Shown here: positions 1-64,000 of the stretch, piece by piece
Layout of the letters: each line of letters opens with the position of its first letter
Numbering within the stretch: the stretch's first letter is position 1
From: Amphiplicatus metriothermophilus
GTDB lineage: Bacteria > Pseudomonadota > Alphaproteobacteria > Caulobacterales > Parvularculaceae
Length of the DNA stretch: 64,000 nt
Assembly: GCF_900199215.1 (NCBI RefSeq)
Contig: NZ_FZQA01000001.1
Span: forward strand, 372,001 to 436,000
Direction: 5' to 3'
Translations under genes and position numbers: made by a program
The notes under the pieces: model-generated
Database searches by the model: none
What the model was told of the DNA's origin: nothing
The model's input: the letters and a program-made list of their open reading frames with translations, nothing else

Positions 1-1515
1 CTGTGCCGCAACGCGCCGGCGGCCGTGTACGAGCTGGAGCACTGGGGCGTGCCCTTCTCGCGCACCGAGGAAGGCAAGATCTACCAGCGCGCCTTCGGCG
101 GCATGACGCGCAATTTCGGCGAAGGCCCGGTGCAGCGCACCTGCGCGGCCGCCGACCGCACCGGCCACGCCATCCTGCACACGCTCTACGGCCAGGCGGT
201 GAAGAACGACGCCAAGTTCTTCATCGAGTATTTCGCGCTCGATCTTCTGATGTCCGAGGACGGAGAATGCCGCGGCCTGATGGCGTGGAATCTCGAGGAC
301 GGGACGATCCATCGCTTCAACGCGCGCATGACCATCCTCGCCACCGGCGGCTATGGGCGGGTCTATTTCTCCTGCACTTCGGCGCACACCTGCACCGGCG
401 ACGGCAACGCCATGGTGCTGCGCGCCGGGCTTCCCCTGCAGGACATGGAGTTCGTGCAGTTCCACCCGACCGGCATCTACGGCGCGGGCGTGCTCATCAC
501 CGAAGGAGCGCGCGGGGAAGGCGGGTATCTCACCAACTCGGAAGGCGAGCGGTTCATGGAGCGCTACGCGCCCTCGGCCAAGGATCTCGCCTCGCGCGAC
601 GTCGTCAGCCGCGCCATGACCATCGAGATCCGCGAGGGCCGCGGCGTCGGTCCGAACAAGGATCATATCCATCTGCATCTCGACCACCTCGACCCCAAAA
701 TTCTCGCCGAGCGCCTGCCCGGCATTTCGGAGTCGGCCAAGATCTTCGCCGGCGTCGACGTCACGAAAGAGCCGATCCCGGTTCTGCCGACCGTGCATTA
801 CAACATGGGCGGCATACCGACGAATTATCACGGCGAGGTCGTCACCAAGCGCGGCGAGGACGCCGAAGTCGTCGCGCCCGGCCTGATGGCGATCGGCGAG
901 GCGGCCTGCGTGTCCGTGCACGGCGCGAACCGGCTCGGCTCGAACTCGCTCATCGACCTCGTCGTCTTCGGCCGCGCCGCAGGCCTGCGCTGCGGCGAGA
1001 TCCTCAAGCCCGGCGCGCCCGCCCGCGAGCCGGAAAAGGGCGCCGGCGAGGAAGCCCTCGCGCGCCTCGACCGCTTCCGCCACGCGAAGGGCGCGACGCC
1101 GACCGCCGCCCTGCGCTTCGAGATGCAGAAGGTCATGCAGTCGAACTGCGCGGTGTTCCGCACCGGCGAGGTGCTCGAAGAAGGCCGCCGGCTCATCCGG
1201 GCGGTCTATGAGCGCCTGCCCGACATCCGCGTCAGCGACCGCTCGCTGATCTGGAACACCGACCTCGTCGAGACGCTCGAATTCGACAACATGATCGCGC
1301 AGGCGATGACGACGATGGAATCGGCCGCGAACCGCGCCGAAAGCCGCGGCGCGCACGCCCGCGAGGACTTCCCCGACCGCGACGACGCCAACTGGATGAA
1401 GCACACCCTCGCCTGGTTCTCAAACGGCAAGGTCGCCCTCGACTACCGGCCCGTGCACGATTTCACGCTCACGGACGAGATTGCGTATATCGAGCCCAAG
1501 AAGCGGGTGTATTGA
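1..1515 (+). CDS. sdhA: succinate dehydrogenase flavoprotein subunit, 5'-truncated by window edge
   Basis: FAD-containing catalytic subunit of complex II. It oxidises succinate to fumarate and passes electrons to the iron-sulfur subunit at the inner membrane. The reading frame is open from base 1. About 504 residues are present against a usual ~595, so the N-terminal FAD dinucleotide motif lies outside the window. Visible family signatures are the [10 protein letters not shown] segment (fragment residue ~126), the substrate-binding HPTGIYG (~155) followed by [10 protein letters not shown], and near the C-terminal third [18 protein letters not shown]. The partner sdhB is not adjacent; it starts 4.6 kb downstream on the same strand. 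The C-terminus is normal, so the truncation comes from the window edge and is not a pseudogene. Confidence 0.97.
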
Positions 1516-1605
1516 GAGGCGCCGGCGCGACTGGCTCAGCCGCAGCTCTCCAAAGTGCGTTGCGCCTGCTTCGATCGCAACTTTTAAGCAACTGCGCCCC
1601 CGCTC

Positions 1606-1625
1606 ATTCCGGCGAATGCCGGAAT
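1606..1625. repeat. REP-like palindrome
   Basis: ATTCCGGC and GCCGGAAT form perfect 8-base arms around a GAAT centre, followed by CCAGCG. Intergenic palindromes of this type are dispersed in many proteobacterial genomes. Only this copy is seen in the window, so whether it is repeated is inference. Confidence 0.5.
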
Positions 1626-1755
1626 CCAGCGAAACGGAACGGTCGGGCTTGGCCCGAGAATATAGCCGTTGCGGGATCCCGAGTTTCGTCTGGGAAGCGG
1701 GATTTCGACGATTCCCTTCCATCCATCCCGTTTCCCCTCATGGCTGACGCCCGGC

Positions 1756-1770
1756 TTAATCTTTCGTTAG
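1756..1770. promoter_or_regulatory. possible CtrA-like binding site
   Basis: TTAA, seven bases, then TTAG: one mismatch to the CtrA consensus TTAA-N7-TTAA. It lies about 97 bases upstream of the small gene at 1867. A single near-match is weak evidence; it is noted because the lineage is expected to have CtrA and the site lies in one of the few AT-containing gaps. Confidence 0.25.
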
Positions 1771-1866
1771 GTTAACGGAACCGGCCGGGTCTGGCCCGGG
1801 CGATGCAATGTCCGCTCAAGGAAAGACGTCTGGGGGGAGCGGAGAAACCAGCGGACGGAGCGCGTC

Positions 1867-2097
1867 ATGGCGACCGCAGGAAACACAAACGCTCTATACG
1901 TCGATCGCACCCCCGCCGCGGGGTCCTTTAACCTTTACGAACGCCGCCGGCTGCGGACCGCCCTGCGCCGGCGCCTGGAGGAGCGCATCGTCGAGCACCG
2001 CCGCGCGGCCCGGCGGGCGCGGGCGCGGGGCGAGGCCGAACGCGCCCTCGCCCTTGAAGCCGCGGCCGCGCGCCTCGCCGCGCTGATGCGAGACTGA
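1867..2097 (+). CDS. small arginine-rich hypothetical protein (76 aa)
   Basis: Function unknown. The ATG follows a good ribosome binding site (GGACGGAG, 6-base spacer). After a neutral N-terminus of ~22 residues, the rest (from ~residue 24) is almost entirely Arg, Ala, Glu and Leu, predicted as one long basic helix or coiled coil (RRRLRTALRRRLEERIVEH near residues 26-44). No signal peptide or membrane segment. It might bind nucleic acid or act as a small adaptor, but that is guesswork. Codon use matches the neighbours. It stands alone between sdhA and the aldose epimerase, with a possible CtrA-like site upstream. The start is well supported; existence as a gene is probable, not certain. Confidence 0.6.
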   Translation: MATAGNTNALYVDRTPAAGSFNLYERRRLRTALRRRLEERIVEHRRAARRARARGEAERALALEAAAARLAALMRD

Positions 2098-2177
2098 AAG
2101 CCGCGCGCGACGGCGCCGTCGCCCTTGCTCATGGCCGCGCGATCGCAGACGCTGTCCCGTCGCCCGCTCGCAGGACC

Positions 2178-3038
2178 ATGACCGTCGCGCTTCGCCATGA
2201 CCGCTTCAGCGCCGAAATCGCGCCCGAGGCCGGCGCGGCGCTGCTTTCCTTCTCCGTAGGCGGACGGCGCGCGCTGCGCCCGGCCGCCTCGCCCCAAGAT
2301 GCGGCGCGCGACCCGCGCGCGGCGGCGTGCTTCGCCTGCGTTCCCTGGTTCGGGCGGCTGTTCGGCGGACTCGACGTCGCCGGCAGGCGCGTCGCCCTCG
2401 CCCCGACCCTGCCGGCCTGCGACCCGGTCAACCCGCTGCATGGCGAGGGCTGGACGCGCCCCTGGGCGATCGCCGCGCGGGCGCCGGACCGCCTGCTGTG
2501 CCGGCTCAGGAGCGACGGCGCCGGACCGGGGCGCTTTCCCTTTCCTTACGAAGCCTCGCAGGAGATCGCGCTCGACGCCCAGGGTCTTTCGATCGTCCTT
2601 GTCCTGACGAATGCCGGCGCCGGGCCCATGCCGGCCGGGCTCGGCCTGCATCCCTATTTTCCGCGCCGAACCGACACGCGCCTTTCCTTCGCCGCAGACG
2701 GCCTGTGGACCCCGCATGAGGCGGGCGGCGGCGCCGAAACGCCGGTTCCGGGCGGGCTTGATTTCGCGCGCGGCGCGCCCCTGCCCGAGCGCGGCGTCGA
2801 TCATTCCTTTATCGGCTTTTCCGGCGAGGCCTTGATCGAAACGGACGGGCTGGCGCTGCGCCTGAAGAGCGACGCGCCCATCCTTCATCTTTATGCGCCC
2901 CCGGGCGCGGATTTCTTCTGCCTCGAACCCGTCACCCACCGGCCCGGCGCGTTCGGCGCCGACATCCTCCCGCCCGGCGCGCGGACGCGCCTTTCCATGC
3001 GCCTGTCGCCGGTTCCTCGCGACAAGGGCTGCGCCTGA
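2178..3038 (+). CDS. aldose 1-epimerase family protein
   Basis: Galactose-mutarotase-like beta-sandwich protein (286 aa, a little shorter than typical ~300-340 aa mutarotases). The family interconverts alpha and beta anomers of hexoses or hexose 6-phosphates in the cytoplasm. Family landmarks are the substrate-contacting LHGEGW (His88) and the catalytic-region GLHPYFPR (His158). No signal peptide. The ATG at 2178 follows CGCAGGACC, an acceptable ribosome binding site. Divergence from GalM proper means the sugar cannot be named; YeaD-like glucose-6-phosphate epimerases are an alternative. It lies between sdhA and sdhB with no evident link to either. Confidence 0.85.
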   Translation: MTVALRHDRFSAEIAPEAGAALLSFSVGGRRALRPAASPQDAARDPRAAACFACVPWFGRLFGGLDVAGRRVALAPTLPACDPVNPLHGEGWTRPWAIAARAPDRLLCRLRSDGAGPGRFPFPYEASQEIALDAQGLSIVLVLTNAGAGPMPAGLGLHPYFPRRTDTRLSFAADGLWTPHEAGGGAETPVPGGLDFARGAPLPERGVDHSFIGFSGEALIETDGLALRLKSDAPILHLYAPPGADFFCLEPVTHRPGAFGADILPPGARTRLSMRLSPVPRDKGCA

Positions 3039-3098
3039 CGCTGGCGGCGGCGCGGCCAAGAGCTATGCTGCCCCAAGCCGCAACGGCCGGAGCGCGCC

Positions 3099-3932
3099 AT
3101 GACATATGAATGCTTCACCCTCGAGATCGCCGATCGCATCGCCCATATCCGGTTCAACCGACCCGAGAAGGCAAATTCGATGATCCCCGCCTTCTGGCGC
3201 GAGCTGCCCGAGGCCGTGCGCGACATCTCCGACAACGCCCGCGCCCGCGTGATCGTCATTTCCTCCGAGGGCAAACATTTCACCGCCGGCATGGACATCT
3301 CCGTCTTCATGCAGGGCGGGCTCGCGCGCGGGGACAATCGCGAGATCGACGCCGAGGCTTTCCGCCACAAGATCGCGGCCCTGCAGGAGACGTTCTCAGC
3401 CCTCGAAGACGCGCGCATGCCGGTGCTCGCCGCGGTGCAGGGCGGGGCGATCGGCGCCGGCGTCGATCTCGTCACGGCGTGCGACTGCCGTTACGCCTCG
3501 GCCGACGCTTTCTTCTGCGTGCAGGAGACCGCGATCGGGATGACGGCCGACGTCGGCGCCTTCCCGCGTCTGGCGAAGATCATTCCCGAAGGCTGGGCGC
3601 GGCAGATGGCCTACGCCGCCGAGCGCGTGCCGGCCGACAAGGCGAAAGAGATCGGCCTCGTCAACGCGGTGTTCGACACGCCCGAGGCTTTGCTCGACGG
3701 CGTCATGGAGATCGCCGGCCGCATCGCCGCCCATTCCCCGCTCGCCGTCGCGGGCTGCAAGGCGATGTTCAACTACGCCCGCGACCATTCCACCGCCAGC
3801 GCCCTCGACTACGTGGCGGTGTGGAACGCGGGGATGCTGCGCGCGGAAGACATCCGCGAGGCCTATCTCGCGCGCAGCGAAAAGCGCGCGCCGCGCTTCG
3901 ACGATCTCAAGCCCGTGTCGCGAACTCCGTAA
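3099..3932 (+). CDS. enoyl-CoA hydratase/isomerase family protein, dienoyl-CoA isomerase-like
   Basis: Crotonase-fold enzyme of 277 aa. Oxyanion-hole segments are visible at KHFTAGMD (residues 59-66) and GGAIGAGVDL (115-124). At the second catalytic position QETAIG (Glu143) and ADVGAFPRL (Asp151) match the Glu and Asp that mitochondrial delta(3,5)-delta(2,4)-dienoyl-CoA isomerase (ECH1) uses, so isomerisation of dienoyl-CoA from odd-position unsaturated fatty acids is more likely than simple hydration. Cytoplasmic. Probably expressed with the FkbM gene that starts 64 bases later. The functional subgroup is inferred from these residues only. Confidence 0.88.
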   Translation: MTYECFTLEIADRIAHIRFNRPEKANSMIPAFWRELPEAVRDISDNARARVIVISSEGKHFTAGMDISVFMQGGLARGDNREIDAEAFRHKIAALQETFSALEDARMPVLAAVQGGAIGAGVDLVTACDCRYASADAFFCVQETAIGMTADVGAFPRLAKIIPEGWARQMAYAAERVPADKAKEIGLVNAVFDTPEALLDGVMEIAGRIAAHSPLAVAGCKAMFNYARDHSTASALDYVAVWNAGMLRAEDIREAYLARSEKRAPRFDDLKPVSRTP

Positions 3933-3995
3933 CGCCCCTTGACCGGGGCGGAAAACCCGCCTTCCCTCCCGCCAGGCAGGGGCGGAAACAGGGAC

Positions 3996-4934
3996 ATGAA
4001 TTTCCGCGAGATTCTGAGCGCGGCGCCGGAAAATTTCGTGCTGCGCATCGTCGACGCCGGCGCGGCGGGCGGGCTTGACGCGCGCTGGCGCCCCCTCCGG
4101 CCGGTCGTCGCCGGCATGCTGTTCGACCCGCGCGAGAAAGCCGTCGTCGGAACGCCGGGCGCGCCGGGGCGCGATTGCGTCCATCCCTCGCTGCTCGGGC
4201 GCGCCGAAGGCGAGGCGACGCTTTACTTCACCGAGCTCGGGGCGATGTCCTCGACCCTGAAGCCCAATCAGACGCTGCTCGACCGCTTCCGCAAGAAGCG
4301 CCGCCATGGGCGCGTCGCGGCAGAAGAGACATTCCGCGTCGAGCCGCTCGACGCCGTCGCCGCCCGCCATGATTTTTATCCGGACATTCTGAAGGCGGAC
4401 GTTCAGGGCGGCGAGCTCGCCGTGCTCGAAGGCGCTCAGGCCTGTCTCGAACGCGCCGCGATTGTGGCGGAGATCGAGGTTTCGTTCCTCGAACGCTACG
4501 AAGGCCAGCCCCGCTTTTGCGCCGTCGAGTCTTTTCTGGACCGTTTCGGCTTCGAGCTCATAGACCTCGTCCGGCTCAAGCGGTATCGCCACGAGAACAG
4601 CGCCGGGCTCGGCAATCTCAGCCTCGGGCGCGGCCAGCGCGCCGGGCGCGTCGCCTATGGCGACGCGATCTTTCTTTTGCGCGAGGAGGTCGCGGCGCGG
4701 CGCGCCGAGGCGATGGACGCGCCGGCGCGCGCCGCCTTCGCGCTCAAGGCCGTTCTCGCGCTTCTCGCCTATGGCAAGGCCGACATGGCCGCGCGCTGGT
4801 TCGATCTTCGCCGCGACGCTTTCGACGCGCCGCTCGCCGGCGCGATCGCGCGGACCCTGCGCCGGATCGGCCGGCGGCGTTACGGGGCGGGCCATCTTCA
4901 TCACCTGTTCGACTATGCCGCCCGAAAACTTTAA
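3996..4934 (+). CDS. FkbM family methyltransferase
   Basis: SAM-dependent methyltransferase (312 aa) of the FkbM family, which typically O-methylates sugars or polyketide-like groups. The SAM-binding glycine-rich segment VDAGAAGG is at residues 19-26, and the family-typical DILKADVQGGELAVLEGA follows in the middle. The C-terminal ~80 residues are an Arg/Ala-rich extension beyond the usual domain. An upstream in-frame start exists, but ATG 3996 is preferred because AGGGGCGGAAAC lies just before it and the fold starts directly. It overlaps the next gene by 20 bases, which suggests translational coupling with the PLD-like protein. The substrate is unknown; envelope glycan is a reasonable guess. 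Confidence 0.85.
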   Translation: MNFREILSAAPENFVLRIVDAGAAGGLDARWRPLRPVVAGMLFDPREKAVVGTPGAPGRDCVHPSLLGRAEGEATLYFTELGAMSSTLKPNQTLLDRFRKKRRHGRVAAEETFRVEPLDAVAARHDFYPDILKADVQGGELAVLEGAQACLERAAIVAEIEVSFLERYEGQPRFCAVESFLDRFGFELIDLVRLKRYRHENSAGLGNLSLGRGQRAGRVAYGDAIFLLREEVAARRAEAMDAPARAAFALKAVLALLAYGKADMAARWFDLRRDAFDAPLAGAIARTLRRIGRRRYGAGHLHHLFDYAARKL

Positions 4935-5994
4935 TCTGTCCCCCGACGCCGAAGGCGACGGCTGGGCGCTTTATTTCGGCGGGCCGGACATGGCGCCGCG
5001 GCGGCTGCGCGATATTCTCGAGGCCTATGTCGGGTCCCAGCCCGCGGGGGCGGCGATCGACTGGCTCGCCTATTACTTCCGCGACCGGGCGCTCGCCCGC
5101 GCGCTCGGCGCGGCGACGGCGCGCGGCGTCGTCGTCCGCGTGCTGATCGAAGGCCGGCCCCGCCGCCGCGACGCCAACGAGGCCGCCGCGCGGCTGCTCG
5201 CCGAAGAGATCGGCGAAGGCCTGCGCCGCCGCGCGGGCGCTGGCGCGCCGATCGGGGCGCTGCGCGGGCGTCTTCATGCGAAGCTCTACGCCTTCTCCCA
5301 TCCCCGGCCTTGCGTTTTCATCGGCTCGTTCAACCCGTCGGGCGACGCGCCCGAGGCGCGCCCCGACATCGTCGACGAGATCGGCGACCAGGACCGGGGC
5401 CATAACCTTTTGCTGCGCATCGACGAGCCGGCGCTGGTCGAAGGACTCGTCCGCCATGCGCGCGCGCTGTGGGCCGAAGGCGGCGCGCGTCCCTTGCGCC
5501 GCTTCTCGCCGGAACAGAACGCGCCGCTGCGCGGGCGCGTCGGCGACATTTATTTCTATCCGCGTCTTCGGCCGGGCGTCGCCGGCAAGGCGCTGGCCGG
5601 CGACGCCGCGGCGGAAGCATGGGGCGCGATCTCGCATATGAAGGGCGGCTTCGCGCGCCGGCTCGAAGCCTTCGCGCGGGCCGGCGGGCGGGCGCGGCTG
5701 CTCGTGCACGATACTGAGCGGCGCGTGCCGGCAGCGTCGATCGAGCGCCTGAGAAAGGCGGGCGCGGAGATCGCCCGCTACGCGCGCGCCGACCGCCTGC
5801 CCATGCATGCGAAGTTCCTGCTCATCCGCCGGGGGCCGGAGAAGACCGCCTTTCTCGGCAGCCTCAATTACAACCGCAATTCGCTGTGGCTCAATGACGA
5901 GATCCTGCTTGCGAGCCGCGACCCCCGCCTGTTCGACGCGCTCGCCGCCCGCTTCGAGGCGATGGCCGGCGAGGCCGCCATGCCGGCGCCGTGA
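4915..5994 (+). CDS. phospholipase D-like domain protein
   Basis: Two HKD-type half-sites define the PLD superfamily: HAKLYAF at residues 121-127 with FIGSFNPSG downstream, and MHAKFLLI at 297-304 followed by FLGSLNYNRNSLWLNDEI. Both catalytic His and Lys are present, so the enzyme is probably active as phospholipase D, phosphatidyltransferase (cardiolipin-synthase-like) or nuclease. At 359 aa it lacks N-terminal membrane helices and a signal peptide, unlike standard Cls. The ATG at 4915 lies inside the end of the FkbM gene; more upstream starts would overlap that gene heavily and were rejected. The frame ends shortly before sdhB with no terminator evident. Confidence 0.85.
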   Translation: MPPENFNLSPDAEGDGWALYFGGPDMAPRRLRDILEAYVGSQPAGAAIDWLAYYFRDRALARALGAATARGVVVRVLIEGRPRRRDANEAAARLLAEEIGEGLRRRAGAGAPIGALRGRLHAKLYAFSHPRPCVFIGSFNPSGDAPEARPDIVDEIGDQDRGHNLLLRIDEPALVEGLVRHARALWAEGGARPLRRFSPEQNAPLRGRVGDIYFYPRLRPGVAGKALAGDAAAEAWGAISHMKGGFARRLEAFARAGGRARLLVHDTERRVPAASIERLRKAGAEIARYARADRLPMHAKFLLIRRGPEKTAFLGSLNYNRNSLWLNDEILLASRDPRLFDALAARFEAMAGEAAMPAP

Positions 5995-6029
5995 GGCGCA
6001 GTTTGACGCCTTTCATTCGACCGGGGCGC

Positions 6030-6038
6030 TGATATAGT
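6030..6038 (+). promoter_or_regulatory. possible extended -10 promoter for sdhB
   Basis: TGATATAGT matches an extended -10 (TGnTATAAT) with one mismatch, ~84 bases before the chosen sdhB start. A TTTGAC upstream is too far (23 bases) for a standard -35. A private promoter would make sense because sdhB is separated from sdhA. Confidence 0.35.
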
Positions 6039-6121
6039 CCCCCGCGAGCCGGGGCGCGCCGCAAGCGTTTGATCCCGTGTCCCTTTCGGGCCCGCCCATC
6101 GCCGCCATCGCGAACGAAACC

Positions 6122-6958
6122 ATGGTCCAGCTGACGCTTCCGAAGAACTCGAAAATCACCGGCAAGGGACGGGTCTACAAGGCCGCCCGCGCGAAAGAGG
6201 GCGGCGCGAAGATCCGCCGTTTCAAGGTCTATCGCTACGACCCGGACAGCGACGAGAACCCGCGCGTCGACATCTATGAAGTCGACGTCTCGGACGTGTC
6301 GATGGTGCTCGACGCGCTCATCAAGATCAAGAACGAGACCGATTCGACGCTCGCCTTCCGCCGCTCCTGCCGGGAGGGGGTGTGCGGGTCCTGTGCGATG
6401 AACATCAACGGGTCGAACACCCTCGCCTGCACCAAGGCGATGGACGACTGCGGATCCGGCGACGTCGCGATCTATCCCCTGCCGCACATGCCGGTCGTGA
6501 AGGACCTCGTCACGGATCTCTCGAAGTTCTACGAGCAGCACGCCTATATCGAGCCGTTCCTTCAGGCGAAGACGGCCGAGCCCGAAAAGGAATGGCGCCA
6601 GTCGCGCGAGGATCGCGAAAAGCTCGACGGGCTTTACGAATGCATTCTGTGCGCGTGCTGCTCGACCTCATGCCCGTCCTACTGGTGGAACGGCGACAAG
6701 GACGATCCCGATCATGAATATCTCGGCCCGGCGGCGCTTTTGCAGGCCTACCGCTGGCTCGTGGACAGCCGCGACCAGTTGACCAACGAGCGCCTCGACC
6801 GGCTGGAGGACGAATTCAAGCTCTATCGGTGCCATACCATCATGAACTGCGCGCAGGTCTGTCCCAAGGGGCTCAACCCCGCCAGGGCGATCGCCGAGAT
6901 CAAGCGCATGATGGTGAACCGGCCGGCTTCGGGTCAGACCCGTCAGGCGTCGGAATAA
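6122..6958 (+). CDS. sdhB: succinate dehydrogenase iron-sulfur subunit
   Basis: Electron-transfer subunit of complex II, carrying the three Fe-S clusters between SdhA flavin and quinone. The [2Fe-2S] ligands are Cys83, 88, 91 and 103 ([10 protein letters not shown]...LAC). The [4Fe-4S]/[3Fe-4S] ligands lie in [17 protein letters not shown] (from ~residue 173) and [14 protein letters not shown] (~230-245). The 278-aa length is slightly long because of an N-terminal KNSKITGKG extension common in Alphaproteobacteria. The ATG at 6122 is preferred over a GTG at 6077, since conserved sequence begins just after it. The SD signal is weak. sdhC, sdhD and the start of sdhA are not in the window. Confidence 0.97.
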
Positions 6959-6983
6959 ACGTCAGGGAAATACCGCCCGCTTC

Positions 6984-7958
6984 TCACCGCGCGAAGCGAC
7001 GCGCGGCGAGCCGGCGCGCGCGCGCAAGACCGCCCGCGCCGGCGCGCGCCGCAAAGCCGAGATAGGCGAAGGCGCGCCCAAAGGCGCGGCCCATCGTCTG
7101 AAGCGCGAAGGCCGCCCATAGCGAGGCCCCGACGAAAGTCAGAAATCCTGGCGGATAGGGATCGGCGAAATGCGCTTGGAAATAGCGCAACATGCTCGCG
7201 GTCTTGCGCATCTCGATGCGCACGGGGCTCGCCCGGCTCGAACTCTTGAAATGGGTGACGCCGACATGAGGATCGAACCAGACCCCGCCGCCGGCGCGCG
7301 CGAAGCGCAGGCAGAAGTCGACGTCCTCCACATGCAGGAAATAACGCTCGTCCATGCCGCCGACGGCGAGGTAATCCTCCCGCGGAAGGAAAAAGCACGC
7401 GCCGGAGATGACAGGCAAGCGCCGCAGCTCTTTCGGGCAGGGCTCGCCATGCAGGTTGAAGCGCCGGAAATAGGGATGGCGCGGCGCGATCGCATAAAGC
7501 TTCGTCGCCTCGACGAAAGCCCGCCAGGGCGTCAAGGTCGCGCGACGCGAACCCTGCTGTTCGGTCCCGTCGGGATCGACGATCTTGCAGCCCAGAAGCC
7601 AGGGCCGTTCAAGTTTCGCCGCGTCGGCGAGAAGGCGCGCCGCGCCCCCCGAAGGCAGACACGCATCCGGATTGAGAAAGAGCAGATACGCCCCCTTCGC
7701 CCGGCGCGCGCCGAGATTGCAGCCCGCCGCGAAGCCGACATTGCCGTGGCCGGAGACGATCTCGACCGGCGCGCCTTCAGGCGTGGCCGCCGCCGCCGCG
7801 CGGACCGCGCCGTCCCAGTTGCCGTTGTCGACGACGATGATCTCGCCGATCTCGGGCTGCGCCTTGAGCGAGGCGAGGGCGCGTGCGAGGAGCGGCCCGG
7901 TGTAGTAAGTGACCACGATCGCGCTGATCGGCGACCGCGCCGGACTAACCTCGCTCAT
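6984..7958 (-). CDS. glycosyltransferase family 2 protein, rhamnosyltransferase-like
   Basis: GT-A fold sugar transferase (324 aa). The nucleotide-sugar motifs VVDNGNWDG (residues 42-50) and FLNPDACL (94-101, metal-binding DxD equivalent) are clear, as are GNVGFAAGCNLG (72-83) and the acceptor-side HVEDVDFCLRFARAG. This pattern is typical of bacterial GTs building O-antigen, LPS core or exopolysaccharide (RfbF/WbbL-like). A hydrophobic/basic C-terminal tail could associate with the membrane. It follows the O-antigen-ligase-like gene on the same strand after a short AT-rich gap (7959-8036) that may hold its promoter. The sugar and acceptor cannot be named. Confidence 0.88.
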   Translation of the reverse strand: MSEVSPARSPISAIVVTYYTGPLLARALASLKAQPEIGEIIVVDNGNWDGAVRAAAAATPEGAPVEIVSGHGNVGFAAGCNLGARRAKGAYLLFLNPDACLPSGGAARLLADAAKLERPWLLGCKIVDPDGTEQQGSRRATLTPWRAFVEATKLYAIAPRHPYFRRFNLHGEPCPKELRRLPVISGACFFLPREDYLAVGGMDERYFLHVEDVDFCLRFARAGGGVWFDPHVGVTHFKSSSRASPVRIEMRKTASMLRYFQAHFADPYPPGFLTFVGASLWAAFALQTMGRAFGRAFAYLGFAARAGAGGLARARRLAARRFAR

Positions 7959-8036
7959 TCCCCGATCCCGTCCTTATCATTTTTTATGTCTGTTTGTTAC
8001 TTGTTAAGCCAAGCCTCCGCCCGGCTCAAGCCGCGA

Positions 8037-9317
8037 TCATCGCCGATCATGAATACATTTCGTTAACATCACGCCGATCCCGGCGAATCCCACGGCGGCG
8101 AGGCGCCAGACCTGCCACAGGCTCGCCTCGATCGCGGCGGAGACCAGCACGGCCGCCGCCGCCCCGGCGAGCGCGGCCGCAAGCGGAGGCGCCGGATCGG
8201 CACGGGCCAGCAGCGCGAAGCCGGCGATCAGCACGACCCCGAACAGGGCCGCGCCCGGCAGGCCGAGCTCCAGCCAGATCTGCAGGAAGACGCTGTGCGG
8301 GTGGATCGGCAAAAGCGGAACCGGCCCCTCGGCGCCCGGGAGCGAAACCGTCGCGCCGGCCGCCGAATAGGCGCGCGCGAAATCGGCGCCGCAGCCCCAG
8401 GGCAGGCAGTCGAGCGCGAGCCCGCCCGCCGCGCGCCAGATGAAGAGCCGCTGGAGCCAGGAGAGCGGCAGCTCCCCGAACGCGCCGGTCGCCAGCGCCT
8501 CGGCGGGCAGGGCGGCGGCGAGAAGCGGCGCGGCGGCGAGCAGGCCGAGGGCGAGCCAGAAAAGCCCGCCGAGGACCCGGCGCGGGGCGGCGAGGGCCAG
8601 GGCGGCCGCCAGCGCGCCGGCCGCGAGCGCGGCGACGTTCGCCGCGATGGTCAGGCCCAGCGCGGCGGCGAGCGCGAGCGCGACGAGCGCGACCGGCGCC
8701 AGCGCCGGCGCGCGCATCCGCCCTTTCGCGTAGAGATGGACGAGCGCGGCGGCGGGAAAGACCGCCGGCGCAAGCGCGGTCAGCCCGCGTCCGAGCGCGG
8801 TGATGTCCTTGTGGCGCTCCGGCGAAAGATCCGCAGGCGGAGCGAGCGCCCGCAGAAGGCCGCCCGTGCGCGATTCGATAAACAACAGCGCGGCGCCGAG
8901 AATGACCGCCCCCGCGTAGAGCGCGGCGAGGCGCGGACGCGGTCCGCCCGACGCCGCCCAGACCGCCGCCCCGCACGCGAAAGCCGCGCCCGCGACATTG
9001 AGCGCGAGCTTGCCCGCCGCCGGCTGCGGCGACCACAGGCCGCTCGCCGCGATCCAGCCGCTCAGCGCCAGCACGGCGAGCGCGCCGGCGGTCAACGGAT
9101 CACGAAGATCGGGGCGGCGAATGATCCGGTTGCGGCCGAGCCGCCAAAGCTCGCCGCGCGTCGCGGCGAGAACGCCCGCGACCAGCATCAGCGGCGCGAA
9201 ACCGCGATGGGCGAACACGGCGAGCAAAGGCGCGGCGGCGAACAGAACGGCGTAGGCGGCGTCGATCGCGCGCGCATGAGCGCCGGGCGGGGGGACGTCG
9301 GGCGCGGGCGCGCTCAA
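8037..9317 (-). CDS. O-antigen ligase (Wzy_C) family membrane protein
   Basis: Polytopic inner-membrane protein, ~426 aa with about ten hydrophobic helices. A large periplasmic loop near the C-terminus carries the family signature [19 protein letters not shown]. Wzy_C proteins (WaaL ligase, Wzy polymerase and relatives) transfer or polymerise lipid-linked glycans. No in-frame ATG gives the first helix. The best start is TTG at 9317, which overlaps the thrS stop as TTGA and has AGGG/AAGG upstream; an internal ATG would delete a transmembrane segment. This implies translational coupling to thrS. The substrate is probably O-antigen or a related polymer made with the adjacent GT2, by inference from context. 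Confidence 0.78.
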
Positions 9318-11284
9318 GCCTTGCGCGCCCTGAGATCGGGCGGCGTCGCCTCTTCGCCGAGTCGGGCGGCCGCCTCGTCGAGGTCGAGGACCTCCTGGCG
9401 TTCGGCGCCGAGCCGGCGCAGCGAGACCTTGCGCTCGTCCGCCTCGCGCGCGCCGACGACGGCGATCGCGGGGACTTTGGCGTGAGAGTGTTCGCGCACC
9501 TTGTAGTTGATCTTCTCGTTGCGCAGATCGGTCTCGACCCGCAGGCCCTTCGCGGCGAGCAGGGCGGCGGCCTCTTTCGCGTAATCGTCCGCCTCCGACG
9601 TGATGGTCGCGACGACGACCTGAACCGGCGCGAGCCACAGGGGCAGCCGGCCGGCATAATGCTCGATCAGCAGGCCGATGAACCGCTCGAAGGTGCCGAG
9701 CACAGCCCGGTGCAGCATCACCGGCCGGCGCTTCGCCCCCGTCTCGTCGACATAGGAGGCATCGAGCCGCTCCGGCAGCACGTAGTCGAGCTGGAAAGTG
9801 CCCGCCTGCCACGTGCGGCCGATGGCGTCGGTGAGATGGAATTCGAGCTTCGGACCGTAAAACGCGCCCTCGCCTTCGGCATAATCGAAATCGAGGCCCG
9901 AAGCCGTCAGCGCGTCGGCGAGCGCTTTCTCCGCGCGATCCCAGACCGCATCTTCGCCGGCGCGGTTTTCCGGGCGCGTGGCGAGCTTGTAGCGGATGTC
10001 CGAGAGCCCCATGTCGTCATAGACGCGGGCGAAGAGCGCGAGGAAACGCTTCGTCTCATCCGTAATCTGATCTTCCCGGCAGAAGATGTGCGCATCGTCC
10101 TGGGTCATCTGGCGCACGCGCAAGAGGCCGTGCAGCCCGCCATGGGCCTCATTGCGATGGCAGCAGCCGAACTCGGCCATGCGGATCGGCAGGTCGCGAT
10201 AGGATTTCACGCCCTGCTTGAAGATCTGCACATGGGCCGGGCAGTTCATGGGCTTCAAGGCCATCAGCCCCGCCTCGCCGGACAGCACCGGCTTTCCTTC
10301 CTCCGTCGAGGGAATTTCATCGGGCACGACGAACATGTTCTCGCGGAACTTCGACCAGTGGCCCGACTTCTCCCAGAAGACGGAGTCGAGAAGCTGCGGG
10401 GTTTTCACCTCCACATAGCCGTCCTCGTCCTGGCGCCGGCGGATATAGGCTTCGAGCACGCGCCAGATCATGTAGCCTTTGGGATGCCAGAACACCGAGC
10501 CCTGGGCCTCCGGCTGGAAGTGGAACAGGCCGAGCTCGCGCCCCAGCCTGCGGTGATCGCGCTTTTCGGCCTCGTCGAGCCGCTGGAGATGCGCCTTCAG
10601 ATCCTTCTCACTGAGCCAGGCGGTCCCGTAGATCCGCTGCAGCATGGGGTTGCGGTGATCGCCCCGCCAGTATGCGCCGGCGACCTTCATCAGCTTGAAC
10701 GCCTTCCCGATATGCTTCGTGGACGGAAGATGCGGGCCGCGGCACAGGTCGTGCCAGTCGCCGTGCCAGTAGATTTTTATCTCCTCGCCCTCAGGCAGAT
10801 CGGCGATGATCTCGGCCTTGTAAGTCTCGCCGATCTTCTTGAAATGACGGATCGCCTCTTCCCGGTCCCAGACCTCCTTGCGGGTCGGGCGGTCCTCGTC
10901 GACGATCTCGGCCATGCGCGTTTCGATTCTTTCAAGATCGTCGCTGGAGAAGGGCTCGTCGCGGGCGAAGTCGTAATAGAAGCCGTCCTCGATGACCGGG
11001 CCGATGGTGACCTGCGTGCCGGGATAGAGCTCCTGCACCGCCTGGGCGAGCAGATGCGCCGCGTCGTGGCGGACGAGCTCCAGCGCCTGGGGGTCGTCGC
11101 GGGTGACGATCTCGACCGTCGCATCGCGCGCCACCGGCTCGAACAGATCCGTGAGCGCGCCGTCGACGCGCATCGCGATCGCCTTTTTGGCGAGCGACTT
11201 CGAGATCGACTCGGCGATGTCGGTTCCCGTGACGGGGCCGTCGAACCGGCGAACCGATCCGTCGGGAAGCGTGATGGCGACCAT
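9314..11284 (-). CDS. thrS: threonyl-tRNA synthetase
   Basis: Class II aminoacyl-tRNA synthetase charging tRNA-Thr. The 656 aa show the full bacterial architecture: N-terminal TGS domain (residues 1-60, starting [16 protein letters not shown]), editing domain with [11 protein letters not shown] and HDLCRGPH, a catalytic core with [14 protein letters not shown] and [12 protein letters not shown] (motif 2), and a C-terminal anticodon-binding domain ending near [13 protein letters not shown]. The start ATG follows GAAAGCCTGAGCTC, a modest SD. yidD lies upstream on the same strand. The stop overlaps the ligase-like gene. Confidence 0.98.
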
Positions 11285-11370
11285 GAGCTCAGGCTTTCGA
11301 CCGTTTCTGCGGGCGCGAAGGGTTGTGCTTCCATGAGCGCGGCGGATTCGTCAAGGCTGCGGCGCGCGCG

Positions 11371-11799
11371 TCAGCCCGATGTCGGACGTGTCGAAGACGG
11401 CGCGCCCGGCGGGTTTTCGCTGTCCTTCGCGCGCGTCGAAGACTGATCGGGCGCGTCCGGAACCGCCCGCGCCGTCCAGGCCCAGTCGCCATAGCGCCAG
11501 ATGCGCCAGCCGGCGTCGGGCAGGCGCGCCGGCGCCGGGTCCCAACCGCTTCCCCCCAGCGGATGACAGCGGGAAAGGCGCGCGGCCGCCGCTACGGCGC
11601 CCCGGAAGGCGCCATGCCGGCGGATCGCCTCTGCAGCGTATTCCGAACAGGACGGCGCATAGCGGCAGCGCGCGCCGAGCGCGTAGAAGGCCGGCGATAA
11701 CGTCCGCTTATAGAGCCAGAGGAGCCCCAGCGCGGCGCGGGCGGCGATCCCCGGCGCGGCGCGCGGCTGCGATGCGGGACGCGGCGACATGCCTGACAT
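11371..11799 (-). CDS. yidD: membrane protein insertion efficiency factor YidD
   Basis: Small amphipathic protein (142 aa) that assists YidC in inserting inner-membrane proteins. The conserved core RCRYAPSCSEYAAEAIRRHG spans residues ~45-64, preceded by the amphipathic helix LGLLWLYKRTLSPAFYALGA, and RLSRCHPLGGSGWDP follows. Residues after ~100 form a low-complexity Pro/Ser-rich tail, longer than the usual 70-90-aa protein. It is not beside rpmH/rnpA/yidC as in many bacteria but upstream of thrS, and no terminator separates them. Confidence 0.93.
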   Translation of the reverse strand: MSGMSPRPASQPRAAPGIAARAALGLLWLYKRTLSPAFYALGARCRYAPSCSEYAAEAIRRHGAFRGAVAAAARLSRCHPLGGSGWDPAPARLPDAGWRIWRYGDWAWTARAVPDAPDQSSTRAKDSENPPGAPSSTRPTSG

Positions 11800-11838
11800 A
11801 TGGTCCCCTCCCGGCGCGGAGAAAAGCGGCCCCCAGCG

Positions 11839-11872
11839 AAAACGCCGCTCCGGGCGGGACCGGAGCGGCGTT
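11839..11872 (-). terminator. rho-independent terminator of aceA
   Basis: Perfect 13-base arms AACGCCGCTCCGG / CCGGAGCGGCGTT with a 6-base loop. Read on the minus strand the stem is followed by TTTTC. It lies 46 bases after the aceA stop and before yidD. Confidence 0.85.
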
Positions 11873-11917
11873 CCTCGCGGGCGTCCTCCCTAGACGCCAG
11901 CCTCCCTCGGCAGGGCC

Positions 11918-13216
11918 TTACTCCGCCGCGACCTGCGCCGCCCTGAACTGGGCGGTCTCGGTCGACTCGGCCATGGCGACAGTCGACGCCTGACCGCCGG
12001 AAAGCGTGTTCGCCACGAGATCGAAATAGCCCGTGCCGACCTCGCGCTGATGGCGCGTGGCTTCATAGCCGAGCTTCTCGGCGGCGAATTCCGCCTGCTG
12101 AAGCTCCGAGTAGGCCGCCATGCCGCGCTCGCGATAGCCATGGGCGAGCGTGAACATGGAATGATTGAGCGCGTGGAACCCGGCGAGGGTGACGAACTGG
12201 AACTTGTAACCCATGGCGCCGAGCTCGCGCTGGAACTTGGCGATGGTGGCCTTGTCGAGCTTCGCCTCCCAGTTGAAGGACGGCGAGCAGTTATACGCCA
12301 TCATCTTGCCGGGAAATTCCTTCTGGATCGCCTCGGCGAATTTGCGCGCGTCGTCGAGATCGGGATGCGAGGTCTCCCACCACAGAAGATCCGCATGCCG
12401 CGCATAGGCGAGCCCGCGGGCGATGCAGTGGTCGAGGCCGGTCCCCTCCTTCAGGCGATAGAAGCCTTCCGGCGTGCGGCCCTGATCGAAGTCGATGAAG
12501 CGATGGTCGCGCTCGTCGATGTCGGAAGTGATGAGTTTCGCCGACTCCGCGTCGGTGCGCGCGACCAGGATCGTCGGCGCGCCGCATACGTCCGCCGCCA
12601 AGCGCGCCGCGGAAAGATTGCGTTCATGGGCCTTGGTCGGAATCAGCACCTTGCCGCCGAGATGGCCGCATTTCTTCTCCGACGCGAGCTGGTCCTCGAA
12701 ATGGACGCCGGCCGCACCCGCTTCGATATAGGCCTTCATGATCTCGAAGCAGTTGAGGGGCCCGCCGAAGCCGGCCTCCGCGTCGGCGACGATGGGCAGG
12801 AAGTAGTCGCGCTTCGCGCCGCCTTCCGAATGCTCGATCTGATCGGCCCGCCGCAGCGCGTTGTTGATGCGCCGGGCGAGTTCAGGCCCGGAATTGGCCG
12901 GATAGAGCGACTGGTCGGGATAGACCTGGCCCGCGACATTGGCGTCGCCGGCGACCTGCCAGCCCGACAGATAGATCGCCTTGAGGCCGGCCTTGGCCAT
13001 CTGGATCGCCTGATTGCCGCTGAGCGCGCCCAGCGCGTTCACATAAGGCTCGTTCTTCAGCAGATCCCACAGCTTCGCCGCGCCGCGCTCGGCGAGGGTG
13101 TAGGCGATGTCGATCGAGCCCCTGAGGCGCAGGACGTCTTCCGGCGCGTAGTTGCGCTCGACGCCGTCGAAACGGTCCTCGGCTGCGGCGGGAACGAGAT
13201 CCTTGAACGTGGCCAT
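11918..13216 (-). CDS. aceA: isocitrate lyase
   Basis: First enzyme of the glyoxylate shunt, cleaving isocitrate to glyoxylate and succinate and so allowing growth on acetate or fatty acids. 432 aa, usual bacterial length. The catalytic signature KKCGHLGGK is at residues 181-189 (Cys183), and the Mg-binding region [10 protein letters not shown] is at ~143-152. The ATG at 13216 follows CCGGAGTCGTTATTC; a longer frame to 13390 crosses the regulatory region and was rejected. Malate synthase is not in the window. It is divergent from an XRE regulator of the type that controls this gene, with AT-rich repeats between, and a strong terminator follows. Confidence 0.97.
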
Positions 13217-13319
13217 GAATAACGACTCCGGAAACTGACTGGGTTGACCTGCGCAGCCTGGCGCCTTCGCAGATGCGAAGCGAGCTTTTCCGGGCGCCGT
13301 TGTCACTAGCGTCACGTAT

Positions 13320-13351
13320 AATTTTGTGAAATTGTGTATTTTGTAAATTTT
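13320..13351. promoter_or_regulatory. operator-like direct repeats between aceA and its regulator
   Basis: Two related AT-rich 14-mers, AATTTTGTGAAATT (13320-13333) and ATTTTGTAAATTTT (13338-13351), start 18 bases apart. The first is also an inverted repeat (AATTT/AAATT). This is the most AT-rich part of a 179-base divergent intergenic region, and it probably holds promoter and regulator-binding sites. ScfR/RamB-type regulators bind TTTGCAAA-like sites; the resemblance is only general. Confidence 0.5.
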
Positions 13352-13395
13352 CAGGCCGAAGCCCGCCTCAAGGCTTGCAATGCGGACCATCGGAC

Positions 13396-14805
13396 ATGGC
13401 GGCCAGAAAGCGTAAACTTTACCTCGGACCCCAGATTCGCCGGCTGCGGCGCGAGCGCGGGATCACCCAGGCGCAGATGGCCGCCGAGCTCGGCGTGTCG
13501 CCGTCCTACGTCAATCTCGTCGAGCGCAATCAACGCCCCGTCTCGGCCGATCTGCTGGTCCGGCTCGCCCAGGCTTACGATCTCGACCTATCGGCCTTTT
13601 CCGACGAACGCGCGGAGGATTTGTTCGTCGCCCTCAACGACGCCTTCGCCGACCCCATCTTCCAGAACGCCGGGGCGACCCGCGAAGACGCGCACGAGCT
13701 GGCCGCCGGCAATCCGGTGCTGGGCGAGGCGGTGGCCGCGCTCTACCGCGCCTACCGCCAGGCCCAGCACGAGCTCATCGAGGCGCGCGCCGGGGGGCGG
13801 GCCGGCGCGGACGATCCGGTCGAAGAGGCGCGCGATTTCATTCAGGCGCACGGAAACTATTTCGCCCCCCTAGACGAGGCGGGCGAGGCGGTCGCCGCCG
13901 AAGCGGGCCGGGGCGATCTGTTCGCCGCCCTCGCGCGCCGGTTTCAGGAGCGCCATCGGCTGCGCGCGCGCGTGCTGCCCGCGGACGTGATGGCGGGCGC
14001 CTGGCGCCGGCTCAACCGTCACGCCGGCGAGCTTTCCATCTCGGAAAGCCTCGACCAGGCGAGCCGGAGCTTCCATCTCGCCCTGCAGCTCGCGCTGGTC
14101 GAACAGGCCAGGACGCTCGACCGGCTGGTGAATGAGGCGAAATTCGAGACCGACGCCGGCCGCCGGCTCGCGCGCGCCGCGCTCGCCAATTACGCGGCCG
14201 GCGCGATCATGATGCCCTACCGGGCCTTTCTCGACGCCGCCCGGTCGCTCAAATACGACGTCGAGGCCCTAGGTCGCCGCTTCGGCGCGAGCTTCGAGCA
14301 GGTCGCCCACCGCCTCACGACGCTGCAAAGGCCGGGCGCGGAGGGAATTCCCTTCTTTTTCCTGCGGGTCGACGCGGCCGGCAACGTCTCGAAGCGCTAT
14401 TCCGGCGGGGTCTTTCCCTTCGCGCGCCATGGCGGCTCGTGCCCCTTATGGAACGTGCACGAAGCGTTCAGGACGCCGCGGCGGGTGCTAACGCAGATCG
14501 TCGCCCTGCCCGACGGGACGCGCTATTTCTCCATCGCGCGGACCGTGCATGGCGGGGCTGGCTATTACGGCGCGCCGCAGGCCGAGCGGGCGGTCGCGCT
14601 CGGCTGCGCGCTTGAGCATGCCGGCGGGCTCGTCTATGCGCAGGGCATGGACCTCGCCGCCGCCCGCCCGACGCCGATCGGCGTCACCTGCCGCCTGTGC
14701 GAGCGGCCAGACTGCGCCGCGCGCGCCCATCCGCCGTTGCGCCGGCGCCTCGTGGTCGACGAGCATCGCCGGCTTGCGACGCCCTTCGGCTTCGCGTTCG
14801 ACTGA
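13396..14805 (+). CDS. short-chain fatty acyl-responsive XRE regulator (ScfR/RamB-like)
   Basis: DNA-binding regulator of 469 aa. An N-terminal XRE helix-turn-helix (residues ~12-60: [20 protein letters not shown] then [15 protein letters not shown]) is followed by a long ligand-sensing region with an IrrE/ImmA-like segment (~160-290) and a C-terminal domain with [14 protein letters not shown] and a CRLCERPDC cysteine cluster. This architecture belongs to regulators of glyoxylate-shunt and propionate genes that sense acyl-CoA status. Divergence from aceA fits that role. ATG 13396 has GGAC-type spacing; an upstream TTG at 13375 is less likely. Whether it activates or represses aceA is not visible. 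Confidence 0.85.
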
Positions 14806-14824
14806 GCCGGAAGGAGCGCCGCCG

Positions 14825-15613
14825 ATGGCCCGCGACGCCAAGCCGCCCGTGTCCGCTTACATCCGCGCCCGGAATGAAGCGCGGATGATCGCGGACGTCG
14901 CGCGCGCCGCGCTGCAAGTCGCCGACGAGGTCGTGGTCGTGGATTCGGGCTCGACCGACGACACAGCGCGCCTCGCCGCAGAAGCCGGAGCGCGCGTCGT
15001 GCGTCAGGACTGGCTTGGCAACGGCCATCAGAAACGCTTCGCCGAGGAGCAATGCCGCCACGACTGGCTGCTCGATCTCGATGCGGATGAAATCGTAACG
15101 CCGGAGCTGGCGGCGGAAATTCGCGCCCTGTTCGACGGCGGCGAGCCGCCCCGCCCCGTCTACCGCACGCCGATGGCGATCGCCCCGCCGGTCGGCGAGC
15201 CGTGGACGCGCTTCGGCCTTGCGAAACGCTGCAAGCTCTACGATCGCCGCGTCGTGCGCGCGCCCGCGCACGCCGCCTGGGACCAGTTCGCCGTTCCGGC
15301 CGGCGTCAAGACGGGTCGGCTGAAGAACCCCATCATCCACCACGCCTTCGCGGACACGGCCCATCTCGTCGACAAGCTCAACCGCAATTCGTCGACGCGC
15401 GCGCGGGAGCTTGCGCCCAAGCCCATGCCGGTTCTCGCGCTGCGCGTCTTTTTCGGCCTGCCTTTCTATTTCGCGCGGCGCTATCTTCTCGACGGGCTTT
15501 TTCGCGGCGGCGTCTACGGCTTTTCCTTCGCGCTGCTGTCGGCCTGGGGACGCTGGCTGCGGGACGTGAAGATGTTCGAGCGGCGAAAGAAAGAAGCGGA
15601 GCGCCGGAAATGA
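14825..15613 (+). CDS. glycosyltransferase family 2, LPS-core type (WaaE/KdtX/LgtF-like)
   Basis: GT2 enzyme of 262 aa. Motifs are YIRARNEARMI (residues ~12-22), VVVDSGSTDDT (~39-49) and the metal-binding LLDLDADEIVTP (~80-91). The C-terminal region has a hydrophobic VFFGLPFYFARRYLLDGLF followed by a basic end, as in WaaE/KdtX glycosyltransferases that add glucose to the LPS inner core at the cytoplasmic membrane face. The ATG follows GGAAGGAGCGCC. It follows the regulator gene by 19 bases and overlaps the next FkbM gene by 4 bases (ATGA), so the two are co-translated. The acceptor is inferred from family only. Confidence 0.87.
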   Translation: MARDAKPPVSAYIRARNEARMIADVARAALQVADEVVVVDSGSTDDTARLAAEAGARVVRQDWLGNGHQKRFAEEQCRHDWLLDLDADEIVTPELAAEIRALFDGGEPPRPVYRTPMAIAPPVGEPWTRFGLAKRCKLYDRRVVRAPAHAAWDQFAVPAGVKTGRLKNPIIHHAFADTAHLVDKLNRNSSTRARELAPKPMPVLALRVFFGLPFYFARRYLLDGLFRGGVYGFSFALLSAWGRWLRDVKMFERRKKEAERRK

Positions 15614-16461
15614 CGGATGCGGACGAGCCGCCCTTCGGCGCCTTCGCGCCCTCGCCGATGCAGATGCGCGCGCGCCGGCTCGCCCACGCCCTTCCCGACA
15701 ATTACTGGGGCCGGCGCGCAGCCTCGCTGCTGATCGGGCCTGCCGGCGCGCGCGCGCGGCGGGCCTTCGACGTCGACATTTTCGGCTCGCAGCGCGCGCG
15801 GCTCCATCCTTACGACAATATCTGCGAAAAGCGCGTCTACGCCACGCCGCAGCTCTGGGACGCGAAGGAGCGCGCGGCCCTGGCGCGCGCCATTTCGCAA
15901 TCCGCAGACGGCGTGTTTCGCTTCGTCGACATCGGCGCCAATGTCGGCCTCTACGCGCTTTACGCCCGCGCGCGCTGTCTCGACGCCGTCAAGACGTTGC
16001 GCGCGATCTGCGTCGAGCCGGACCCGGAGATGCGCGCGCGGCTCGCCTTCAACGCCGCGGCCTCGGGCGCCGAGGAGGACCTGGCCGTTCTTCCCTATGC
16101 GGCCGCCGGCGAAGACGGTCCGGTGCGTTTCGCGGTCAACGTGGAAAGCCGCGGCATGAGCCGCATCGACCCCGCCGGCGGGCTTCGCGTCGAAGGGCGG
16201 AGCATCCTGTCGATCTTGCGCGAGGAGGGCCTTGCCCGCGTCGACGCCATGAAGATCGACATCGAGGGCCATGAATACGCCGTGCTCGAATCTTTCTTCG
16301 CCGACGCGCCGGACGCGCTTCTGCCCGAACTTCTGATCCTTGAGATTTCGCATGAACGCGAGAACCGGCGCGCCGGCGCGCTCGCGCTGGAAAGCGGCTA
16401 TCGCGAGCTGTTCCGTACCCGTCTTAATCTCGTGGCGATCCGCGCTCAGGCGTCCGGATAG
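15610..16461 (+). CDS. FkbM family methyltransferase (second copy)
   Basis: SAM-dependent methyltransferase of 283 aa. The SAM motif FRFVDIGANVGLYALYA lies near residue 100, the post-I acidic CVEPDPEMRARL follows, and the family marker MKIDIEGHEYAVLE is at ~214-227. It is translationally coupled to the LPS-core-type glycosyltransferase by an ATGA overlap, which points to methylation of a sugar in the same glycan. It shares little beyond fold with the FkbM protein at 3996. It converges on ppk2, whose stop is inside its 3' end (16446-16461 overlap). Confidence 0.87.
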   Translation: MTDADEPPFGAFAPSPMQMRARRLAHALPDNYWGRRAASLLIGPAGARARRAFDVDIFGSQRARLHPYDNICEKRVYATPQLWDAKERAALARAISQSADGVFRFVDIGANVGLYALYARARCLDAVKTLRAICVEPDPEMRARLAFNAAASGAEEDLAVLPYAAAGEDGPVRFAVNVESRGMSRIDPAGGLRVEGRSILSILREEGLARVDAMKIDIEGHEYAVLESFFADAPDALLPELLILEISHERENRRAGALALESGYRELFRTRLNLVAIRAQASG

Positions 16462-17237
16462 TAGTCCTTCACGAGATAGCGCCGCTCGACGCCGGTGCGC
16501 TCATAGCCCGCCTCCTCCATGCTCTGACGCGGCGGCAGCGCGATCGGCGCGAAGGCTTCTTCGTTGAACTCGTAGGGAATATTGTCGAGAATCGAACGGA
16601 TGGCGTTGAGCCGCCCCTTTCGCTTGTCGTCGCCGTCGATCACGCGCCACGGCGCGTGATCGGTGCTCGTCGTCTCCAGCATCTTGTTGCGATGTTTGGA
16701 GAATTCGGCCCAGCGCCGGCGCGCTTCGAGGTCGACAGGCGACAGCTTCCAGCGCTTGCGGGGATCGCAGGCGCGATCCTGAAAGCGGCGTTCCTGCGTC
16801 TCCTCGGAGATCTGGATCCAGTATTTGAGGAGAATGATCCCGCTGTCGATCAGCATCTTCTCGAACAACGGGACCTCGCGCATGAAGGCTTCGTGCTGCT
16901 GGGGCGTGCAGAAGCCCATGACCGGCTCGACCACCGCGCGGTTGTACCAGGAGCGGTCGAACAGAACGATCTCGCCCCCGGAAGGCAGATGCGCGACGTA
17001 GCGCTGGAAATACCATTGCGTCCGTTCCCGGTCGGAGGGCTTGGGCAACGCCGCGATGCGCCAGACGCGCGCGTTCATCCGCCTCATGACGGTCTTGATG
17101 AGCCCGCCCTTACCGGCCGCGTCGCGCCCCTCGAACAGGATCGCGATTTTCATCCCCTTTCGCTGCACGGTCTCCTGCAGCTTGGCGAGCTCGAATTCGA
17201 GCTCGGCGAGTTCCTTTTCGTAGGCCTTTTTCTTCAC
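16446..17237 (-). CDS. ppk2: polyphosphate kinase 2
   Basis: Transfers phosphate between polyphosphate and nucleotides (GDP/ADP or AMP/NMP, depending on class). 263 aa, a single-domain class I/III-size protein. Walker A is GRDAAGKGG (residues 37-45), the lid/Walker B region is FDRSWYNRAVVEPVMGF (from 93), and the conserved FLRDCPxxER-type position reads VPLFEKMLIDSGIILLKYW. An N-terminal coiled coil (1-28) is basic. The start overlaps the hslO stop by 4 bases, making a hslO-ppk2 operon that links stress chaperoning with polyphosphate metabolism. Subclass cannot be assigned by eye. Confidence 0.94.
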   Translation of the reverse strand: MKKKAYEKELAELEFELAKLQETVQRKGMKIAILFEGRDAAGKGGLIKTVMRRMNARVWRIAALPKPSDRERTQWYFQRYVAHLPSGGEIVLFDRSWYNRAVVEPVMGFCTPQQHEAFMREVPLFEKMLIDSGIILLKYWIQISEETQERRFQDRACDPRKRWKLSPVDLEARRRWAEFSKHRNKMLETTSTDHAPWRVIDGDDKRKGRLNAIRSILDNIPYEFNEEAFAPIALPPRQSMEEAGYERTGVERRYLVKDYYPDA

Positions 17238-18124
17238 GCGGCGACCTCCCGCCCGTGACGGTCGAACAGATACTCCGTCCGGCAGAAATCGCAGGCGGCG
17301 CGGATGAAGCCGTCCTCGACCATGCCGGCGAGCGCGGCTTCGTCATAGCGGGCGAGCACGGCGGCGATCCGGCCGGCGTCGCAGCCGCACCAGGCGCGCA
17401 CGTCTTTCGCCTCGAAAGCGCGCACGCCCTCTTCGTGAAAGAGCCGGTAGAGCAGGCGCTCGGGCGAGAGATCGGGGTCGAGCAGTTCGTCCGCCTGCGT
17501 TGTTTCAAGCAGCGCGCCGGCGCGGGCCCACAGGTCGCGATCGCCTTCGCCGCCGGGCATGAGCTGCGCCATCACGCCGCCGGCGCGCCAGACCTCGCCT
17601 TCGCCGGGGCGCTGAACGCGCCCCGCGACGAGGCTGAGCGCGGTCGGGATCTGCTCGGACCGGGCGAAATAGCCGGCCGCCGCCGCCGCGAGGCTGTCGC
17701 CTTCGATGGGCGCGACGCCCTGATAGCGGTCCATGTCCGGGCCCTGATCGATGGTGAAGGCGAGATGGCCGCGGCCGACGAGCGCGCCAAGGCCGCGCGC
17801 GTCCGGCGCCGGCGCGTGCGCCACGCGCGCGGTCGCCCTGAGCCGCCCGTCGGTCCAATAGTCGGCGACGAGGAGCGGCACCGGCCCGTCGCCCTGCGCC
17901 TGAAGGGTCAGCCGCCCGCTGAATTTCAGGCTCGCGCCCATCATGGCGGCGAGGGCGGCGGCTTCCCCGACGAGCTCCTTTACCGGCGTCGAAAAGGGAT
18001 GGGGACGGAGAATGCGATCGATCGCCGACCCGAGACGGACGACGCGCCCGCGCACCGGCCCGCTTTCGAGCTGAAACGGCAGGATCCGGTCCTCGCGCGC
18101 GTCTGTTCGCCCGTTCTCCGCCAA
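17234..18124 (-). CDS. hslO: Hsp33 redox-regulated chaperone
   Basis: Holdase activated by oxidative unfolding, protecting cytoplasmic proteins from aggregation. 296 aa. The zinc-binding redox switch is intact at the C-terminus: Cys246 and Cys248 (WCGCDAGRI) and Cys278 and Cys281 (CDFCRTEYLF), the CxC...CxxC pattern of the family. N-terminal landmarks are VRGRVVRLGSAIDRIL and the GDGPVPLLVADYW strand. In many Alphaproteobacteria argD and argF lie between gcrA and hslO; here an ABC-2 permease occupies that place. It is translationally coupled to ppk2. Confidence 0.95.
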   Translation of the reverse strand: MAENGRTDAREDRILPFQLESGPVRGRVVRLGSAIDRILRPHPFSTPVKELVGEAAALAAMMGASLKFSGRLTLQAQGDGPVPLLVADYWTDGRLRATARVAHAPAPDARGLGALVGRGHLAFTIDQGPDMDRYQGVAPIEGDSLAAAAAGYFARSEQIPTALSLVAGRVQRPGEGEVWRAGGVMAQLMPGGEGDRDLWARAGALLETTQADELLDPDLSPERLLYRLFHEEGVRAFEAKDVRAWCGCDAGRIAAVLARYDEAALAGMVEDGFIRAACDFCRTEYLFDRHGREVAA

Positions 18125-18147
18125 AACCGTCTCCTATGCCGCGGCGG

Positions 18148-19008
18148 TCAGCTTTTCAGCTTATACCCGACGCGGAACAGCCGGTAGCACCAGACCGCGA
18201 GGACCGCGTTGACGCTCATGGTCGCGCCGACGCCGACCGTCGGGGCGGCCTCGTAAACGCCGGTGAAGCCGAAACGTAAGCCGTCGATGAGATAGAAGAC
18301 CGGGTTGAAATGGCTCGCGGTCAGAAAGGGCTCCGGCAGACTGCCGATGGCGTAGAACGTGCCCGACAGAAAGGTCAGCGGCGTGATGACGAAATTCGTC
18401 ACCGCCGCGAGCTGGTCGAACTTCTCCGCCCAGATCCCGCCCACGACGCCGAGCATGCCGAACATCAGCGCCGCGGCGAGCCCGAAATAGGCGATCGCCC
18501 AGGGTTCGGCGAGCTTCATCGAGGCGCCCGACAGCGCCATGAACCCTGCGCTCGTCAGGGCCGTGACGAACCCGACCAGAAGCCCGCGCGCGGCCGCGCC
18601 GACGACGAAGGCCACCGTCAGCTCCGACGGCGACAACGGCGGCATCAGCACGTCGACGATCGAGCCCTGCACCTTGCCGATGATGAGCGAGGAGGAGGAG
18701 TTGGCGAAAGCGTTCGACAGGATCGCCATCATGATGAGGCCCGGCGCCAGAAACTCCACATAGGGCACGCCGTGGACGACCGTGTCGGCCCGGCCGAAGG
18801 CCTGCATGAAGACGATGAGAAAAAGCAGAGTCGAGATGACCGGCGCGAAGATGGTCTGGAACGAGACCTTCATGAAGCGCCGGATCTCCTTGGCGATCAG
18901 CGTCTGAAGCCCGAGCCAGTTGACGGCGCCGAAGCGGCGCTCGCCGAATGCCGGCGCGCCCGACGGGGGCCGCGCCTCATGGGACTTCTGTTCAAGCGTG
19001 ACCGCCAT
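18148..19008 (-). CDS. ABC-2 type transporter permease
   Basis: Integral membrane subunit of an ABC exporter (286 aa, six predicted helices). Conserved features are the N-terminal amphipathic LIAKEIRRFMKV, PGLIMMAILSNAFANSSSS in the middle and the C-terminal NPVFYLIDGLRFGFTGVYE typical of the NodJ/YadH-like ABC-2 family. The ATG at 19008 follows GAGGACGAGCTC. No ATPase gene is adjacent on either side, so the nucleotide-binding partner must be encoded elsewhere, or the operon has been broken. The substrate is unknown; drugs, lipids or polysaccharides are transported by relatives. Confidence 0.87.
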   Translation of the reverse strand: MAVTLEQKSHEARPPSGAPAFGERRFGAVNWLGLQTLIAKEIRRFMKVSFQTIFAPVISTLLFLIVFMQAFGRADTVVHGVPYVEFLAPGLIMMAILSNAFANSSSSLIIGKVQGSIVDVLMPPLSPSELTVAFVVGAAARGLLVGFVTALTSAGFMALSGASMKLAEPWAIAYFGLAAALMFGMLGVVGGIWAEKFDQLAAVTNFVITPLTFLSGTFYAIGSLPEPFLTASHFNPVFYLIDGLRFGFTGVYEAAPTVGVGATMSVNAVLAVWCYRLFRVGYKLKS

Positions 19009-19037
19009 GAGCTCGTCCTCGCATGCGTCCTCCCGAG

Positions 19038-19088
19038 CGCCGGGCCCCAAACGCCGGGCCCCAAACGCCGGGCCCCAAACGCCGGGCC
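19038..19088. repeat. 14-bp tandem repeat (3.6 copies)
   Basis: Three identical copies of CGCCGGGCCCCAAA followed by a partial CGCCGGGCC. The unit contains the palindrome GGGCCC. Head-to-tail identity suggests slippage expansion. It lies just upstream of the ABC-2 permease and could affect its expression. Confidence 0.9.
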
Positions 19089-19128
19089 GATGTGGGGCGC
19101 CGGGGCTGGCAGGTCAAGAAACCCGGTT

Positions 19129-19137
19129 TTTTCCACA
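19129..19137 (+). promoter_or_regulatory. DnaA-box-like 9-mer upstream of gcrA
   Basis: TTTTCCACA differs by one base from the consensus TTATCCACA and lies ~200 bases before the gcrA start. In Caulobacter DnaA activates gcrA transcription, which makes the site worth noting; a single near-match is weak support. Confidence 0.3.
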
Positions 19138-19338
19138 GGGGTAGGGCCGCGCCTGCGGATATCGGCCCTACCACATATTGTGGCCGTACTTCTGTGCAAA
19201 AATACGCCCCGGCGCCATATTGTATTTTAGCCACATCGAGCTACTATATCTTGGCGCTCGGAGGGGCGCGGTTGGTAGATTTCACTACATATTGTTTTAC
19301 GGGGCGACAGCCCTGCCAAAAAACGAGGAGCGGGCGCG

Positions 19339-19854
19339 ATGGCTTGGAACGATGAACGGGTCGAGCTCTTGAAGAAGCTGTGGGCGGAAGGGCTGTCGGC
19401 GAGCCAGATCGCCTCGCGCATGGGCGGGGTCACGCGCAACGCGGTCATCGGCAAGGTCCACCGTCTGGGCCTGTCCGGCCGCGCCACCCCGGCCAAGCCC
19501 CAGCGCGGCTGCCGTCATCACGAGGGCGACGTCGAGGACGCCCGGCTGCTGGGCGAAGAGCCGCCGATGAAGCCGATCATTCCGGAGCCGGAATTCGCCG
19601 CGCCGGTGGTGCTCGAAGGCGGCGATCTGGCCACCGTCGCCACCCTCAAGGGCAATATGTGCAAATGGCCGATCGGCGACCCGACGAGCGACGACTTCCA
19701 CTTCTGCGGACAGCCCACGCCGGCGGGCAAGTCCTACTGCCCCTATCACGCCCATCTCGCCTTCCAGCCGTCGGCCCAGCGCCGCCCGGAGCGCCGTCCC
19801 GAGCCGGCGCGGCTCGCGCCGTCCGAGGCCCATCGCCGCCGCGCCGCGGGATGA
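19339..19854 (+). CDS. gcrA: cell-cycle regulator GcrA
   Basis: Alphaproteobacterial transcription factor that binds sigma-70 RNA polymerase and activates promoters at CcrM-methylated GANTC sites, coordinating replication and division. 171 aa. The N-terminal DNA-binding domain (MAWNDERVELLKKLWAEGLS, then ASRMGGVTRNAVIGKVHRLG, residues 1-45) is nearly canonical, followed by SGRATPAKP. The C-terminal RNAP-binding domain contains NMCKWPIGDP and FHFCGQPTPAGKSYCPYHAHLAF with conserved Cys/His. The linker and tail are Arg/Pro-rich. RBS GAGGAGCGGGCG precedes the ATG. A strong terminator follows. Confidence 0.97.
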   Translation: MAWNDERVELLKKLWAEGLSASQIASRMGGVTRNAVIGKVHRLGLSGRATPAKPQRGCRHHEGDVEDARLLGEEPPMKPIIPEPEFAAPVVLEGGDLATVATLKGNMCKWPIGDPTSDDFHFCGQPTPAGKSYCPYHAHLAFQPSAQRRPERRPEPARLAPSEAHRRRAAG

Positions 19855-19880
19855 CAAGGCGAGCGGTCCTTCCGGAATCG

Positions 19881-19907
19881 AAAAGCCCGCCGCCCGGCGG
19901 GCTTTTT
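19881..19907 (+). terminator. rho-independent terminator of gcrA
   Basis: AAAAGCCCGCC / GGCGGGCTTTTT hairpin with a 4-base GCCC loop and a five-T run, 26 bases after the gcrA stop. The A-run on the other side could let it act for the convergent minus-strand gene as well. Confidence 0.93.
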
Positions 19908-20004
19908 CACGTCGACCGGCGTGCGCAGGCGGATGCGTCGCGTCTTTCAGCATCTGGCCCAGGGGCGTTTCCTTGGAAGCTGCGTCCTTAAAACAGAACC
20001 GCTA

Positions 20005-20436
20005 TCAGCAAATCTCCGCGGCCTCCCTTCCCGACGCAATCACGGTGACGGCGCCAGTTTCTTTGTTGACCGCATAATAGGTCCAAGAGCCATCCGGAAA
20101 CTCCGCATAGTAATAAACATTGTGCGAATCTTCGCCCACCCAAGTGACCGTCGGCCCGCCGCAATCTGAAGCAGAAGCGCCAGAACGCACTGCCAGCGGC
20201 GCGTCCGCTAGACCGTATGTCTGCATTGAGACAAGACGGTTGGCCTCATAAATCAAGATCGCGTAACCTGTTAATTGGCCATCTTTGAATACGGGGGCAT
20301 TGTATTCGCCAATTTTAAACTGCTTCAGCCGTTCCTGAACTTTCTGTGGCAGCATTTCCAGATTTGGCGCAGACAACGCCGGCGGCGAAACGCTCGCTAG
20401 TCCCATGAGCAAAAGGAGCAACCACAGTAAATGCAT
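20005..20436 (-). CDS. low-GC secreted hypothetical protein
   Basis: Unrecognised protein of 143 aa. The start at 20436 gives a clear Sec signal peptide (MHLLWLLLLLMGLASVSPPA, cleavage near ALSA-P). The mature part is ~120 aa, mixed alpha/beta, with two cysteines (ASDCGGP and the C-terminal residue) that may pair in the periplasm, and aromatic strands VYYYAEFPDGSWTYYAV. Base composition is visibly lower in GC (about half) than in every neighbour (about two thirds), and it uses codons such as ATT, TTG and AAA that are rare nearby, which suggests recent acquisition. It follows phoB on the same strand after ~50 bases; AAAGGCTCTTCC is a modest RBS. Confidence 0.7.
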   Translation of the reverse strand: MHLLWLLLLLMGLASVSPPALSAPNLEMLPQKVQERLKQFKIGEYNAPVFKDGQLTGYAILIYEANRLVSMQTYGLADAPLAVRSGASASDCGGPTVTWVGEDSHNVYYYAEFPDGSWTYYAVNKETGAVTVIASGREAAEIC

Positions 20437-20486
20437 GGAAGAGCCTTTTGAGTATTTGGGTATTTCAACTTTTACGGTAATGTCTA

Positions 20487-21179
20487 TCACGATTGCGCGT
20501 CAAGCGCATAGCCCGCCGAGCGCACCGTGCGGATCGGATCGCCCTGATTGTACTTGTTGAGCGCCTTGCGCAGGCGGCCGATATGCACGTCGACGGTCCT
20601 GACCTCCACGAACACGTCGGAGCCCCAGACGGCGTTGAGAAGCTGCTCGCGGGAGAACACCCGGCCGGGATGCTGGATCAGATGATCGAGCAGACGGAAC
20701 TCGGTGGGCCCGAGATGGATCTCCTTGCCGTCGCGCCAGACCCGATGGGCGGTGCGGTCGACCTTGATGTCGCCATGCGTGACCTCGTCCTGCACGAGGC
20801 CCGGCCGGATGCGGCGCAGCACCGCGCGCACCCGCGCGATCAGCTCGTTGGTGGAGAACGGCTTGGTGATGTAGTCGTCGGCGCCGATTTCGAGGCCGCG
20901 GATGCGGTCGGCCTCTTCCGAGCGGGCGGTCAGCATGATGACCGGCAGGTTCTTCGTCTCGGGCCGGGCGCGGATCTGTCGGCAGACCTCGATGCCGGAA
21001 AGGTTCGGCAGCATCCAGTCGAGGATCACGATATCGGGCTGGCTTTCGTCGATCTTGATGAGCGCCTCTTCGCCGTCGGAAGCGACCGTCGCGTCGAAAT
21101 TCTCCTTCTTGAGATTGTATTCGAGGAGGGTCGCCAGCGCTTCTTCGTCTTCCACCACCAGAACGCGGGTGTTCGCCAT
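20487..21179 (-). CDS. phoB: phosphate regulon response regulator PhoB
   Basis: OmpR-family response regulator (230 aa) that activates phosphate-starvation genes once phosphorylated by PhoR. The receiver domain (1-120) has the acidic pocket EDEE (10-13), phospho-acceptor Asp54 in VILDWMLP and the LTARSEEADRI switch. The winged-helix domain (~130-228) contains LGPTEFRLLDHLIQHPGRVFS... and VRTVDVHIGRLRKAL with ...IRTVRSAGYALD. The GGAGACGGCG before the ATG is a plausible RBS. It lies downstream of phoU, 15 bases apart. Confidence 0.97.
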   Translation of the reverse strand: MANTRVLVVEDEEALATLLEYNLKKENFDATVASDGEEALIKIDESQPDIVILDWMLPNLSGIEVCRQIRARPETKNLPVIMLTARSEEADRIRGLEIGADDYITKPFSTNELIARVRAVLRRIRPGLVQDEVTHGDIKVDRTAHRVWRDGKEIHLGPTEFRLLDHLIQHPGRVFSREQLLNAVWGSDVFVEVRTVDVHIGRLRKALNKYNQGDPIRTVRSAGYALDAQS

Positions 21180-21194
21180 CGCCGTCTCCTTGCG

Positions 21195-21935
21195 CTACGC
21201 GGACCGGCCGCCGCCGCGATTCTCCGTGTCGGGCGCAGGCACCTTCGTCAGCGAGGTTTCATCGCCTTTCGGGCGCTCATGAACAAGAGCCGAGCCTGTC
21301 AGCAGAAAATGAACGGCTTCGGCGATGTTGGTCGCGTGATCGCCCACGCGCTCGAAATTCTTGGCGATGAAGACGAGATGGGTGCAGGCGTTGACCTGGC
21401 CGGGGTCTTCCATCATCGCCAGCAGGATTTCGCGGAAAACGGAATTGTAAAGCTCGTCGAGCTCGTCGTCGCCGCCCCAGACGGCCTTGGCCGCGGCCAG
21501 GTTGCGCGCATTGTAGGCGTTGAGGATGTCGGCGATCTGGCGCAGGCTTTCCCGGCCCATGCGCGCCACGCCCGAATAGGGCCGCGGCGGCGGCTCGCGG
21601 CTGACGACCAGCGTGCGCTTGGCGACGTTCTTGGCGAGATCGCCCACGCGCTCGAGCTCGCCGGCGACCTTCATGAAGGTCATCACCTCGCGCAGCTGCG
21701 CGGCGGCGAGCGGCCCGCGCGACAGCAGCGCCATGACCTTGGTCTCGACAAGCTGATGAAAGGCGTCCACGCGCTGGTCGGCGGCGATGATGCGCTCGGC
21801 CGCGCCGACGTCGCGGCGCTCGAACGCGCTGATCGATTCGGCGAGCTGGCTCTCGACGAGACCCGCCATCTGGGCGAGGTCGATTTCGAGGGCGCGCATG
21901 GGTTCCGGCGGACGCGACTGTCCGGCAAGATTCAT
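21195..21935 (-). CDS. phoU: phosphate signalling protein PhoU
   Basis: Negative regulator linking the Pst transporter to PhoR (246 aa). Two PhoU repeats of three helices each are visible; metal-binding signatures are ELERVGDLAKNVAKR (~93-107) and FERVGDHATNIAEAV (~195-209), the classic E/DxxxD pairs. The C-terminal ~25 residues are a disordered tail. It normally follows pstB; here it directly follows phoR with a 91-base gap and no pst genes, so it must act with a transporter encoded elsewhere. It is upstream of phoB on the same strand. Confidence 0.96.
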   Translation of the reverse strand: MNLAGQSRPPEPMRALEIDLAQMAGLVESQLAESISAFERRDVGAAERIIAADQRVDAFHQLVETKVMALLSRGPLAAAQLREVMTFMKVAGELERVGDLAKNVAKRTLVVSREPPPRPYSGVARMGRESLRQIADILNAYNARNLAAAKAVWGGDDELDELYNSVFREILLAMMEDPGQVNACTHLVFIAKNFERVGDHATNIAEAVHFLLTGSALVHERPKGDETSLTKVPAPDTENRGGGRSA

Positions 21936-22026
21936 GATGTCTGCGTTCCTTTCCCGCCCCCGCGCCCGGCGGCGGACGGCCTGTGTGCGCTTCTTTTATG
22001 ACAAATTCTTGTCCCGCGCAGCCGCT

Positions 22027-23469
22027 TTAGCGCATTTTTTGCGCCTCGTTCGGACCCGCCGCCGAGACGGCGCCGGCGCGCCCGTTCGCGGCGCGGAAAT
22101 AGCAGGTGAAGGCCGTGCCCGCGGCGAGCCGGCTTTCGATCTGCAGCCCGCCTTTGTGGCGGTTGACGATATGCTTGACGATGGCGAGCCCGAGCCCCGT
22201 GCCGCCGCGCTTGCGGCTGCGCTCGACATTGACCCGGTAGAAACGTTCGGTGAGCCGCGGCAGATCCGCGCGTTCGATACCCGGTCCGAAGTCGCGCACC
22301 TGCACATAGACGAGCGAGTCGGGATCGATCATCCGGCGCGCGGCGAGCGCGACGGCGCTGTCGCCGGCCCGATGCGCGATCTCGCCTTCGCCGGCCAGCG
22401 CCGGCGCGGGCCCGCGGCCGACGCGCACTTTCACCAGCGCCGGCTCGCCGCCGTATTTCACCCCGTTGTCGATGAGATTCTGGATCGCCTGAAACAGCTC
22501 GTCGCGGTCGCCCTGGATGACGAACGATCCGTGTCCGTCCTGTTCGAAATCGACGATCGCGCCGGACTGCTCCAGCAGAGGCGCGAGGCTTTCGATCACG
22601 TCCCGCGCGATCTCGCCCAGATCGACCTCGCCGACGGGCGGGACATGCTCGTGCAGCTCGATGCGCGACAGCGACATGAGATCGGCGACGAGCCGCTGCA
22701 TCCGCTCGGCCTGGGCCTGCATGATGCCCAAAAAACGCTCGCGCGCTTCTTCATCGGCGCGCGCCGGCCCGCGCAGGGTCTCGATGAAGCCGACGAGCGA
22801 GGCGAGCGGCGTTCTCAGCTCATGGCTGGCGCTGGCGATGAAATCGGCGCGCATCTGTTCGAGCCTGCGCTCGCTCGTCAGGTCACGGATGAAGACGAGC
22901 GCCCTGGACGCGTCCTTCGCGTCGTCGAGCGGCGCGACGAACGCCCGGCAGGAGCGCTCGACTCCGCCGGCCGTCGCGAAATCGACCGAGTGGGCGGGCT
23001 TCTCGCCGGCGACCACCGCCTCGACCGCTTCGAACACGGAAGGCGCGCGCAGCACCGCGGCGAAATGCCGACCCTCGGCGTTGTTTGAGCCGATGAACTC
23101 CGCCGCCGCCGCATTGGCGAGCTCGATCACCCCGTCGCGGTCGACGATAAAAATCGGATCCGGCAGGGCGAGCGCGACCCCGCGCGCGAGCCGCAGGGTC
23201 GACAGCTCCGCCTCGCGCGCGCCGAGCTCTGCGTCGATGACGCGCTGGACCGGCTCGGCCCACAGCCTGCCGGAGGAAAAGCGATAGCGCACCGCCAGCG
23301 CCGCCACATAGGCGATGAAGGCGAGCAGCGGCAGCTCCCACGAAGCGAGCCGGCCGAGCATGAACACGGCGGCGATTCCAGCCGCGATGGCGACTGACCA
23401 GGTGAAATCCCGCGAACGCGCCCGCGCCGCGGTTTTTCGAATGGTCGTCGCCAGATCTTCCTGTTCCAT
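22027..23469 (-). CDS. phoR: phosphate regulon sensor histidine kinase PhoR
   Basis: Membrane histidine kinase of 480 aa that phosphorylates PhoB. Two N-terminal transmembrane helices (~23-40 and 45-61) with almost no periplasmic loop precede a PAS domain (~95-200: LPDPIFIVDRDGVIELANAA). The HisKA box ASASHELRTPLASL holds His216, and the ATPase domain has NLIDNGVKYGG (N box), VRDFGPGIERADLPRLTERFYR (as two motifs) and GTGLGLAIVKHI (G2). The ATG at 23469 was chosen because it begins just before the first membrane helix; longer frames run into a low-quality sequence. Gene order phoR-phoU-phoB on the minus strand. Confidence 0.94.
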   Translation of the reverse strand: MEQEDLATTIRKTAARARSRDFTWSVAIAAGIAAVFMLGRLASWELPLLAFIAYVAALAVRYRFSSGRLWAEPVQRVIDAELGAREAELSTLRLARGVALALPDPIFIVDRDGVIELANAAAAEFIGSNNAEGRHFAAVLRAPSVFEAVEAVVAGEKPAHSVDFATAGGVERSCRAFVAPLDDAKDASRALVFIRDLTSERRLEQMRADFIASASHELRTPLASLVGFIETLRGPARADEEARERFLGIMQAQAERMQRLVADLMSLSRIELHEHVPPVGEVDLGEIARDVIESLAPLLEQSGAIVDFEQDGHGSFVIQGDRDELFQAIQNLIDNGVKYGGEPALVKVRVGRGPAPALAGEGEIAHRAGDSAVALAARRMIDPDSLVYVQVRDFGPGIERADLPRLTERFYRVNVERSRKRGGTGLGLAIVKHIVNRHKGGLQIESRLAAGTAFTCYFRAANGRAGAVSAAGPNEAQKMR

Positions 23470-23569
23470 GCCCGCTCGCGCCGCCCGCACAAAGCGCGCA
23501 AGATTAGGCGGCCCGCCATAAGACGGCAACCGCCCGGCTTCGGCGCGGTCGAAAACGCCCCGCCGGCCC

Positions 23570-25348
23570 CTAACGCGCCTTCTCCGCCGCGATCCAGGCG
23601 TCGATCTTCGCTTCGAGCACGGACAATGGAACCCCGCCGTTTTCCAGCACGGCGTCATGGAAGCGGCGCAGATCGAAGTCCGGCCCCAGCGCCCTGGCGG
23701 CCCGCGCGCGCAGCTCCTTCAGCTTCAGCTCGCCGATCTTGTAGGCGAGCGCCTGGCCGCCATTGCCGATATAGCGGTCGACCTCGGCGCGGATGTTATG
23801 CTCGGAAAGCGCCGTGTTCTCGGCCATGAAGGCGATCGCCCGATCGCGCGACCAGCCCTTGGCGTGCAGCCCCGTATCGACCACCAGCCTGCAGGCCCGC
23901 CACATCTCGTAAGACAGCCGGCCGAAATTCGAATAGGGGTCCTGATAAAAGCCGATGTCGAGGCCGAGACTCTCGGCGTAAAGACCCCAGCCTTCGACGA
24001 AGGCGGTGAAGAAGGTGTATTTGCGGAACTCGGGCAGGTCGAGCTCCTGGGCGAGCGCGATCTGGAAGTGATGGCCCGGCACGGCCTCGTGCAGGGTCAG
24101 GGCCTCGATCTCGTAAAGCGGGCGGGTGTCGAGTTTCGAGGTATTGACGCGATAGACGCCCGCGCGGCTTCCGTCGCCGGCGGGGCGCTCGTAATAGGCC
24201 GTAGTCGTCGCTTCGGCGATGTCCTCAGGCACCGGCTTAACGGTATAGGGCATCCGCGGGAAGCGGGTGAAGAGCTTGGGCATCTCGCCGTCGGCCTTCT
24301 TGGCGACATAGGCGTTCTTCTCCAGAAGCTCCGCCTCGGACTTGGCGTAAAAGCGCGGGTCGGAGCGCAGAAATTCCTGGAACTCCTCGAACGACCCCTC
24401 GAAGCCCGACTCGGCGATCACCGCCTCCATCTCCTTGCGGATGCGCGCGACTTCTTTGAGGCCGATGTCGTGAATCGCGTCCGGAGTCAGCGCCGTCGTC
24501 GTGAATTGCCGCGTACGGAAAGCGTAGTAGTCCGCGCCGTCGGGCAGGTCGGAAAGCCCCACGGTCTCGCGGCAGGCGGGCGCGTATTCCTGTCGATAGA
24601 AATCGCCGAAGCCGGCGACGGCGGGAACGACCTCGCGCTCGATCACGCGCGCGGCCTCGTTCTTCAGCCGCCGCCAGTCGCGCTCGGGAATGGTTTGCGG
24701 GCGGTTTTCGAAGGGCTTGAAGAGGACGCTTTCCTCAGCCGCGTCGACGACATGGAAATCAATCGACTTCTCGTAGCCTTCCATGATGACGCAGGGCTGG
24801 GTCCAGCCGGCTTCGACGCCCGCGCGCAGGCGCTCCTTGACCTGATCGACATAGGCCGGCGCGACGCGCAGGCGCGCGATATAGCTTTCATAGTCGGCCT
24901 TGGTGAGGAAAGGCAGGCGGTCCGGCAGGTTAGCCAGAAACGTATGCGGCCCGCCGCGCCCGGAGATGACGAGATATTTGCCGCCATATTGCGCCGCTTC
25001 GACGTCCTGCGCGAGATCGAGGCGCAAAAGGTCGCGATTGAGCCGTTCTTCCGCGCTCAGCGCATCCGCGTCGAGCGCGTCGAGGCGCGCGACGAATTCG
25101 CGCGCCTTCTCGACGGAAGCCTCATAGGCTTCGAGGGAAGCGTCGGGGAGCCGGTCGTCATAGTCGCGCACGCCCAGCGAGGTGGCGAAGACCGGATTCT
25201 CCTCGAGCATCCAGGCCCAGTGATCGTCGAGGATGTCCTGCAGCGCTTCAGAGGCGCTTTCCTGCGCGCCCGCCGGCGCCATGACCGCCGCGCCGACCGT
25301 GAAGATCATGGCCGCGACGCCGGCCGCGAGACTATTTCCTGACAGCAT
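23570..25348 (-). CDS. DUF885 family secreted metallopeptidase-like protein
   Basis: 592-aa protein of the DUF885 family, related to zinc carboxypeptidases/M32-M2-like folds. An N-terminal signal peptide ends near APAGA-QE (~28). The zinc-binding motif HEAVPGHH is at residues 420-427, followed by FVEGWGLYAESLG (~450), which supplies the third ligand in relatives, and YGNGGQALAYKIGEL-like sequence near the end. Helical throughout. Probably a periplasmic or outer-membrane-associated peptidase active on small peptides; substrate unknown. It stands alone, with RBS GGGAGGAACGGCGTCC. Confidence 0.85.
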   Translation of the reverse strand: MLSGNSLAAGVAAMIFTVGAAVMAPAGAQESASEALQDILDDHWAWMLEENPVFATSLGVRDYDDRLPDASLEAYEASVEKAREFVARLDALDADALSAEERLNRDLLRLDLAQDVEAAQYGGKYLVISGRGGPHTFLANLPDRLPFLTKADYESYIARLRVAPAYVDQVKERLRAGVEAGWTQPCVIMEGYEKSIDFHVVDAAEESVLFKPFENRPQTIPERDWRRLKNEAARVIEREVVPAVAGFGDFYRQEYAPACRETVGLSDLPDGADYYAFRTRQFTTTALTPDAIHDIGLKEVARIRKEMEAVIAESGFEGSFEEFQEFLRSDPRFYAKSEAELLEKNAYVAKKADGEMPKLFTRFPRMPYTVKPVPEDIAEATTTAYYERPAGDGSRAGVYRVNTSKLDTRPLYEIEALTLHEAVPGHHFQIALAQELDLPEFRKYTFFTAFVEGWGLYAESLGLDIGFYQDPYSNFGRLSYEMWRACRLVVDTGLHAKGWSRDRAIAFMAENTALSEHNIRAEVDRYIGNGGQALAYKIGELKLKELRARAARALGPDFDLRRFHDAVLENGGVPLSVLEAKIDAWIAAEKAR

Positions 25349-25492
25349 GGACGCCGTTCCTCCCTTGCTTGTTCTTATCCGGGCATCGCATCTTACCGGC
25401 CGTCGCGCGCGCCGGAAGAGGCGAAGCCGCCAAATTGCGCCCGCCGCGCGCGATCTTGCTCGAAAGAATCGCCGGAAAGCGGCGAAGATCGC

Positions 25493-26830
25493 TCAACCTG
25501 CGCGTTCCGCCCACAGATCATAGGCGTCGGCGGCGACGACCCGCGCGCGCACCACGTCGCCGGGGCGAAGGCCGGTCTCGCCCTCGAGGATGACCGCGCC
25601 GTCGATCTCAGGCGCGTCGGCGTAGGAGCGCCCCACGGCCCCATCCTCGTCGACGGCGTCGATGAGAACGTCGAGCGCGCGCCCGACCCAGCCGGCGAGA
25701 ATCTCGGCGGAGATCGCCTGCTGCGTCTCCATGAAGCGAGCGTAGCGTTCTTCCTTCACTTCCTCCGGGACTTGATCGGGCAGCGCGTTCGCGCTCGCGC
25801 CTTTCACGGGCTCGAACCGGAAGCACCCGACCCGCAACAGCCGCGCGGCCTTGAGCCATTCCAGGAGAAACGCGAAATCCTCCTCCGTCTCGCCGGGAAA
25901 GCCGACGATGAAGGACGACCGGATGACGAGGTCCGGACAGATGCTCCGCCAGCGTTCTATCTGCTCAAGGGTCTTTTCCTGACTCGCCGGCCGGCGCATG
26001 GCCTTGAGGATTTTCGGGCTCGCGTGCTGAAACGGGATGTCGAGATAGGGGAGAATCTTTCCCTCCGCCATCAGCGGGATCGCCGCGTCGACATGCGGAT
26101 ACGGATAAACATAATGAAGGCGCGTCCAGACGCCGAGCTCGCCCAATCCGCGCGCGAGATCGACAAACCGGGTCTCGTAGCGCGCGCCGCGCCACTCATA
26201 GGGGGCGTATTTGACATCGACGCCGTAGGCGGAGGTGTCCTGCGAGATGACGAGCAGCTCCTTGACGCCGGCTGCGACGAGCCTTTCGGCTTCTTTCAGC
26301 ACGGCGTCGACGCGCCGGCTTTGCAGCTTTCCGCGCATCGAAGGAATGATGCAGAAGCTGCATGTGTTGTTGCAGCCTTCGGAAATCTTCAGATAGGCGT
26401 AATGGCGCGGGGTCAGGCGAATTCCCTGCGGCGGGACGAGGTCGAACAGCGGATCGTGCGCTGGCGGAACGGCGGCGCGCACCGCCTCCATCACCGCCTC
26501 ATACTGATGCGGGCCGGTGACCGACAGCACCTTCGGATGCGTCGCGCGAATGAGATCGGCCTCCGCGCCGAGACAGCCGGTGACGATGACGCGCCCGTTC
26601 TCGGCGATCGCCTCGCCGATCGCCTCAAGGGACTCCGCCCGCGCCGTGTCGAGAAAGCCGCAGGTGTTCACGAGCACCGCGTCCGCGCCCTGATAGTCGG
26701 GCGCGATCTCATAGCCTTCCGCGCGCAGGCGCGTCAGGATGCGTTCGGAATCGACGAGCGCCTTCGGGCAGCCGAGGCTGACGATGCCGATTTTCGGCGC
26801 CTTTAGGGCTTTCAGGACGGCGGAGCTCAT
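25493..26830 (-). CDS. rimO: ribosomal protein S12 methylthiotransferase RimO
   Basis: Radical-SAM enzyme adding a methylthio group to the conserved Asp of ribosomal protein S12. 445 aa, full length. The N-terminal UPF0004 domain has three cluster cysteines ([24 protein letters not shown]). The radical-SAM motif [15 protein letters not shown] (Cx3Cx2C) is at ~153, [15 protein letters not shown] follows, and a C-terminal TRAM domain (~378-445) includes [26 protein letters not shown] and VKGASAN distinguish it from MiaB. Confidence 0.96.
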
Positions 26831-26881
26831 GGCGCGCGCCTATAGCGCAGGGACGGGCGCGACAAAAGCGAAACCCGCGCG

Positions 26882-27325
26882 TCAGAGCGTCCCGCGACCC
26901 TTCGCGAGGGCGAACACGAGTCCGCCGAGCGCGCCGGCGAGCGCCTGCAGCGCCAGCCCGACGGCGTCGCGCGCCCCGCCGATGACGCCCGCCCCGCCGC
27001 CGAGCTGCGCCTCTATCAGGATGATGACGGTCAGGACCGCCGCCGCGCCCGCAGCCGGATAGGCGATCGGCGCGAGCGGCTTCAGCAGGCGCTTGACGGC
27101 CGCCGCGACCGCGAAGCCGATCAGCAGCCCGACGGCGAGCATCAAGCCGTAGAGCCACAGCCCCGTGAAATTCGCAAGATAAGTCTCGGCCTGCTGGCCG
27201 GCGGTGTAGACCATGCCGATCGCGGCCTGCTTGGCGATGATCTGCTGGGTATAGAACGCCGCGGCGGCGACATAGGTCGTCGCGGCCGCGGCGAGGTAAG
27301 CGCCTGCGATGCGAAGAATCTTCAT
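26882..27325 (-). CDS. hypothetical membrane protein (147 aa)
   Basis: No family recognised. Four hydrophobic segments are evident: residues ~5-24 (LRIAGAYLAAAATTYVAAAAF), ~54-76, ~87-107 and ~123-143, Ala/Gly-rich, with a soluble loop (IIAKQAAIGMVYTAGQQAE) between the first two. It probably sits in the inner membrane with both termini in the cytoplasm. It lies 51 bases upstream of rimO on the same strand and may share a transcript. Codon use is normal, and GAAGATTCTT near the start means the RBS is not obvious. Function unknown. Confidence 0.75.
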   Translation of the reverse strand: MKILRIAGAYLAAAATTYVAAAAFYTQQIIAKQAAIGMVYTAGQQAETYLANFTGLWLYGLMLAVGLLIGFAVAAAVKRLLKPLAPIAYPAAGAAAVLTVIILIEAQLGGGAGVIGGARDAVGLALQALAGALGGLVFALAKGRGTL

Positions 27326-27469
27326 ATCCTCGTCCCCGTCCGCTGTTCGCCCGGCACTATGGGGCAGGCCCGGCGTTGACGTCGAGCCCCGCGGGGCCTT
27401 AACCCTTTAGGCGCGTATCGCCTTGCGTTCCCGCCCTTTCCGGTCAGCCAGCCACAGGGAGCCCCGCTC

Positions 27470-28666
27470 ATGGCCCGCCGTCTGCGTTTCCTGCTCGTCG
27501 CCAGCGCGTTCGCCCTCGCCGCCTGCTCGAATGAGAACGCCTCTTCGGCGGCCGGCCCCGACAGACCGAAAGGCGGCGGCGATCCTGCGCTTCAGACCAC
27601 GCTCGCCGAGCCGGCGCCGGAAGGCGAACGCGCGCTGAATGTCGAGGTTCTCGCCGAAGGCCTCGTCAATCCGTGGTGCGTCGCCTTTCTGCCGGACGGA
27701 ACCATTCTGGTGACGGAGCGGGCGGGCCGGCTGCGCGTGATCCGCGACGGGGCGCTGGTCGAAGAGCCCGTCGCCGGCGTCCCCGAGGTCTACGCGCACA
27801 ACCAGGCCGGGCTGTTCGACATTCTTCCGCATCCGGACTTCGCCGAGAACCGGACGGTCTTCCTCGCCTACGCGCACGGGACCGATCGCGCCAACGCGCT
27901 TCGGGTGGCGCGCGCGACCTTCGACGGCGCGGCGCTCAACGATCTCGAAGTCATATACGAAGCCAAGCCGATGAAAGAGGCCGGCTATCATTACGGCGGC
28001 AAGATCGTCTACGCGCCCGACGGAACGCTGTGGGTCTCGGTCGGGGAAGGCTCGCGCTACAAGGAGCTCGCCCAGGACATGACGACCAGCTTCGGCGCGA
28101 TCATCCGCATCAATCAGGACGGCTCGATCCCGGAGGACAATCCCGACTTCGGCGAAGACGCCCTGCCCGAGCTCTGGACCAAGGGCCACCGCAATCCGCA
28201 GGGCCTCGCCTGGGACGGCGAACGCGGAATCCTCTGGTCGAACGAGCACGGCCCCCGCGGCGGCGACGAGATAAACGTCATCGAGAAAGGCGCCAATTAC
28301 GGCTGGCCGCTCGCGAGCTACGGTATCGACTATAACGGCGCGCGCATCACGCCGTTCACGGAGTATGAAGGGACCAGGCAGCCCTTCAAATACTGGACGC
28401 CGTCGATCGGCGTTTCCGGTCTCGCCGTTTATCGCGGCGACCTCTTCCCCGACTGGGACGGCGATCTTTTCGTCGGCGCGATGGCCACGCGGGCGCTGCA
28501 CCGCATCGACCTCGACGAGGCCGGAAACGAGATCGGCGAGGAGCGCTATCTCCTCGGCGAACGGGTCCGCGACGTGCGCGTCGGTCCTGACGGCGCGATC
28601 TACGTCACGACCGAAGACCGACAAGGCGCGCCGATCGGCCAGGTGCTGCGCCTGACGCCCCAGTGA
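27470..28666 (+). CDS. PQQ-dependent sugar dehydrogenase-like lipoprotein
   Basis: 398-aa beta-propeller protein of the soluble aldose dehydrogenase (Asd/YliI, GDH-B) family. A lipoprotein signal peptide ends at the lipobox LAAC (Cys19-20 region), so the protein is membrane-anchored in the periplasm. Family signatures are LVNPWCVAFLPDGTILVTER (~65-84), YHYGGKIVYAPDGTLWVSVGEG, LWTKGHRNPQGLAWD (catalytic His region) and NEHGPRGGDEINVIEKGANYG. Such enzymes oxidise aldoses using PQQ. PQQ synthesis genes are not in the window, so activity depends on genes elsewhere or external PQQ. It is convergent with acyP at its 3' end. Confidence 0.9.
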   Translation: MARRLRFLLVASAFALAACSNENASSAAGPDRPKGGGDPALQTTLAEPAPEGERALNVEVLAEGLVNPWCVAFLPDGTILVTERAGRLRVIRDGALVEEPVAGVPEVYAHNQAGLFDILPHPDFAENRTVFLAYAHGTDRANALRVARATFDGAALNDLEVIYEAKPMKEAGYHYGGKIVYAPDGTLWVSVGEGSRYKELAQDMTTSFGAIIRINQDGSIPEDNPDFGEDALPELWTKGHRNPQGLAWDGERGILWSNEHGPRGGDEINVIEKGANYGWPLASYGIDYNGARITPFTEYEGTRQPFKYWTPSIGVSGLAVYRGDLFPDWDGDLFVGAMATRALHRIDLDEAGNEIGEERYLLGERVRDVRVGPDGAIYVTTEDRQGAPIGQVLRLTPQ

Positions 28667-28670
28667 ACGT

Positions 28671-28958
28671 CTAGACCGTCGGCAGGATGCGAAAGCCCGG
28701 CTCGACCGGCGCTTCGGCGAGGGTCTGGTCGATGGCCGTCACGCGCGCGGCCGGCGGGCCGCGCCAGGCTTTCTCGATGAAAGCGCGCGTCCGTTCCGGC
28801 GCGCCAGAGACGAGCGCCTCGACCGAACCGTCCGCGCGATTGCGCGCCCAGCCGTCGAGCCCGCCGGCGCGCGCTTCGCGCCCGACCCAGGCGCGATAGC
28901 CGACGCCCTGCACGCGGCCCCTGATGACGAGGCGGACGCTGACGCGATCCTCAGCCAT
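28671..28958 (-). CDS. acyP: acylphosphatase
   Basis: Small enzyme (95 aa) hydrolysing acyl phosphates such as acetyl- or carbamoyl-phosphate. The phosphate-binding loop GRVQGVGYRAWV (residues ~13-24) holds the catalytic Arg, and WARNRADGSVEALVSG (~37-52) holds the catalytic Asn. The C-terminal strand is FRILPTV. Start ATG at 28958; GGTTACCTTGCGCCT upstream gives only a weak SD. Only 4 bases separate it from the convergent sugar dehydrogenase stop. Confidence 0.95.
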   Translation of the reverse strand: MAEDRVSVRLVIRGRVQGVGYRAWVGREARAGGLDGWARNRADGSVEALVSGAPERTRAFIEKAWRGPPAARVTAIDQTLAEAPVEPGFRILPTV

Positions 28959-29037
28959 AGGCGCAAGGTAACCCTAGCGACGGCGCGTTTCCATAAGCGC
29001 GCTCGCGCACGCCTGCGGATCGGGCTAGCCTCGCGCG

Positions 29038-30255
29038 ATGTTTCGGCGGCTGCAATCCATCGGACCGGGGGCCATCGTCGCGGCGGCTTTCATCGGACCG
29101 GGCACGGTGACGACGGCGACGCTCGCCGGCGCCCATTACGGCTATGCGCTCGTCTGGGCCCTCCTCTTCGCGACCCTCGCCGCGATCGTCCTTCAGGAGA
29201 TGGCGGTCCGCCTGGGCGTGGTCGCACGGCTCGGCCTCGGCGAGGCGGCGCTTTCCGCCTTCGCGAACGCCCCGGTCGCACGGATCATGATCTCTGCACT
29301 GATCATCGCCGCGCTTTATGTCGGAAACGCGGCTTACGAAGGCGGTAACATCGCCGGCGCGGCGCTGGGCGCGCAGGCGGCGCTGCCGGACGCTTCTCCC
29401 CGCCCCGTCGTCGCCGGCGCGATCGCCGCGGGGGCGTGCGCGCTTCTTTATTTCGGCGGCTACCGCGCGATCGAGCGCGCGCTTATCGGCATGGTCGTTC
29501 TCATGAGCCTGTGCTTTCTCGCGACGGCGATCATCGTGCGCCCCGATCTGGGCGCGCTGCTCGCCGCCGCCGCGCGCCCGCGTCTGCCGGACGGAGCGCT
29601 TCTCGTCGCGCTCGGTCTCATCGGCACGACCATCGTGCCCTACAATCTTTTTCTTCACGCGGCGGCGGCGCGCGCGAAATGGGCCGATGCGAGGGGCCTT
29701 GGCGACGCCCGCTTCGACGCGTCGCTGTCGATCGGCGCGGGAGGAATCGTTTCCATCCTGGTGCTGACGACAGCGGCGGCGAGCCTGTTCGGCTCGGGCA
29801 CCGTCATCGAGAGCGCCGCCGACATGGCGCGCCAGCTCGAACCGCTCGCCGGCGCGGCGGCGACCTGGCTGCTCGCCGCCGGGCTGTTCGCCGCAGGCCT
29901 TACTTCGGCGATCACAGCGCCGCTCGCCACCGCTTACGCGGCCAGCGAGATATTCCGCTTCCGGAGCGATCCTAAGGCGCCAGCCTTTCGCCTCGTCGCG
30001 CTGAGCGTAGTCGGCGCCGGTGCGGCCGCCGCGATCGCCGGCGAGCGGCCGGTGCGGCTCATTCTCTTCGCGCAGGCCGCCAACGGCCTTCTGCTGCCGC
30101 TCATCGCCTGTTTCCTGCTTTATGCGGCGAACCGGCGCGCGCTGCTGGACGGTCATGCGAACGGGCTTGCGGCCAATATCGCGGGCGGGGCCGTCATCCT
30201 GCTCGCGGCGCTGCTCGGCGCGCGAACCCTGGGGCGGGTTTTCGGCCTTTGGTGA
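29038..30255 (+). CDS. Nramp-like divalent metal transporter with non-canonical metal-site motifs
   Basis: 405-aa inner-membrane protein of 11 predicted helices, Nramp/MntH superfamily by overall pattern (SIGPGAIVAAAFIGPGTV at the N-terminus; GNAAYEGGNIAGAALG in helix 3; helix-6 region IVPYNLFLHA). The canonical metal-binding motifs are replaced: helix 1 DPGN reads GPGT (20-23) and helix 6 MPH reads VPY (200-202), followed by an Asn. It may therefore carry a substrate other than Mn/Fe, as in divergent Nramp-related branches. Start ATG at 29038 without a strong SD. It converges with the BCCT gene with only 2 bases between stops. Confidence 0.85.
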   Translation: MFRRLQSIGPGAIVAAAFIGPGTVTTATLAGAHYGYALVWALLFATLAAIVLQEMAVRLGVVARLGLGEAALSAFANAPVARIMISALIIAALYVGNAAYEGGNIAGAALGAQAALPDASPRPVVAGAIAAGACALLYFGGYRAIERALIGMVVLMSLCFLATAIIVRPDLGALLAAAARPRLPDGALLVALGLIGTTIVPYNLFLHAAAARAKWADARGLGDARFDASLSIGAGGIVSILVLTTAAASLFGSGTVIESAADMARQLEPLAGAAATWLLAAGLFAAGLTSAITAPLATAYAASEIFRFRSDPKAPAFRLVALSVVGAGAAAAIAGERPVRLILFAQAANGLLLPLIACFLLYAANRRALLDGHANGLAANIAGGAVILLAALLGARTLGRVFGLW

Positions 30256-30257
30256 GC

Positions 30258-31754
30258 CTATTGCAGCCGGCGCGGCCCCGTCAGCATCAGCCGCACCAGC
30301 GCCGCCCCGCACCCGATCAGAATTACGAGCCCCGGGACGCCGCCGAGATTCGACAGCATGCGGACGCCGTCGATTCCCTTGGTCGAGGTCATGACCCAGG
30401 CGACGGCGCCGATCAGCACGCCCCAGAAAATCTTGATCCACAGGCGCGCGCCCTTCGGTTCGTTCTCATGCCGGCGCGCTTTGAGACACACGCTGGCGAT
30501 GGAATGCGTGTTGGAATCCATCGCCGTGACGAAAGAGACGAACGTCGAGAACACGAAAACGAGCGTGGCGATCATCGTCAGCGGCAGCGCGCCCAAAAGC
30601 GCGTACATCACCGCTTCCGGCCCGCCGCCATCAAGCGCCGCGGTGAGCGCGCCTTGCGTCTCGCGATCTATATTGAGCGCGGCGCCGCCGAAAACCGTCA
30701 TCCAGACCATGCCGAACAGCGCCGGCGCGGCAAGGCTTATCAGAATGAATTCGCGCACCGTATAGCCGACGGCGATGCGCCCCAGAAACATCGCCGTGAT
30801 CGGCGCCCAGGCGAGCCAGTTGGCGAAGTAGAAGATCGTCCAGTCGCGGCTCCAGGCGCTGTCTTCGCCGAGCCCGAGGTCGAGGCTGCGCGGCAGGAAA
30901 TCCCGCGCATAGGCGAGCGCGCTTTCCCCGCCGAGCGAAAGAACCGCCCAGGTCGGCCCCGCGATGAGCACGAAGAGGACGAGCGCGAAGAACAGTCGGA
31001 TGTTGAGATCGGACAGATATTTGATGCCGCGCTGCAGGCCGCTCACCGAAGAGCCGACATAGGCGGCGACGATGAGCGCGGTCGTCGCCAGCCGCAGCGG
31101 CGCGCCGTCGGGAACGCCGACGGCGCCGCCCAGCCCGCTGGCGAGGGTCATCACGCCTGCGCCGAGCGACGCGGCGACGCCCGCGACCAGCGCGAACAGC
31201 GCGGCCGCGTCGATGAGCGCGCCCGCCGGCCCCTCCATCGCGCGGCCGAAGACGAGGCGCAACGGTCCGCTCAAGGAGTAAGCGCCGTTGCAATTGTAAT
31301 AGGCGAGCGCGAAGGCGAGCGAGGCGACGGCGTAGATCGAATAGGGCGTGATCGCCCAGTGCATGTATAGTGTCGACAGGGCGAAGCGCGCGGCGGCGTC
31401 GCTGCGCGCCGGCGCCTGCGCGAAACCCGGCGGCGCGTTGAAATGAAACAGCGGCTCGGCGACTCCCCAAAAGAGGATGCCTGTCGCGATCGTCGTGCAC
31501 AGGGTTATCGCGAACCAGTTCCAGCGCTTCAGGACCGGGCGGGCGTCGCGCCCGCCGATGCGCGCCCCGCCCAACGGCGAGACGAACACGATCGCCATCA
31601 GCACGACCGCCGCGAAAGAAGAAAGGCTGAACGCCCAACCGAGGCGATCGAGAATCCGCTCATGCGCCGCCGTCGCGGCGGCGAGGAAGCCCTCGAAGTC
31701 GACGAGGCTCGCCGCGAGGGCGAGGAGAAGCAGGACCGCCGGCGGCCAGAACAC
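30258..31754 (-). CDS. BCCT family betaine/choline/carnitine transporter
   Basis: Na+- or H+-coupled secondary transporter for quaternary ammonium compounds such as glycine betaine, usually for osmoprotection. About 498 aa and 12 helices. Signatures are NWFAITLCTTIATGILFWGVAEPLF in helices 2-3 (substrate Trp region), SNLGGVPGLVI near the C-terminus and the family Trp box at FYFANWLAWAPITAMFLGRI. GTG 31754 is chosen (AAGG 12 bases upstream); a longer frame to 31889 would overlap rpsP and encode a basic non-family N-terminus. The start is uncertain by up to 45 codons. It follows rpsP on the same strand. Confidence 0.85.
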   Translation of the reverse strand: MFWPPAVLLLLALAASLVDFEGFLAAATAAHERILDRLGWAFSLSSFAAVVLMAIVFVSPLGGARIGGRDARPVLKRWNWFAITLCTTIATGILFWGVAEPLFHFNAPPGFAQAPARSDAAARFALSTLYMHWAITPYSIYAVASLAFALAYYNCNGAYSLSGPLRLVFGRAMEGPAGALIDAAALFALVAGVAASLGAGVMTLASGLGGAVGVPDGAPLRLATTALIVAAYVGSSVSGLQRGIKYLSDLNIRLFFALVLFVLIAGPTWAVLSLGGESALAYARDFLPRSLDLGLGEDSAWSRDWTIFYFANWLAWAPITAMFLGRIAVGYTVREFILISLAAPALFGMVWMTVFGGAALNIDRETQGALTAALDGGGPEAVMYALLGALPLTMIATLVFVFSTFVSFVTAMDSNTHSIASVCLKARRHENEPKGARLWIKIFWGVLIGAVAWVMTSTKGIDGVRMLSNLGGVPGLVILIGCGAALVRLMLTGPRRLQ

Positions 31755-31842
31755 CAGCGGGCGCGCCTTCTGCAGCTTCGTTCCGCATCGCCGCCATGAT
31801 CGGTCATCGGGCGGCGAAACGCAAAACCGCGCGCGCCCGCCT

Positions 31843-32232
31843 TTACTCCGCGCTCGCCTCTTCGGCGGGCGCTTCCTCGGCCGGCGCATTGGCGGCGGCT
31901 TCTTTCTCGGCGCGGGCCGCGGCGCGCTCCTTGGCCTTGGCGCCGGGCTCGCCCTTCTTCGGATTGTTCCCCCGCTCCCACTTAACGAGGTCGTTCGCCG
32001 ACAGGAATCGCGCGACGCGGTCGGTGGGCTTGGCGCCGACGCCGAGCCAGTGCTTCACACGTTCTTCATTGTACTGAACGCGCTTGGGATCGTCCTTGGC
32101 CAGAAGCGGATTATAGACGCCGATCTTCTCGATGAAGCGGCCGTCGCGCGGGCTTTTCGCCTCGGCCACCACGATCGAGTAGAACGGGCGCTTCTTCGCC
32201 CCGCCTCGGGCCAGTCTGATTTTGAGAGCCAT
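31843..32232 (-). CDS. rpsP: 30S ribosomal protein S16
   Basis: Essential 30S assembly protein. Residues 1-85 are canonical ([20 protein letters not shown], then [20 protein letters not shown] and NPLL...). The C-terminal ~45 residues are an Ala/Glu/Lys-rich tail ([21 protein letters not shown] region) common in Alphaproteobacteria but dispensable for the fold. Start ATG 32232 with AGAAGGAAAACTGAC as SD. The usual downstream partners rimM, trmD and rplS are not here; a BCCT transporter follows instead. ffh is upstream, 83 bases away. Confidence 0.98.
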
Positions 32233-32263
32233 GTCAGTTTTCCTTCTTCTGATCTGAGTACCT

Positions 32264-32308
32264 AGTGCGTAGTGCGTCGGAAGCGGTTGCTTCTGCGCAC
32301 CACGCACT
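32264..32308. repeat. imperfect hairpin between ffh and rpsP
   Basis: AGTGCGTAGTGCG... pairs with ...CGCACCACGCACT around a short loop, with a few mismatches and an internal direct repeat AGTGCGT. There is no T-run, so it is not a typical terminator; it may be a processing site or a REP-like element. Confidence 0.55.
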
Positions 32309-32315
32309 GTGAACT

Positions 32316-33845
32316 TTACTTCTTCCTCCCCGGCGGGCCGCCAAGCCCCGGCGGCATGGGGCCGCGGCCCGACAGCGCTTTTTCGAGAGCGTCGAAGTCT
32401 ATTTCGTCCGAGCCTTGAGCCTCGCCGCCGCCGGCCTGTTTCAGCAGCGCGCCCGGATCGCCGACGCCCGGCGTCCCGCCCAAAGCGCCGCCGAGGCCGC
32501 CCATGCCCATCATCTGGCCTGCGAGCCCCTTCATGCCGCCCTTGCCCATTTTCTTCATCATATCCGCCATCTGGCGGTGGGCCTTGAGCAGCTTGTTCAC
32601 TTCCTGCACGGAGGTTCCAGAACCTTTGGCGATGCGGATCTTGCGCCTGGCGTTGAGGATCGCAGGCTTCCTGCGTTCGGCCTTCGTCATGGAGCTGATG
32701 ATCGCTTCCTGGCGCTTGATCTCCCTGTCGTCGAACCCGCCGGCGGCGTCGACCATCTTCTTCATCTTTCCCATGCCGGGCATGAGGCCGAGGATCGCGC
32801 CCATGCCGCCCATTTTACGCATCTGGCGGAACTGCTCGGCGAGGTCGTCGAGATCGAACGCGCCCTTGGCGAGCTTTTTCGCCTGGCGCCTGGCTTTTTC
32901 GAGGTCGAGGTCTTCGGCCGCTTTCTCGACGAGGGAGACGATGTCGCCCATGCCGAGAATGCGTCCCGCCATGCGTTTGGCGTCGAAGGCGTCGAGCGCG
33001 TCGAGCTTTTCGCCGACCCCGACGAATTTCACCGGCGCGCCGGTGACCGCGCGCATCGACAGCGCCGCCCCGCCGCGCGCGTCGCCGTCCATCCGTGTGA
33101 GGATCACCCCGGTGACCGGCAGCCGCGCCTTGAACTTCTCCGCGGTGTTGACTGCATCCTGGCCGGTGAGCGCGTCGACGACGAGCAGCGTCTCGATCGG
33201 CCGGGCGAGCGCGTGAATGTCCGCGACCTCGGCCATGAGCTGCTCGTCGATGGAAAGCCGGCCGGCGGTGTCGAGCAGCACCACGTCGAACCCGCTGAGC
33301 CGGGCCGCCTCCAGCGCCCGGCGCGCGATGTCGAGCGGGGTCTGGCCGGCGACGACGGGCAGGGTTTTGACGCCGGCCTGTTCGCCGAGAATCCTGAGCT
33401 GCTCCTGCGCGGCGGGCCGGCGCACGTCGAGCGAGGCCATGAGCACGCGCTTCTTCTCGCGCTTCTCGAGCCGCAGGGCGAGCTTGGCCGTGGTCGTCGT
33501 CTTGCCCGAGCCCTGCAGGCCGACCATGAGGATCGGCGCGGGCGGAGCCATGGCGAGATCGAGCGCGGCGTCCTGCCCCGCGCCGCCGAGGGTTTCGACG
33601 AGCGCGTCATGGACGATCTTGACGACCTGCTGGCCCGGCGCGACGGAGCGCAGGACTTCCTGGCCGATCGCGCGCTCCTTCACGCGCGCGATGAAGTCCT
33701 TGGCGACCGGGAGCGCGACGTCGGCCTCCAGAAGCGCGACGCGCACCTCGCGCAGCGCCTCCGCGACGTCTTTTTCCTCAAGCGCCCCGCGGCCGCGGAG
33801 CCTTTCGAAGATCGAACCCAGCCTTTCGCTCAGCGAGTCGAACAT
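32316..33845 (-). CDS. ffh: signal recognition particle protein Ffh
   Basis: GTPase that with 4.5S RNA targets nascent membrane proteins to FtsY. 509 aa. N domain residues 1-90 ([20 protein letters not shown]). G domain: [20 protein letters not shown] (P-loop, ~104), [12 protein letters not shown] (G3) and [13 protein letters not shown] (G4). Methionine-rich M domain: [20 protein letters not shown] near 345, and the RNA-binding [20 protein letters not shown]. The Gly/Met-rich C-terminus ends [10 protein letters not shown]. Start ATG 33845 after GAGAGGAAG. Confidence 0.98.
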
Positions 33846-34074
33846 TCTTCCTCTCAACTGGGCTCAGGTTTTAGGCGTTGGGAAAATAGATCGGCCGGAG
33901 CGCCGCACATTCAATCCCCAAAACCCAGGCCCTAGGCCCTAACGCGAAGCGCCGCCGCGAGGGCGTTACCCCGGCGGCGGGACATCCCCGGCCCCGTCCC
34001 TTCTCCAAAGGGGGTCGTGCCGGCGGACGCGGGAAAACCGAGATTTCCCGAAAGCGTCGGGCGTCTCTAGCCGG
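33846..34074. other. intergenic region upstream of ffh
   Basis: 229 bases with no open gene. It holds the ffh promoter region, a CCCTAGGCCCTAACGC palindrome-like segment near 33930 and a TTTCCCGAAA-type symmetric spot near 34045. No RNA gene structure was recognised. Confidence 0.45.
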
Positions 34075-34392
34075 TCACGGCCCGGAACGCAAGCGGCGAA
34101 CGAGCGTCGGCAGCCGCAGGGCGACCCACAGGGCCGTCCAGACATTGCCGAGAACGAAAATCGGGAGCGCCCAGGCAAGGCCGACCGCGAGCCGGCGCTC
34201 GGCCAGGACGATCGCCGCGGCGGCGATGACGAAGCCGAGATAAAGATCGGCGAGGGTCACGATCGTCCACGGCTCGGCGAGCATCGCGGCGAGCACGGGC
34301 CCGAGCCCGCGCCCGTCCGCGCCCATGGCCCAGACGATCAGACCGACCAGCCCTGCGGCGAGCGCAAGAAAGAAAAGGCGCGCGTAAGCCAT
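34075..34392 (-). CDS. small membrane protein (105 aa)
   Basis: Three predicted transmembrane helices: ~4-22 (ARLFFLALAAGLVGLIVWA), ~43-62 (VTLADLYLGFVIAAAAIVLA) and ~68-90, followed by a basic tail RLPTLVRRLRSGP that suggests a cytoplasmic C-terminus. The EPWTIVTLADLYLGF core resembles bacterial DUF1475/DUF2834-type small membrane proteins, but I cannot assign it firmly. ATG 34392. It lies just downstream of the dicarboxylate symporter's stop region on the same strand side, though not obviously co-transcribed with it. Function unknown. Confidence 0.65.
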   Translation of the reverse strand: MAYARLFFLALAAGLVGLIVWAMGADGRGLGPVLAAMLAEPWTIVTLADLYLGFVIAAAAIVLAERRLAVGLAWALPIFVLGNVWTALWVALRLPTLVRRLRSGP

Positions 34393-34434
34393 GCCATTGT
34401 TACTCCCCGTTCGCGCCGGCGGATCATTTCCCGC

Positions 34435-35703
34435 CTAACTGGCCGGCTTCGCCCGGAAAACGTCTTCGTCGAGCTCGCCTTCCCATTTGGCCACGGCCGT
34501 GGCGACGGCCGCGTCGCCGGTGACGTTCACCACCGTGCGCATCATGTCGAGCAGCCGGTCGAAGGGGAAGATGAAGCCGATCACCAGCGCCGCGTGCTCG
34601 GGGCTGACCTCGAACACGTCGAGCACGATCGCGAGCAGGAACAGCGAGGCGGAGGGCACGCCCGCCGTGCCGATGGAGACGAGCGCAGCGGTGAGCGCGA
34701 TCAGGAAGTAATGCTGCGGCTCCAGCGCGTAGCCGAAGGCCTGGGCCGTGAAGAGCGCGACGATGCCGAGATAGAGCGACGTGCCGTCCATGTTGATCGT
34801 CGCGCCGAGCGGCAGCACCGATCCGGCGACGGATTTTTTCACGCCGAGATTTTCCGACACCGCGCGAATGGTCACCGGCAAAGTCGCGGAGGAGGACGAG
34901 GTCGAATAGGCGACCATCATCGCATCGAGAATCCCGCGGAAGAAATCCACGAAGGGCAAATTGAGGATGACGCGCACGAGCCCGCCATAAACGATCAGCA
35001 TGTGCAGCGCGCAGCCGAGATAGACGGCGAGCGTGAGCGACAGGATGGCGGTGAAGGTCGCGATTCCCTGCGTTCCGGCGACATAGGCGATGAGGCCGAA
35101 CACCCCGAAGGGCGCGAGCTCCATGATGATGTAGGTCATCTTGAGGACGGCCTCGGAGGCCGCTTCGAAAAACCGCCCCGCCGGCTCGCCTTCCTTGCGC
35201 GCCATCAAAAGGCCGACGCCGAGCAGCAGCGAGAAGAAGATCACCGCCAGCATGTCGCCCTCGACGAGCGCCGTGAACGGATTTTCCGGTATGATCGCCA
35301 TCAGCCGCTCGCCCAGCGGCTGGGCCTCGCCTATCTGGCGCGGCTCCGCGCCGCCGAGATCGACGCCCTCTCCGGGGCGGAACAGCGCGCCCATCGAAAG
35401 CCCGATCAAATTGGCGAAGAATGTTGTGAGAAAGTAAAGCGCGAACGCCTTGACCCCGAGCGAGCCGAGCTTCTTCGGATCGCCCATGGCGTAGACGCCG
35501 GCCGTCAGGGTGAAGAAGACGAGCGGGACGACGATCATCCGTATCAGGCGGATGAAGACGTCGCCGACGACTTTCGCCTTCGCGAGCAGGGCTTCGGCGG
35601 CGACCGGATCCATGGTCTGCGCCACGACGAGGCCGAAAGCCACCCCGAGCGCGAGCCCGAGAAACACCCGCTTCCACAGCTTGATCCGGAACCACCAGGC
35701 CAT
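34435..35703 (-). CDS. dicarboxylate/amino acid:cation symporter (DAACS family)
   Basis: Sodium- or proton-coupled uptake of glutamate/aspartate or C4-dicarboxylates, GltP/DctA-like, 422 aa. Hallmarks: first hairpin loop YSTSSSSATLPVT (~268-280), transmembrane-7 NMDGTSLYLG (~306), second hairpin SIGTAGVPSAS (~345) and DRLLDMMRTVVNVTGD in helix 8, where DxxxDxxRTxxNVxGD residues coordinate substrate and cation. Inner membrane trimer in the family. The specific substrate is not deducible, but Arg and Asp at the helix-8 sites favour acidic substrates. Confidence 0.93.
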   Translation of the reverse strand: MAWWFRIKLWKRVFLGLALGVAFGLVVAQTMDPVAAEALLAKAKVVGDVFIRLIRMIVVPLVFFTLTAGVYAMGDPKKLGSLGVKAFALYFLTTFFANLIGLSMGALFRPGEGVDLGGAEPRQIGEAQPLGERLMAIIPENPFTALVEGDMLAVIFFSLLLGVGLLMARKEGEPAGRFFEAASEAVLKMTYIIMELAPFGVFGLIAYVAGTQGIATFTAILSLTLAVYLGCALHMLIVYGGLVRVILNLPFVDFFRGILDAMMVAYSTSSSSATLPVTIRAVSENLGVKKSVAGSVLPLGATINMDGTSLYLGIVALFTAQAFGYALEPQHYFLIALTAALVSIGTAGVPSASLFLLAIVLDVFEVSPEHAALVIGFIFPFDRLLDMMRTVVNVTGDAAVATAVAKWEGELDEDVFRAKPAS

Positions 35704-35768
35704 CGCGCGCTCGCTTTCCGTTCTGTTGAGATGCGGCGAACGACGCCCCCCCCTTGCGTCGCTCTCCG

Positions 35769-35915
35769 TCAGACGGCGGGATATGGATTGTGGCCAATCG
35801 CGCGGAGGAGGTAAAGCCTACCGCGCCGCCAGCGCAGCACGTGCATCTCGCCGTCGATGACGAGCTTGACATCGACCCTGCGCCAGCGGCGCGCGATGAG
35901 TTCGGCGGCGATCAT
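35769..35915 (-). CDS. small hypothetical protein, coupled to S9 peptidase gene (48 aa)
   Basis: A 49-codon frame whose ATG overlaps the stop of the upstream peptidase as ATGA, the arrangement of translationally coupled genes. The product is basic and amphipathic, with no signal or membrane helix: starts MIAAELIARRWRRVDVKLVI and ends GHNPYPAV. Codons are GC-rich at third positions like the neighbours. The overlap and codon bias argue for a real gene; its short length and lack of recognised family argue for caution. Confidence 0.45.
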   Translation of the reverse strand: MIAAELIARRWRRVDVKLVIDGEMHVLRWRRGRLYLLRAIGHNPYPAV

Positions 35916-38029
35916 TCCGTTCCGGCCGTTTCCGCCTCGCCCATCAGCATCTTCGCGAAGTAGACATACTCGAGCGCCGTGCGATAGGCGAGCTGGTCCT
36001 GGTTGGCCGCGCCGCCGTGCCCGCCCTCGATGTTCTCGTAATAATAGAAGTCATAACCGAGGTCGGCGAGCTTCGCCGCCGCCTTGCGCGCATGGCCCGG
36101 ATGCACGCGGTCGTCCTTGGTCGAGGTGTAGAAGAAGACCTTCGGATAAGGCTCCCCGGCCTTGAGATTCTGATAGGGCGAGTACTGAGAAATATAGGCC
36201 CATTCCTCCGGAATATCCGGATTTCCGTACTCGCCCATCCAGGACGCGCCGGCGAGCAGCTTGTTGTAGCGCTTCATGTCGAACAGCGGCACGCCGATGT
36301 CGAGCGCGGCGTACAGGTCCGGCCGCTGGGTCATGATCGCGCCCATGAGAAGCCCGCCGTTGGAGCGCCCGACCGCGCCGAGCTTTTCAGGGCTCGTCAC
36401 GCCGGTTTCGACGAGATGCTCGGAGATGGCGATGAAATCGTCATAGGCGCGCTGGCGATTTTCTTTAAGCGCCGCCTGGTGCCACCGGGGGCCGTATTCC
36501 GAGCCGCCGCGGATGTTGGACAGCACGAGAACGCCGCCGCGCGACACCCACATCCTGCCGGCGAGCGCGCCGTGCTGCGGCCGGCCGGGATCCTGATAGT
36601 AATAGGGAAGCGTCGCCGCGAGAAAACCGCCATAGCCGTATTGCACGGTCGGCGCGTTTCCCTGTTTGAGGACGGCGTCCTTGGCCATGACGAAATAAGG
36701 AACTTTCGTTCCGTCTGCGGAGGTCGCAAAGCGCTGCTCGACGACGACGTCCGTCGCGTCGTAGAAGGCGGGCGTCTCGGCGATCTTTTCGATCCGGTTC
36801 TTCGCATCGACATAGTAGAGCGAATCGGGAACGGTAAGGCTTTCGAAGGAGACCATCGCATCGTCGGTCCCGCCGCCGGCCGAGACGATGGCGACGACGC
36901 CGTTTTCAGGCAAATCGATTTCCTTCGCCTTCCATTCGCCCTTGCGCGTGCGCGCGACGCGCGCGGCCTTGCCGGCGACGTCTTCAAGATACTGGATGAC
37001 GAGTCCGGTCTCGCCGATTTCGACGTCTTCGACGGACTGGTTCGCCGCGGCGGCGAAGACGCGCTCGGCGCCGCCCGTTTCCAGGTCGTAGGCGACGACC
37101 GAGCCTTGAGGATAATTCGCGCCCTGATGGCTCCATTCTTCGCGAAGCGAGAAGATCGCCCGCCCGTCGAGAACGCCTGCAAGATCGGCGTTGGGCGGCA
37201 GGGGGAGCTTCGCGAAGCCGTTCGTCCCGCCCCGCGCATAATGATATTCGCGCTCGAAAAAGGAAGGCGCGCGCACGATGAAGACATGCGCCGTCCCGCC
37301 TTCATGCTCGACGGAAGCCGACACGCTCACGTCCGTCGCCTCGCCCTCGAAAATCGCCGGCGCCCCGGAAAGGTCCGCGCCCCGTTCGAGCCGCACGAGC
37401 GTGCGCGCATAGCCGGAGGCGGTGAGCGAGTCCGCGCCGTGATCCGTGCCCACGATCAACGTATCCGCATCGAGCCAGGCGAGGTTCGATTTCGCCTCGG
37501 GCAGGGCGAATCCGCCGTCTACGAATGATTTCGTCTGCGTATTGAATTCGCGCCAGTAGCCGGCGTCCTTGCCGCCGTCGGAAAGCTCGACCATGCAATG
37601 GGCGTATTCCGGCGACAGGCAAACGATGGAGCCGGCGATCCAGTTGCGCCTTTCGGCTTCGGCCAGGGCGTCAAAGTCGATAAGCGTCTCCCACTTCGGG
37701 GCGCCGGCGCGGTAGCTCTCGACGCTCGCGCGCCGCCACAGGCCGCGCACATGCGCGTCGTCCTGCCAGAAATTGTAGACGGCGCCGTTATGGATCTGTC
37801 CGTAGGGAATGCGCTCCTTCGAGGTGAGAATAGACAGCGCTTCGGCGTACATGGGCTCGAAACGCGGATCGCTTTCGAGCTCGGCGAGAGTGCGGGCGTT
37901 CTGCGCGCGCGCCCAGTCGAGCGCGCGCTCGCTTTCTATATCCTCAAGCCAGAGGAAAGGGTCTTTTTCTTCCGCCTGCGCCGCAGCCGCCGAAAGTCCC
38001 GCCAAAACGGCGATCATGATTCTCCGCAT
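35912..38029 (-). CDS. prolyl oligopeptidase family serine peptidase (S9), copy 1
   Basis: 705-aa secreted or periplasmic serine peptidase: signal peptide (MRRIMIAVLAGLSAAAAQA), N-terminal beta-propeller (~70-430), C-terminal alpha/beta-hydrolase. The catalytic triad is visible: Ser in GRSNGGLLMG, Asp in STKDDRVHPGHA, His in IEGGHGGAANQ. Relatives cleave short proline-containing peptides. The ATG at 38029 follows GGAGGGAAAGACGC. It is 30 bases downstream of a paralogue, so one transcript is likely, and it is coupled to a 48-codon ORF at its 3' end. Confidence 0.93.
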   Translation of the reverse strand: MRRIMIAVLAGLSAAAAQAEEKDPFLWLEDIESERALDWARAQNARTLAELESDPRFEPMYAEALSILTSKERIPYGQIHNGAVYNFWQDDAHVRGLWRRASVESYRAGAPKWETLIDFDALAEAERRNWIAGSIVCLSPEYAHCMVELSDGGKDAGYWREFNTQTKSFVDGGFALPEAKSNLAWLDADTLIVGTDHGADSLTASGYARTLVRLERGADLSGAPAIFEGEATDVSVSASVEHEGGTAHVFIVRAPSFFEREYHYARGGTNGFAKLPLPPNADLAGVLDGRAIFSLREEWSHQGANYPQGSVVAYDLETGGAERVFAAAANQSVEDVEIGETGLVIQYLEDVAGKAARVARTRKGEWKAKEIDLPENGVVAIVSAGGGTDDAMVSFESLTVPDSLYYVDAKNRIEKIAETPAFYDATDVVVEQRFATSADGTKVPYFVMAKDAVLKQGNAPTVQYGYGGFLAATLPYYYQDPGRPQHGALAGRMWVSRGGVLVLSNIRGGSEYGPRWHQAALKENRQRAYDDFIAISEHLVETGVTSPEKLGAVGRSNGGLLMGAIMTQRPDLYAALDIGVPLFDMKRYNKLLAGASWMGEYGNPDIPEEWAYISQYSPYQNLKAGEPYPKVFFYTSTKDDRVHPGHARKAAAKLADLGYDFYYYENIEGGHGGAANQDQLAYRTALEYVYFAKMLMGEAETAGTE

Positions 38030-38058
38030 GCGTCTTTCCCTCCAGATTATGCTTTTCC

Positions 38059-40182
38059 TCACTCGCCGGCGCTCGCGGACGAAGCGGGGCCGTCCATGAG
38101 CTGTCGCGCGAAATAGACGTATTGCAGCGCCGTGCGATAGGCGGCCTGCTTCTGGTTCGCCGCCGCGCCATGGCCGCCCTCGATATTCTCGTAATAGAGG
38201 AAATCATGGCCCATCGCCGCCATCTTCGCGGCCATCTTGCGCGCGTGGCCGGGATGGACCCGATCGTCGCGCGTCGAGGTGAAGAAGAAGACGCGCGGAT
38301 AGGCCGCGTCCGGGCGCAGGTTCTGATAGGGCGAGTATTTTTCGATATAGGCCCGCTCTTCAGCGATGTCCGGATTTCCGTACTCGCCCATCCACGAAGC
38401 GCCGGCGAGCAGCTTGTGGAAGCGCAGCATGTCGAGAAGCGGCACGCCGATGGCGATCGCGCCGTACAGATCGGGCCGCTGGGTGAGCGCAACGCCCATC
38501 AGGAGCCCGCCGTTCGAGCCGCCATAGGCGCCGAGCTTCTGCGGACTCGTGAGCCCGCGCGCGATGAGATCTTCGGAGACCGCGAAGAAATCGTCGAACG
38601 CGCGCTGGCGGTTTTCCTTGAGCGCCGCCTGATGCCAGCGCGGGCCGAACTCGCCGCCGCCGCGGATATTGGCGATGACGTAAAGCCCGCCGCGCTCGTA
38701 CCACAGCTTGCCGATGGTTCCCGAATAGCCGGGCGTGACGGGAACCTCGAAGCCGCCATAGCCGTACTGGATCGTCGGCGCGTTCCCCGCCTCCATCACG
38801 TCCTCGCGGCCGATGACGAAATAGGGAACTTTCGTTCCATTCTTCGACGTCGCCTCATGCTGGCGCATGACGACGCCAGCCGCATCAAAAAAGGCCGGGT
38901 TCTGCTTCACCCGCGCGCGCTCGCCCGCCGCCGAGACGTAAAAGAGCGTCTGCGGAACGGTCGGGCTGTCGAAATAGAGGAAAAGGTCGTCGCCATGCGC
39001 GTTGACCGAGCCGAGGGATACGTCGCCCTCGCCCGGCAGGGCGACGTCGCGCGCGCGCCACTTGCCGCCGCGCCGTTCGATCTTCTTCACCTTGCCGACG
39101 ATGTTGTCGAGAAGCTGCACGAAGAGCGCGCTTTCCGACGCCGCGACGCCGCCCACGGCCTGGTGCTCGTTCGGCGAGAAGACGAGCTCGGCTTTCGTTC
39201 CCGCCGGATCGATCGCGACGATGTCGCCGGCTCTGAAACGCCGTCCGGCGAAGGCCCAGTCCTCCTGGATCGAGGCGACGATGAAGCCGTCGAGCACGCC
39301 CTGAATGTTCGACTTGGCGGGCAGCGGCAGCTTTTTCTCCTCGAACGCGTCGTCGAGCAGATAATGCTCGGACTCGAAAAAGGTGAGCGCGCGCGTCACG
39401 AACAACCAGGTCTTCCCGCCGCGGACGATCGCGTAAGGCCACACGCCGACATCTGTCTTGGCGCCCTCGAACACGACTCGCGCCGAAGCGGGGTCTTCGC
39501 CGCGCCGCACGAGCCGCGTCGTGCGCGGATAGCCGGAGGTCGTCATCGTCCCTTCGCCGAAATCGACGCCGACGAGGAGCGCGTCCTCATCGACCCAGGC
39601 CGTCGTTCCTTTCGACTCCGCGAAGGAAAAGCCGTTCTCGACGAATGTTCCCTCGGAGACGAGGAATTCGCGCCGCGCCGCCGCGTCGGCGCCGCCGCGC
39701 GAGAGATTGACGATGCAGCGGTCATGCGCCGGCGCGAGGCAGTCGGCGCCTTTATAGACCCAGTTCTCGCCTTCCGCCTCGGCGAGGGCGTCGATGTCCA
39801 GAATGAGCCGCCAGTCGGGCGCGCCGGCGAGATAGCTTTCGAGCGAAGCCTCGCGCCAGATCCCGCGCACATGCGCGCCGTCCTGCCAGAAATTGCGCAC
39901 CGTCTCGCCCACGAGCCCGGGCGCGGGGATGCGCTCCTCGGAGGTGAAAATCTCGAGCGCGGCCCTGTGGAACGCCTCGAAGCGCGCATCGCCTTCAAGC
40001 TCGGCGAGCGAGCGGGCGTTCTGCGCGCGGACCCAGTCGAGCGCGCGCGCGCCGTCGATCTCCTCGAGCCACAGGAAAGGATCCTCCTGCGCCGCGGCGG
40101 GCGCGCCCTCCTGCGCGGCGGCCCCTTGCGCGGCGGCGAGCGAAGCGGCGACGAGCGTAGCCTTGACCATGACCTTGAGCAT
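38059..40182 (-). CDS. prolyl oligopeptidase family serine peptidase (S9), copy 2
   Basis: 707-aa paralogue of the next gene, alike along the whole length (PFLWLEEID, ALDWVRAQNAR and PRWHQAALKENRQRAFDDF occur in both with few changes). Signal peptide near the N-terminus (VKATLVAASLAAAQGAAAQ). Triad: Ser in GGSNGGLLMG, Asp in STRDDRVHPGHA, His in IEGGHGAAANQ. The start is either 40182 (GAGGAG directly adjacent) or 40170 (MVKATLV, better spaced); the difference is 4 residues. Tandem duplication is evident. The divergent region upstream (40183-40404) has no other gene. Confidence 0.93.
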   Translation of the reverse strand: MLKVMVKATLVAASLAAAQGAAAQEGAPAAAQEDPFLWLEEIDGARALDWVRAQNARSLAELEGDARFEAFHRAALEIFTSEERIPAPGLVGETVRNFWQDGAHVRGIWREASLESYLAGAPDWRLILDIDALAEAEGENWVYKGADCLAPAHDRCIVNLSRGGADAAARREFLVSEGTFVENGFSFAESKGTTAWVDEDALLVGVDFGEGTMTTSGYPRTTRLVRRGEDPASARVVFEGAKTDVGVWPYAIVRGGKTWLFVTRALTFFESEHYLLDDAFEEKKLPLPAKSNIQGVLDGFIVASIQEDWAFAGRRFRAGDIVAIDPAGTKAELVFSPNEHQAVGGVAASESALFVQLLDNIVGKVKKIERRGGKWRARDVALPGEGDVSLGSVNAHGDDLFLYFDSPTVPQTLFYVSAAGERARVKQNPAFFDAAGVVMRQHEATSKNGTKVPYFVIGREDVMEAGNAPTIQYGYGGFEVPVTPGYSGTIGKLWYERGGLYVIANIRGGGEFGPRWHQAALKENRQRAFDDFFAVSEDLIARGLTSPQKLGAYGGSNGGLLMGVALTQRPDLYGAIAIGVPLLDMLRFHKLLAGASWMGEYGNPDIAEERAYIEKYSPYQNLRPDAAYPRVFFFTSTRDDRVHPGHARKMAAKMAAMGHDFLYYENIEGGHGAAANQKQAAYRTALQYVYFARQLMDGPASSASAGE

Positions 40183-40404
40183 CTCCTCGGCGTTTCCTCC
40201 CGACGCAGGCGCCCCCGCGCCCGTTTTCCCGGCGCGCGAGCTTAACGGCCTCGCGCCGGGACGCAACGCCGCTGCGGCGGAGCGAGCCGCCGCCGCGCCG
40301 GGCGCGCCGCGCCGCAAGGTCGGTAAAATTCTCGCGACCGCGTTAGCGAAGACTTGAGCGCGGCCGCGCTAGCGATAGGCGACGATCCTTTGCAGGGCGC
40401 CTTC

Positions 40405-40995
40405 ATGTCAGACACGGAACTGCGCCGTTATCGCCGGATCGCGCGCGATCTTCCCGCGCGCGTGGTGGTCAACGGCATCGACGAGTATCACGGCCGCCTT
40501 CTGAACATCTCGCCCGGCAATCTCGCCGTAAAGGTTGACGCGCGCGTCGCGCCCGGGGACGCCGCCGTCGTCTACATCAAGGGGCTCGACGTCATCGAGG
40601 GCACCGTCGCGCGCGTCATGCCCGACGGCTTCGCGCTGTCCTTCATCCTGTCGCGCAAGCGTCGGAATATCCTGATTGAACGGCTGATGGTGCTGGCCAA
40701 TCCCGAGCATGCGGCGGGCCTTTCCGACCGTCGCCGCGCGCCGCGCCATGGCGCCGGGGATCAGCGGATGGTCTGCCGTCTCGCCGACGGAAGCGCGCTC
40801 TTCGTGCGGGTGCTCGACAAATCGGTCGACGGCGTCGCGGTCGACAGCCCGCGCAAGCCGCCCGTGGGCGCGCCCATCCATATCGGGCGCGAGCGCGCGG
40901 TGGTGATCCGCCACACGCCGCGCGGCTTCGTCGCCGTCTACGAGCCCGCGCCCGCAAGCGCGACAGACGCCCCGTCGCGCCTGCGGGCGGTCTGA
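40405..40995 (+). CDS. tandem PilZ domain protein
   Basis: Cytoplasmic 196-aa protein with two PilZ (c-di-GMP receptor) domains. The second is canonical: RRAPRHGAGDQR (~112-123) supplies the RxxxR arm and LDKSVDGVAV (~140) the DxSxxG motif. The first has RRYRRIARDLPARV (~7-20) and LNISPGNLAV (~33), where NxSxxG reads NISPGN, lacking the last Gly, so it may bind weakly or serve as a structural partner. It could sense c-di-GMP to control motility, surface or cell-cycle outputs. AGGGCGCCTTC precedes the ATG. It ends 19 bases from the convergent lipoprotein gene. Confidence 0.88.
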   Translation: MSDTELRRYRRIARDLPARVVVNGIDEYHGRLLNISPGNLAVKVDARVAPGDAAVVYIKGLDVIEGTVARVMPDGFALSFILSRKRRNILIERLMVLANPEHAAGLSDRRRAPRHGAGDQRMVCRLADGSALFVRVLDKSVDGVAVDSPRKPPVGAPIHIGRERAVVIRHTPRGFVAVYEPAPASATDAPSRLRAV

Positions 40996-41014
40996 GCCGG
41001 CTTTCCCCTAAGCG

Positions 41015-41542
41015 TCAGGACTGCGCGCCGATCACCAGCGGGCGCAGGTTCTCGATCACCTCGCGCGCATTGAACGCCTGCGGATTGTCCTGCGGCTTCT
41101 CGCCCTTGTGCATGGTGATGAAGGCGACCGCCGAGTAGCGCGTGATCTCGCGCGTGTAAGAGTCATACGGATAGCCCCAGCCCCAGCCATAGGCGTAATA
41201 GGGGAATCCGTAATAAGGCCCAAAGCCGTAGCGGCCGAAAAAGGCCGGGCTCGCCGATGTGCGGTACGAACGGCTCGCTTCGGTGTCGCCTTCGACGACG
41301 ATGAAGTAGTCGTAGCCCTTGCTCACGGTGACTTCCGCGGCTCTGAGCAGCAGCGCGTTCTCGACCGTCTCGCGGCTGGTCGCGGAATTGCCGCGGAAGG
41401 TGATGCGATAGCGGTTCTGTTCGATCCGCTGCTCGGAGAAGCCGTAGCCGCGTCCGCTTTCCGCCGGCTGGTAGGGCGTCGAGGTGGCGCAGGCGGCGAG
41501 CGCGGCGCAGGCGACGACGCCAAGCGCGATGGTGCGTATCAT
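41015..41542 (-). CDS. CC0125/CC1285 family lipoprotein
   Basis: 175-aa lipoprotein with a signal peptide and lipobox LAAC (Cys18). It belongs by pattern to a family named for Caulobacter CC0125/CC1285 proteins: TPYQPAESGRGYGFSEQRI (~22-40), RYRITFRGNS and AAEVTVSKGYDYFIVVEGD. A Tyr/Gly/Phe-rich stretch (~111-138: FFGRYGFGPYYGFPYYAYGW) precedes the C-terminal helix. Predicted in the periplasmic leaflet of the inner or outer membrane. Function not known. Good RBS GGGAGATCGAAAG. It is downstream of mscS with a 139-base gap. Confidence 0.85.
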   Translation of the reverse strand: MIRTIALGVVACAALAACATSTPYQPAESGRGYGFSEQRIEQNRYRITFRGNSATSRETVENALLLRAAEVTVSKGYDYFIVVEGDTEASRSYRTSASPAFFGRYGFGPYYGFPYYAYGWGWGYPYDSYTREITRYSAVAFITMHKGEKPQDNPQAFNAREVIENLRPLVIGAQS

Positions 41543-41681
41543 CTTTCGATCTCCCGATTGTCCAATCGTCGGTCTCCCGCTTGCGCGCGCCGGCCCGCCG
41601 ATCGGCCCGGCGCGCCCCATCGCCCCAAGTGAAATATATGGCGGGGCGCGGCCTTTTGAAAGCGCCGCGGCGGCGACGCCT

Positions 41682-43115
41682 TCAGTCCTTGAGCGGCAGG
41701 CCAAGGCTTTGTTCCGCCGATTTGACGTGCAGATCGAGCTGCGGGAACGGGATTTCGATCCCGTGTTCGTGAAGCCGGTCCCACAAGGCGAGCAGCACGG
41801 CGCTGCGCACGTTCGACACGCCGTTCGCCGGATCGCTGATCCAGAAGCGCAGGTCGAAATTCACCGAGCTCGCGCCGAATTCCACGAGATTGCAGTTCGG
41901 CGCCGGCGATTTCAGCACCCGGTCGACTTCGAGCGCGGTCTCTTCGGCGAGCTGCTTCACGAAACGAAGGTCGCGCGTCTTGTAGGAGACCCCGAAAGGC
42001 GCGTGCAGGCGGAAGATCCGGTCTGCATGGGACCAGTTGACGACGCCGTCCTCGATGAACTTGTCGTTCGGAACGAGGTGCTCGGCGCCGTCGCGGGTGC
42101 GCACCGTGACGTAGCGCGCGCCCATCTCCGTCACCCAGCCGAAGGTGTCCTCGACCGCCACGACGTCGCCCGGCTTGATCGACTTGTCCGCGATCAGCGT
42201 GAAGCCGGCGAAGAAATTCGAAACCGTCTTCTGTAAGCCGAGACCGATGCCGAGGCCCACCGCGCCGCTGAAAATGGCGAGGGTGGCGAAGGGAAAGCCG
42301 ACGAGCTGCAGGGCGACGACGAGCGCGACGATCGGCGTGAGCACGTCGAGAACCTTCGACAGCAGCGCTTTGAACGAGGTCGTCAGCTCGTCGATCGCCG
42401 CGATGCGTCCTTTCAGGAATTTGTTGATGACGCTCGCCAGCCAGAACAGCAGCGCGAATACGATGATGGTGCGGATGAAGTCGAGCGCCGAATAGGTGAT
42501 CGGATTGTTCTGATCGTCCTTGCCGATGGGAATGGCGAAGGCGTCGAGCTGGCGCACCACGCGGCCCAGCACGCCGAAGGCGTCAAGCGCGGCGATGGGC
42601 CAGACGACGTAAAAGGCGACCCGCGACCAGAAGGGCGAGCGGATGACGAGCGTCACCATGCGGATGACGATCCAGGCGGTCAGCAGGCTGACGCCGGCCT
42701 GCACCAGCACGCTCGGCCGGCCGAGCGCGCCGAGCGCGACGACCGCCGTCTGAAGGGTGATGAGAAGCGCGATGGGCGTCGCAATATGGGCGAAGGCGTT
42801 GGCGGCGCGGCGGAGGAAGCCGTAAGGCGCGCGCGGGGCGACCTGGCCGGAGATGAGCTTTCTGAGCTGCGGGCCGAACATCGCGGCCGGAACGAGGGCC
42901 GCGAACAGGATCGCGGCCTGAACGGCGACGTCGACGGTGAGAAGGTTTTCCTGCGCCCAGGCGAGAAACCGCGCGGTTCGCGACGTCAGCTCTTCGGCGC
43001 CGAGCAGCTCGTCGATGGCTGATCCTGCAAGCTCTTCGGGCGGCGGTTCGCCCTCGGGCGGCGCCGGCCCGGAAGGCGGCGCGCCGGCGGGCTCGGTCTC
43101 GTCATTCTGTCGCAT
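41682..43115 (-). CDS. mechanosensitive ion channel protein (MscS family)
   Basis: Turgor-release channel, 477 aa. The acidic/Pro-rich cytoplasmic N-terminus (1-40) is followed by five or six hydrophobic segments, the pore helix AIFSGAVGLGIGLGLQKTVSNFFAG (in two halves around ~285) with typical Gly/Ala packing, then the beta domain DKSIKPGDVVAVEDTFGWVTEMGARYVTV (as two motifs) and an alpha/beta C-terminus ending with WDRLHEHGIEIPFPQLDLH. The length and additional helices place it in the larger YbdG/YnaI-like class, not MscS proper. Inner membrane. Confidence 0.92.
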   Translation of the reverse strand: MRQNDETEPAGAPPSGPAPPEGEPPPEELAGSAIDELLGAEELTSRTARFLAWAQENLLTVDVAVQAAILFAALVPAAMFGPQLRKLISGQVAPRAPYGFLRRAANAFAHIATPIALLITLQTAVVALGALGRPSVLVQAGVSLLTAWIVIRMVTLVIRSPFWSRVAFYVVWPIAALDAFGVLGRVVRQLDAFAIPIGKDDQNNPITYSALDFIRTIIVFALLFWLASVINKFLKGRIAAIDELTTSFKALLSKVLDVLTPIVALVVALQLVGFPFATLAIFSGAVGLGIGLGLQKTVSNFFAGFTLIADKSIKPGDVVAVEDTFGWVTEMGARYVTVRTRDGAEHLVPNDKFIEDGVVNWSHADRIFRLHAPFGVSYKTRDLRFVKQLAEETALEVDRVLKSPAPNCNLVEFGASSVNFDLRFWISDPANGVSNVRSAVLLALWDRLHEHGIEIPFPQLDLHVKSAEQSLGLPLKD

Positions 43116-43247
43116 CGCGCCCCGGATCGGCTCGAAAGGAATCGATTCCTACCACGAACCGCCGGCGCGCGGAACGCGGCGCGGCGCAGGAGCCCCGCCG
43201 CGCTCGCCTCGTCCGGGTAAGGACGGCCCCGCCGATCGCCGCGCAGG

Positions 43248-44939
43248 CTACTCGTCCGCCCGCTGGGCGTCGCGCAGGACGCGAAACTCGTTGCCCTCGT
43301 ACCAGTTCGGCCAACGGTCCGAATAGGCGAGCGCGGCGCCAGTTTCGTAAAGAACCTCGACGGTCCGGATCATGCCGTCGAACGTCCAGCTTTCATCGAA
43401 CTCGTCCGCCGGCTTGTGATAGCGCTCCGCCGTGTACTGAGCGCCCCGCGCAAGGCCCGCCTTCTCGCCGCCTTCGACGAGGTCGATCCCGGCGTCGGCG
43501 TAGAGCATCGGAACGCCTTTTTTCGCGAGGGAGATGTGATCGGAGCGGTAGAAATAGCCCTTCTCCGGCTCGGCGTCGGGGCGGACGTACATGTCGCGCG
43601 CCTGCGCCCGCTCCGCGAGGATATCTTCGAGCTCGGACGCGCCGTGGCCGATGACGATGATGTCGCGCGTCGCCGGCAGCGGCAGAACGGCGTCGATGTT
43701 GATCCCGCCGACGATGTTTTTAAGCGGGACCGGCGGGTTTTCCGCCAGATAGGCGGAGCCCAGCAGGCCCGACTCCTCCGCCGTCACGGCCGCCAGCAGA
43801 ATCGACCGGCGCGGGCGCTCCGGATTGGTGGCGAACTTCTCGCCGATCTCCAGGATCGCCGCAATGCCTGTCGCGTTGTCGACCGCGCCGTTATAGATCT
43901 TGTCTTCGCCCTCCGTATCCGGATTGACGCCGAGATGGTCCCAATGGCCCATATAGAGCACATATTCGTCGGGCGCTTCGGCGCCGGGCAGGACGCCGAC
44001 CACGTTCGCCGACTCGCTGCGGCGAATCGCGTTTGCGAGCTTCGCCGACGCCGTCAGTCCCGTCAGCGGCTGCGCCTTGAACTCGCGCGTCTTCGCCGCC
44101 GCCTTCAGCGCGTCGAAGTCGAGCCCGGCGGCCGCGAAAAGATCGCGCGCGGCCGCATTCGACAGCCAGCCTTCGACCGCGACCCGGCTCGCGCCGTCGT
44201 CGGCGCGCGCCAGATCGAGCTGCGGGCCGGACCAGCTTCCCTCGACGACGCCCCAGCCATAGCCGGCGGCGTCGTCTTCGTGGATCACCAATGCTGCAGC
44301 CGCGCCCTGACGCGCGGCTTCCTCGTATTTGTAGGTCCAGCGCCCGTAATAGGTCATGGCGCGGCCGTTGAAGAGTTCGGGATCCCCCGTCGCAAAGCCC
44401 GGATCGTTCACCAGCATCACGACCGTCTTGCCGGCGACGTCGAGGCCTTCATAGTCGTTCCAGCCATATTCCGGCGCGACGACGCCGTAGCCGACGAAGA
44501 CCATTTCGCTGGCGTCGAGATCGACGTTCTCCGCCACGCGCTTCGTCCAGAAAACGGCGTCCTCGCGATAGGCGAGTTCTTTTTCGCCCTCGGGCGTCTC
44601 GATGCGCAGCCAGGATCGCGCCGGATCGAGGGTCGATTCCACGAGCGGCACGGGCTGGAAATAGCTGTCGCCGACAGGCTCGAAGCCCAGCCGCTCGAAC
44701 TCGCCGGCGATATAGGCGCGCGTCTTCTCTCCGCCCGGCGTCGCGGGCGCGCGCCCTTCGAATTCGTCCGAGGCGAGCGTGCGGATATGGCGGGCCAGAT
44801 CGGCGGCCGCGATCGCCGGCCCGGAAAGGGCGGCGGGCGCTGCCTCCGGCGCGGACCCGCTCTCCGCCGGGCCTTCCCCGCCGCAGCCCGCGGCCAGCCC
44901 CAACGCCGCCGCGGCGGCCAGAAATCTGCCGTGGGTCAT
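43248..44939 (-). CDS. M28 family zinc peptidase lipoprotein with PA domain
   Basis: 563-aa aminopeptidase-like protein. Lipobox GLAAGC (Cys19) predicts an envelope-anchored protein. A PA domain (~150-280, [20 protein letters not shown]) is inserted before the M28 fold. Zinc ligands: His in [10 protein letters not shown] (~329-338), Asp in [15 protein letters not shown] (~348-362), [11 protein letters not shown] (~391) and the C-terminal YADAGIDLV/His region. Relatives hydrolyse N-terminal residues from peptides. Together with the DUF885 and S9 peptidases it suggests peptide scavenging in the periplasm. ATG 44939 with GGAGGCGAGACC as SD. Confidence 0.9.
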
Positions 44940-45045
44940 GGTCTCGCCTCCCTGGATTCTCTGAATTGGTCGGCCGGATGTGTGGCACGCGCCGGCGCCG
45001 GGTTCAAGCCGCGGCCCGCGCTGGCCCTTCAGCCTCGCCTTGGCC

Positions 45046-45111
45046 GGCTTTTTGGATTAAAGCCTGAAGCAGGAGGCTGCCTGGCGCAGCAACGGCGCTC
45101 TTCGAGCGCCG
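45046..45111 (+). promoter_or_regulatory. pckA leader with stacked inverted repeats
   Basis: GGCTTT-N7-AAAGCC (45046-45064) is an operator-like inverted repeat. AGCCT/AGGCT follows, and a strong hairpin CGGCGCTC-TTC-GAGCGCCG (45093-45111) ends one base before the GGGAGGAGG ribosome binding site of pckA. The order suggests a regulated promoter and/or a structured 5' leader. Confidence 0.45.
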
Positions 45112-45125
45112 CGGGAGGAGGACAA

Positions 45126-46721
45126 ATGAGCGTTTCTATCAAGGCGGCGCGAGCCGCCCTTTCGTCGTTCGCGGAGGCGAGCCCCGGGCATCTGCGCAAT
45201 CTGCCGACCGCGGCGCTTTACGAAGCGGCGATCGCGCGCGGCGAAGGCCGCATCGCGGCGGCCGGTCCCTTAGTGGTGGAAACGGGGGAGCACACGGGCC
45301 GGTCGGCTGAGGACAAGTTCGTCGTGCGCCGTCCCGAAACGGAACAGACCGTCTGGTGGGACAACAACCAGGCGATGACGCCGGCGGCGTTCGGCCGGCT
45401 GCACGACGACATGCTCGCCTATGCGGCCGGGCGCGAGCTGTTCATGCAGGAGCTTTACGGCGGGGCCGACCCCGCCCATCGCCTGAAGGTCAGGGTGCTG
45501 ACGGAATACGCCTGGCACTCGCTGTTCATCCAGCACCTTCTCATTCGCCCGGATCTTAGCGAACGGGGCTGGGACGAAGCCGATTTCACTATCGTGGACC
45601 TGCCCGGATTCGACGCCGACCCGGCGCGTCACGGGTGTCGGTCGAAGACCGTCATCGCCCTCGATTTCGAGCGCCGGCTGGTGCTGATTGGCGGCACGTC
45701 CTACGCGGGGGAGATCAAGAAGTCTGTCTTCACGATCCTCAACTACCTGCTGCCGCCGAAGGGCGTGATGCCGATGCATTGCTCCGTGAACGTTGGGCCG
45801 GCCGGCGACCCGGCGGTCTTTTTCGGCCTTTCGGGCACGGGCAAGACCACGCTCTCGGCCGATCCGGCGCGCACGCTGATCGGCGACGATGAGCACGGTT
45901 GGGGCGAGGACGGGCTCTTTAACTTCGAAGGCGGCTGCTACGCCAAGATGATCCGCCTGTCGCCGACGGCCGAGCCCGAGATTTACGCCACGACGCAGCG
46001 TTTCGGGACCGTGCTGGAAAACGTCGTTATGGACCCGGTCACGCGGGCGCTCGACCTCGACGACCCGAGCCTTGCGGAGAACTCCCGCGGGGCCTATCCG
46101 ATCGACTTCATTGCGAACGCCGATCCGTCCGGACGAACCGGCCATCCGAAAAACATCGTCATGCTCACCTGCGACGCTTTCGGCGTCATGCCGCCGATCG
46201 CGCGGCTGACCCCGGCGCAGGCGATGTACATGTTCCTGTCCGGCTACACAGCCAAGGTCGCCGGCACCGAAAAGGGCCTCGGCAAGGAGCCGCAGGCGAC
46301 CTTTTCGACATGCTTCGGCGCGCCCTTCATGCCGCGCCATCCATCCGTTTACGGAAAGATGCTCGGCGCGCTCATCGAGCGCCGCGGCGCGGCGTGCTGG
46401 CTCGTCTCGACCGGCTGGACGGGCGGGCCGTACGGGACCGGCCGGCGGATGCCCATCGCCGAGACGCGCGCGCTGCTCGCCGCCGCCCTCGACGGCGCGC
46501 TCGCCGGCGCTCCGATGCGCGAAGATCCGGTCTTCGGCTTTGCGGTCCCGACCGCCGCGCCGGGGGTCGATCCCGTCCTGCTCGACCCGCGCGCGACCTG
46601 GGCGGACCCGGCGGCCTATGACGCGCAGGCGAAGACCCTCGCGCGCATGTTCGTCGAGAATTTCAGGGCGTTCGAGCCGTTCGTCGCCGACGCCGTGCGC
46701 GCAGCCGGCCCGAGACTCTGA
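45126..46721 (+). CDS. pckA: phosphoenolpyruvate carboxykinase (ATP)
   Basis: Gluconeogenic enzyme converting oxaloacetate to PEP (531 aa). The kinase 1a/P-loop [15 protein letters not shown] is near residue 237, the metal-binding [20 protein letters not shown] follows, and the oxaloacetate-binding [17 protein letters not shown] is at ~51-67. The C-terminal [17 protein letters not shown] is canonical. The ATG follows GGGAGGAGGACAA. Together with aceA it fits growth on acetate, fatty acids or amino acids. The frame is open far upstream, but only sequence after 45126 is PEPCK-like. Confidence 0.97.
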
Positions 46722-46727
46722 TCGTCC

Positions 46728-47771
46728 TTACGCGGCGCTTCTCGCGAGGGCGAGGAGCCGGTCCACGTCTTCCTCCGTCGTGCGAAAAGAGGCGATGAGG
46801 CGGTGAAGCCGCCCGCCCGTCGGATCGCCCGGCGTCGCCCAGGGATAAAAGACCGCGCCCGCGCGGCGCAGCGCTTCGGCCATCGTCGCCGGCATGGCCG
46901 CGAACACCTCGTTCGCTTCAGTGGGATAGACGATCTCGACGCCGTCGACGGCGGCGAGGCCGTCCGACAGCCGGCGCGCCATGGCGTTGGCTCGCGCGGC
47001 GAGCCTCAGCCACAGCCCATCCTTCAGATAGGCTTCGAATTGCGCGGCGATGAAGCGCTGCTTCGACCACAGATGGCCGGCGCGCTTGCGCCGGAAAGCG
47101 AAGTCGGCGGCCGCGTCGCGGTCGAAAAAGACCACCGCCTCGGCGGCGATGCAGCCGTTCTTGGTGGCTCCGAAGCACAGAACGTCGACGCCGGCCTTCC
47201 AGCTTATGTCCGCAGGCGCGCAATCGAGCGCGGCGACGGCGTTGGCGAAGCGCGCCCCGTCCATGTGGACGCGCAGGCCCCGCTCATGGGCGAGCGCGCA
47301 CAGCGCCCTGAGCTCGCCGGGCTTGTAGACCGCGCCGCACTCCGTCGCCTGGGTGAGGGAGAGAACTCTGGGCGGGGCGCCGTGGGGCGGGCGCTCGGGA
47401 AAGCCCTTGAGCGCGGCGGCGATCGTCTCCGGGCTGAGCTTCGCCGCGAAGCCTTCAATCGGCAGCAGTTTCGCCCCGCCCGTGAAGAACTCCGGCCCGC
47501 AGCATTCGTCCATCTGCACATGGCTTTCCTCATGACAGAGGATCATGCCGTAGGGCGGAGTCGTCACCGACAGCGCCAGCCCGTTCGCGGCCCCGCCCGT
47601 GGCGACCAGGAAAACCGCGACGTCGCGCTCGAAAATCTCGCAAAAGCGCGCTTCGACGCGCGCGCTCAGCTCGTCGCCGCCATAGGACGGCGCAAGCCCG
47701 TCATTGGCGCGCGCGACCGCGTCGAGAATCTCGCGCGCGGCGCCTGCCCAATTGTCGGATGCGAAGATCAT
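46728..47771 (-). CDS. threonine aldolase family protein (low specificity)
   Basis: PLP-dependent beta-eliminating lyase of 347 aa, L-threonine/L-allo-threonine aldolase type, splitting threonine into glycine and acetaldehyde. Landmarks: FASDNWAGA (3-11), YGGDELSARVEARFCEIF, HVQMDECCGPEFFTGG, VHMDGARFANA (~170) and the PLP-Lys region CFGATKNGCIAAEAV (~200-214, Lys in TKN). Cytoplasmic. The start overlaps the stop of the HAD gene by 4 bases, so they are an operon. Convergent with pckA, 6 bases apart. Confidence 0.93.
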   Translation of the reverse strand: MIFASDNWAGAAREILDAVARANDGLAPSYGGDELSARVEARFCEIFERDVAVFLVATGGAANGLALSVTTPPYGMILCHEESHVQMDECCGPEFFTGGAKLLPIEGFAAKLSPETIAAALKGFPERPPHGAPPRVLSLTQATECGAVYKPGELRALCALAHERGLRVHMDGARFANAVAALDCAPADISWKAGVDVLCFGATKNGCIAAEAVVFFDRDAAADFAFRRKRAGHLWSKQRFIAAQFEAYLKDGLWLRLAARANAMARRLSDGLAAVDGVEIVYPTEANEVFAAMPATMAEALRRAGAVFYPWATPGDPTGGRLHRLIASFRTTEEDVDRLLALARSAA

Positions 47772-48493
47772 CGGCCCGCTCCGCCCGCCGCTCGCTTCGG
47801 AGGCTCGCCAGCATCGTCCGCGCGCGGGCGCGATTCAAGCCTCGCGAGAAGCGCGTCGAAATCGCGCGCGATCCATGTCGCGCCCGCCGCGACGAGGCGC
47901 GCGTCATGGCCCTCGAAACAGTGCCCGCCGCCGAGAAAGCCCCAGACGGTCATGCCGGCCGCGCGACCGCTTTCGACGCCGTGGGCGCTGTCCTCGACGA
48001 CGAGACAGCGCGCCGGGTCCGCGCCCAGCCGCTCGGCCGCATACAGATAAATGTCCGGCGCCGGCTTGCCGCGCGCCACCGTCTCGGCCGAGTAGACGTG
48101 CGGCGCGACGAGGTCCCACAGACCGACCCGCCGGAGCTTCGATTCGAGATAAACGGCGCGGGACGACGACGCGACCGCCCGGGGAAGGCGGATCGCCTCG
48201 AGCGCCGCCTTCGCGCCCCTGACCGGCTGAAGCGCGTGACGGCGCTTGCGCCGCTCCTCGATCAGGCCTTCGAAAAAGCCTTCCGGCGGCGGGCGGCCGT
48301 GGACCGCGCCATAGGCGGCGGCGAGCCGTTCGGCGAACACGTCGTCGCGCAGTCCCGTGAACAGGCGCACGAGATCGGCGCCCGACCAGGCGAGTCCGTG
48401 CCCGCGCAAGTAACGCGCGCAGTCCTCGAGCCCGAGAATCTCCGAATCGACGAGCACGCCGTCGCAGTCGAACAGGATCGCGTCGAAGGCCAT
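47768..48493 (-). CDS. HAD family phosphatase, beta-phosphoglucomutase/phosphoglycolate phosphatase-like
   Basis: 241-aa haloacid dehalogenase-superfamily hydrolase. Motif I FDCDGVLVDSE (residues 8-18) has both nucleophile and acid Asp; motif II is AVASSSRAVYLESKL (Ser); motif III is RGKPAPDIYLYAAERLG (Lys) and motif IV VVEDSAHGVESGRAAGM. A helical cap (~20-90) puts it in the subfamily I cap group (GS1-like, beta-PGM or PgpB-like small-molecule phosphatases). The substrate is unknown. ATG 48493 preferred over an upstream frame. Translationally coupled to threonine aldolase. Confidence 0.88.
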   Translation of the reverse strand: MAFDAILFDCDGVLVDSEILGLEDCARYLRGHGLAWSGADLVRLFTGLRDDVFAERLAAAYGAVHGRPPPEGFFEGLIEERRKRRHALQPVRGAKAALEAIRLPRAVASSSRAVYLESKLRRVGLWDLVAPHVYSAETVARGKPAPDIYLYAAERLGADPARCLVVEDSAHGVESGRAAGMTVWGFLGGGHCFEGHDARLVAAGATWIARDFDALLARLESRPRADDAGEPPKRAAGGAGR

Positions 48494-48550
48494 GGCGGCC
48501 CCGTTGTGGCCGCTCGCCGCCGCGCAGGCAAGCCGTCCGGCGCGGCGCGC

Positions 48551-48590
48551 AAAAAAAGAACCGGCCCCGCCGCGCAAACGGCGGGGCCGG
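48551..48590 (-). terminator. rho-independent terminator of hppA
   Basis: CCGGCCCCGCCG / CGGCGGGGCCGG, perfect 12-base arms with a 6-base loop. On the minus strand the stem is followed by TTCTTTTTTT. It lies 26 bases after the hppA stop and before the HAD start. Confidence 0.93.
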
Positions 48591-48616
48591 CGGGCGGCGC
48601 AAACCGGGCGGCGCTT

Positions 48617-50737
48617 TTAGCTCGCCGCGGACAGCGCCGCGAGCAGAAGAAGCGCCACGATGTTGGTGATCTTGATCATCGGGTTCACCGCGGGGCCCGC
48701 GGTGTCCTTGTAAGGATCGCCTACGGTGTCGCCGGTCACCGCCGCCTTGTGGGCGTCGGAGCCCTTGCCGCCGTGATGGCCGTCCTCGATGTATTTCTTG
48801 GCGTTGTCCCAGGCGCCGCCGCCCGCCGTCATGGAGATGGCGACGAAAAGGCCGGTGACGATGACGCCCATCAGCATCGCGCCCACCGCCGAGAGCGCCG
48901 CCGACTTGCCCGCCACGAGTCCGACGAGGAAGTAGAGCACGAGCGGGGAGAGAACCGGCAGCATGGAGGGGACGACCATCTGCTTGATGGCGGCCTTGGT
49001 GAGCATTTCGACCGCGCGGCCGTAATCGGGTTTTTCCGTACCCTGCATGATGCCCGGCCGTTCGCGGAACTGGCGGCGCACTTCCTCGACGACGGCGCTC
49101 GCCGCGCGGCCTACCGCCTGCATCGCCATGGAGCCGAACAGGAACGGCAGAAGTCCGCCGACGAACAGGCCGACCACCACATAGGGATTGGACAGCGCAA
49201 AGTTCACCGCCACGTCCGCGAAGAAGGGGAATTCCTGCGGATGGGCGACGAAGTGCTTAATGTCCTCGGTGTAGGCCGCAAACAGCACGAGCGCGCCGAG
49301 GCCGGCCGAACCGATGGCGTAGCCCTTGGTGACCGCTTTCGTGGTGTTGCCGACCGCGTCAAGCGCGTCGGTGGTGTCGCGCACCGAGCCTTCCAGGCCC
49401 GACATCTCCGCGATGCCGCCCGCATTGTCCGTAACCGGACCGAAGGCGTCGAGCGCGACGATCATGCCGGCGAGCGCCAGCATCGTCGTGACGGCTGTGG
49501 CGATGCCGTAAAGTCCGGCGAGGTTGTAGGTCGCGACGATGCCGATCACGATCACCAGCGCAGGCAGGGCCGTCGCCTCCATCGACACGGCGAGTCCCTG
49601 AATGACGTTGGTGCCGTGGCCGGATTCCGACGCCTTCGCCACCGAACGGACGGGCCGGAAGGCGGTGCCGGTGTAATATTCCGTGATCCACACGATCAGG
49701 CCGGTGACGGCCAGACCGATCGCGCCGCACACGAACAGGCTGAGCCCGGTGAAAGGCGCGCCGCCGATCGGATCGGAGAAGCCGAACATCTGCTGGGTGA
49801 GGACCGCGATGGCGACGAGCGCCAGCACGCCGGTCGCGACGAGGCCCTGATAGAGGGCGCCCATGATGTTGCGCGAGCCCTTGCGCAGGCGCACGAAGAA
49901 AGTGCCGATGATCGAGGCGACGATGCACACCGCGCCGATCGCCAGCGGATAGAGCATGAACTGGGCCGCGTCCGCCGCATAGAGGATCGAGCCCAGCACC
50001 ATGGTCGCCGCGACGGTGACCACATAGGTCTCGAAGAGGTCGGCGGCCATCCCCGCGCAGTCGCCGACATTGTCGCCGACATTGTCGGCGATGGTGGCCG
50101 GATTGCGCGGGTCGTCCTCGGGAATGCCGGCCTCGACCTTGCCGACGAGGTCGCCGCCGACGTCGGCCCCTTTGGTGAAGATGCCGCCGCCGAGACGTGC
50201 GAAGACCGAAATCAGCGAGGCGCCGAGCGAAAGCGCGACGAGGCCGGTCACCACCGTCCGGCTTTCCGGCGCATGCCCGAGCGGACCCGTCAGCAGCCAG
50301 TAATAGCCGGCGATGCCGATGAGCGCGAAGCCGGCGACGAGCATGCCGGTGACCGCGCCGGCGCGGAACGCAACCGACAGGCCCTTGCCGAGTCCTTCGG
50401 TCGCCGCCTGGGTCGTGCGCACGTTCGCGCGAACCGAAACGAGCATGCCGACATAGCCGGCCGCTCCCGACAGCACCGCGCCGATGGCGAAGCCGCCGGC
50501 GGGGACCAGATCGAAGCCGAAGGCGAGCAGGAGAATGACGAACACGCCCGCCCCGGCGATGGCGATGGTCGTGTACTGAGTCTTGAGATAGGCCTCCGCG
50601 CCTTCCTGGATGGCGGCGGCGATTTCCTTCATGCGGGCGGTGCCCGCCGGCAGGGACATCACGGCCTGGATCGTGAACGCGCCATAGAGAATGGCGAGCC
50701 CGCCAGCCGCAATGACCAGCAAAAGCGCTAAGCTCAT
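48617..50737 (-). CDS. hppA: membrane-bound proton-translocating pyrophosphatase
   Basis: Hydrolyses cytoplasmic pyrophosphate and pumps H+ across the inner membrane (706 aa, 16 helices). Substrate motifs: [20 protein letters not shown] (DVGxDLVGKVE), [27 protein letters not shown]-like VNFALSNP, the C-terminal [20 protein letters not shown]. The K+-dependence site reads GNTTKA (Lys following Thr), the K+-independent type. An Asp/Glu pair consistent with H+ coupling precedes it ([12 protein letters not shown]). It sits in its own operon with a strong terminator. Confidence 0.97.
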
Positions 50738-51010
50738 GTCGTTCCTTCCTAACTTGCGTGCTGAAAGGGGAGAGAAACGCCGATATGGCCGCGGCGCCCG
50801 ATCGGCCGCACGCGCCGCGCGCGGATCGATCGGTTACCTCAGACGCTCGACTTCGCCGATCGGGCCCCCGCCCGGCCGGAAACGCCTGAAGAGCGCGCCT
50901 GCGCTTCAACCGGTCCCCGTTACGTCGCGCGGAAACTGGCAAAGGCGGGCGCCAAAATCAACAAAAAGTTGATCCGTATCAGGCCGGTGGCGAGGGGGAC
51001 CGCGCCCGCC

Positions 51011-51040
51011 AGGCGGCCTTGAGCGAGGCTCAGGCCGCCT
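51011..51040 (-). terminator. hairpin at the 3' end of the hydroxylase gene
   Basis: AGGCGGCCTTGAGC / GCTCAGGCCGCCT, 13-14 base arms with one bulge and a 3-base loop. It overlaps the stop codon of the hydroxylase gene on the minus strand. No T-run, so termination is uncertain. Confidence 0.4.
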
Positions 51041-51797
51041 TCGGCCCAGCCTCGCGCCCTGCGTCTTTGCGGCCTTCGGTGAGCGCCTTCACCCAAGGCC
51101 ATTTCTCGGCCGTTTCGTCCGTGTAACCAAGATTGCGCGCAGTCGGGCTTCGCGGAACGTCGGCGGTTTCGGCGTAGAACGTGCCGAACACGCGGTCCCA
51201 CATGAACTCGCTGACGCCGAAATTGCCCTTCTCGTTATGGAAGTGATGGGCGAGGTGGCGCTTCTTGAGATCGCGCCAGAATTTCGACTTCGGTTCGAAG
51301 GCGAGATGCTCGCCGGCGTGCAGGAATTCGGTCACGCAGGTCATGATCAAGGTGCCCGCGATCGAGCCGGCCGCGCCGGCGGGCCCGTGCACGAGCCATC
51401 CGAGCGGCCCCGAAAGAATCAGGATGGTCGGCAGCGTGGTGTGTAGGCCGCCGAAAAGCACTGAAAGATCGTTGGGATAGCGATGATGGTCGTAATGGAC
51501 CCGCTTCCACAGCCCGGCGAGATGGCGGGATTTGTACATCCACGAGCCGTGCAGCACGAAACGGTGCAGCAGATACCACGCGAAGGGGAAAAGCAGCGCC
51601 CCGACGCCGACCGAGGCCGCGAACAGCCAGAACGAGGAAGCCGCGTACGCGCCATAGGCCAGGCACGCCAGGGTCAGGATGAAATAGACCTGAATGGCCG
51701 GATAGGTCACATACGCCCGGACCAGATCCTTGAAGGTCATGCGGTTGAGCAGATACTCTTCCGCTTTCCAGGCCTTATAACCGATGAATAGTCTCAT
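51030..51797 (-). CDS. fatty acid hydroxylase/sterol desaturase family membrane protein
   Basis: 255-aa di-iron membrane oxygenase with a FA2H-like arrangement. Four hydrophobic segments and histidine boxes: HRFVLH (~83-88), HYDHHRYPN (~103-111), HAGEH (~163-167) and HLAHHFHNE (~184-192), the set that binds two irons in acyl/sphingolipid hydroxylases and desaturases. The C-terminal GVSEFMWDRVFGTFY is typical. It is divergent from the ceramide operon, so hydroxylation of ceramide (long-chain base or acyl chain) is a reasonable inference; sterol or carotenoid substrates are alternatives. ATG 51797 follows GGGAAAGCGTTC. Confidence 0.87.
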   Translation of the reverse strand: MRLFIGYKAWKAEEYLLNRMTFKDLVRAYVTYPAIQVYFILTLACLAYGAYAASSFWLFAASVGVGALLFPFAWYLLHRFVLHGSWMYKSRHLAGLWKRVHYDHHRYPNDLSVLFGGLHTTLPTILILSGPLGWLVHGPAGAAGSIAGTLIMTCVTEFLHAGEHLAFEPKSKFWRDLKKRHLAHHFHNEKGNFGVSEFMWDRVFGTFYAETADVPRSPTARNLGYTDETAEKWPWVKALTEGRKDAGREAGPKAA

Positions 51798-52220
51798 GAA
51801 CGCTTTCCCGCGCCGGAAAGCCCGGCGCGCCGCTGACGGCGCGAAAGTAGGAGCGCGCTCCGCGAAAGGCAAGGCGACCGCGTTCGCGAAGCGCTCGGGG
51901 AGGCGAAAGTTGAAACATGCGCTCGCAATTCTTGACTTGCGGTAATCTCCCTGCCCCTTGCCCGTTGACCGGAAGGATTGTATCCGCCCAAGATTGTGCG
52001 GCGCGTCCGGCCGGGCGGCGCGGCGGCGCGGGACGGACGCAAGGAGGGCGCACGCGGCCGTCGCCGGTCATCGCGCCTTGTCGGTCCGTGCGGATATCGC
52101 CATTCTGGCGCAGGAACGGTAACAGGGCCCTGACGAAAGGGCGCAGGCGGGGCCGGCAGGGCTTCTGCTTGGCGAGCGAGACAGAGGGCCGGCCGAGGCC
52201 GGCGCAGTGCGGGGGCGTTG
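51798..52220. other. divergent regulatory region between hydroxylase and ceramide operon
   Basis: 423 bases without a convincing gene. It contains TTGACT (~51938) and TTGACC (51965-51970) as possible -35 elements; no good -10 is visible at 17 bases. The segment ~51900-52000 is AT-richer than its surroundings and probably holds both divergent promoters. The rest is GC-rich leader up to the acyl-ACP synthetase start. Confidence 0.5.
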
Positions 52221-53987
52221 ATGGCCGTCATCCCTACTCCGACGACGAACGCGTCGCTGGCGCTAAAGATGCAGGGCTTCCGGACCGTTACGGAAGCGCT
52301 CGATTATGCGGCGCAGGGGGAGACCGGGTTCAACTTCTATAATCTTCGCGGCGAGGCGTTCGCGAGCCTTCCCTATGCGCGGCTGCGGGCCGAAGCGCTC
52401 GATCTCGCCGCCCGGCTCGCCGGGCGGTTCGAACGCGGAGCGCGCCTCGCCATTGTCGCCGAGACGAGCCCCGATTTCATCGTCGCCTTTTTCGCCTGCC
52501 AGTACGCCGGCATGGCGCCCGCGCCGATGCCCATGCCGGTCAATCTCGGCGGCAAGGAAGGCTACCTCACCCAGATCCGGCAGATGGTGCTCGGCGCGCG
52601 CGCGGCCGCGGCCGTCGGTCCGAAGGCGCTTTCCGGCTTCCTTGAGGAAGCCGTGAGCGGTCTCGACGACGCGGCCGTCATGGATTTCGAGAGCCTGCGC
52701 GCGCTTCCAGTCGCGGCCGAGACGCCGCGCCCCTTCGGCCCGGACGAGATCTGCTACATTCAATATTCGTCGGGCTCGACGAGCGCGCCGAAAGGCGTGA
52801 TCGGCGCGCAGGCGTCCGTGACGGCCAATCTTCACGGCATCGCCGTGCACGGCCTGAAGCTGACCGCCGAGGATCGCGCGGCGAGCTGGTTGCCGCTGTA
52901 TCACGACATGGGCCTCATCGGCTTCATGCTGGCTCCGATGTTCGCCCAGCGGTCGGTCGATTACATCGCGACGTCTGATTTCGTGCGCCGCCCCCTGCTC
53001 TGGCTGCGGCTTATGAGCGCCAACCGGACGACCGCGACCTACAGCCCCTCTTTCGGCTACGAACTGGCGGCGCGCCGCGCCGCGCGGGCCGAAGACGGCG
53101 CGATCGATCTTTCCGCCCTGCGCATCGCCGGAATCGGCGGCGACATGGTGCGTCCGGAGGCGCTGAACCTGTTCACCGAGGCTTTCGCGCCGGCCGGTTT
53201 CGATCCGCGGGCCTTCCTGCCGAGCTACGGCCTCGCGGAGTCGACCCTGGCGATCAGCTTCGCCGATCTCGACGCGCCGGTCGCGGTCGATTACGTCGAC
53301 ATGCGCCATTACCACCGCTCCGGCGCGGCGCAGCCGGCTTCCGCACTCACCTCGCCCGAGCACCGGCGCGGCTTCGTGCTGTGCGGGCGCGTTCTGCCGG
53401 GCCATGCGATCGAGGTGCGCGGGGAGGACGGCGCGCCCCTGCCCGAGCGGCGCGTCGGCCGCATCTACATCAAGGGCCCGAGCGTCACGCCCGGCTATTT
53501 CTCCGATCCGCAAGCCTCGAACGCGATGTTCGACGGCGACTGGCTCGACACGGGCGACATGGGCTACTTCCTCGACGGCCAGATCGTCATCACCGGCCGG
53601 GCCAAGGATCTCATCATCATCAACGGCCGGAACATCTGGCCGCAGGATATCGAGTGGGCGGTCGAAAAGGTCGACGGCGTGCGCCAGGGCGGCGTGGCGG
53701 CCTTTTCGGTCGACGACGGCGAAGGCGAGCGCATTGTCGTCGTCGCCGAGCGCCGCGGCATGGCGCCGGAAGCCCTCGCGGAGCTGCGACGCGAGATCGC
53801 GCGGGTCGTCCAGTCGGCCGTCGGCGCGCCGGCCCAAGTCGTGCTGGCCAAGCCGCATTCCATGGTGATGACCTCCTCGGGAAAGCTCTCCCGCGCCAAG
53901 GTGAAGGCGAAATATCTCGAAGGCGCCTTCGATGAGGCGCCCGCCGAGATGGCCCCGCCGCGCGCGCTCGCCGAAGCGCGGGTGTGA
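52221..53987 (+). CDS. aasR: fatty acyl-AMP ligase / acyl-ACP synthetase of ceramide locus
   Basis: Adenylate-forming enzyme of 588 aa that activates a fatty acid as acyl-AMP and loads it onto an ACP. Motifs: ICYIQYSSGSTSAPKGVIG (ATP loop), SWLPLYHDMGLIGFMLAP and PSYGLAESTLAIS, then DTGDMGYFLDGQIVITGRAKDLIIINGRN (as two motifs) and a final SSGKLSRAKVKAKYL with the catalytic Lys. This layout matches FAAL proteins. In Caulobacter the acyl-ACP synthetase of the ceramide cluster provides acyl-ACP to serine palmitoyltransferase. ATG 52221 (TTG just upstream at 52218). The stop overlaps the next gene by 4 bases (GTGA). Confidence 0.9.
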   Translation: MAVIPTPTTNASLALKMQGFRTVTEALDYAAQGETGFNFYNLRGEAFASLPYARLRAEALDLAARLAGRFERGARLAIVAETSPDFIVAFFACQYAGMAPAPMPMPVNLGGKEGYLTQIRQMVLGARAAAAVGPKALSGFLEEAVSGLDDAAVMDFESLRALPVAAETPRPFGPDEICYIQYSSGSTSAPKGVIGAQASVTANLHGIAVHGLKLTAEDRAASWLPLYHDMGLIGFMLAPMFAQRSVDYIATSDFVRRPLLWLRLMSANRTTATYSPSFGYELAARRAARAEDGAIDLSALRIAGIGGDMVRPEALNLFTEAFAPAGFDPRAFLPSYGLAESTLAISFADLDAPVAVDYVDMRHYHRSGAAQPASALTSPEHRRGFVLCGRVLPGHAIEVRGEDGAPLPERRVGRIYIKGPSVTPGYFSDPQASNAMFDGDWLDTGDMGYFLDGQIVITGRAKDLIIINGRNIWPQDIEWAVEKVDGVRQGGVAAFSVDDGEGERIVVVAERRGMAPEALAELRREIARVVQSAVGAPAQVVLAKPHSMVMTSSGKLSRAKVKAKYLEGAFDEAPAEMAPPRALAEARV

Positions 53988-54919
53988 GCGGAACGATCGC
54001 CGTCACCGGCGGCTCCGGCTTCATCGGAGCGGCCCTGATCCGACGCCTCGTCGCGCGCGGCGAGCGGGTGAAGGCTTTGGCGCGCGACCCCCGGAAACTT
54101 CCCTGCGCAGACGACATCGAGCCGATCGCCGGCGCGCTGGAGGACGATGCGGCGCTTGCGCGTCTGGCCGCCGGCGCGGACCGATTCATCCATTGCGCCG
54201 GCGCGACCCACGCCCGGCGCGACGCGGACTACGACGCCGTGAACGCCGAGGGGGCCCGGCGCGCCGCCGAAGCGGCCGCGCGGGCCGGCGCGCGCTTCGC
54301 GCATGTCTCCTCCCTGTCCGCCCGAACGCCCGCCGTCTCCCCTTACGCCGCCAGCAAGGCGCGAGGCGAAGCCCTCGTGTCGGCCGCCGCCGGGGAGAAT
54401 GAGCGGCTGATCGTCCGGCTGCCTGCGGTTTACGGCCCCGGCGACCGGGCCGCGCTGCCCTATTTCCGGCTCGTCCGCGCAGGCATCGCGCCGGAGCCCT
54501 GGACGACGCCGGAAGCGCGCGCCTCGCTCCTCTTCGTCGAGGACGCCGCCGAGGCCCTCGTCGCCGCGCTCGAGCGCGCCCCGGCGGGCGCCGTCTACGA
54601 AGCCGACGACGATGCGCCTGAAGGGCGCGCCTGGCGGGAGATCGGCCAGACCCTCGGCGAGATTCTGGGCCGCGCGCCGCGGCGCGTGCGCTTGCCGCGC
54701 CCCCTGGTCAGCCTTTATCACGGACTGGCGCGCGGGGCCGCCGCAGCCGCCGGCAGGCCGTCGGCGTTCCGGTCCGGCCAGGTCGGGGAGTTCTTCCATC
54801 CCGACTGGGTCGCGCGCGAGAACCGGCTTTCCGCCGCAACGGACTGGCGACCGGCTGTCTCGCTTAAAGAAGGATTTGCAAAAACCGTCCGCTGGTATCA
54901 AGAAAACGGCTTGCTTTAG
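53984..54919 (+). CDS. cerR: NAD-dependent epimerase/dehydratase family protein, ceramide reductase
   Basis: SDR of the extended family, 311 aa, with NAD(P) motif TGGSGFIGAALIRRL (residues 8-22), catalytic VSSLSAR...YAASKARGEAL (Ser, Tyr and Lys of the YxxxK type) and active-site LPAVYGPGDR. Members in Caulobacter reduce the 3-keto group of oxidised ceramide. GTG start at 53984 overlaps the ligase stop. An ACP gene follows after 43 bases. The reductase assignment comes from the matching operon order (ligase, reductase, ACP, Spt). Confidence 0.85.
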   Translation: MSGTIAVTGGSGFIGAALIRRLVARGERVKALARDPRKLPCADDIEPIAGALEDDAALARLAAGADRFIHCAGATHARRDADYDAVNAEGARRAAEAAARAGARFAHVSSLSARTPAVSPYAASKARGEALVSAAAGENERLIVRLPAVYGPGDRAALPYFRLVRAGIAPEPWTTPEARASLLFVEDAAEALVAALERAPAGAVYEADDDAPEGRAWREIGQTLGEILGRAPRRVRLPRPLVSLYHGLARGAAAAAGRPSAFRSGQVGEFFHPDWVARENRLSAATDWRPAVSLKEGFAKTVRWYQENGLL

Positions 54920-54962
54920 GGGACGGCTCCGACAGGCGGAATTCCACGCAAGGATTGGCGCA

Positions 54963-55226
54963 ATGGCCGACATTCAGGAAGACGACGATCTCGTGTTCCA
55001 CAAGATCTGCGCGCTGCTGGAGCCCTTGAATCACAAGGGCGTGAAGCTGACGCGCGACACCGACCTCGTCGCGGACCTTGAGATCGACAGCGTCTCCGTG
55101 CTCGATATCGTGATGGATATCGAGGACAATTACGACCTGTCGATACCGGTCAACACGATTTCCGAAACGCGCACCATCGGCGAGCTCGTCGATGCGATCC
55201 ACGCGCTCAAGAAGCAGCAGGCATGA
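54963..55226 (+). CDS. acpR: acyl carrier protein of ceramide locus
   Basis: 87-aa phosphopantetheine carrier, shorter and more divergent than fatty acid synthesis ACP. The modification site is Ser43 in EIDSVSVLDIV (DSV instead of DSL). Helix III-type DIEDNYDLSIPVNTISETR follows. It likely holds the acyl chain made by the ligase and delivers it to serine palmitoyltransferase. Its position between cerR and spt matches Caulobacter. The ATG is preceded by CAAGGATTGGCGCA, a fair SD. Confidence 0.92.
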   Translation: MADIQEDDDLVFHKICALLEPLNHKGVKLTRDTDLVADLEIDSVSVLDIVMDIEDNYDLSIPVNTISETRTIGELVDAIHALKKQQA

Positions 55227-55230
55227 GGCG

Positions 55231-56448
55231 ATGAGCCTTTTCGACAAGTTTCAGAAGAACGCGGTCCTTTACAACGCGCTCTCCGAAGCCGGCCGCAATC
55301 CGTTCACGGTGCAGATGGACGAAATCCTCGGCCCGACGCGCGCGATCGTGAAGGGCAAGGAGATCGTGCTCGCCGGCACCAACAATTATCTCGGCCTCAC
55401 CTTCCGCGAGGAGGTGGTCTCGGCCGCGCAGGCCGCCGTCGCCGAACAGGGCGCCGGCACCACGGGCTCGCGCTTCGCCAACGGCACCTATGCGAGCCAC
55501 AAGGCGCTCGAGCGCGCGCTGGCGGCGTTTCTGGGTTTTTCCCGCTGCATCGTCTTCTCCACCGGCTATCAGGCCAATCTCGGCGCCATCTCCGCGCTCG
55601 CCGCGCCCGGCAAGGACGTCATCTTCATCGACGCCGACTGCCACGCCTGCATCTATGACGGCTGCCAGCTCTCCGGCGCGGAGACCGTCCGTTTCCGTCA
55701 CAATTCCCCGGAAGACCTCGACAGGCGCCTGTCCCGGCTCGACGGCGATGAGAAATATGCCGGCATGGGCAAGCTCGTCTGCATCGAGGGCATGTACTCC
55801 ATGTTCGGCGACGTCGCGCCGGCGAAGGAGTTTCTCGACGTCGCGCGCCGTCACGGCGCCTATCTGTTCGTGGACGAAGCGCATTCCTTCGGCGTCTATG
55901 GCGAGAGCGGCCGGGGCGTCGTCGAGGCGCAGGGCGTGATCGACGAGATCGACTTTTACTCGGGCACCTTCTCGAAGAGCCTGGTTTCGATCGGCGGCTT
56001 CGTCGCCTCGAACCATCCCGAGCTCGATTACCTGCGCTTTTCGGCCCGGCCTTACATGTTCACCGCCTCGCCCTCGCCGGCCAATGTGGCGGCCGCGACG
56101 GCGGCGCTCCAATGCATCGCCGCCGAGCCGGATCTCAGAAAGCGCGTCTGGGCGAACGCCCGGCGCGTCCATGAAGCCTTCACGCAGCTCGGGCTGGAGA
56201 CCTGCGCCCCGCCGGGCCCGGTGATCGCGGTGAAGCTGCCGGACAGGGAGACCGCCTTCGCGGCCTGGAGCTTCCTCATCGACAAGGGCGTTTACGTCAA
56301 TCTCGCCATTCCGCCGGGCACGCCCAACGCCGCCTCCATCCTGCGCCTGAGCGTTTCGGCGGCGCATACGAACGACGATCTCGACATCGTGATCGACGCC
56401 TACGGCGCCATGGCCGAGACTTTCGCGCAGGCCCGCGTGACCGCCTGA
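55231..56448 (+). CDS. spt: serine palmitoyltransferase
   Basis: PLP-dependent alpha-oxoamine synthase (405 aa) condensing serine with an acyl thioester to 3-ketosphinganine, the committed step of sphingolipid synthesis. PLP Lys249 in FYSGTFSKSLVSIGG, DEAHS (215-219), TNNYLGLTF (50-58) and GTTGSRFANGTYASH (76-90, substrate and cofactor contacts), with PYMFTASPSP later. It could be taken for 8-amino-7-oxononanoate synthase, but the neighbouring ACP, reductase and ceramide synthase argue for Spt. ATG 55231 follows GCATGAGGCG, 4 bases after the ACP stop. Confidence 0.92.
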   Translation: MSLFDKFQKNAVLYNALSEAGRNPFTVQMDEILGPTRAIVKGKEIVLAGTNNYLGLTFREEVVSAAQAAVAEQGAGTTGSRFANGTYASHKALERALAAFLGFSRCIVFSTGYQANLGAISALAAPGKDVIFIDADCHACIYDGCQLSGAETVRFRHNSPEDLDRRLSRLDGDEKYAGMGKLVCIEGMYSMFGDVAPAKEFLDVARRHGAYLFVDEAHSFGVYGESGRGVVEAQGVIDEIDFYSGTFSKSLVSIGGFVASNHPELDYLRFSARPYMFTASPSPANVAAATAALQCIAAEPDLRKRVWANARRVHEAFTQLGLETCAPPGPVIAVKLPDRETAFAAWSFLIDKGVYVNLAIPPGTPNAASILRLSVSAAHTNDDLDIVIDAYGAMAETFAQARVTA

Positions 56449-56546
56449 GCGCGCGGCTGGCGTCGATCTTGCTGCGCCCGCCCATCACAATAGGGCCACG
56501 ATCTGACGCTAGGGCTCGGCCCCGACCGAAGGAGCAGGCAAGGCCG

Positions 56547-57041
56547 ATGAGGATCATGCGCAAGGCTTGTCGCGCCGCGCCGGCGGCGATTCTGGCGATC
56601 GTCGCCGCAGCGGGGGCGCGCGCCGGGGACGACGCGCTGCCCGAAATCGATCACGTCAGCTGCACCGGCGCGGCCAACGAGCTGCGCGTGATCGTGCAGG
56701 GCGTCGAGCGCAGCGTCGGGCTGATGACGGTCGAGCTTTACCGTAACGATCCCGAAAACTTCCTCAAGAAGGAGGGGCGCGCCCTGCGCGTTCGCGTGGC
56801 CGCGCGCGCGCCGGCGACCCGGCTTTGCCTTCACGCGCCCGAACCGGGCGCGTACGCCCTCGCCGTCTACCATGACGAGAACGCGAACGAGAAGCTCGAC
56901 AAGAAGATGTTCGGCCTGCCGGCCGAGCCCTATGGCATCTCCAATAATCCGCGGATGCGCTTCGGGCCGCCCGACATCGAAGAAGCGCTCATTCATGTTG
57001 CGGCCGAAGGCGCGGCGGCGGAAATAGAGCTCAAGAACTGA
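56547..57041 (+). CDS. DUF2141 domain secreted protein
   Basis: 164-aa exported protein. N-terminal signal peptide (KACRAAPAAILAIVAAAGARA) then a beta-sandwich DUF2141 domain with VELYRNDPENFLKKEGRALR, YALAVYHDENANEKLDKKM and FGLPAEPYGISNNPRMRFGP, typical for this domain. Role unknown; members recur near bacterial sphingolipid and other envelope loci, so a chaperone or transport role for lipid is possible, by inference. ATG 56547 (AAGGCCG) gives the signal peptide start. Between spt and the ceramide synthase gene in the same direction. Confidence 0.87.
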   Translation: MRIMRKACRAAPAAILAIVAAAGARAGDDALPEIDHVSCTGAANELRVIVQGVERSVGLMTVELYRNDPENFLKKEGRALRVRVAARAPATRLCLHAPEPGAYALAVYHDENANEKLDKKMFGLPAEPYGISNNPRMRFGPPDIEEALIHVAAEGAAAEIELKN

Positions 57042-57088
57042 TCCGCCCGCTGTCTGAACGCGGGCGCCGCGGAAAGGACCGTGCGAGG

Positions 57089-58270
57089 GTGAACGAAATC
57101 GCTTCGAATCGAACCGGGAGCGCCGCGGCCATTGCGGGCGTTGAAATCCGTCCGGCCGAGACGGCGGCCGAACGCCGCGCCTTCATCCGCGCCGGAACCG
57201 TTCCCTATCGGGACGACCCGAATTACGTGGTCCCGCTCGAATTCGAGCTCGCCCAGCGGCTCGATCCGAAATCCAATCCCGGCCTGAGGGGCGCCGACCA
57301 CCGCCTGTGGATCGCCTACAAGGGCGGCGCGCCGGCTGGCCGCATCGCCGCCCTCGTCAATCCGCTGCACCTCGAAACGCACAAGGACGGCGCGGCGCAT
57401 TTCGGCTTTCTCGAAGCCGTAGACGATGCGGACGTCTTCGCCGCGCTGTTCGCCGCCGCGGAAGACTGGGCGCGCGAACGCGGCATGAAGAAGCTCGCCG
57501 GCCCGTTCAGTTTCTCCGTCAACGAAGAATGCGGGCTTCTTGTCGATGGTTTCGACTCGCCGCCCTATTTCATGATGCCGCACGGGCGGCCCTATTATAA
57601 GGACCGCGTCGAGGCGCTGAACTACGCCAAGGCGATCGACATGTACGCCCTTAGCTGGATCAACCAGCGCCAGTTCATCCCGGAGAAGCGTCGGAAGTTC
57701 GTCGAGCGCGCGCTCGCCAGCGACCGCGTGTCGATCCGCAATATCGACATGAAGAATTTCGTCCGGGACATCCGCACCATCGTCGACATCTATAACGACG
57801 CCTGGCGCGACAACTGGGGTTTCATTCCGTTTACGGAAGAGCAGGCCCGGCGCATGGCGTCGGAGCTGCGTCCGCTCATCGAAAAGCACAATGTCGTCAT
57901 CTGCTATTATGACGGCGAGCCCGCCGCCTTCGGCCTCGTGCTGCCCAACGTCAACGAGCTCATCCGCGACTTCGACGGGAAGCTGCTGCCTTTCAACTGG
58001 CTCAGGCTGATCTGGCGGCTGAAGGTCAAGCGGGTCACGCAGGGCCGCATGCCGCTGATGGGCGTGCGCCGCAAGCTGCACGGCAAGCCGGTCGGCGCGG
58101 CGTTCGCCTACAAGATCATCGACATGGTCAACGCCGCGAACATGGATCTGGGCATGACCTCCTCGGAGCTTTCGTGGATTCTCGAGACCAACAAGGCGAT
58201 GCTGTCGATGCTGCTCGACATGGGCGGGCGCGTCTACAAGACCTACCGGATCTATGAGAAGGCGCTTTGA
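57089..58270 (+). CDS. bcerS: bacterial ceramide synthase (GNAT-fold N-acyltransferase)
   Basis: 393-aa protein with two GNAT-like halves; in Caulobacter the orthologue acylates the amino group of 3-ketosphinganine. Landmarks: PYRDDPNYVVPLEFELAQR (~39-57), LAGPFSFSVNEECGLLVDGF (~142-161), YNDAWRDNWGFIPFTEEQ (~227-244) and the C-terminal SSELSWILETNKAMLSMLL with RVYKTYRIYEKAL. No membrane helix. GTG 57089 follows TGCGAGG. The stop overlaps the ATG of the glutaminyl cyclase gene by 17 bases. Sequence resemblance was judged by eye; activity is from family knowledge. Confidence 0.87.
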   Translation: MNEIASNRTGSAAAIAGVEIRPAETAAERRAFIRAGTVPYRDDPNYVVPLEFELAQRLDPKSNPGLRGADHRLWIAYKGGAPAGRIAALVNPLHLETHKDGAAHFGFLEAVDDADVFAALFAAAEDWARERGMKKLAGPFSFSVNEECGLLVDGFDSPPYFMMPHGRPYYKDRVEALNYAKAIDMYALSWINQRQFIPEKRRKFVERALASDRVSIRNIDMKNFVRDIRTIVDIYNDAWRDNWGFIPFTEEQARRMASELRPLIEKHNVVICYYDGEPAAFGLVLPNVNELIRDFDGKLLPFNWLRLIWRLKVKRVTQGRMPLMGVRRKLHGKPVGAAFAYKIIDMVNAANMDLGMTSSELSWILETNKAMLSMLLDMGGRVYKTYRIYEKAL

Positions 58271-59054
58271 CATCGCCGTTGCGGCGGGCGCGGCCTTCGC
58301 CGCCGCGGCGCTTGCAATCGCGCCGGCGCGGGCCGAGCCGGCGGTCTATGATTACGAGATCGTCCGCGAATATCCCCACGACGCCGGCGCGTTCACGCAG
58401 GGGCTCTTCTTTCTTGACGGCCATCTCTATGAGAGCGCCGGCCAGTATGGAGAATCGAGCCTGCGCAAGGTCGCGCTCGAGACCGGCGCGATCGTCAAGC
58501 GCCGCGATCTTCCTGCGGAGGTTTTCGCCGAAGGCGCCGCGGCTGCGGGCGGGCGCGTCGTCGTTCTGACATGGCGCGAAGGCAGGGGATTCGTCTTCGA
58601 CCGCGAAAGCTTCGAGCCGCTCGGCGAATTCGCCTATGACGGGGAAGGCTGGGGCCTCGCCCATGACGGCGAGCGTTTCGTCATGAGCGACGGGTCGGCG
58701 GTCCTGCGTTTTCTCGATCCTGACAGTTTCGAGGAGACGGGCCGGCTCGACGTGACGCTGAACGGGCGCCCGCTCGGCGATCTCAACGAGCTCGAATGGG
58801 TGGAGGGCGAGATCTTCGCCAATATCTGGCGCGCCGACGCCATCGCCCGCATCGGCCCCGATACGGGGGAAGTCGTCGGCCTCGTCGATCTGCGCGGGCT
58901 GCGGGCGCGCTTTTCGCCGGCCGAAGGTCCGCGCGCAGAGGTTCTGAACGGCATCGCCTATGACGCGGAAACCGGCAGGCTGTTCGTCACCGGCAAATAC
59001 TGGCCGAAGCTGTTCGAGATCCGCCTCGTCGAACGCGACCGCGCCGGGCGATAG
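58254..59054 (+). CDS. glutaminyl-peptide cyclotransferase (plant/bacterial type)
   Basis: 266-aa protein forming N-terminal pyroglutamate on exported proteins. Signal peptide (MRRRFDIAVAAGAAFAAAAL, cleavage near ARA). Five-bladed propeller with PHDAGAFTQGLFFLDGHLYE (~40-59), YGESSLRKV and GWGLAHDG, then LNELEWVEGEIFANIWRADAI and the terminal NGIAYDAETGRLFVTGKYW. These are characteristic of the QC family found in plants and bacteria. Its ATG lies inside bcerS (17-base overlap), so it belongs to that operon, though a link to sphingolipids is not obvious. Convergent with amn 7 bases later. Confidence 0.87.
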   Translation: MRRRFDIAVAAGAAFAAAALAIAPARAEPAVYDYEIVREYPHDAGAFTQGLFFLDGHLYESAGQYGESSLRKVALETGAIVKRRDLPAEVFAEGAAAAGGRVVVLTWREGRGFVFDRESFEPLGEFAYDGEGWGLAHDGERFVMSDGSAVLRFLDPDSFEETGRLDVTLNGRPLGDLNELEWVEGEIFANIWRADAIARIGPDTGEVVGLVDLRGLRARFSPAEGPRAEVLNGIAYDAETGRLFVTGKYWPKLFEIRLVERDRAGR

Positions 59055-59061
59055 GCGCATC

Positions 59062-60531
59062 TCACCGCAAAAACGGCTCGTCGAAACTCCTGAGCTTGCG
59101 CGAATGAAGCGTTCCCTTTTCCGCTTCCTTGCGCAAGAGCTCGATCGCCCGGATGCCGATGGCGAGGTGCTGGCTCACCCGCGCCTGATAAAAGGCGTCG
59201 GCCATGCCCGGCAGCTTGATCTCGCCGTGAAGGGGGCGGTCCGACACGCATAACAGCGTGCCGTAAGGCACGCGGTAGCGATAGCCGTTCGCGGCGATGG
59301 TCGCCGACTCCATGTCGATGGCGATGGCGCGAGCCTGGTTGAGCCGCACGGCGATCTGAGCGAAGCGCAGCTCCCAGTTGCGATCGTCCGTGGTCACTAC
59401 GGTGCCGGTCCTGAGCCGCTCCTTCAGGCGCGCCTCCTCGATGCCGGAGACTTCCTTGACCGCCTGGGTGAGCGCGAGCTGCACCTCGGCGATGGTCGGC
59501 AGGGGCACCGAGGGCGGCAGCACCTCGTCGAGCACGCCGTCGTCGCGCAGATAGGCGTGGGCGAGCACGTAGTCGCCGAGCCGCTGCGTGCGCCGCAGGC
59601 CGCCGCAATGGCCGATCATCAGCCAGACATGCGGGCGCAGCACGGCGAGATGATCCGTTATCGTCTTGGCGTTGGAAGGGCCCACGCCGATATTGACGAG
59701 GGTCACGCCGCGCCTGCCTTCCTGCATGAGGTGATAGGCCGGCATCTGCGGCGCCTTGGCGAGCGGCGGCGCGGACGGGGGCTTTCCCTTCTCCGTGACG
59801 CGCCCGCCGGGCTCGATCAGCGCCAGCGCCCGGCCGGCGCGCACCTCGCCGGCGGCGTATTCGATGAACTCGTCCACATAACGCTGATAGTTCGTGAACA
59901 GAATGAACTGCTGGAAATGTTCGGGCCTTGTGGCCGTGTAATGCTGGATGCGATGGAGCGAATAATCGACCCGCTCGGCGGTGAACAGCGAGATCGGCAG
60001 CGGCCCGCCGCGCTCGAGAATGATCTTGCCGTCGACGATGTCGTCATTGGTGGCCGCCAGATTGGGCGTGTGAAAATGATACTGCAGATTCGCGCGCCGC
60101 TCCGGCGTCAGGCTCGCCGTCGCCTGTTCGAGCGCGAACGAAAGCGGAATCGGCGTGCGCGAGCGGCCGGCGTAAATATTCGCCTGATAACGCTGCATGA
60201 CGCGGTCGAGCTGGTCGAGCAGGTACTCTTCGAACAGGCCCGGCTGCGTCACTGTCGCGCCGAAATAGCTGCGCTCGGCGATGCGCCCCAGCGCAAGATT
60301 GCTGGTCTGTGAGGTCTGTTCGGGCGGCACCTCCGCAAGCAGATAGGGATAGGTCGGCGGCGGGGCGCCGTCCGCGACCAGCCGGTCTTCGCAAAACGCC
60401 CGGAAGCGCGCCTCGACCGTCGCGACGGCCTCGGCGTAGAGCGCCTTCAGGCGCGACACGGCGGCCTCGGGACTGGCGCATTCCTCCAGCGCGTCGGCGA
60501 CTCCGTCCAGGGGCGGCGTTTTTTTGCTCAT
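59062..60531 (-). CDS. amn: AMP nucleosidase
   Basis: Cleaves AMP to adenine and ribose 5-phosphate, helping set adenylate pools (489 aa). The N-terminal regulatory domain (~1-180, PYLLAEVPPEQTSQTSNLAL) precedes a phosphorylase-like catalytic domain with RRGVTLVNIGVGPSNAKTIT (~270-290), LMIGHCGGLRRTQRLGDYVL and AIDMESATIAANGYRYRVPYG (Met-Glu-Ser ribose site, ~400). Full length. ATG 60531; the SD is not evident. Upstream gap 60532-60605 precedes ftsK end. Confidence 0.96.
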   Translation of the reverse strand: MSKKTPPLDGVADALEECASPEAAVSRLKALYAEAVATVEARFRAFCEDRLVADGAPPPTYPYLLAEVPPEQTSQTSNLALGRIAERSYFGATVTQPGLFEEYLLDQLDRVMQRYQANIYAGRSRTPIPLSFALEQATASLTPERRANLQYHFHTPNLAATNDDIVDGKIILERGGPLPISLFTAERVDYSLHRIQHYTATRPEHFQQFILFTNYQRYVDEFIEYAAGEVRAGRALALIEPGGRVTEKGKPPSAPPLAKAPQMPAYHLMQEGRRGVTLVNIGVGPSNAKTITDHLAVLRPHVWLMIGHCGGLRRTQRLGDYVLAHAYLRDDGVLDEVLPPSVPLPTIAEVQLALTQAVKEVSGIEEARLKERLRTGTVVTTDDRNWELRFAQIAVRLNQARAIAIDMESATIAANGYRYRVPYGTLLCVSDRPLHGEIKLPGMADAFYQARVSQHLAIGIRAIELLRKEAEKGTLHSRKLRSFDEPFLR

Positions 60532-60605
60532 GCGGGCGATTCCGATCTCGGCGAAGGGCCGGCCAGACTAAAGCGCGACGCGCGAAAACGGAATCGGCTT
60601 TTTCG

Positions 60606-62972
60606 TCAGGCCGCGTCCTCGCCGACCAGAATGTCGCGCTTGCCGGCGTGGTTCGCGGGCGACACTACGCCTTCCTGCTCCATGCGCTCGATCAGCGTCG
60701 CGGCGCGATTGTAGCCGATCTGCAGCCGCCGCTGGATGTAGGAGGTCGACGCCTTGCGGTCGCGCAGGACGATCGCCACCGCCTTGTCGTAGAGCGCGTC
60801 GCCCGAGGACGTATTGCCGCCGACGTCGAGGCCGTCGAAAACGCCGTCCTCGCCTTCGGCAATTTCGGTGACCGCCTGCACGTAGTCGGGCTTGCCCTGC
60901 TTCTTGAGAAAAGCGACGACCTTTTCGACCTCGTCGTCGGAGACGAAGGCCCCGTGCACCCGGCGGATGCGCCCGCCGCCGGCCATGTGCAGCATGTCGC
61001 CCTGGCCGAGAAGCTGCTCGGCGCCCTGCTCGCCGAGAATCGTGCGACTGTCGATCTTCGACGTCACCTGGAAGGAGATCCGCGTCGGGAAGTTCGCCTT
61101 GATCGTGCCGGTGATGACGTCGACCGACGGACGCTGCGTCGCCATGATGAGATGGATGCCGGCCGCGCGCGCCATCTGCGCCAGACGCTGGACCATCGCC
61201 TCGATGTCCTTGCCGGCGACCATCATCAGGTCGGCCACCTCGTCGATGACGACGACGATGAACGGCATCGGCGCGTAATCGAGCTCTTCGGTCTCGTAGA
61301 CCGGCTCGCCGCTTTCCGGATCGTAGCCGGTGTGCACGCGCCGGGTGAGCGTCTCGCCGTTCGCCTCGGCCTCGGCGACGCGCTGGTTGAAGCCCTCGAT
61401 GTTGCGCACGCCGAGTTTCGACATGCGCCGGTAGCGCTCCTCCATCTCGCGCACCGTCCATTTGAGCGCGACGACGGCTTTCTTCGGGTCGGTCACCACC
61501 GGCGCCAGCAGATGCGGAATTCCTTCGTAGACGGACAGCTCCAGCATCTTCGGATCGATCATGATGAGCTTCACATGATCGGGCGACAGCCGATAGAGCA
61601 GCGACAGGATCATGGCGTTGACGCCGACCGACTTGCCCGAGCCCGTCGTGCCGGCGATGAGCAGATGCGGCATCCGCGCGAGGTCGGCGAAGACCGGCTC
61701 GCCGCCGATGCCCTTGCCGAGCGCGAGGGTGAGATCGCCCGTCGTCTTCTCGAACTCCGGCGCGCCCAGAAGCTCGCGCAGGAAGACGGTCTCGCGGTCC
61801 TGGTTCGGCAGCTCGATGCCGATGGCGTTGCGCCCCGGCACGACCGCGACCCGGCAGGCGATCGCGCTCATCGAGCGCGCGATGTCGTCGGCGAGCCCGA
61901 TGACGCGCGAGGACTTCACCCCCGCCGCCGGCTCGAGCTCGTACAGCGTCACGACGGGGCCGGGGCGCACGTTGATGATCTCGCCGCGCACGCCGAAATC
62001 GGCGAGCACGTTTTCGAGCATGCGCGCGTTCTGCTCCAGCGCCTCGTCGGAAATGACCCGCCGGCTCGTCTGCGCTTTGGAGAGCAGGCCCAGCGGCGGC
62101 AGCTCATAGGTGCCCGGCCTGAAGACGGGAAGCTCGGGCTGGGTCTCGCGCAATTCGCGCCGGCTCGGCGCCGATTTCTGCTGCTTGCGGATGATGCGCC
62201 GGCGGGGCCGCGCCGGCGCGACGAGCGGCGGCTCGCCTTCGGCTCCGTCCGCGGATTCGGCCGCGTCCGTCTCTTCCCTTCCGGCCGGGCCGTCGCGGGC
62301 CGCCCGCCAGGCTTCGATCCTGTCGAGAACGAAGTCGTACGCCGCCAGACTCGCGCTTTCGAGCGTCTGGACCGCGCTGCGCGCGCGCTGCGTCGTCAGC
62401 CCGCAGACGATGGCGTAGGCGGCGAGGGCGACGGCGAGCGCGAGCCCGGAGAGCGCGGGCGCGAAGCCCTCGAGCCCGCCTTGGGCGAGCAACGCCAGCG
62501 CCGCGCCGGCCGCCGCATCCCCCAGAAGTCCGCCCGGGCCGACCACATAGGGCCACACGGCCGGCGACGGCAGGCCCGCCGCAAAGCCACAGGCCGCCGC
62601 GAGCGCGACCGGGGCGAGCGCGACGCGCAACCAGAACGCCGGCGGCGTCTCCTGCGGCGCGCCGCGGACCAGCGCGATCGCGCCCCAGATCGCCATGGGC
62701 GCGATCGGCAAAAGCGCGCCCGCGCCGAAAAGCTGCCAGGCGAGATCGGCGTAGACGGCGCCGAGCCGGCCCATCCAGTTCGTCGCCGGCGCCGCGGTCG
62801 CCGTGTTGAGGCTCGGATCGCTGATCGAAAAGCTCAGGAGCGCCAGCGCCTGAAAGACCGCCAGCGCGACGAGCGCGCCGCCGCCCGCGCGCAGGATGAT
62901 CGCGCGCAGCCATGCGTTCAGGCGCGCCCGGAAATCGGTCCCTGGTCTTGATCGCGGCCTGCGGCGCGGCAT
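60606..62972 (-). CDS. ftsK: DNA translocase FtsK
   Basis: Septal DNA pump that clears chromosome ends and activates XerCD at dif. About 788 aa. Four N-terminal transmembrane helices (~22-44, 65-85, 97-117, 139-160) are followed by a short linker (~180-240). Motor: alpha domain, then beta domain with Walker [17 protein letters not shown] and Walker [17 protein letters not shown]. The C-terminal gamma winged helix (~725-788, [23 protein letters not shown]) reads KOPS sites. ATG 62972 preferred; a frame to 63026 adds 18 non-family residues. Confidence 0.95.
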
Positions 62973-63033
62973 GACGAACGAGCTCGGCGTCTTTCTCGAT
63001 TTCACCCTGACGCCGCATGATGACATGCGAAAA

Positions 63034-63069
63034 GGCGGAAAGGGTTAACGCGCGTTAACCCTTTCCGCC
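63034..63069 (-). terminator. perfect 36-bp palindrome, probable amtB terminator
   Basis: GGCGGAAAGGGTTAACGC and its exact reverse complement, with no mismatch. On the minus strand the stem is followed by TTTTCGC, 18 bases after the amtB stop. It contains TTAACGCGCGTTAA. It lies ~60 bases before the ftsK start and could also influence ftsK. Confidence 0.75.
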
Positions 63070-63087
63070 GCCTTCTTGCAGAAACGC

Positions 63088-64000
63088 TCAGCCCCGCGGA
63101 AACTCCGGATAGGCCTCGAGCCCCAGCTCCACCTGATCGAGACCGGCGAGCTCATGATCGGGTTTGACCCGCACGCCGACGGAATATTTCAGCGCGAACC
63201 ATACGAGCAGGCTGAGCCCGAAGACGAACGCGCCGATCATTGCGACGCCGACGAATTGCCCAAGGAAGCTGGCGTCCTTGTTGGACAGCGGCACGACCAG
63301 GGTGCCCCAGATTCCGCACAGCAGATGCGCCGGGATCGCGCCCACCACGTCGTCGATCTTAAGCCGGTCGAGAACCGGCACCGCGACCGTGACAATGACG
63401 CCGCCGCCGAAGCCGATGAGCACGGCCAGCCAGATCGCCGGCGCGAGCGGTTCGGCGGTGATCGACACGAGCCCGCCGATGGCGCCGTTCAGCACGACCG
63501 TGAGGTCGACCTTCTTGTATATGAACTGGGTCAGCGCCATCGCGGTGACTACGCCCGCGCAGGCGGCCATGTTGGTGTTGACGAAGATCTTCGCCACCGA
63601 AATCGCATCGTCGATCGTGCCGAACGCAAGCTGCGAGCCGCCGTTGAAGCCGAACCAGCCGAGCCAGAGAATGAACGTGCCCAAAGTGGCCAGCGGCAGA
63701 TTCGAGCCCGGCATGGCGTTGACCCGCCCGCCTTCATATTTGCCCGTGCGCGAGCCGAGAACGATGGCGCCGGCGAGCGCCGCCCAGCCGCCCGTGGAGT
63801 GAACGAGGGTCGAACCGGCGAAATCGGCGAAGCCGAAACGCGCGTCGAGAAAGCCCCCGCCCCACTCCCAGGACGCCTGAATGGGATAGATGATCCCGGT
63901 CAGCACCGCGACGAAGATCAGGAACGGCCAAAGCTTGATCCGCTCGGCGAGCGTGCCGGACACGATCGAGGCCGCGGTCGCGACGAACACCATCTGGAAA
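63088..64000 (-). CDS. amtB: ammonium transporter, 5'-truncated by window edge
   Basis: AmtB-type ammonium channel. 303 C-terminal residues are present; the N-terminal ~100-150 lie past the right edge, and the frame is open to base 64000. The pore twin-histidine positions appear: STLVHSTGGW (fragment ~residue 64) and AIPAHLLCGIWG (~225). KIFVNTNMAACAGVVTA lies between. The C-terminal cytoplasmic tail (VRVKPDHELAGLDQVELG) is the usual PII (GlnK) contact. A glnK gene is not in the window. A strong palindromic terminator follows. Confidence 0.96.
   Translation of the reverse strand, partial: FQMVFVATAASIVSGTLAERIKLWPFLIFVAVLTGIIYPIQASWEWGGGFLDARFGFADFAGSTLVHSTGGWAALAGAIVLGSRTGKYEGGRVNAMPGSNLPLATLGTFILWLGWFGFNGGSQLAFGTIDDAISVAKIFVNTNMAACAGVVTAMALTQFIYKKVDLTVVLNGAIGGLVSITAEPLAPAIWLAVLIGFGGGVIVTVAVPVLDRLKIDDVVGAIPAHLLCGIWGTLVVPLSNKDASFLGQFVGVAMIGAFVFGLSLLVWFALKYSVGVRVKPDHELAGLDQVELGLEAYPEFPRG

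Follow-up and report, generated by a model that had tools for sequence, protein, structure and literature searches.

The region around positions 52221 to 58270 of the window (the whole 64,000-nucleotide stretch of Amphiplicatus metriothermophilus DNA analysed here) raises the question of whether it encodes a complete bacterial ceramide pathway, and which of its neighbours take part. It is very probably a ceramide cluster like those known from Caulobacter and E. coli B, compactly arranged as is typical of its family, with hydroxylation, head-group and DUF2141 roles that we propose below. Its gene content, protein family membership, conserved neighbourhood and gene co-occurrence are direct observations. 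The earlier note on this DNA described a complete set of five ceramide genes, contiguous and on one strand, and this is confirmed by reading of the open reading frames together with homology. For the first 48 kb of the window the analysis consisted of a listing of open reading frames. The features are:

51030-51797, minus strand: FA_hydroxylase-family protein, 255 aa, candidate ceramide/sphingolipid hydroxylase of the Scs7/FA2H type (PF04116, 2.2e-21; start computed)
51798-52220, no strand: intergenic stretch that separates the divergent hydroxylase gene from aasR, likely to hold both promoters
52221-53987, plus strand: aasR, acyl-ACP synthetase of the fatty acyl-AMP ligase family (PF00501; NF006624, 725 bits, cut-off 600; 42% identity to E. 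coli EC1515)
53984-54919, plus strand: cerR, NAD-dependent epimerase/dehydratase-type ceramide (or 3-oxosphinganine) reductase (GTG start; PF01370, 2.3e-27; 33% to EC1515)
54963-55226, plus strand: acpR, specialised acyl carrier protein (PF00550, 1.5e-9; 34% over 71 of 87 residues to EC1515)
55231-56448, plus strand: spt, serine palmitoyltransferase (NF047599, 566 bits; PDB 2jg2, 5.8e-115; 48% to EC1515)
56547-57041, plus strand: DUF2141 protein, 164 aa, with an apparent signal peptide judged by eye (PF09912, 4.6e-29)
57089-58270, plus strand: bcerS, bacterial ceramide synthase with a tandem GNAT fold (GTG start; 39% over 379 columns to E. coli YghO)
58254-59054, plus strand: glutaminyl-peptide cyclotransferase (PF05096, 9.4e-93)

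Each of the five ceramide proteins has a match in the E. coli EC1515 cluster that spans 82-98% of its length, with E values between 5e-14 and 8e-148, a sequence resemblance that exceeds chance. Together with the score of the serine palmitoyltransferase (SPT) model, these counterparts support the original reading of the row as a ceramide biosynthesis set. The dedicated acyl carrier protein gene lies immediately upstream of spt, and its product has a phosphopantetheine site that reads DSVS (judged by eye). The bCerS protein has no Pfam or NCBIfam match at E<=0.001, but its predicted structure (pLDDT 89.2) has tandem GNATs as its top PDB folds (TMq 0.53-0.60 among the first ten).

It is highly improbable that the spt-like gene encodes BioF, Kbl or ALAS and that the row is no ceramide pathway, although the BioF, glycine C-acetyltransferase and ALAS models, which share a common fold with SPT, all match its product with E<1e-60. 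A best score as BioF or ALAS had been named as an outcome that would overturn the assignment, and the opposite was found: the SPT model NF047599 gives 566 bits against 315 for BioF, 292 for glycine C-acetyltransferase and 235 for ALAS. This exceeds the SPT cut-off of 500, and none of the 13 other listed models reaches its own. The protein passes the NCBI 'BetaP' model and fails 'AlphaP' (439 against 670). Its ten best PDB matches are all SPT, the top one at 388 bits, 179 bits above the best non-SPT entry (209), and it has the stretches DEAHS and GTFSKS in common with 2jg2. Three further, more distant proteins of this alpha-oxoamine synthase fold (33-36% identity) are encoded elsewhere in the genome, and homologues of AcpR, AasR, CerR and bCerS stand alongside spt. 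The roles of AcpR, AasR and Spt have been established experimentally in Caulobacter and E. coli BL21(DE3); the proteins studied in that work came from these two and from S. wittichii, not from the present strain (PMC9386255).

The pathway itself is already known, and the layout is a variant. Caulobacter crescentus carries the same five ceramide genes between CC_1168 and CC_1152 (PMC11324152). In a locus with this gene order that we judge to be Caulobacter-like (L055), aasR-cerR-acpR-spt is followed by CpgA, CpgB, CpgC, metallophosphatase, DUF2141, HIT and LptF2/G2 genes, and only then by bcerS. Here, unlike in Caulobacter, bcerS starts 640 bases past spt, with the DUF2141 gene as the sole gene between them, and the homologues for head-group synthesis and transport are found on a different contig. 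The E. coli B-type cluster has homologues of all five genes, with the same aasR-cerR-acpR-spt order in EC1515, but its yghO is divergent from aasR, and neither a hydroxylase nor a DUF2141 gene is present among the 14 annotated features of the 14.5 kb examined.

The compact layout is conserved among the relatives of the locus, which are Parvularculaceae. The order aasR-cerR-acpR-spt is found in all 21 related loci; the contig breaks off within aasR in L017 and within spt in L023. The DUF2141 gene follows spt in 20, the contig of L023 ending as described, and bcerS follows DUF2141 in 18 of these 20 (cut short in L006 and L017). In the other two, the contig of L016 ends just past DUF2141 and L014 has no bcerS in the next 6 kb. 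The full six-gene order is therefore present in 18 of 21 relatives, the remainder being two cut contigs and one locus without bcerS. In the family, 17 of the 21 genomes with spt have bcerS no further than 1.1 kb downstream of it, so that its closeness is common and not special to the present genome. Across the order, bCerS (E<=1e-40) occurs in 47 of 48 spt genomes and in one of 20 spt-less genomes tested, counts uncorrected for shared ancestry.

A published remark that cerS always lies in a different operon fits poorly with the 19 of 48 genomes in which bcerS is within 1.1 kb downstream of spt. The arrangement is common outside the handful of genomes compared in two publications (seven in the genome figure of each), and this bears on the proposal that cerS has its own regulation to serve a salvage pathway (PMC11324152).

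The spacing of the six genes suggests that aasR to bcerS are carried on a single transcript. They are on the same strand with gaps of -4 to 98 bases, and the overlap and very short gaps first noted between them hold up: aasR and cerR overlap by 4 bases, followed by 43 bases between cerR and acpR, 4 between acpR and spt, 98 between spt and DUF2141, and 47 between DUF2141 and bcerS. Two merely adjacent transcription units, aasR-cerR-acpR-spt and DUF2141-bcerS, form a less probable but serious alternative. The gap between spt and DUF2141 is the largest in the row, and as it ranges from 58 to 406 bases in 20 relatives a second promoter is possible there. The DUF2141-bcerS spacing is short (median 35.5, n=16), bcerS and spt are on different contigs in G059, and most spt genomes in the other families of the order have 4.5-8 kb between the two genes. 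Against this division, both groups share a strand, bcerS follows spt closely in most of the family as counted above, and a weak scan of the spt-DUF2141 gap found neither a terminator-like nor a sigma-70-type promoter-like site. A sigma-70 scan, which covers that promoter class alone, found no site in 51798-52220.

Divergent from the row lies the FA_hydroxylase gene, which was absent from the earlier note. Its product has the PF04116 domain and the conserved histidine motifs of Scs7/FA2H proteins, the histidines of HRFxLH, HYDHH, HxxxH and HLAHH being invariant in 13 of 13 aligned rows, and the only PDB matches at E<=0.1 are two yeast Scs7 entries (4zr1, 2.6e-9; 4zr0, 4.7e-9). It aligns over 158 residues with yeast Scs7, a ceramide 2-hydroxylase of the eukaryotic FA2H type, and has the motifs HRFxxH, HxxHH and HLxHH in common with it, although the similarity is remote (E 2.6e-9) and the present protein is bacterial, 255 aa long, and putative in substrate and stereochemistry. 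These features point to a protein that probably acts on ceramide, most likely on the N-acyl chain. The family PF04116 also holds Sur2, which hydroxylates C4 of the base, and hydroxylation may take place at that position instead of at C2 of the N-acyl chain.

The hydroxylase might instead act on another lipid, such as a carotenoid, a sterol-like compound or a free fatty acid, and be a mere neighbour. PF04116 is a broad family, the gene in the window is divergent and outside the row, and it is missing from many spt genomes. A P450 enzyme with no relation to FA2H serves as a fatty acid 2-hydroxylase in Sphingomonas, according to the excerpted text of PMC10002949, and Caulobacter reportedly uses the DesA-type hydroxylase CC_0202 (PMC11324152), loss of which confers polymyxin E resistance in work cited there. 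We consider this reading rather unlikely, as all 37 carriers among 385 alphaproteobacterial genomes also have bCerS (uncorrected for shared ancestry), with the weakest match at 2.1e-81 where the threshold was 1e-20. In addition, 33 of the 38 copies directly precede bcerS on the same strand, at a distance of 20-165 bases (measured between match ends). The Scs7-only PDB matches also weigh against it. Myxobacterial FA2H-like proteins, likened here by description only, are bacterial and reported as functional in the same excerpt, where the title of the cited source ties them to sphingolipid formation (Ring 2009, cited in PMC10002949).

A ceramide hydroxylase remains the preferred reading, and the gene is optional. 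All 18 carriers among 150 genomes of the order have spt. At E<=1e-20 no hydroxylase was found in four of five spt-bearing genomes of the window's genus, in G040, or in 13 of 50 bCerS genomes of the class, and G129 has only a partial match containing a stop. None was found in the Caulobacter-like loci L055-L059, nor at the same threshold in their genomes.

The DUF2141 gene between spt and bcerS, already noticed from the sequence, is borne out by a PF09912 match above the gathering score (101 bits against 24.4). Its model (pLDDT 87.8) is a predicted beta-sandwich. After exclusion of one row that contains a stop, C39 and C94 are invariant in all 30 rows. The protein is probably an exported helper in lipid handling outside the inner membrane. 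That it has nothing to do with sphingolipids and sits in the row through inheritance only seems doubtful to us, but several observations favour it. DUF2141 occurs in 111 of 385 genomes of the class and 84 of the 111 lack bCerS, so that DUF2141 proteins in general are not specific to sphingolipids, and 35 of 40 class loci (one per family) have no counted sphingolipid gene beside it. In two of the 35 (L135, L146) there was just a weak match to an AMP-ligase or SDR, which was regarded as a paralogue. In Sphingomonadales a DUF2141 gene adjoins the lipid-modifying gene crtG, according to the excerpt of PMC5989583; that protein is of the same superfamily but in a carotenoid context and probably of another subfamily. 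CC_1157 and CC_1167 were termed 'probably unrelated' (PMC11324152), CC_1157 being only possibly the DUF2141 gene. On the other side, the 13 best-scoring genomes of the class (E<=4.3e-35, the next at 2.0e-30, a subfamily cut set afterwards) all have bCerS, again uncorrected for shared ancestry. Several families also have a DUF2141 gene within a sphingolipid cluster, next to bcerS, FAH, HIT or LptF2/G2 genes, and some of these (L182, L204) score under the subfamily cut.

Head-group genes had been placed outside the window. CpgA (1.1e-38) and CpgB, the ceramide kinase (1.4e-33), have one match each in the genome, and as both are on contig C8 they are not in the window. DAGK_cat and CDP-OH_P_transf domains are encoded on C8. 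The ceramide row is on contig C4, so the clustering with spt seen in Caulobacter is missing here. Homologues of CpgA, CpgB, CpgC and CpgD, the set of the CPG/CPG2 phosphosphingolipid pathway, are all encoded in the genome, the CpgD-like protein at 46% over 239 residues; the proteins used as Cpg queries owe their names to their place and domains within L064 and L055 and not to a comparison with Caulobacter records. An addition to the earlier note is a second locus (L118), unlinked to the ceramide row, with homologues of a flippase, CpgD, an NTP transferase, LptG2, LptF2, a HIT-like protein, a metallophosphatase, CpgC, CpgB and CpgA. In 8 of the 21 spt-bearing genomes of the family CpgA and CpgB have no matches, and hence the family does not share one fixed head group.

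From these genes a pathway can be proposed, in which every reaction in the present organism, and the head group, are predictions from homology. AcpR, the dedicated carrier, would receive a fatty acid from AasR, Spt would join the acyl group with serine, and bCerS would add the second acyl chain. The product would be dihydroceramide, which the FA_hydroxylase would probably hydroxylate. The ceramide would probably then be phosphorylated and given phosphoglycerate head groups by the CpgA-D homologues of the second locus, and its LptF2/LptG2 and flippase homologues would probably move the lipid to the outer membrane, with DUF2141 assisting beyond the inner membrane. CerR is located in the periplasm (PMC11087976), and the route of sphingolipids to the outer membrane is not known (PMC11324152).

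Tentatively, and with a good deal less confidence than we place in the cluster itself, the locus may reveal two unrecognised parts of the pathway: a dedicated ceramide hydroxylase of the Scs7/FA2H type, whose gene normally sits just upstream of bcerS and is lacking in the Caulobacter-like model genomes, and an exported, disulfide-bonded DUF2141 beta-sandwich protein that would carry ceramide lipids from the inner membrane to the LptF2/G2 route. Ceramide hydroxylation and the crossing of the periplasm are open points in bacteria, and the hydroxylase and the DUF2141 subfamily confined to bCerS genomes offer two specific genes for genetic tests; their links to the row are testable leads.

The glutaminyl-peptide cyclotransferase gene overlaps bcerS by 17 bases; among the 16 related loci that extend far enough to include such a gene, 11 have it after bcerS. 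It is probably a neighbour outside the ceramide pathway.

The ceramide genes of the Amphiplicatus metriothermophilus window lie in one row, aasR-cerR-acpR-spt-DUF2141-bcerS. The earlier note had proposed that all the genes for ceramide synthesis are present here and closely packed, and this was borne out by the open reading frames (ORFs), the protein families and homology. The window corresponds to G000:C4:372001-436000, and the genes of the row and its flanks are listed in window coordinates.

51030-51797, divergent, upstream of aasR: FA_hydroxylase (PF04116) gene, start position computed
52221-53987, + strand: aasR, from ORF reading
53984-54919, + strand: cerR, from ORF reading
54963-55226, + strand: acpR, from ORF reading
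55231-56448, + strand: spt, from ORF reading
56547-57041, + strand: DUF2141 gene, from ORF reading
57089-58270, + strand: bcerS, from ORF reading
58254-59054: glutaminyl-peptide cyclotransferase gene, 17-base overlap with bcerS

Successive gaps from aasR to bcerS are -4, 43, 4, 98 and 47 bases. A proton pyrophosphatase gene lies beyond the hydroxylase gene, away from aasR, and neither a tRNA scan nor an Rfam scan of the window gave a match. The ceramide pathway itself is already known, and its gene layout here is a variant that Parvularculaceae commonly show. What sequence comparison adds here is the association with a hydroxylase, the association with DUF2141, and a head-group locus unlinked from the row.

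The Pfam and NCBIfam models agreed with the products first named, with the exception of bCerS, which had no model hit. The spt-like product had been read as a serine palmitoyltransferase (SPT) and not another synthase, and it scored 566 bits with NF047599 (cut-off 500), against 315 for BioF, 292 for glycine C-acetyltransferase and 235 for ALAS, each below its own cut-off. In a PDB sequence search SPT came first at 388 bits, the best non-SPT entry reaching 209, and the stretches DEAHS and GTFSKS are common to the product and 2jg2. This alphaproteobacterial protein passed the NCBI 'BetaP' SPT equivalog and failed the 'AlphaP' one, so in this case the names of the two models are no guide to taxonomy. 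The five ceramide proteins are 33-48% identical to those of the E. coli EC1515 cluster. Functions of AasR, AcpR and Spt have been demonstrated experimentally with Caulobacter, E. coli BL21(DE3) and S. wittichii proteins (PMC9386255). For bCerS, a PDB sequence search returned nothing at E<=1; its AlphaFold model (32 sequences) had a pLDDT of 89, and in the fold comparison tandem GNAT proteins topped the PDB list, with N-myristoyltransferases appearing from rank 32.

The search of named genomes gave 21 relatives of spt, from Parvularculaceae, Marinicaulis, Parvularcula or unclassified Alphaproteobacteria records. The core order was maintained in all 21 loci, with DUF2141 after spt in 20 (median gap 123.5 bases, range 58-406, n=20) and bcerS after DUF2141 in 18 of those 20 (median gap 35.5 bases, range 25-162, n=16). 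The locus of Marinicaulis flavus SY-3-19 (L013) has the whole row together with the hydroxylase gene. Across the order, spt was present at E<=1e-100 in 48 of 150 genomes, and bCerS at E<=1e-40 in 47 of these 48 and in one of 20 spt-less genomes hand-picked from the list (G008, 2.5e-53). In 19 of the 48, bcerS lies on the same strand within 1.1 kb downstream of spt; these are 17 of the 21 family genomes together with G004 and G028, and a compact layout unique to this genome was therefore rejected. If the row is one operon, as is inferred, the published remark that cerS is always in a different operon is not valid for this group. At one locus from the window's own genus (L014, genome G059) DUF2141 still follows spt and bcerS is on another contig. 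A glutaminyl-peptide cyclotransferase gene follows bcerS in 11 of the 16 relatives with room for a gene.

The earlier note saw no head-group genes in the window, which agrees with our searches for CpgA and CpgB, but their absence from the 3.16 Mb genome was rejected, as homologues of CpgB (1.4e-33), CpgA (1.1e-38) and LptF2 (1.5e-30) are encoded on contig C8. Two more LptF/G-like matches lie outside the window, on C4 and C15. The C8 matches belong to a second sphingolipid locus, on a different contig from the ceramide row:

G000:C8:148000-167900: L118, with homologues of a flippase, a CpgD-like protein (46% over 239 residues), an NTP transferase, LptG2, LptF2, a HIT-like protein, a metallophosphatase, CpgC, CpgB and CpgA

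The HIT-like protein had no Pfam match and resembles the HIT protein of L055, a locus with Caulobacter-like gene order. Cpg query names were assigned from position and domains in loci L055 and L064 and from the papers' descriptions, which give CpgB as a kinase with a DAG kinase domain (PMC10331486) and CpgD as a nucleotidyltransferase (PMC12275187, section 3); by our reading CpgA is CC_1161 and CpgC is CC_1159. Both CpgA and CpgB matched in 13 of the 21 spt-bearing family genomes, and neither matched in three spt-less family genomes tested. Ceramide phosphoglycerate is thus a fair prediction from the gene content of this genome and not for the whole family. The remaining eight spt-bearing genomes (G094, G010, G020, G055, G074, G134, G139 and G149) had no CpgA or CpgB match, and their ceramide may either stay unmodified or bear a different head group.

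The only PDB matches of the divergent hydroxylase at E<=0.1 were two yeast Scs7 entries, and all 13 sequences compared keep its histidine motifs unchanged. In draws of 385 genomes from the class, the window's genome being in both, bCerS was found in 50 (E<=1e-40) and the hydroxylase in 37 (E<=1e-20, weakest match 2.1e-81), and all 37 fall among the 50 (hypergeometric 6e-41, a figure which ignores shared ancestry). Same-strand copies 20-165 bases upstream of bcerS account for 33 of 38; the other five are the window's own, that of G492 and three unlinked copies. The window's copy, unlike most in the class, is not adjacent to bcerS, and this was counted against the association. Among 34 bcerS loci, one per other genus of the class bCerS list and some ending at contig edges, the bcerS region held a strong hydroxylase match in 24 and a weak one in one. 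Within the order, all 18 hydroxylase carriers have spt. In 12 of the 21 related loci, one of them with a partial copy, the gene separates the pyrophosphatase gene from aasR. Also counted against the association, four of the five genomes of the window's genus that have spt gave no hydroxylase match at E<=1e-20, and in relative G129 the sole match is partial and interrupted by a stop (G129:C65:11293-11676), which suggests loss in progress.

Sphingomonas is described as using a P450 and myxobacteria as having functional FA2H-like enzymes (PMC10002949). An FA2H-type enzyme in bacteria therefore has precedents. A Rhodothalassium gene is annotated as sphingolipid/fatty acid hydroxylase (PMC11762602). 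Literature searches on a link between FA_hydroxylase and alphaproteobacterial sphingolipids gave no paper when all terms were combined, and absence from print is not claimed.

The DUF2141 protein looks exported, by eye. Two cysteines, Cys39 and Cys94, are invariant in 30 rows and its predicted structure is a beta-sandwich; a PDB fold search gave nothing at E<=0.001 (lowest E 5.5e-3), so no function was read from the fold beyond this description. Of the 385 class genomes, 111 had a DUF2141 match of any kind, and 27 of these 111 also had bCerS. The DUF2141 sequences most similar to the window's copy (E<=4.3e-35, a cut chosen after the list was seen) came from 13 genomes, every one a bCerS carrier; the best score beyond the cut was 2.0e-30, and bCerS was present in three of the next 20 genomes. 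The profile, made from DUF2141 sequences of the order that are linked to sphingolipid genes, favours such genes, and the cluster-linked DUF2141 genes of L182 and L204 scored far lower. DUF2141 was present in eight of the 34 class bcerS loci, beside LptF2, LptG2, HIT or hydroxylase genes, and from these neighbours we would guess at a role in lipid handling. At the CC_1157 position L055 carries a DUF2141 gene as well as a HIT gene, either of which may correspond to CC_1157, and Caulobacter vibrioides was the sole one of 14 control genomes with a DUF2141 match. Any DUF2141 gene as a marker of sphingolipid clusters was rejected: 35 of 40 fetched loci (40 of 49 selected families) had no counted sphingolipid gene. 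Co-location with crtG is described for Sphingomonadales in PMC5989583 and PMC9241875. A second DUF2141 gene of this genome (G000:C4:623974-624261, locus L119) scored 1.1e-14 against the DUF2141 profile, which places it apart from the sphingolipid-linked group, and adjoins an ORF that by eye is methyltransferase-like.
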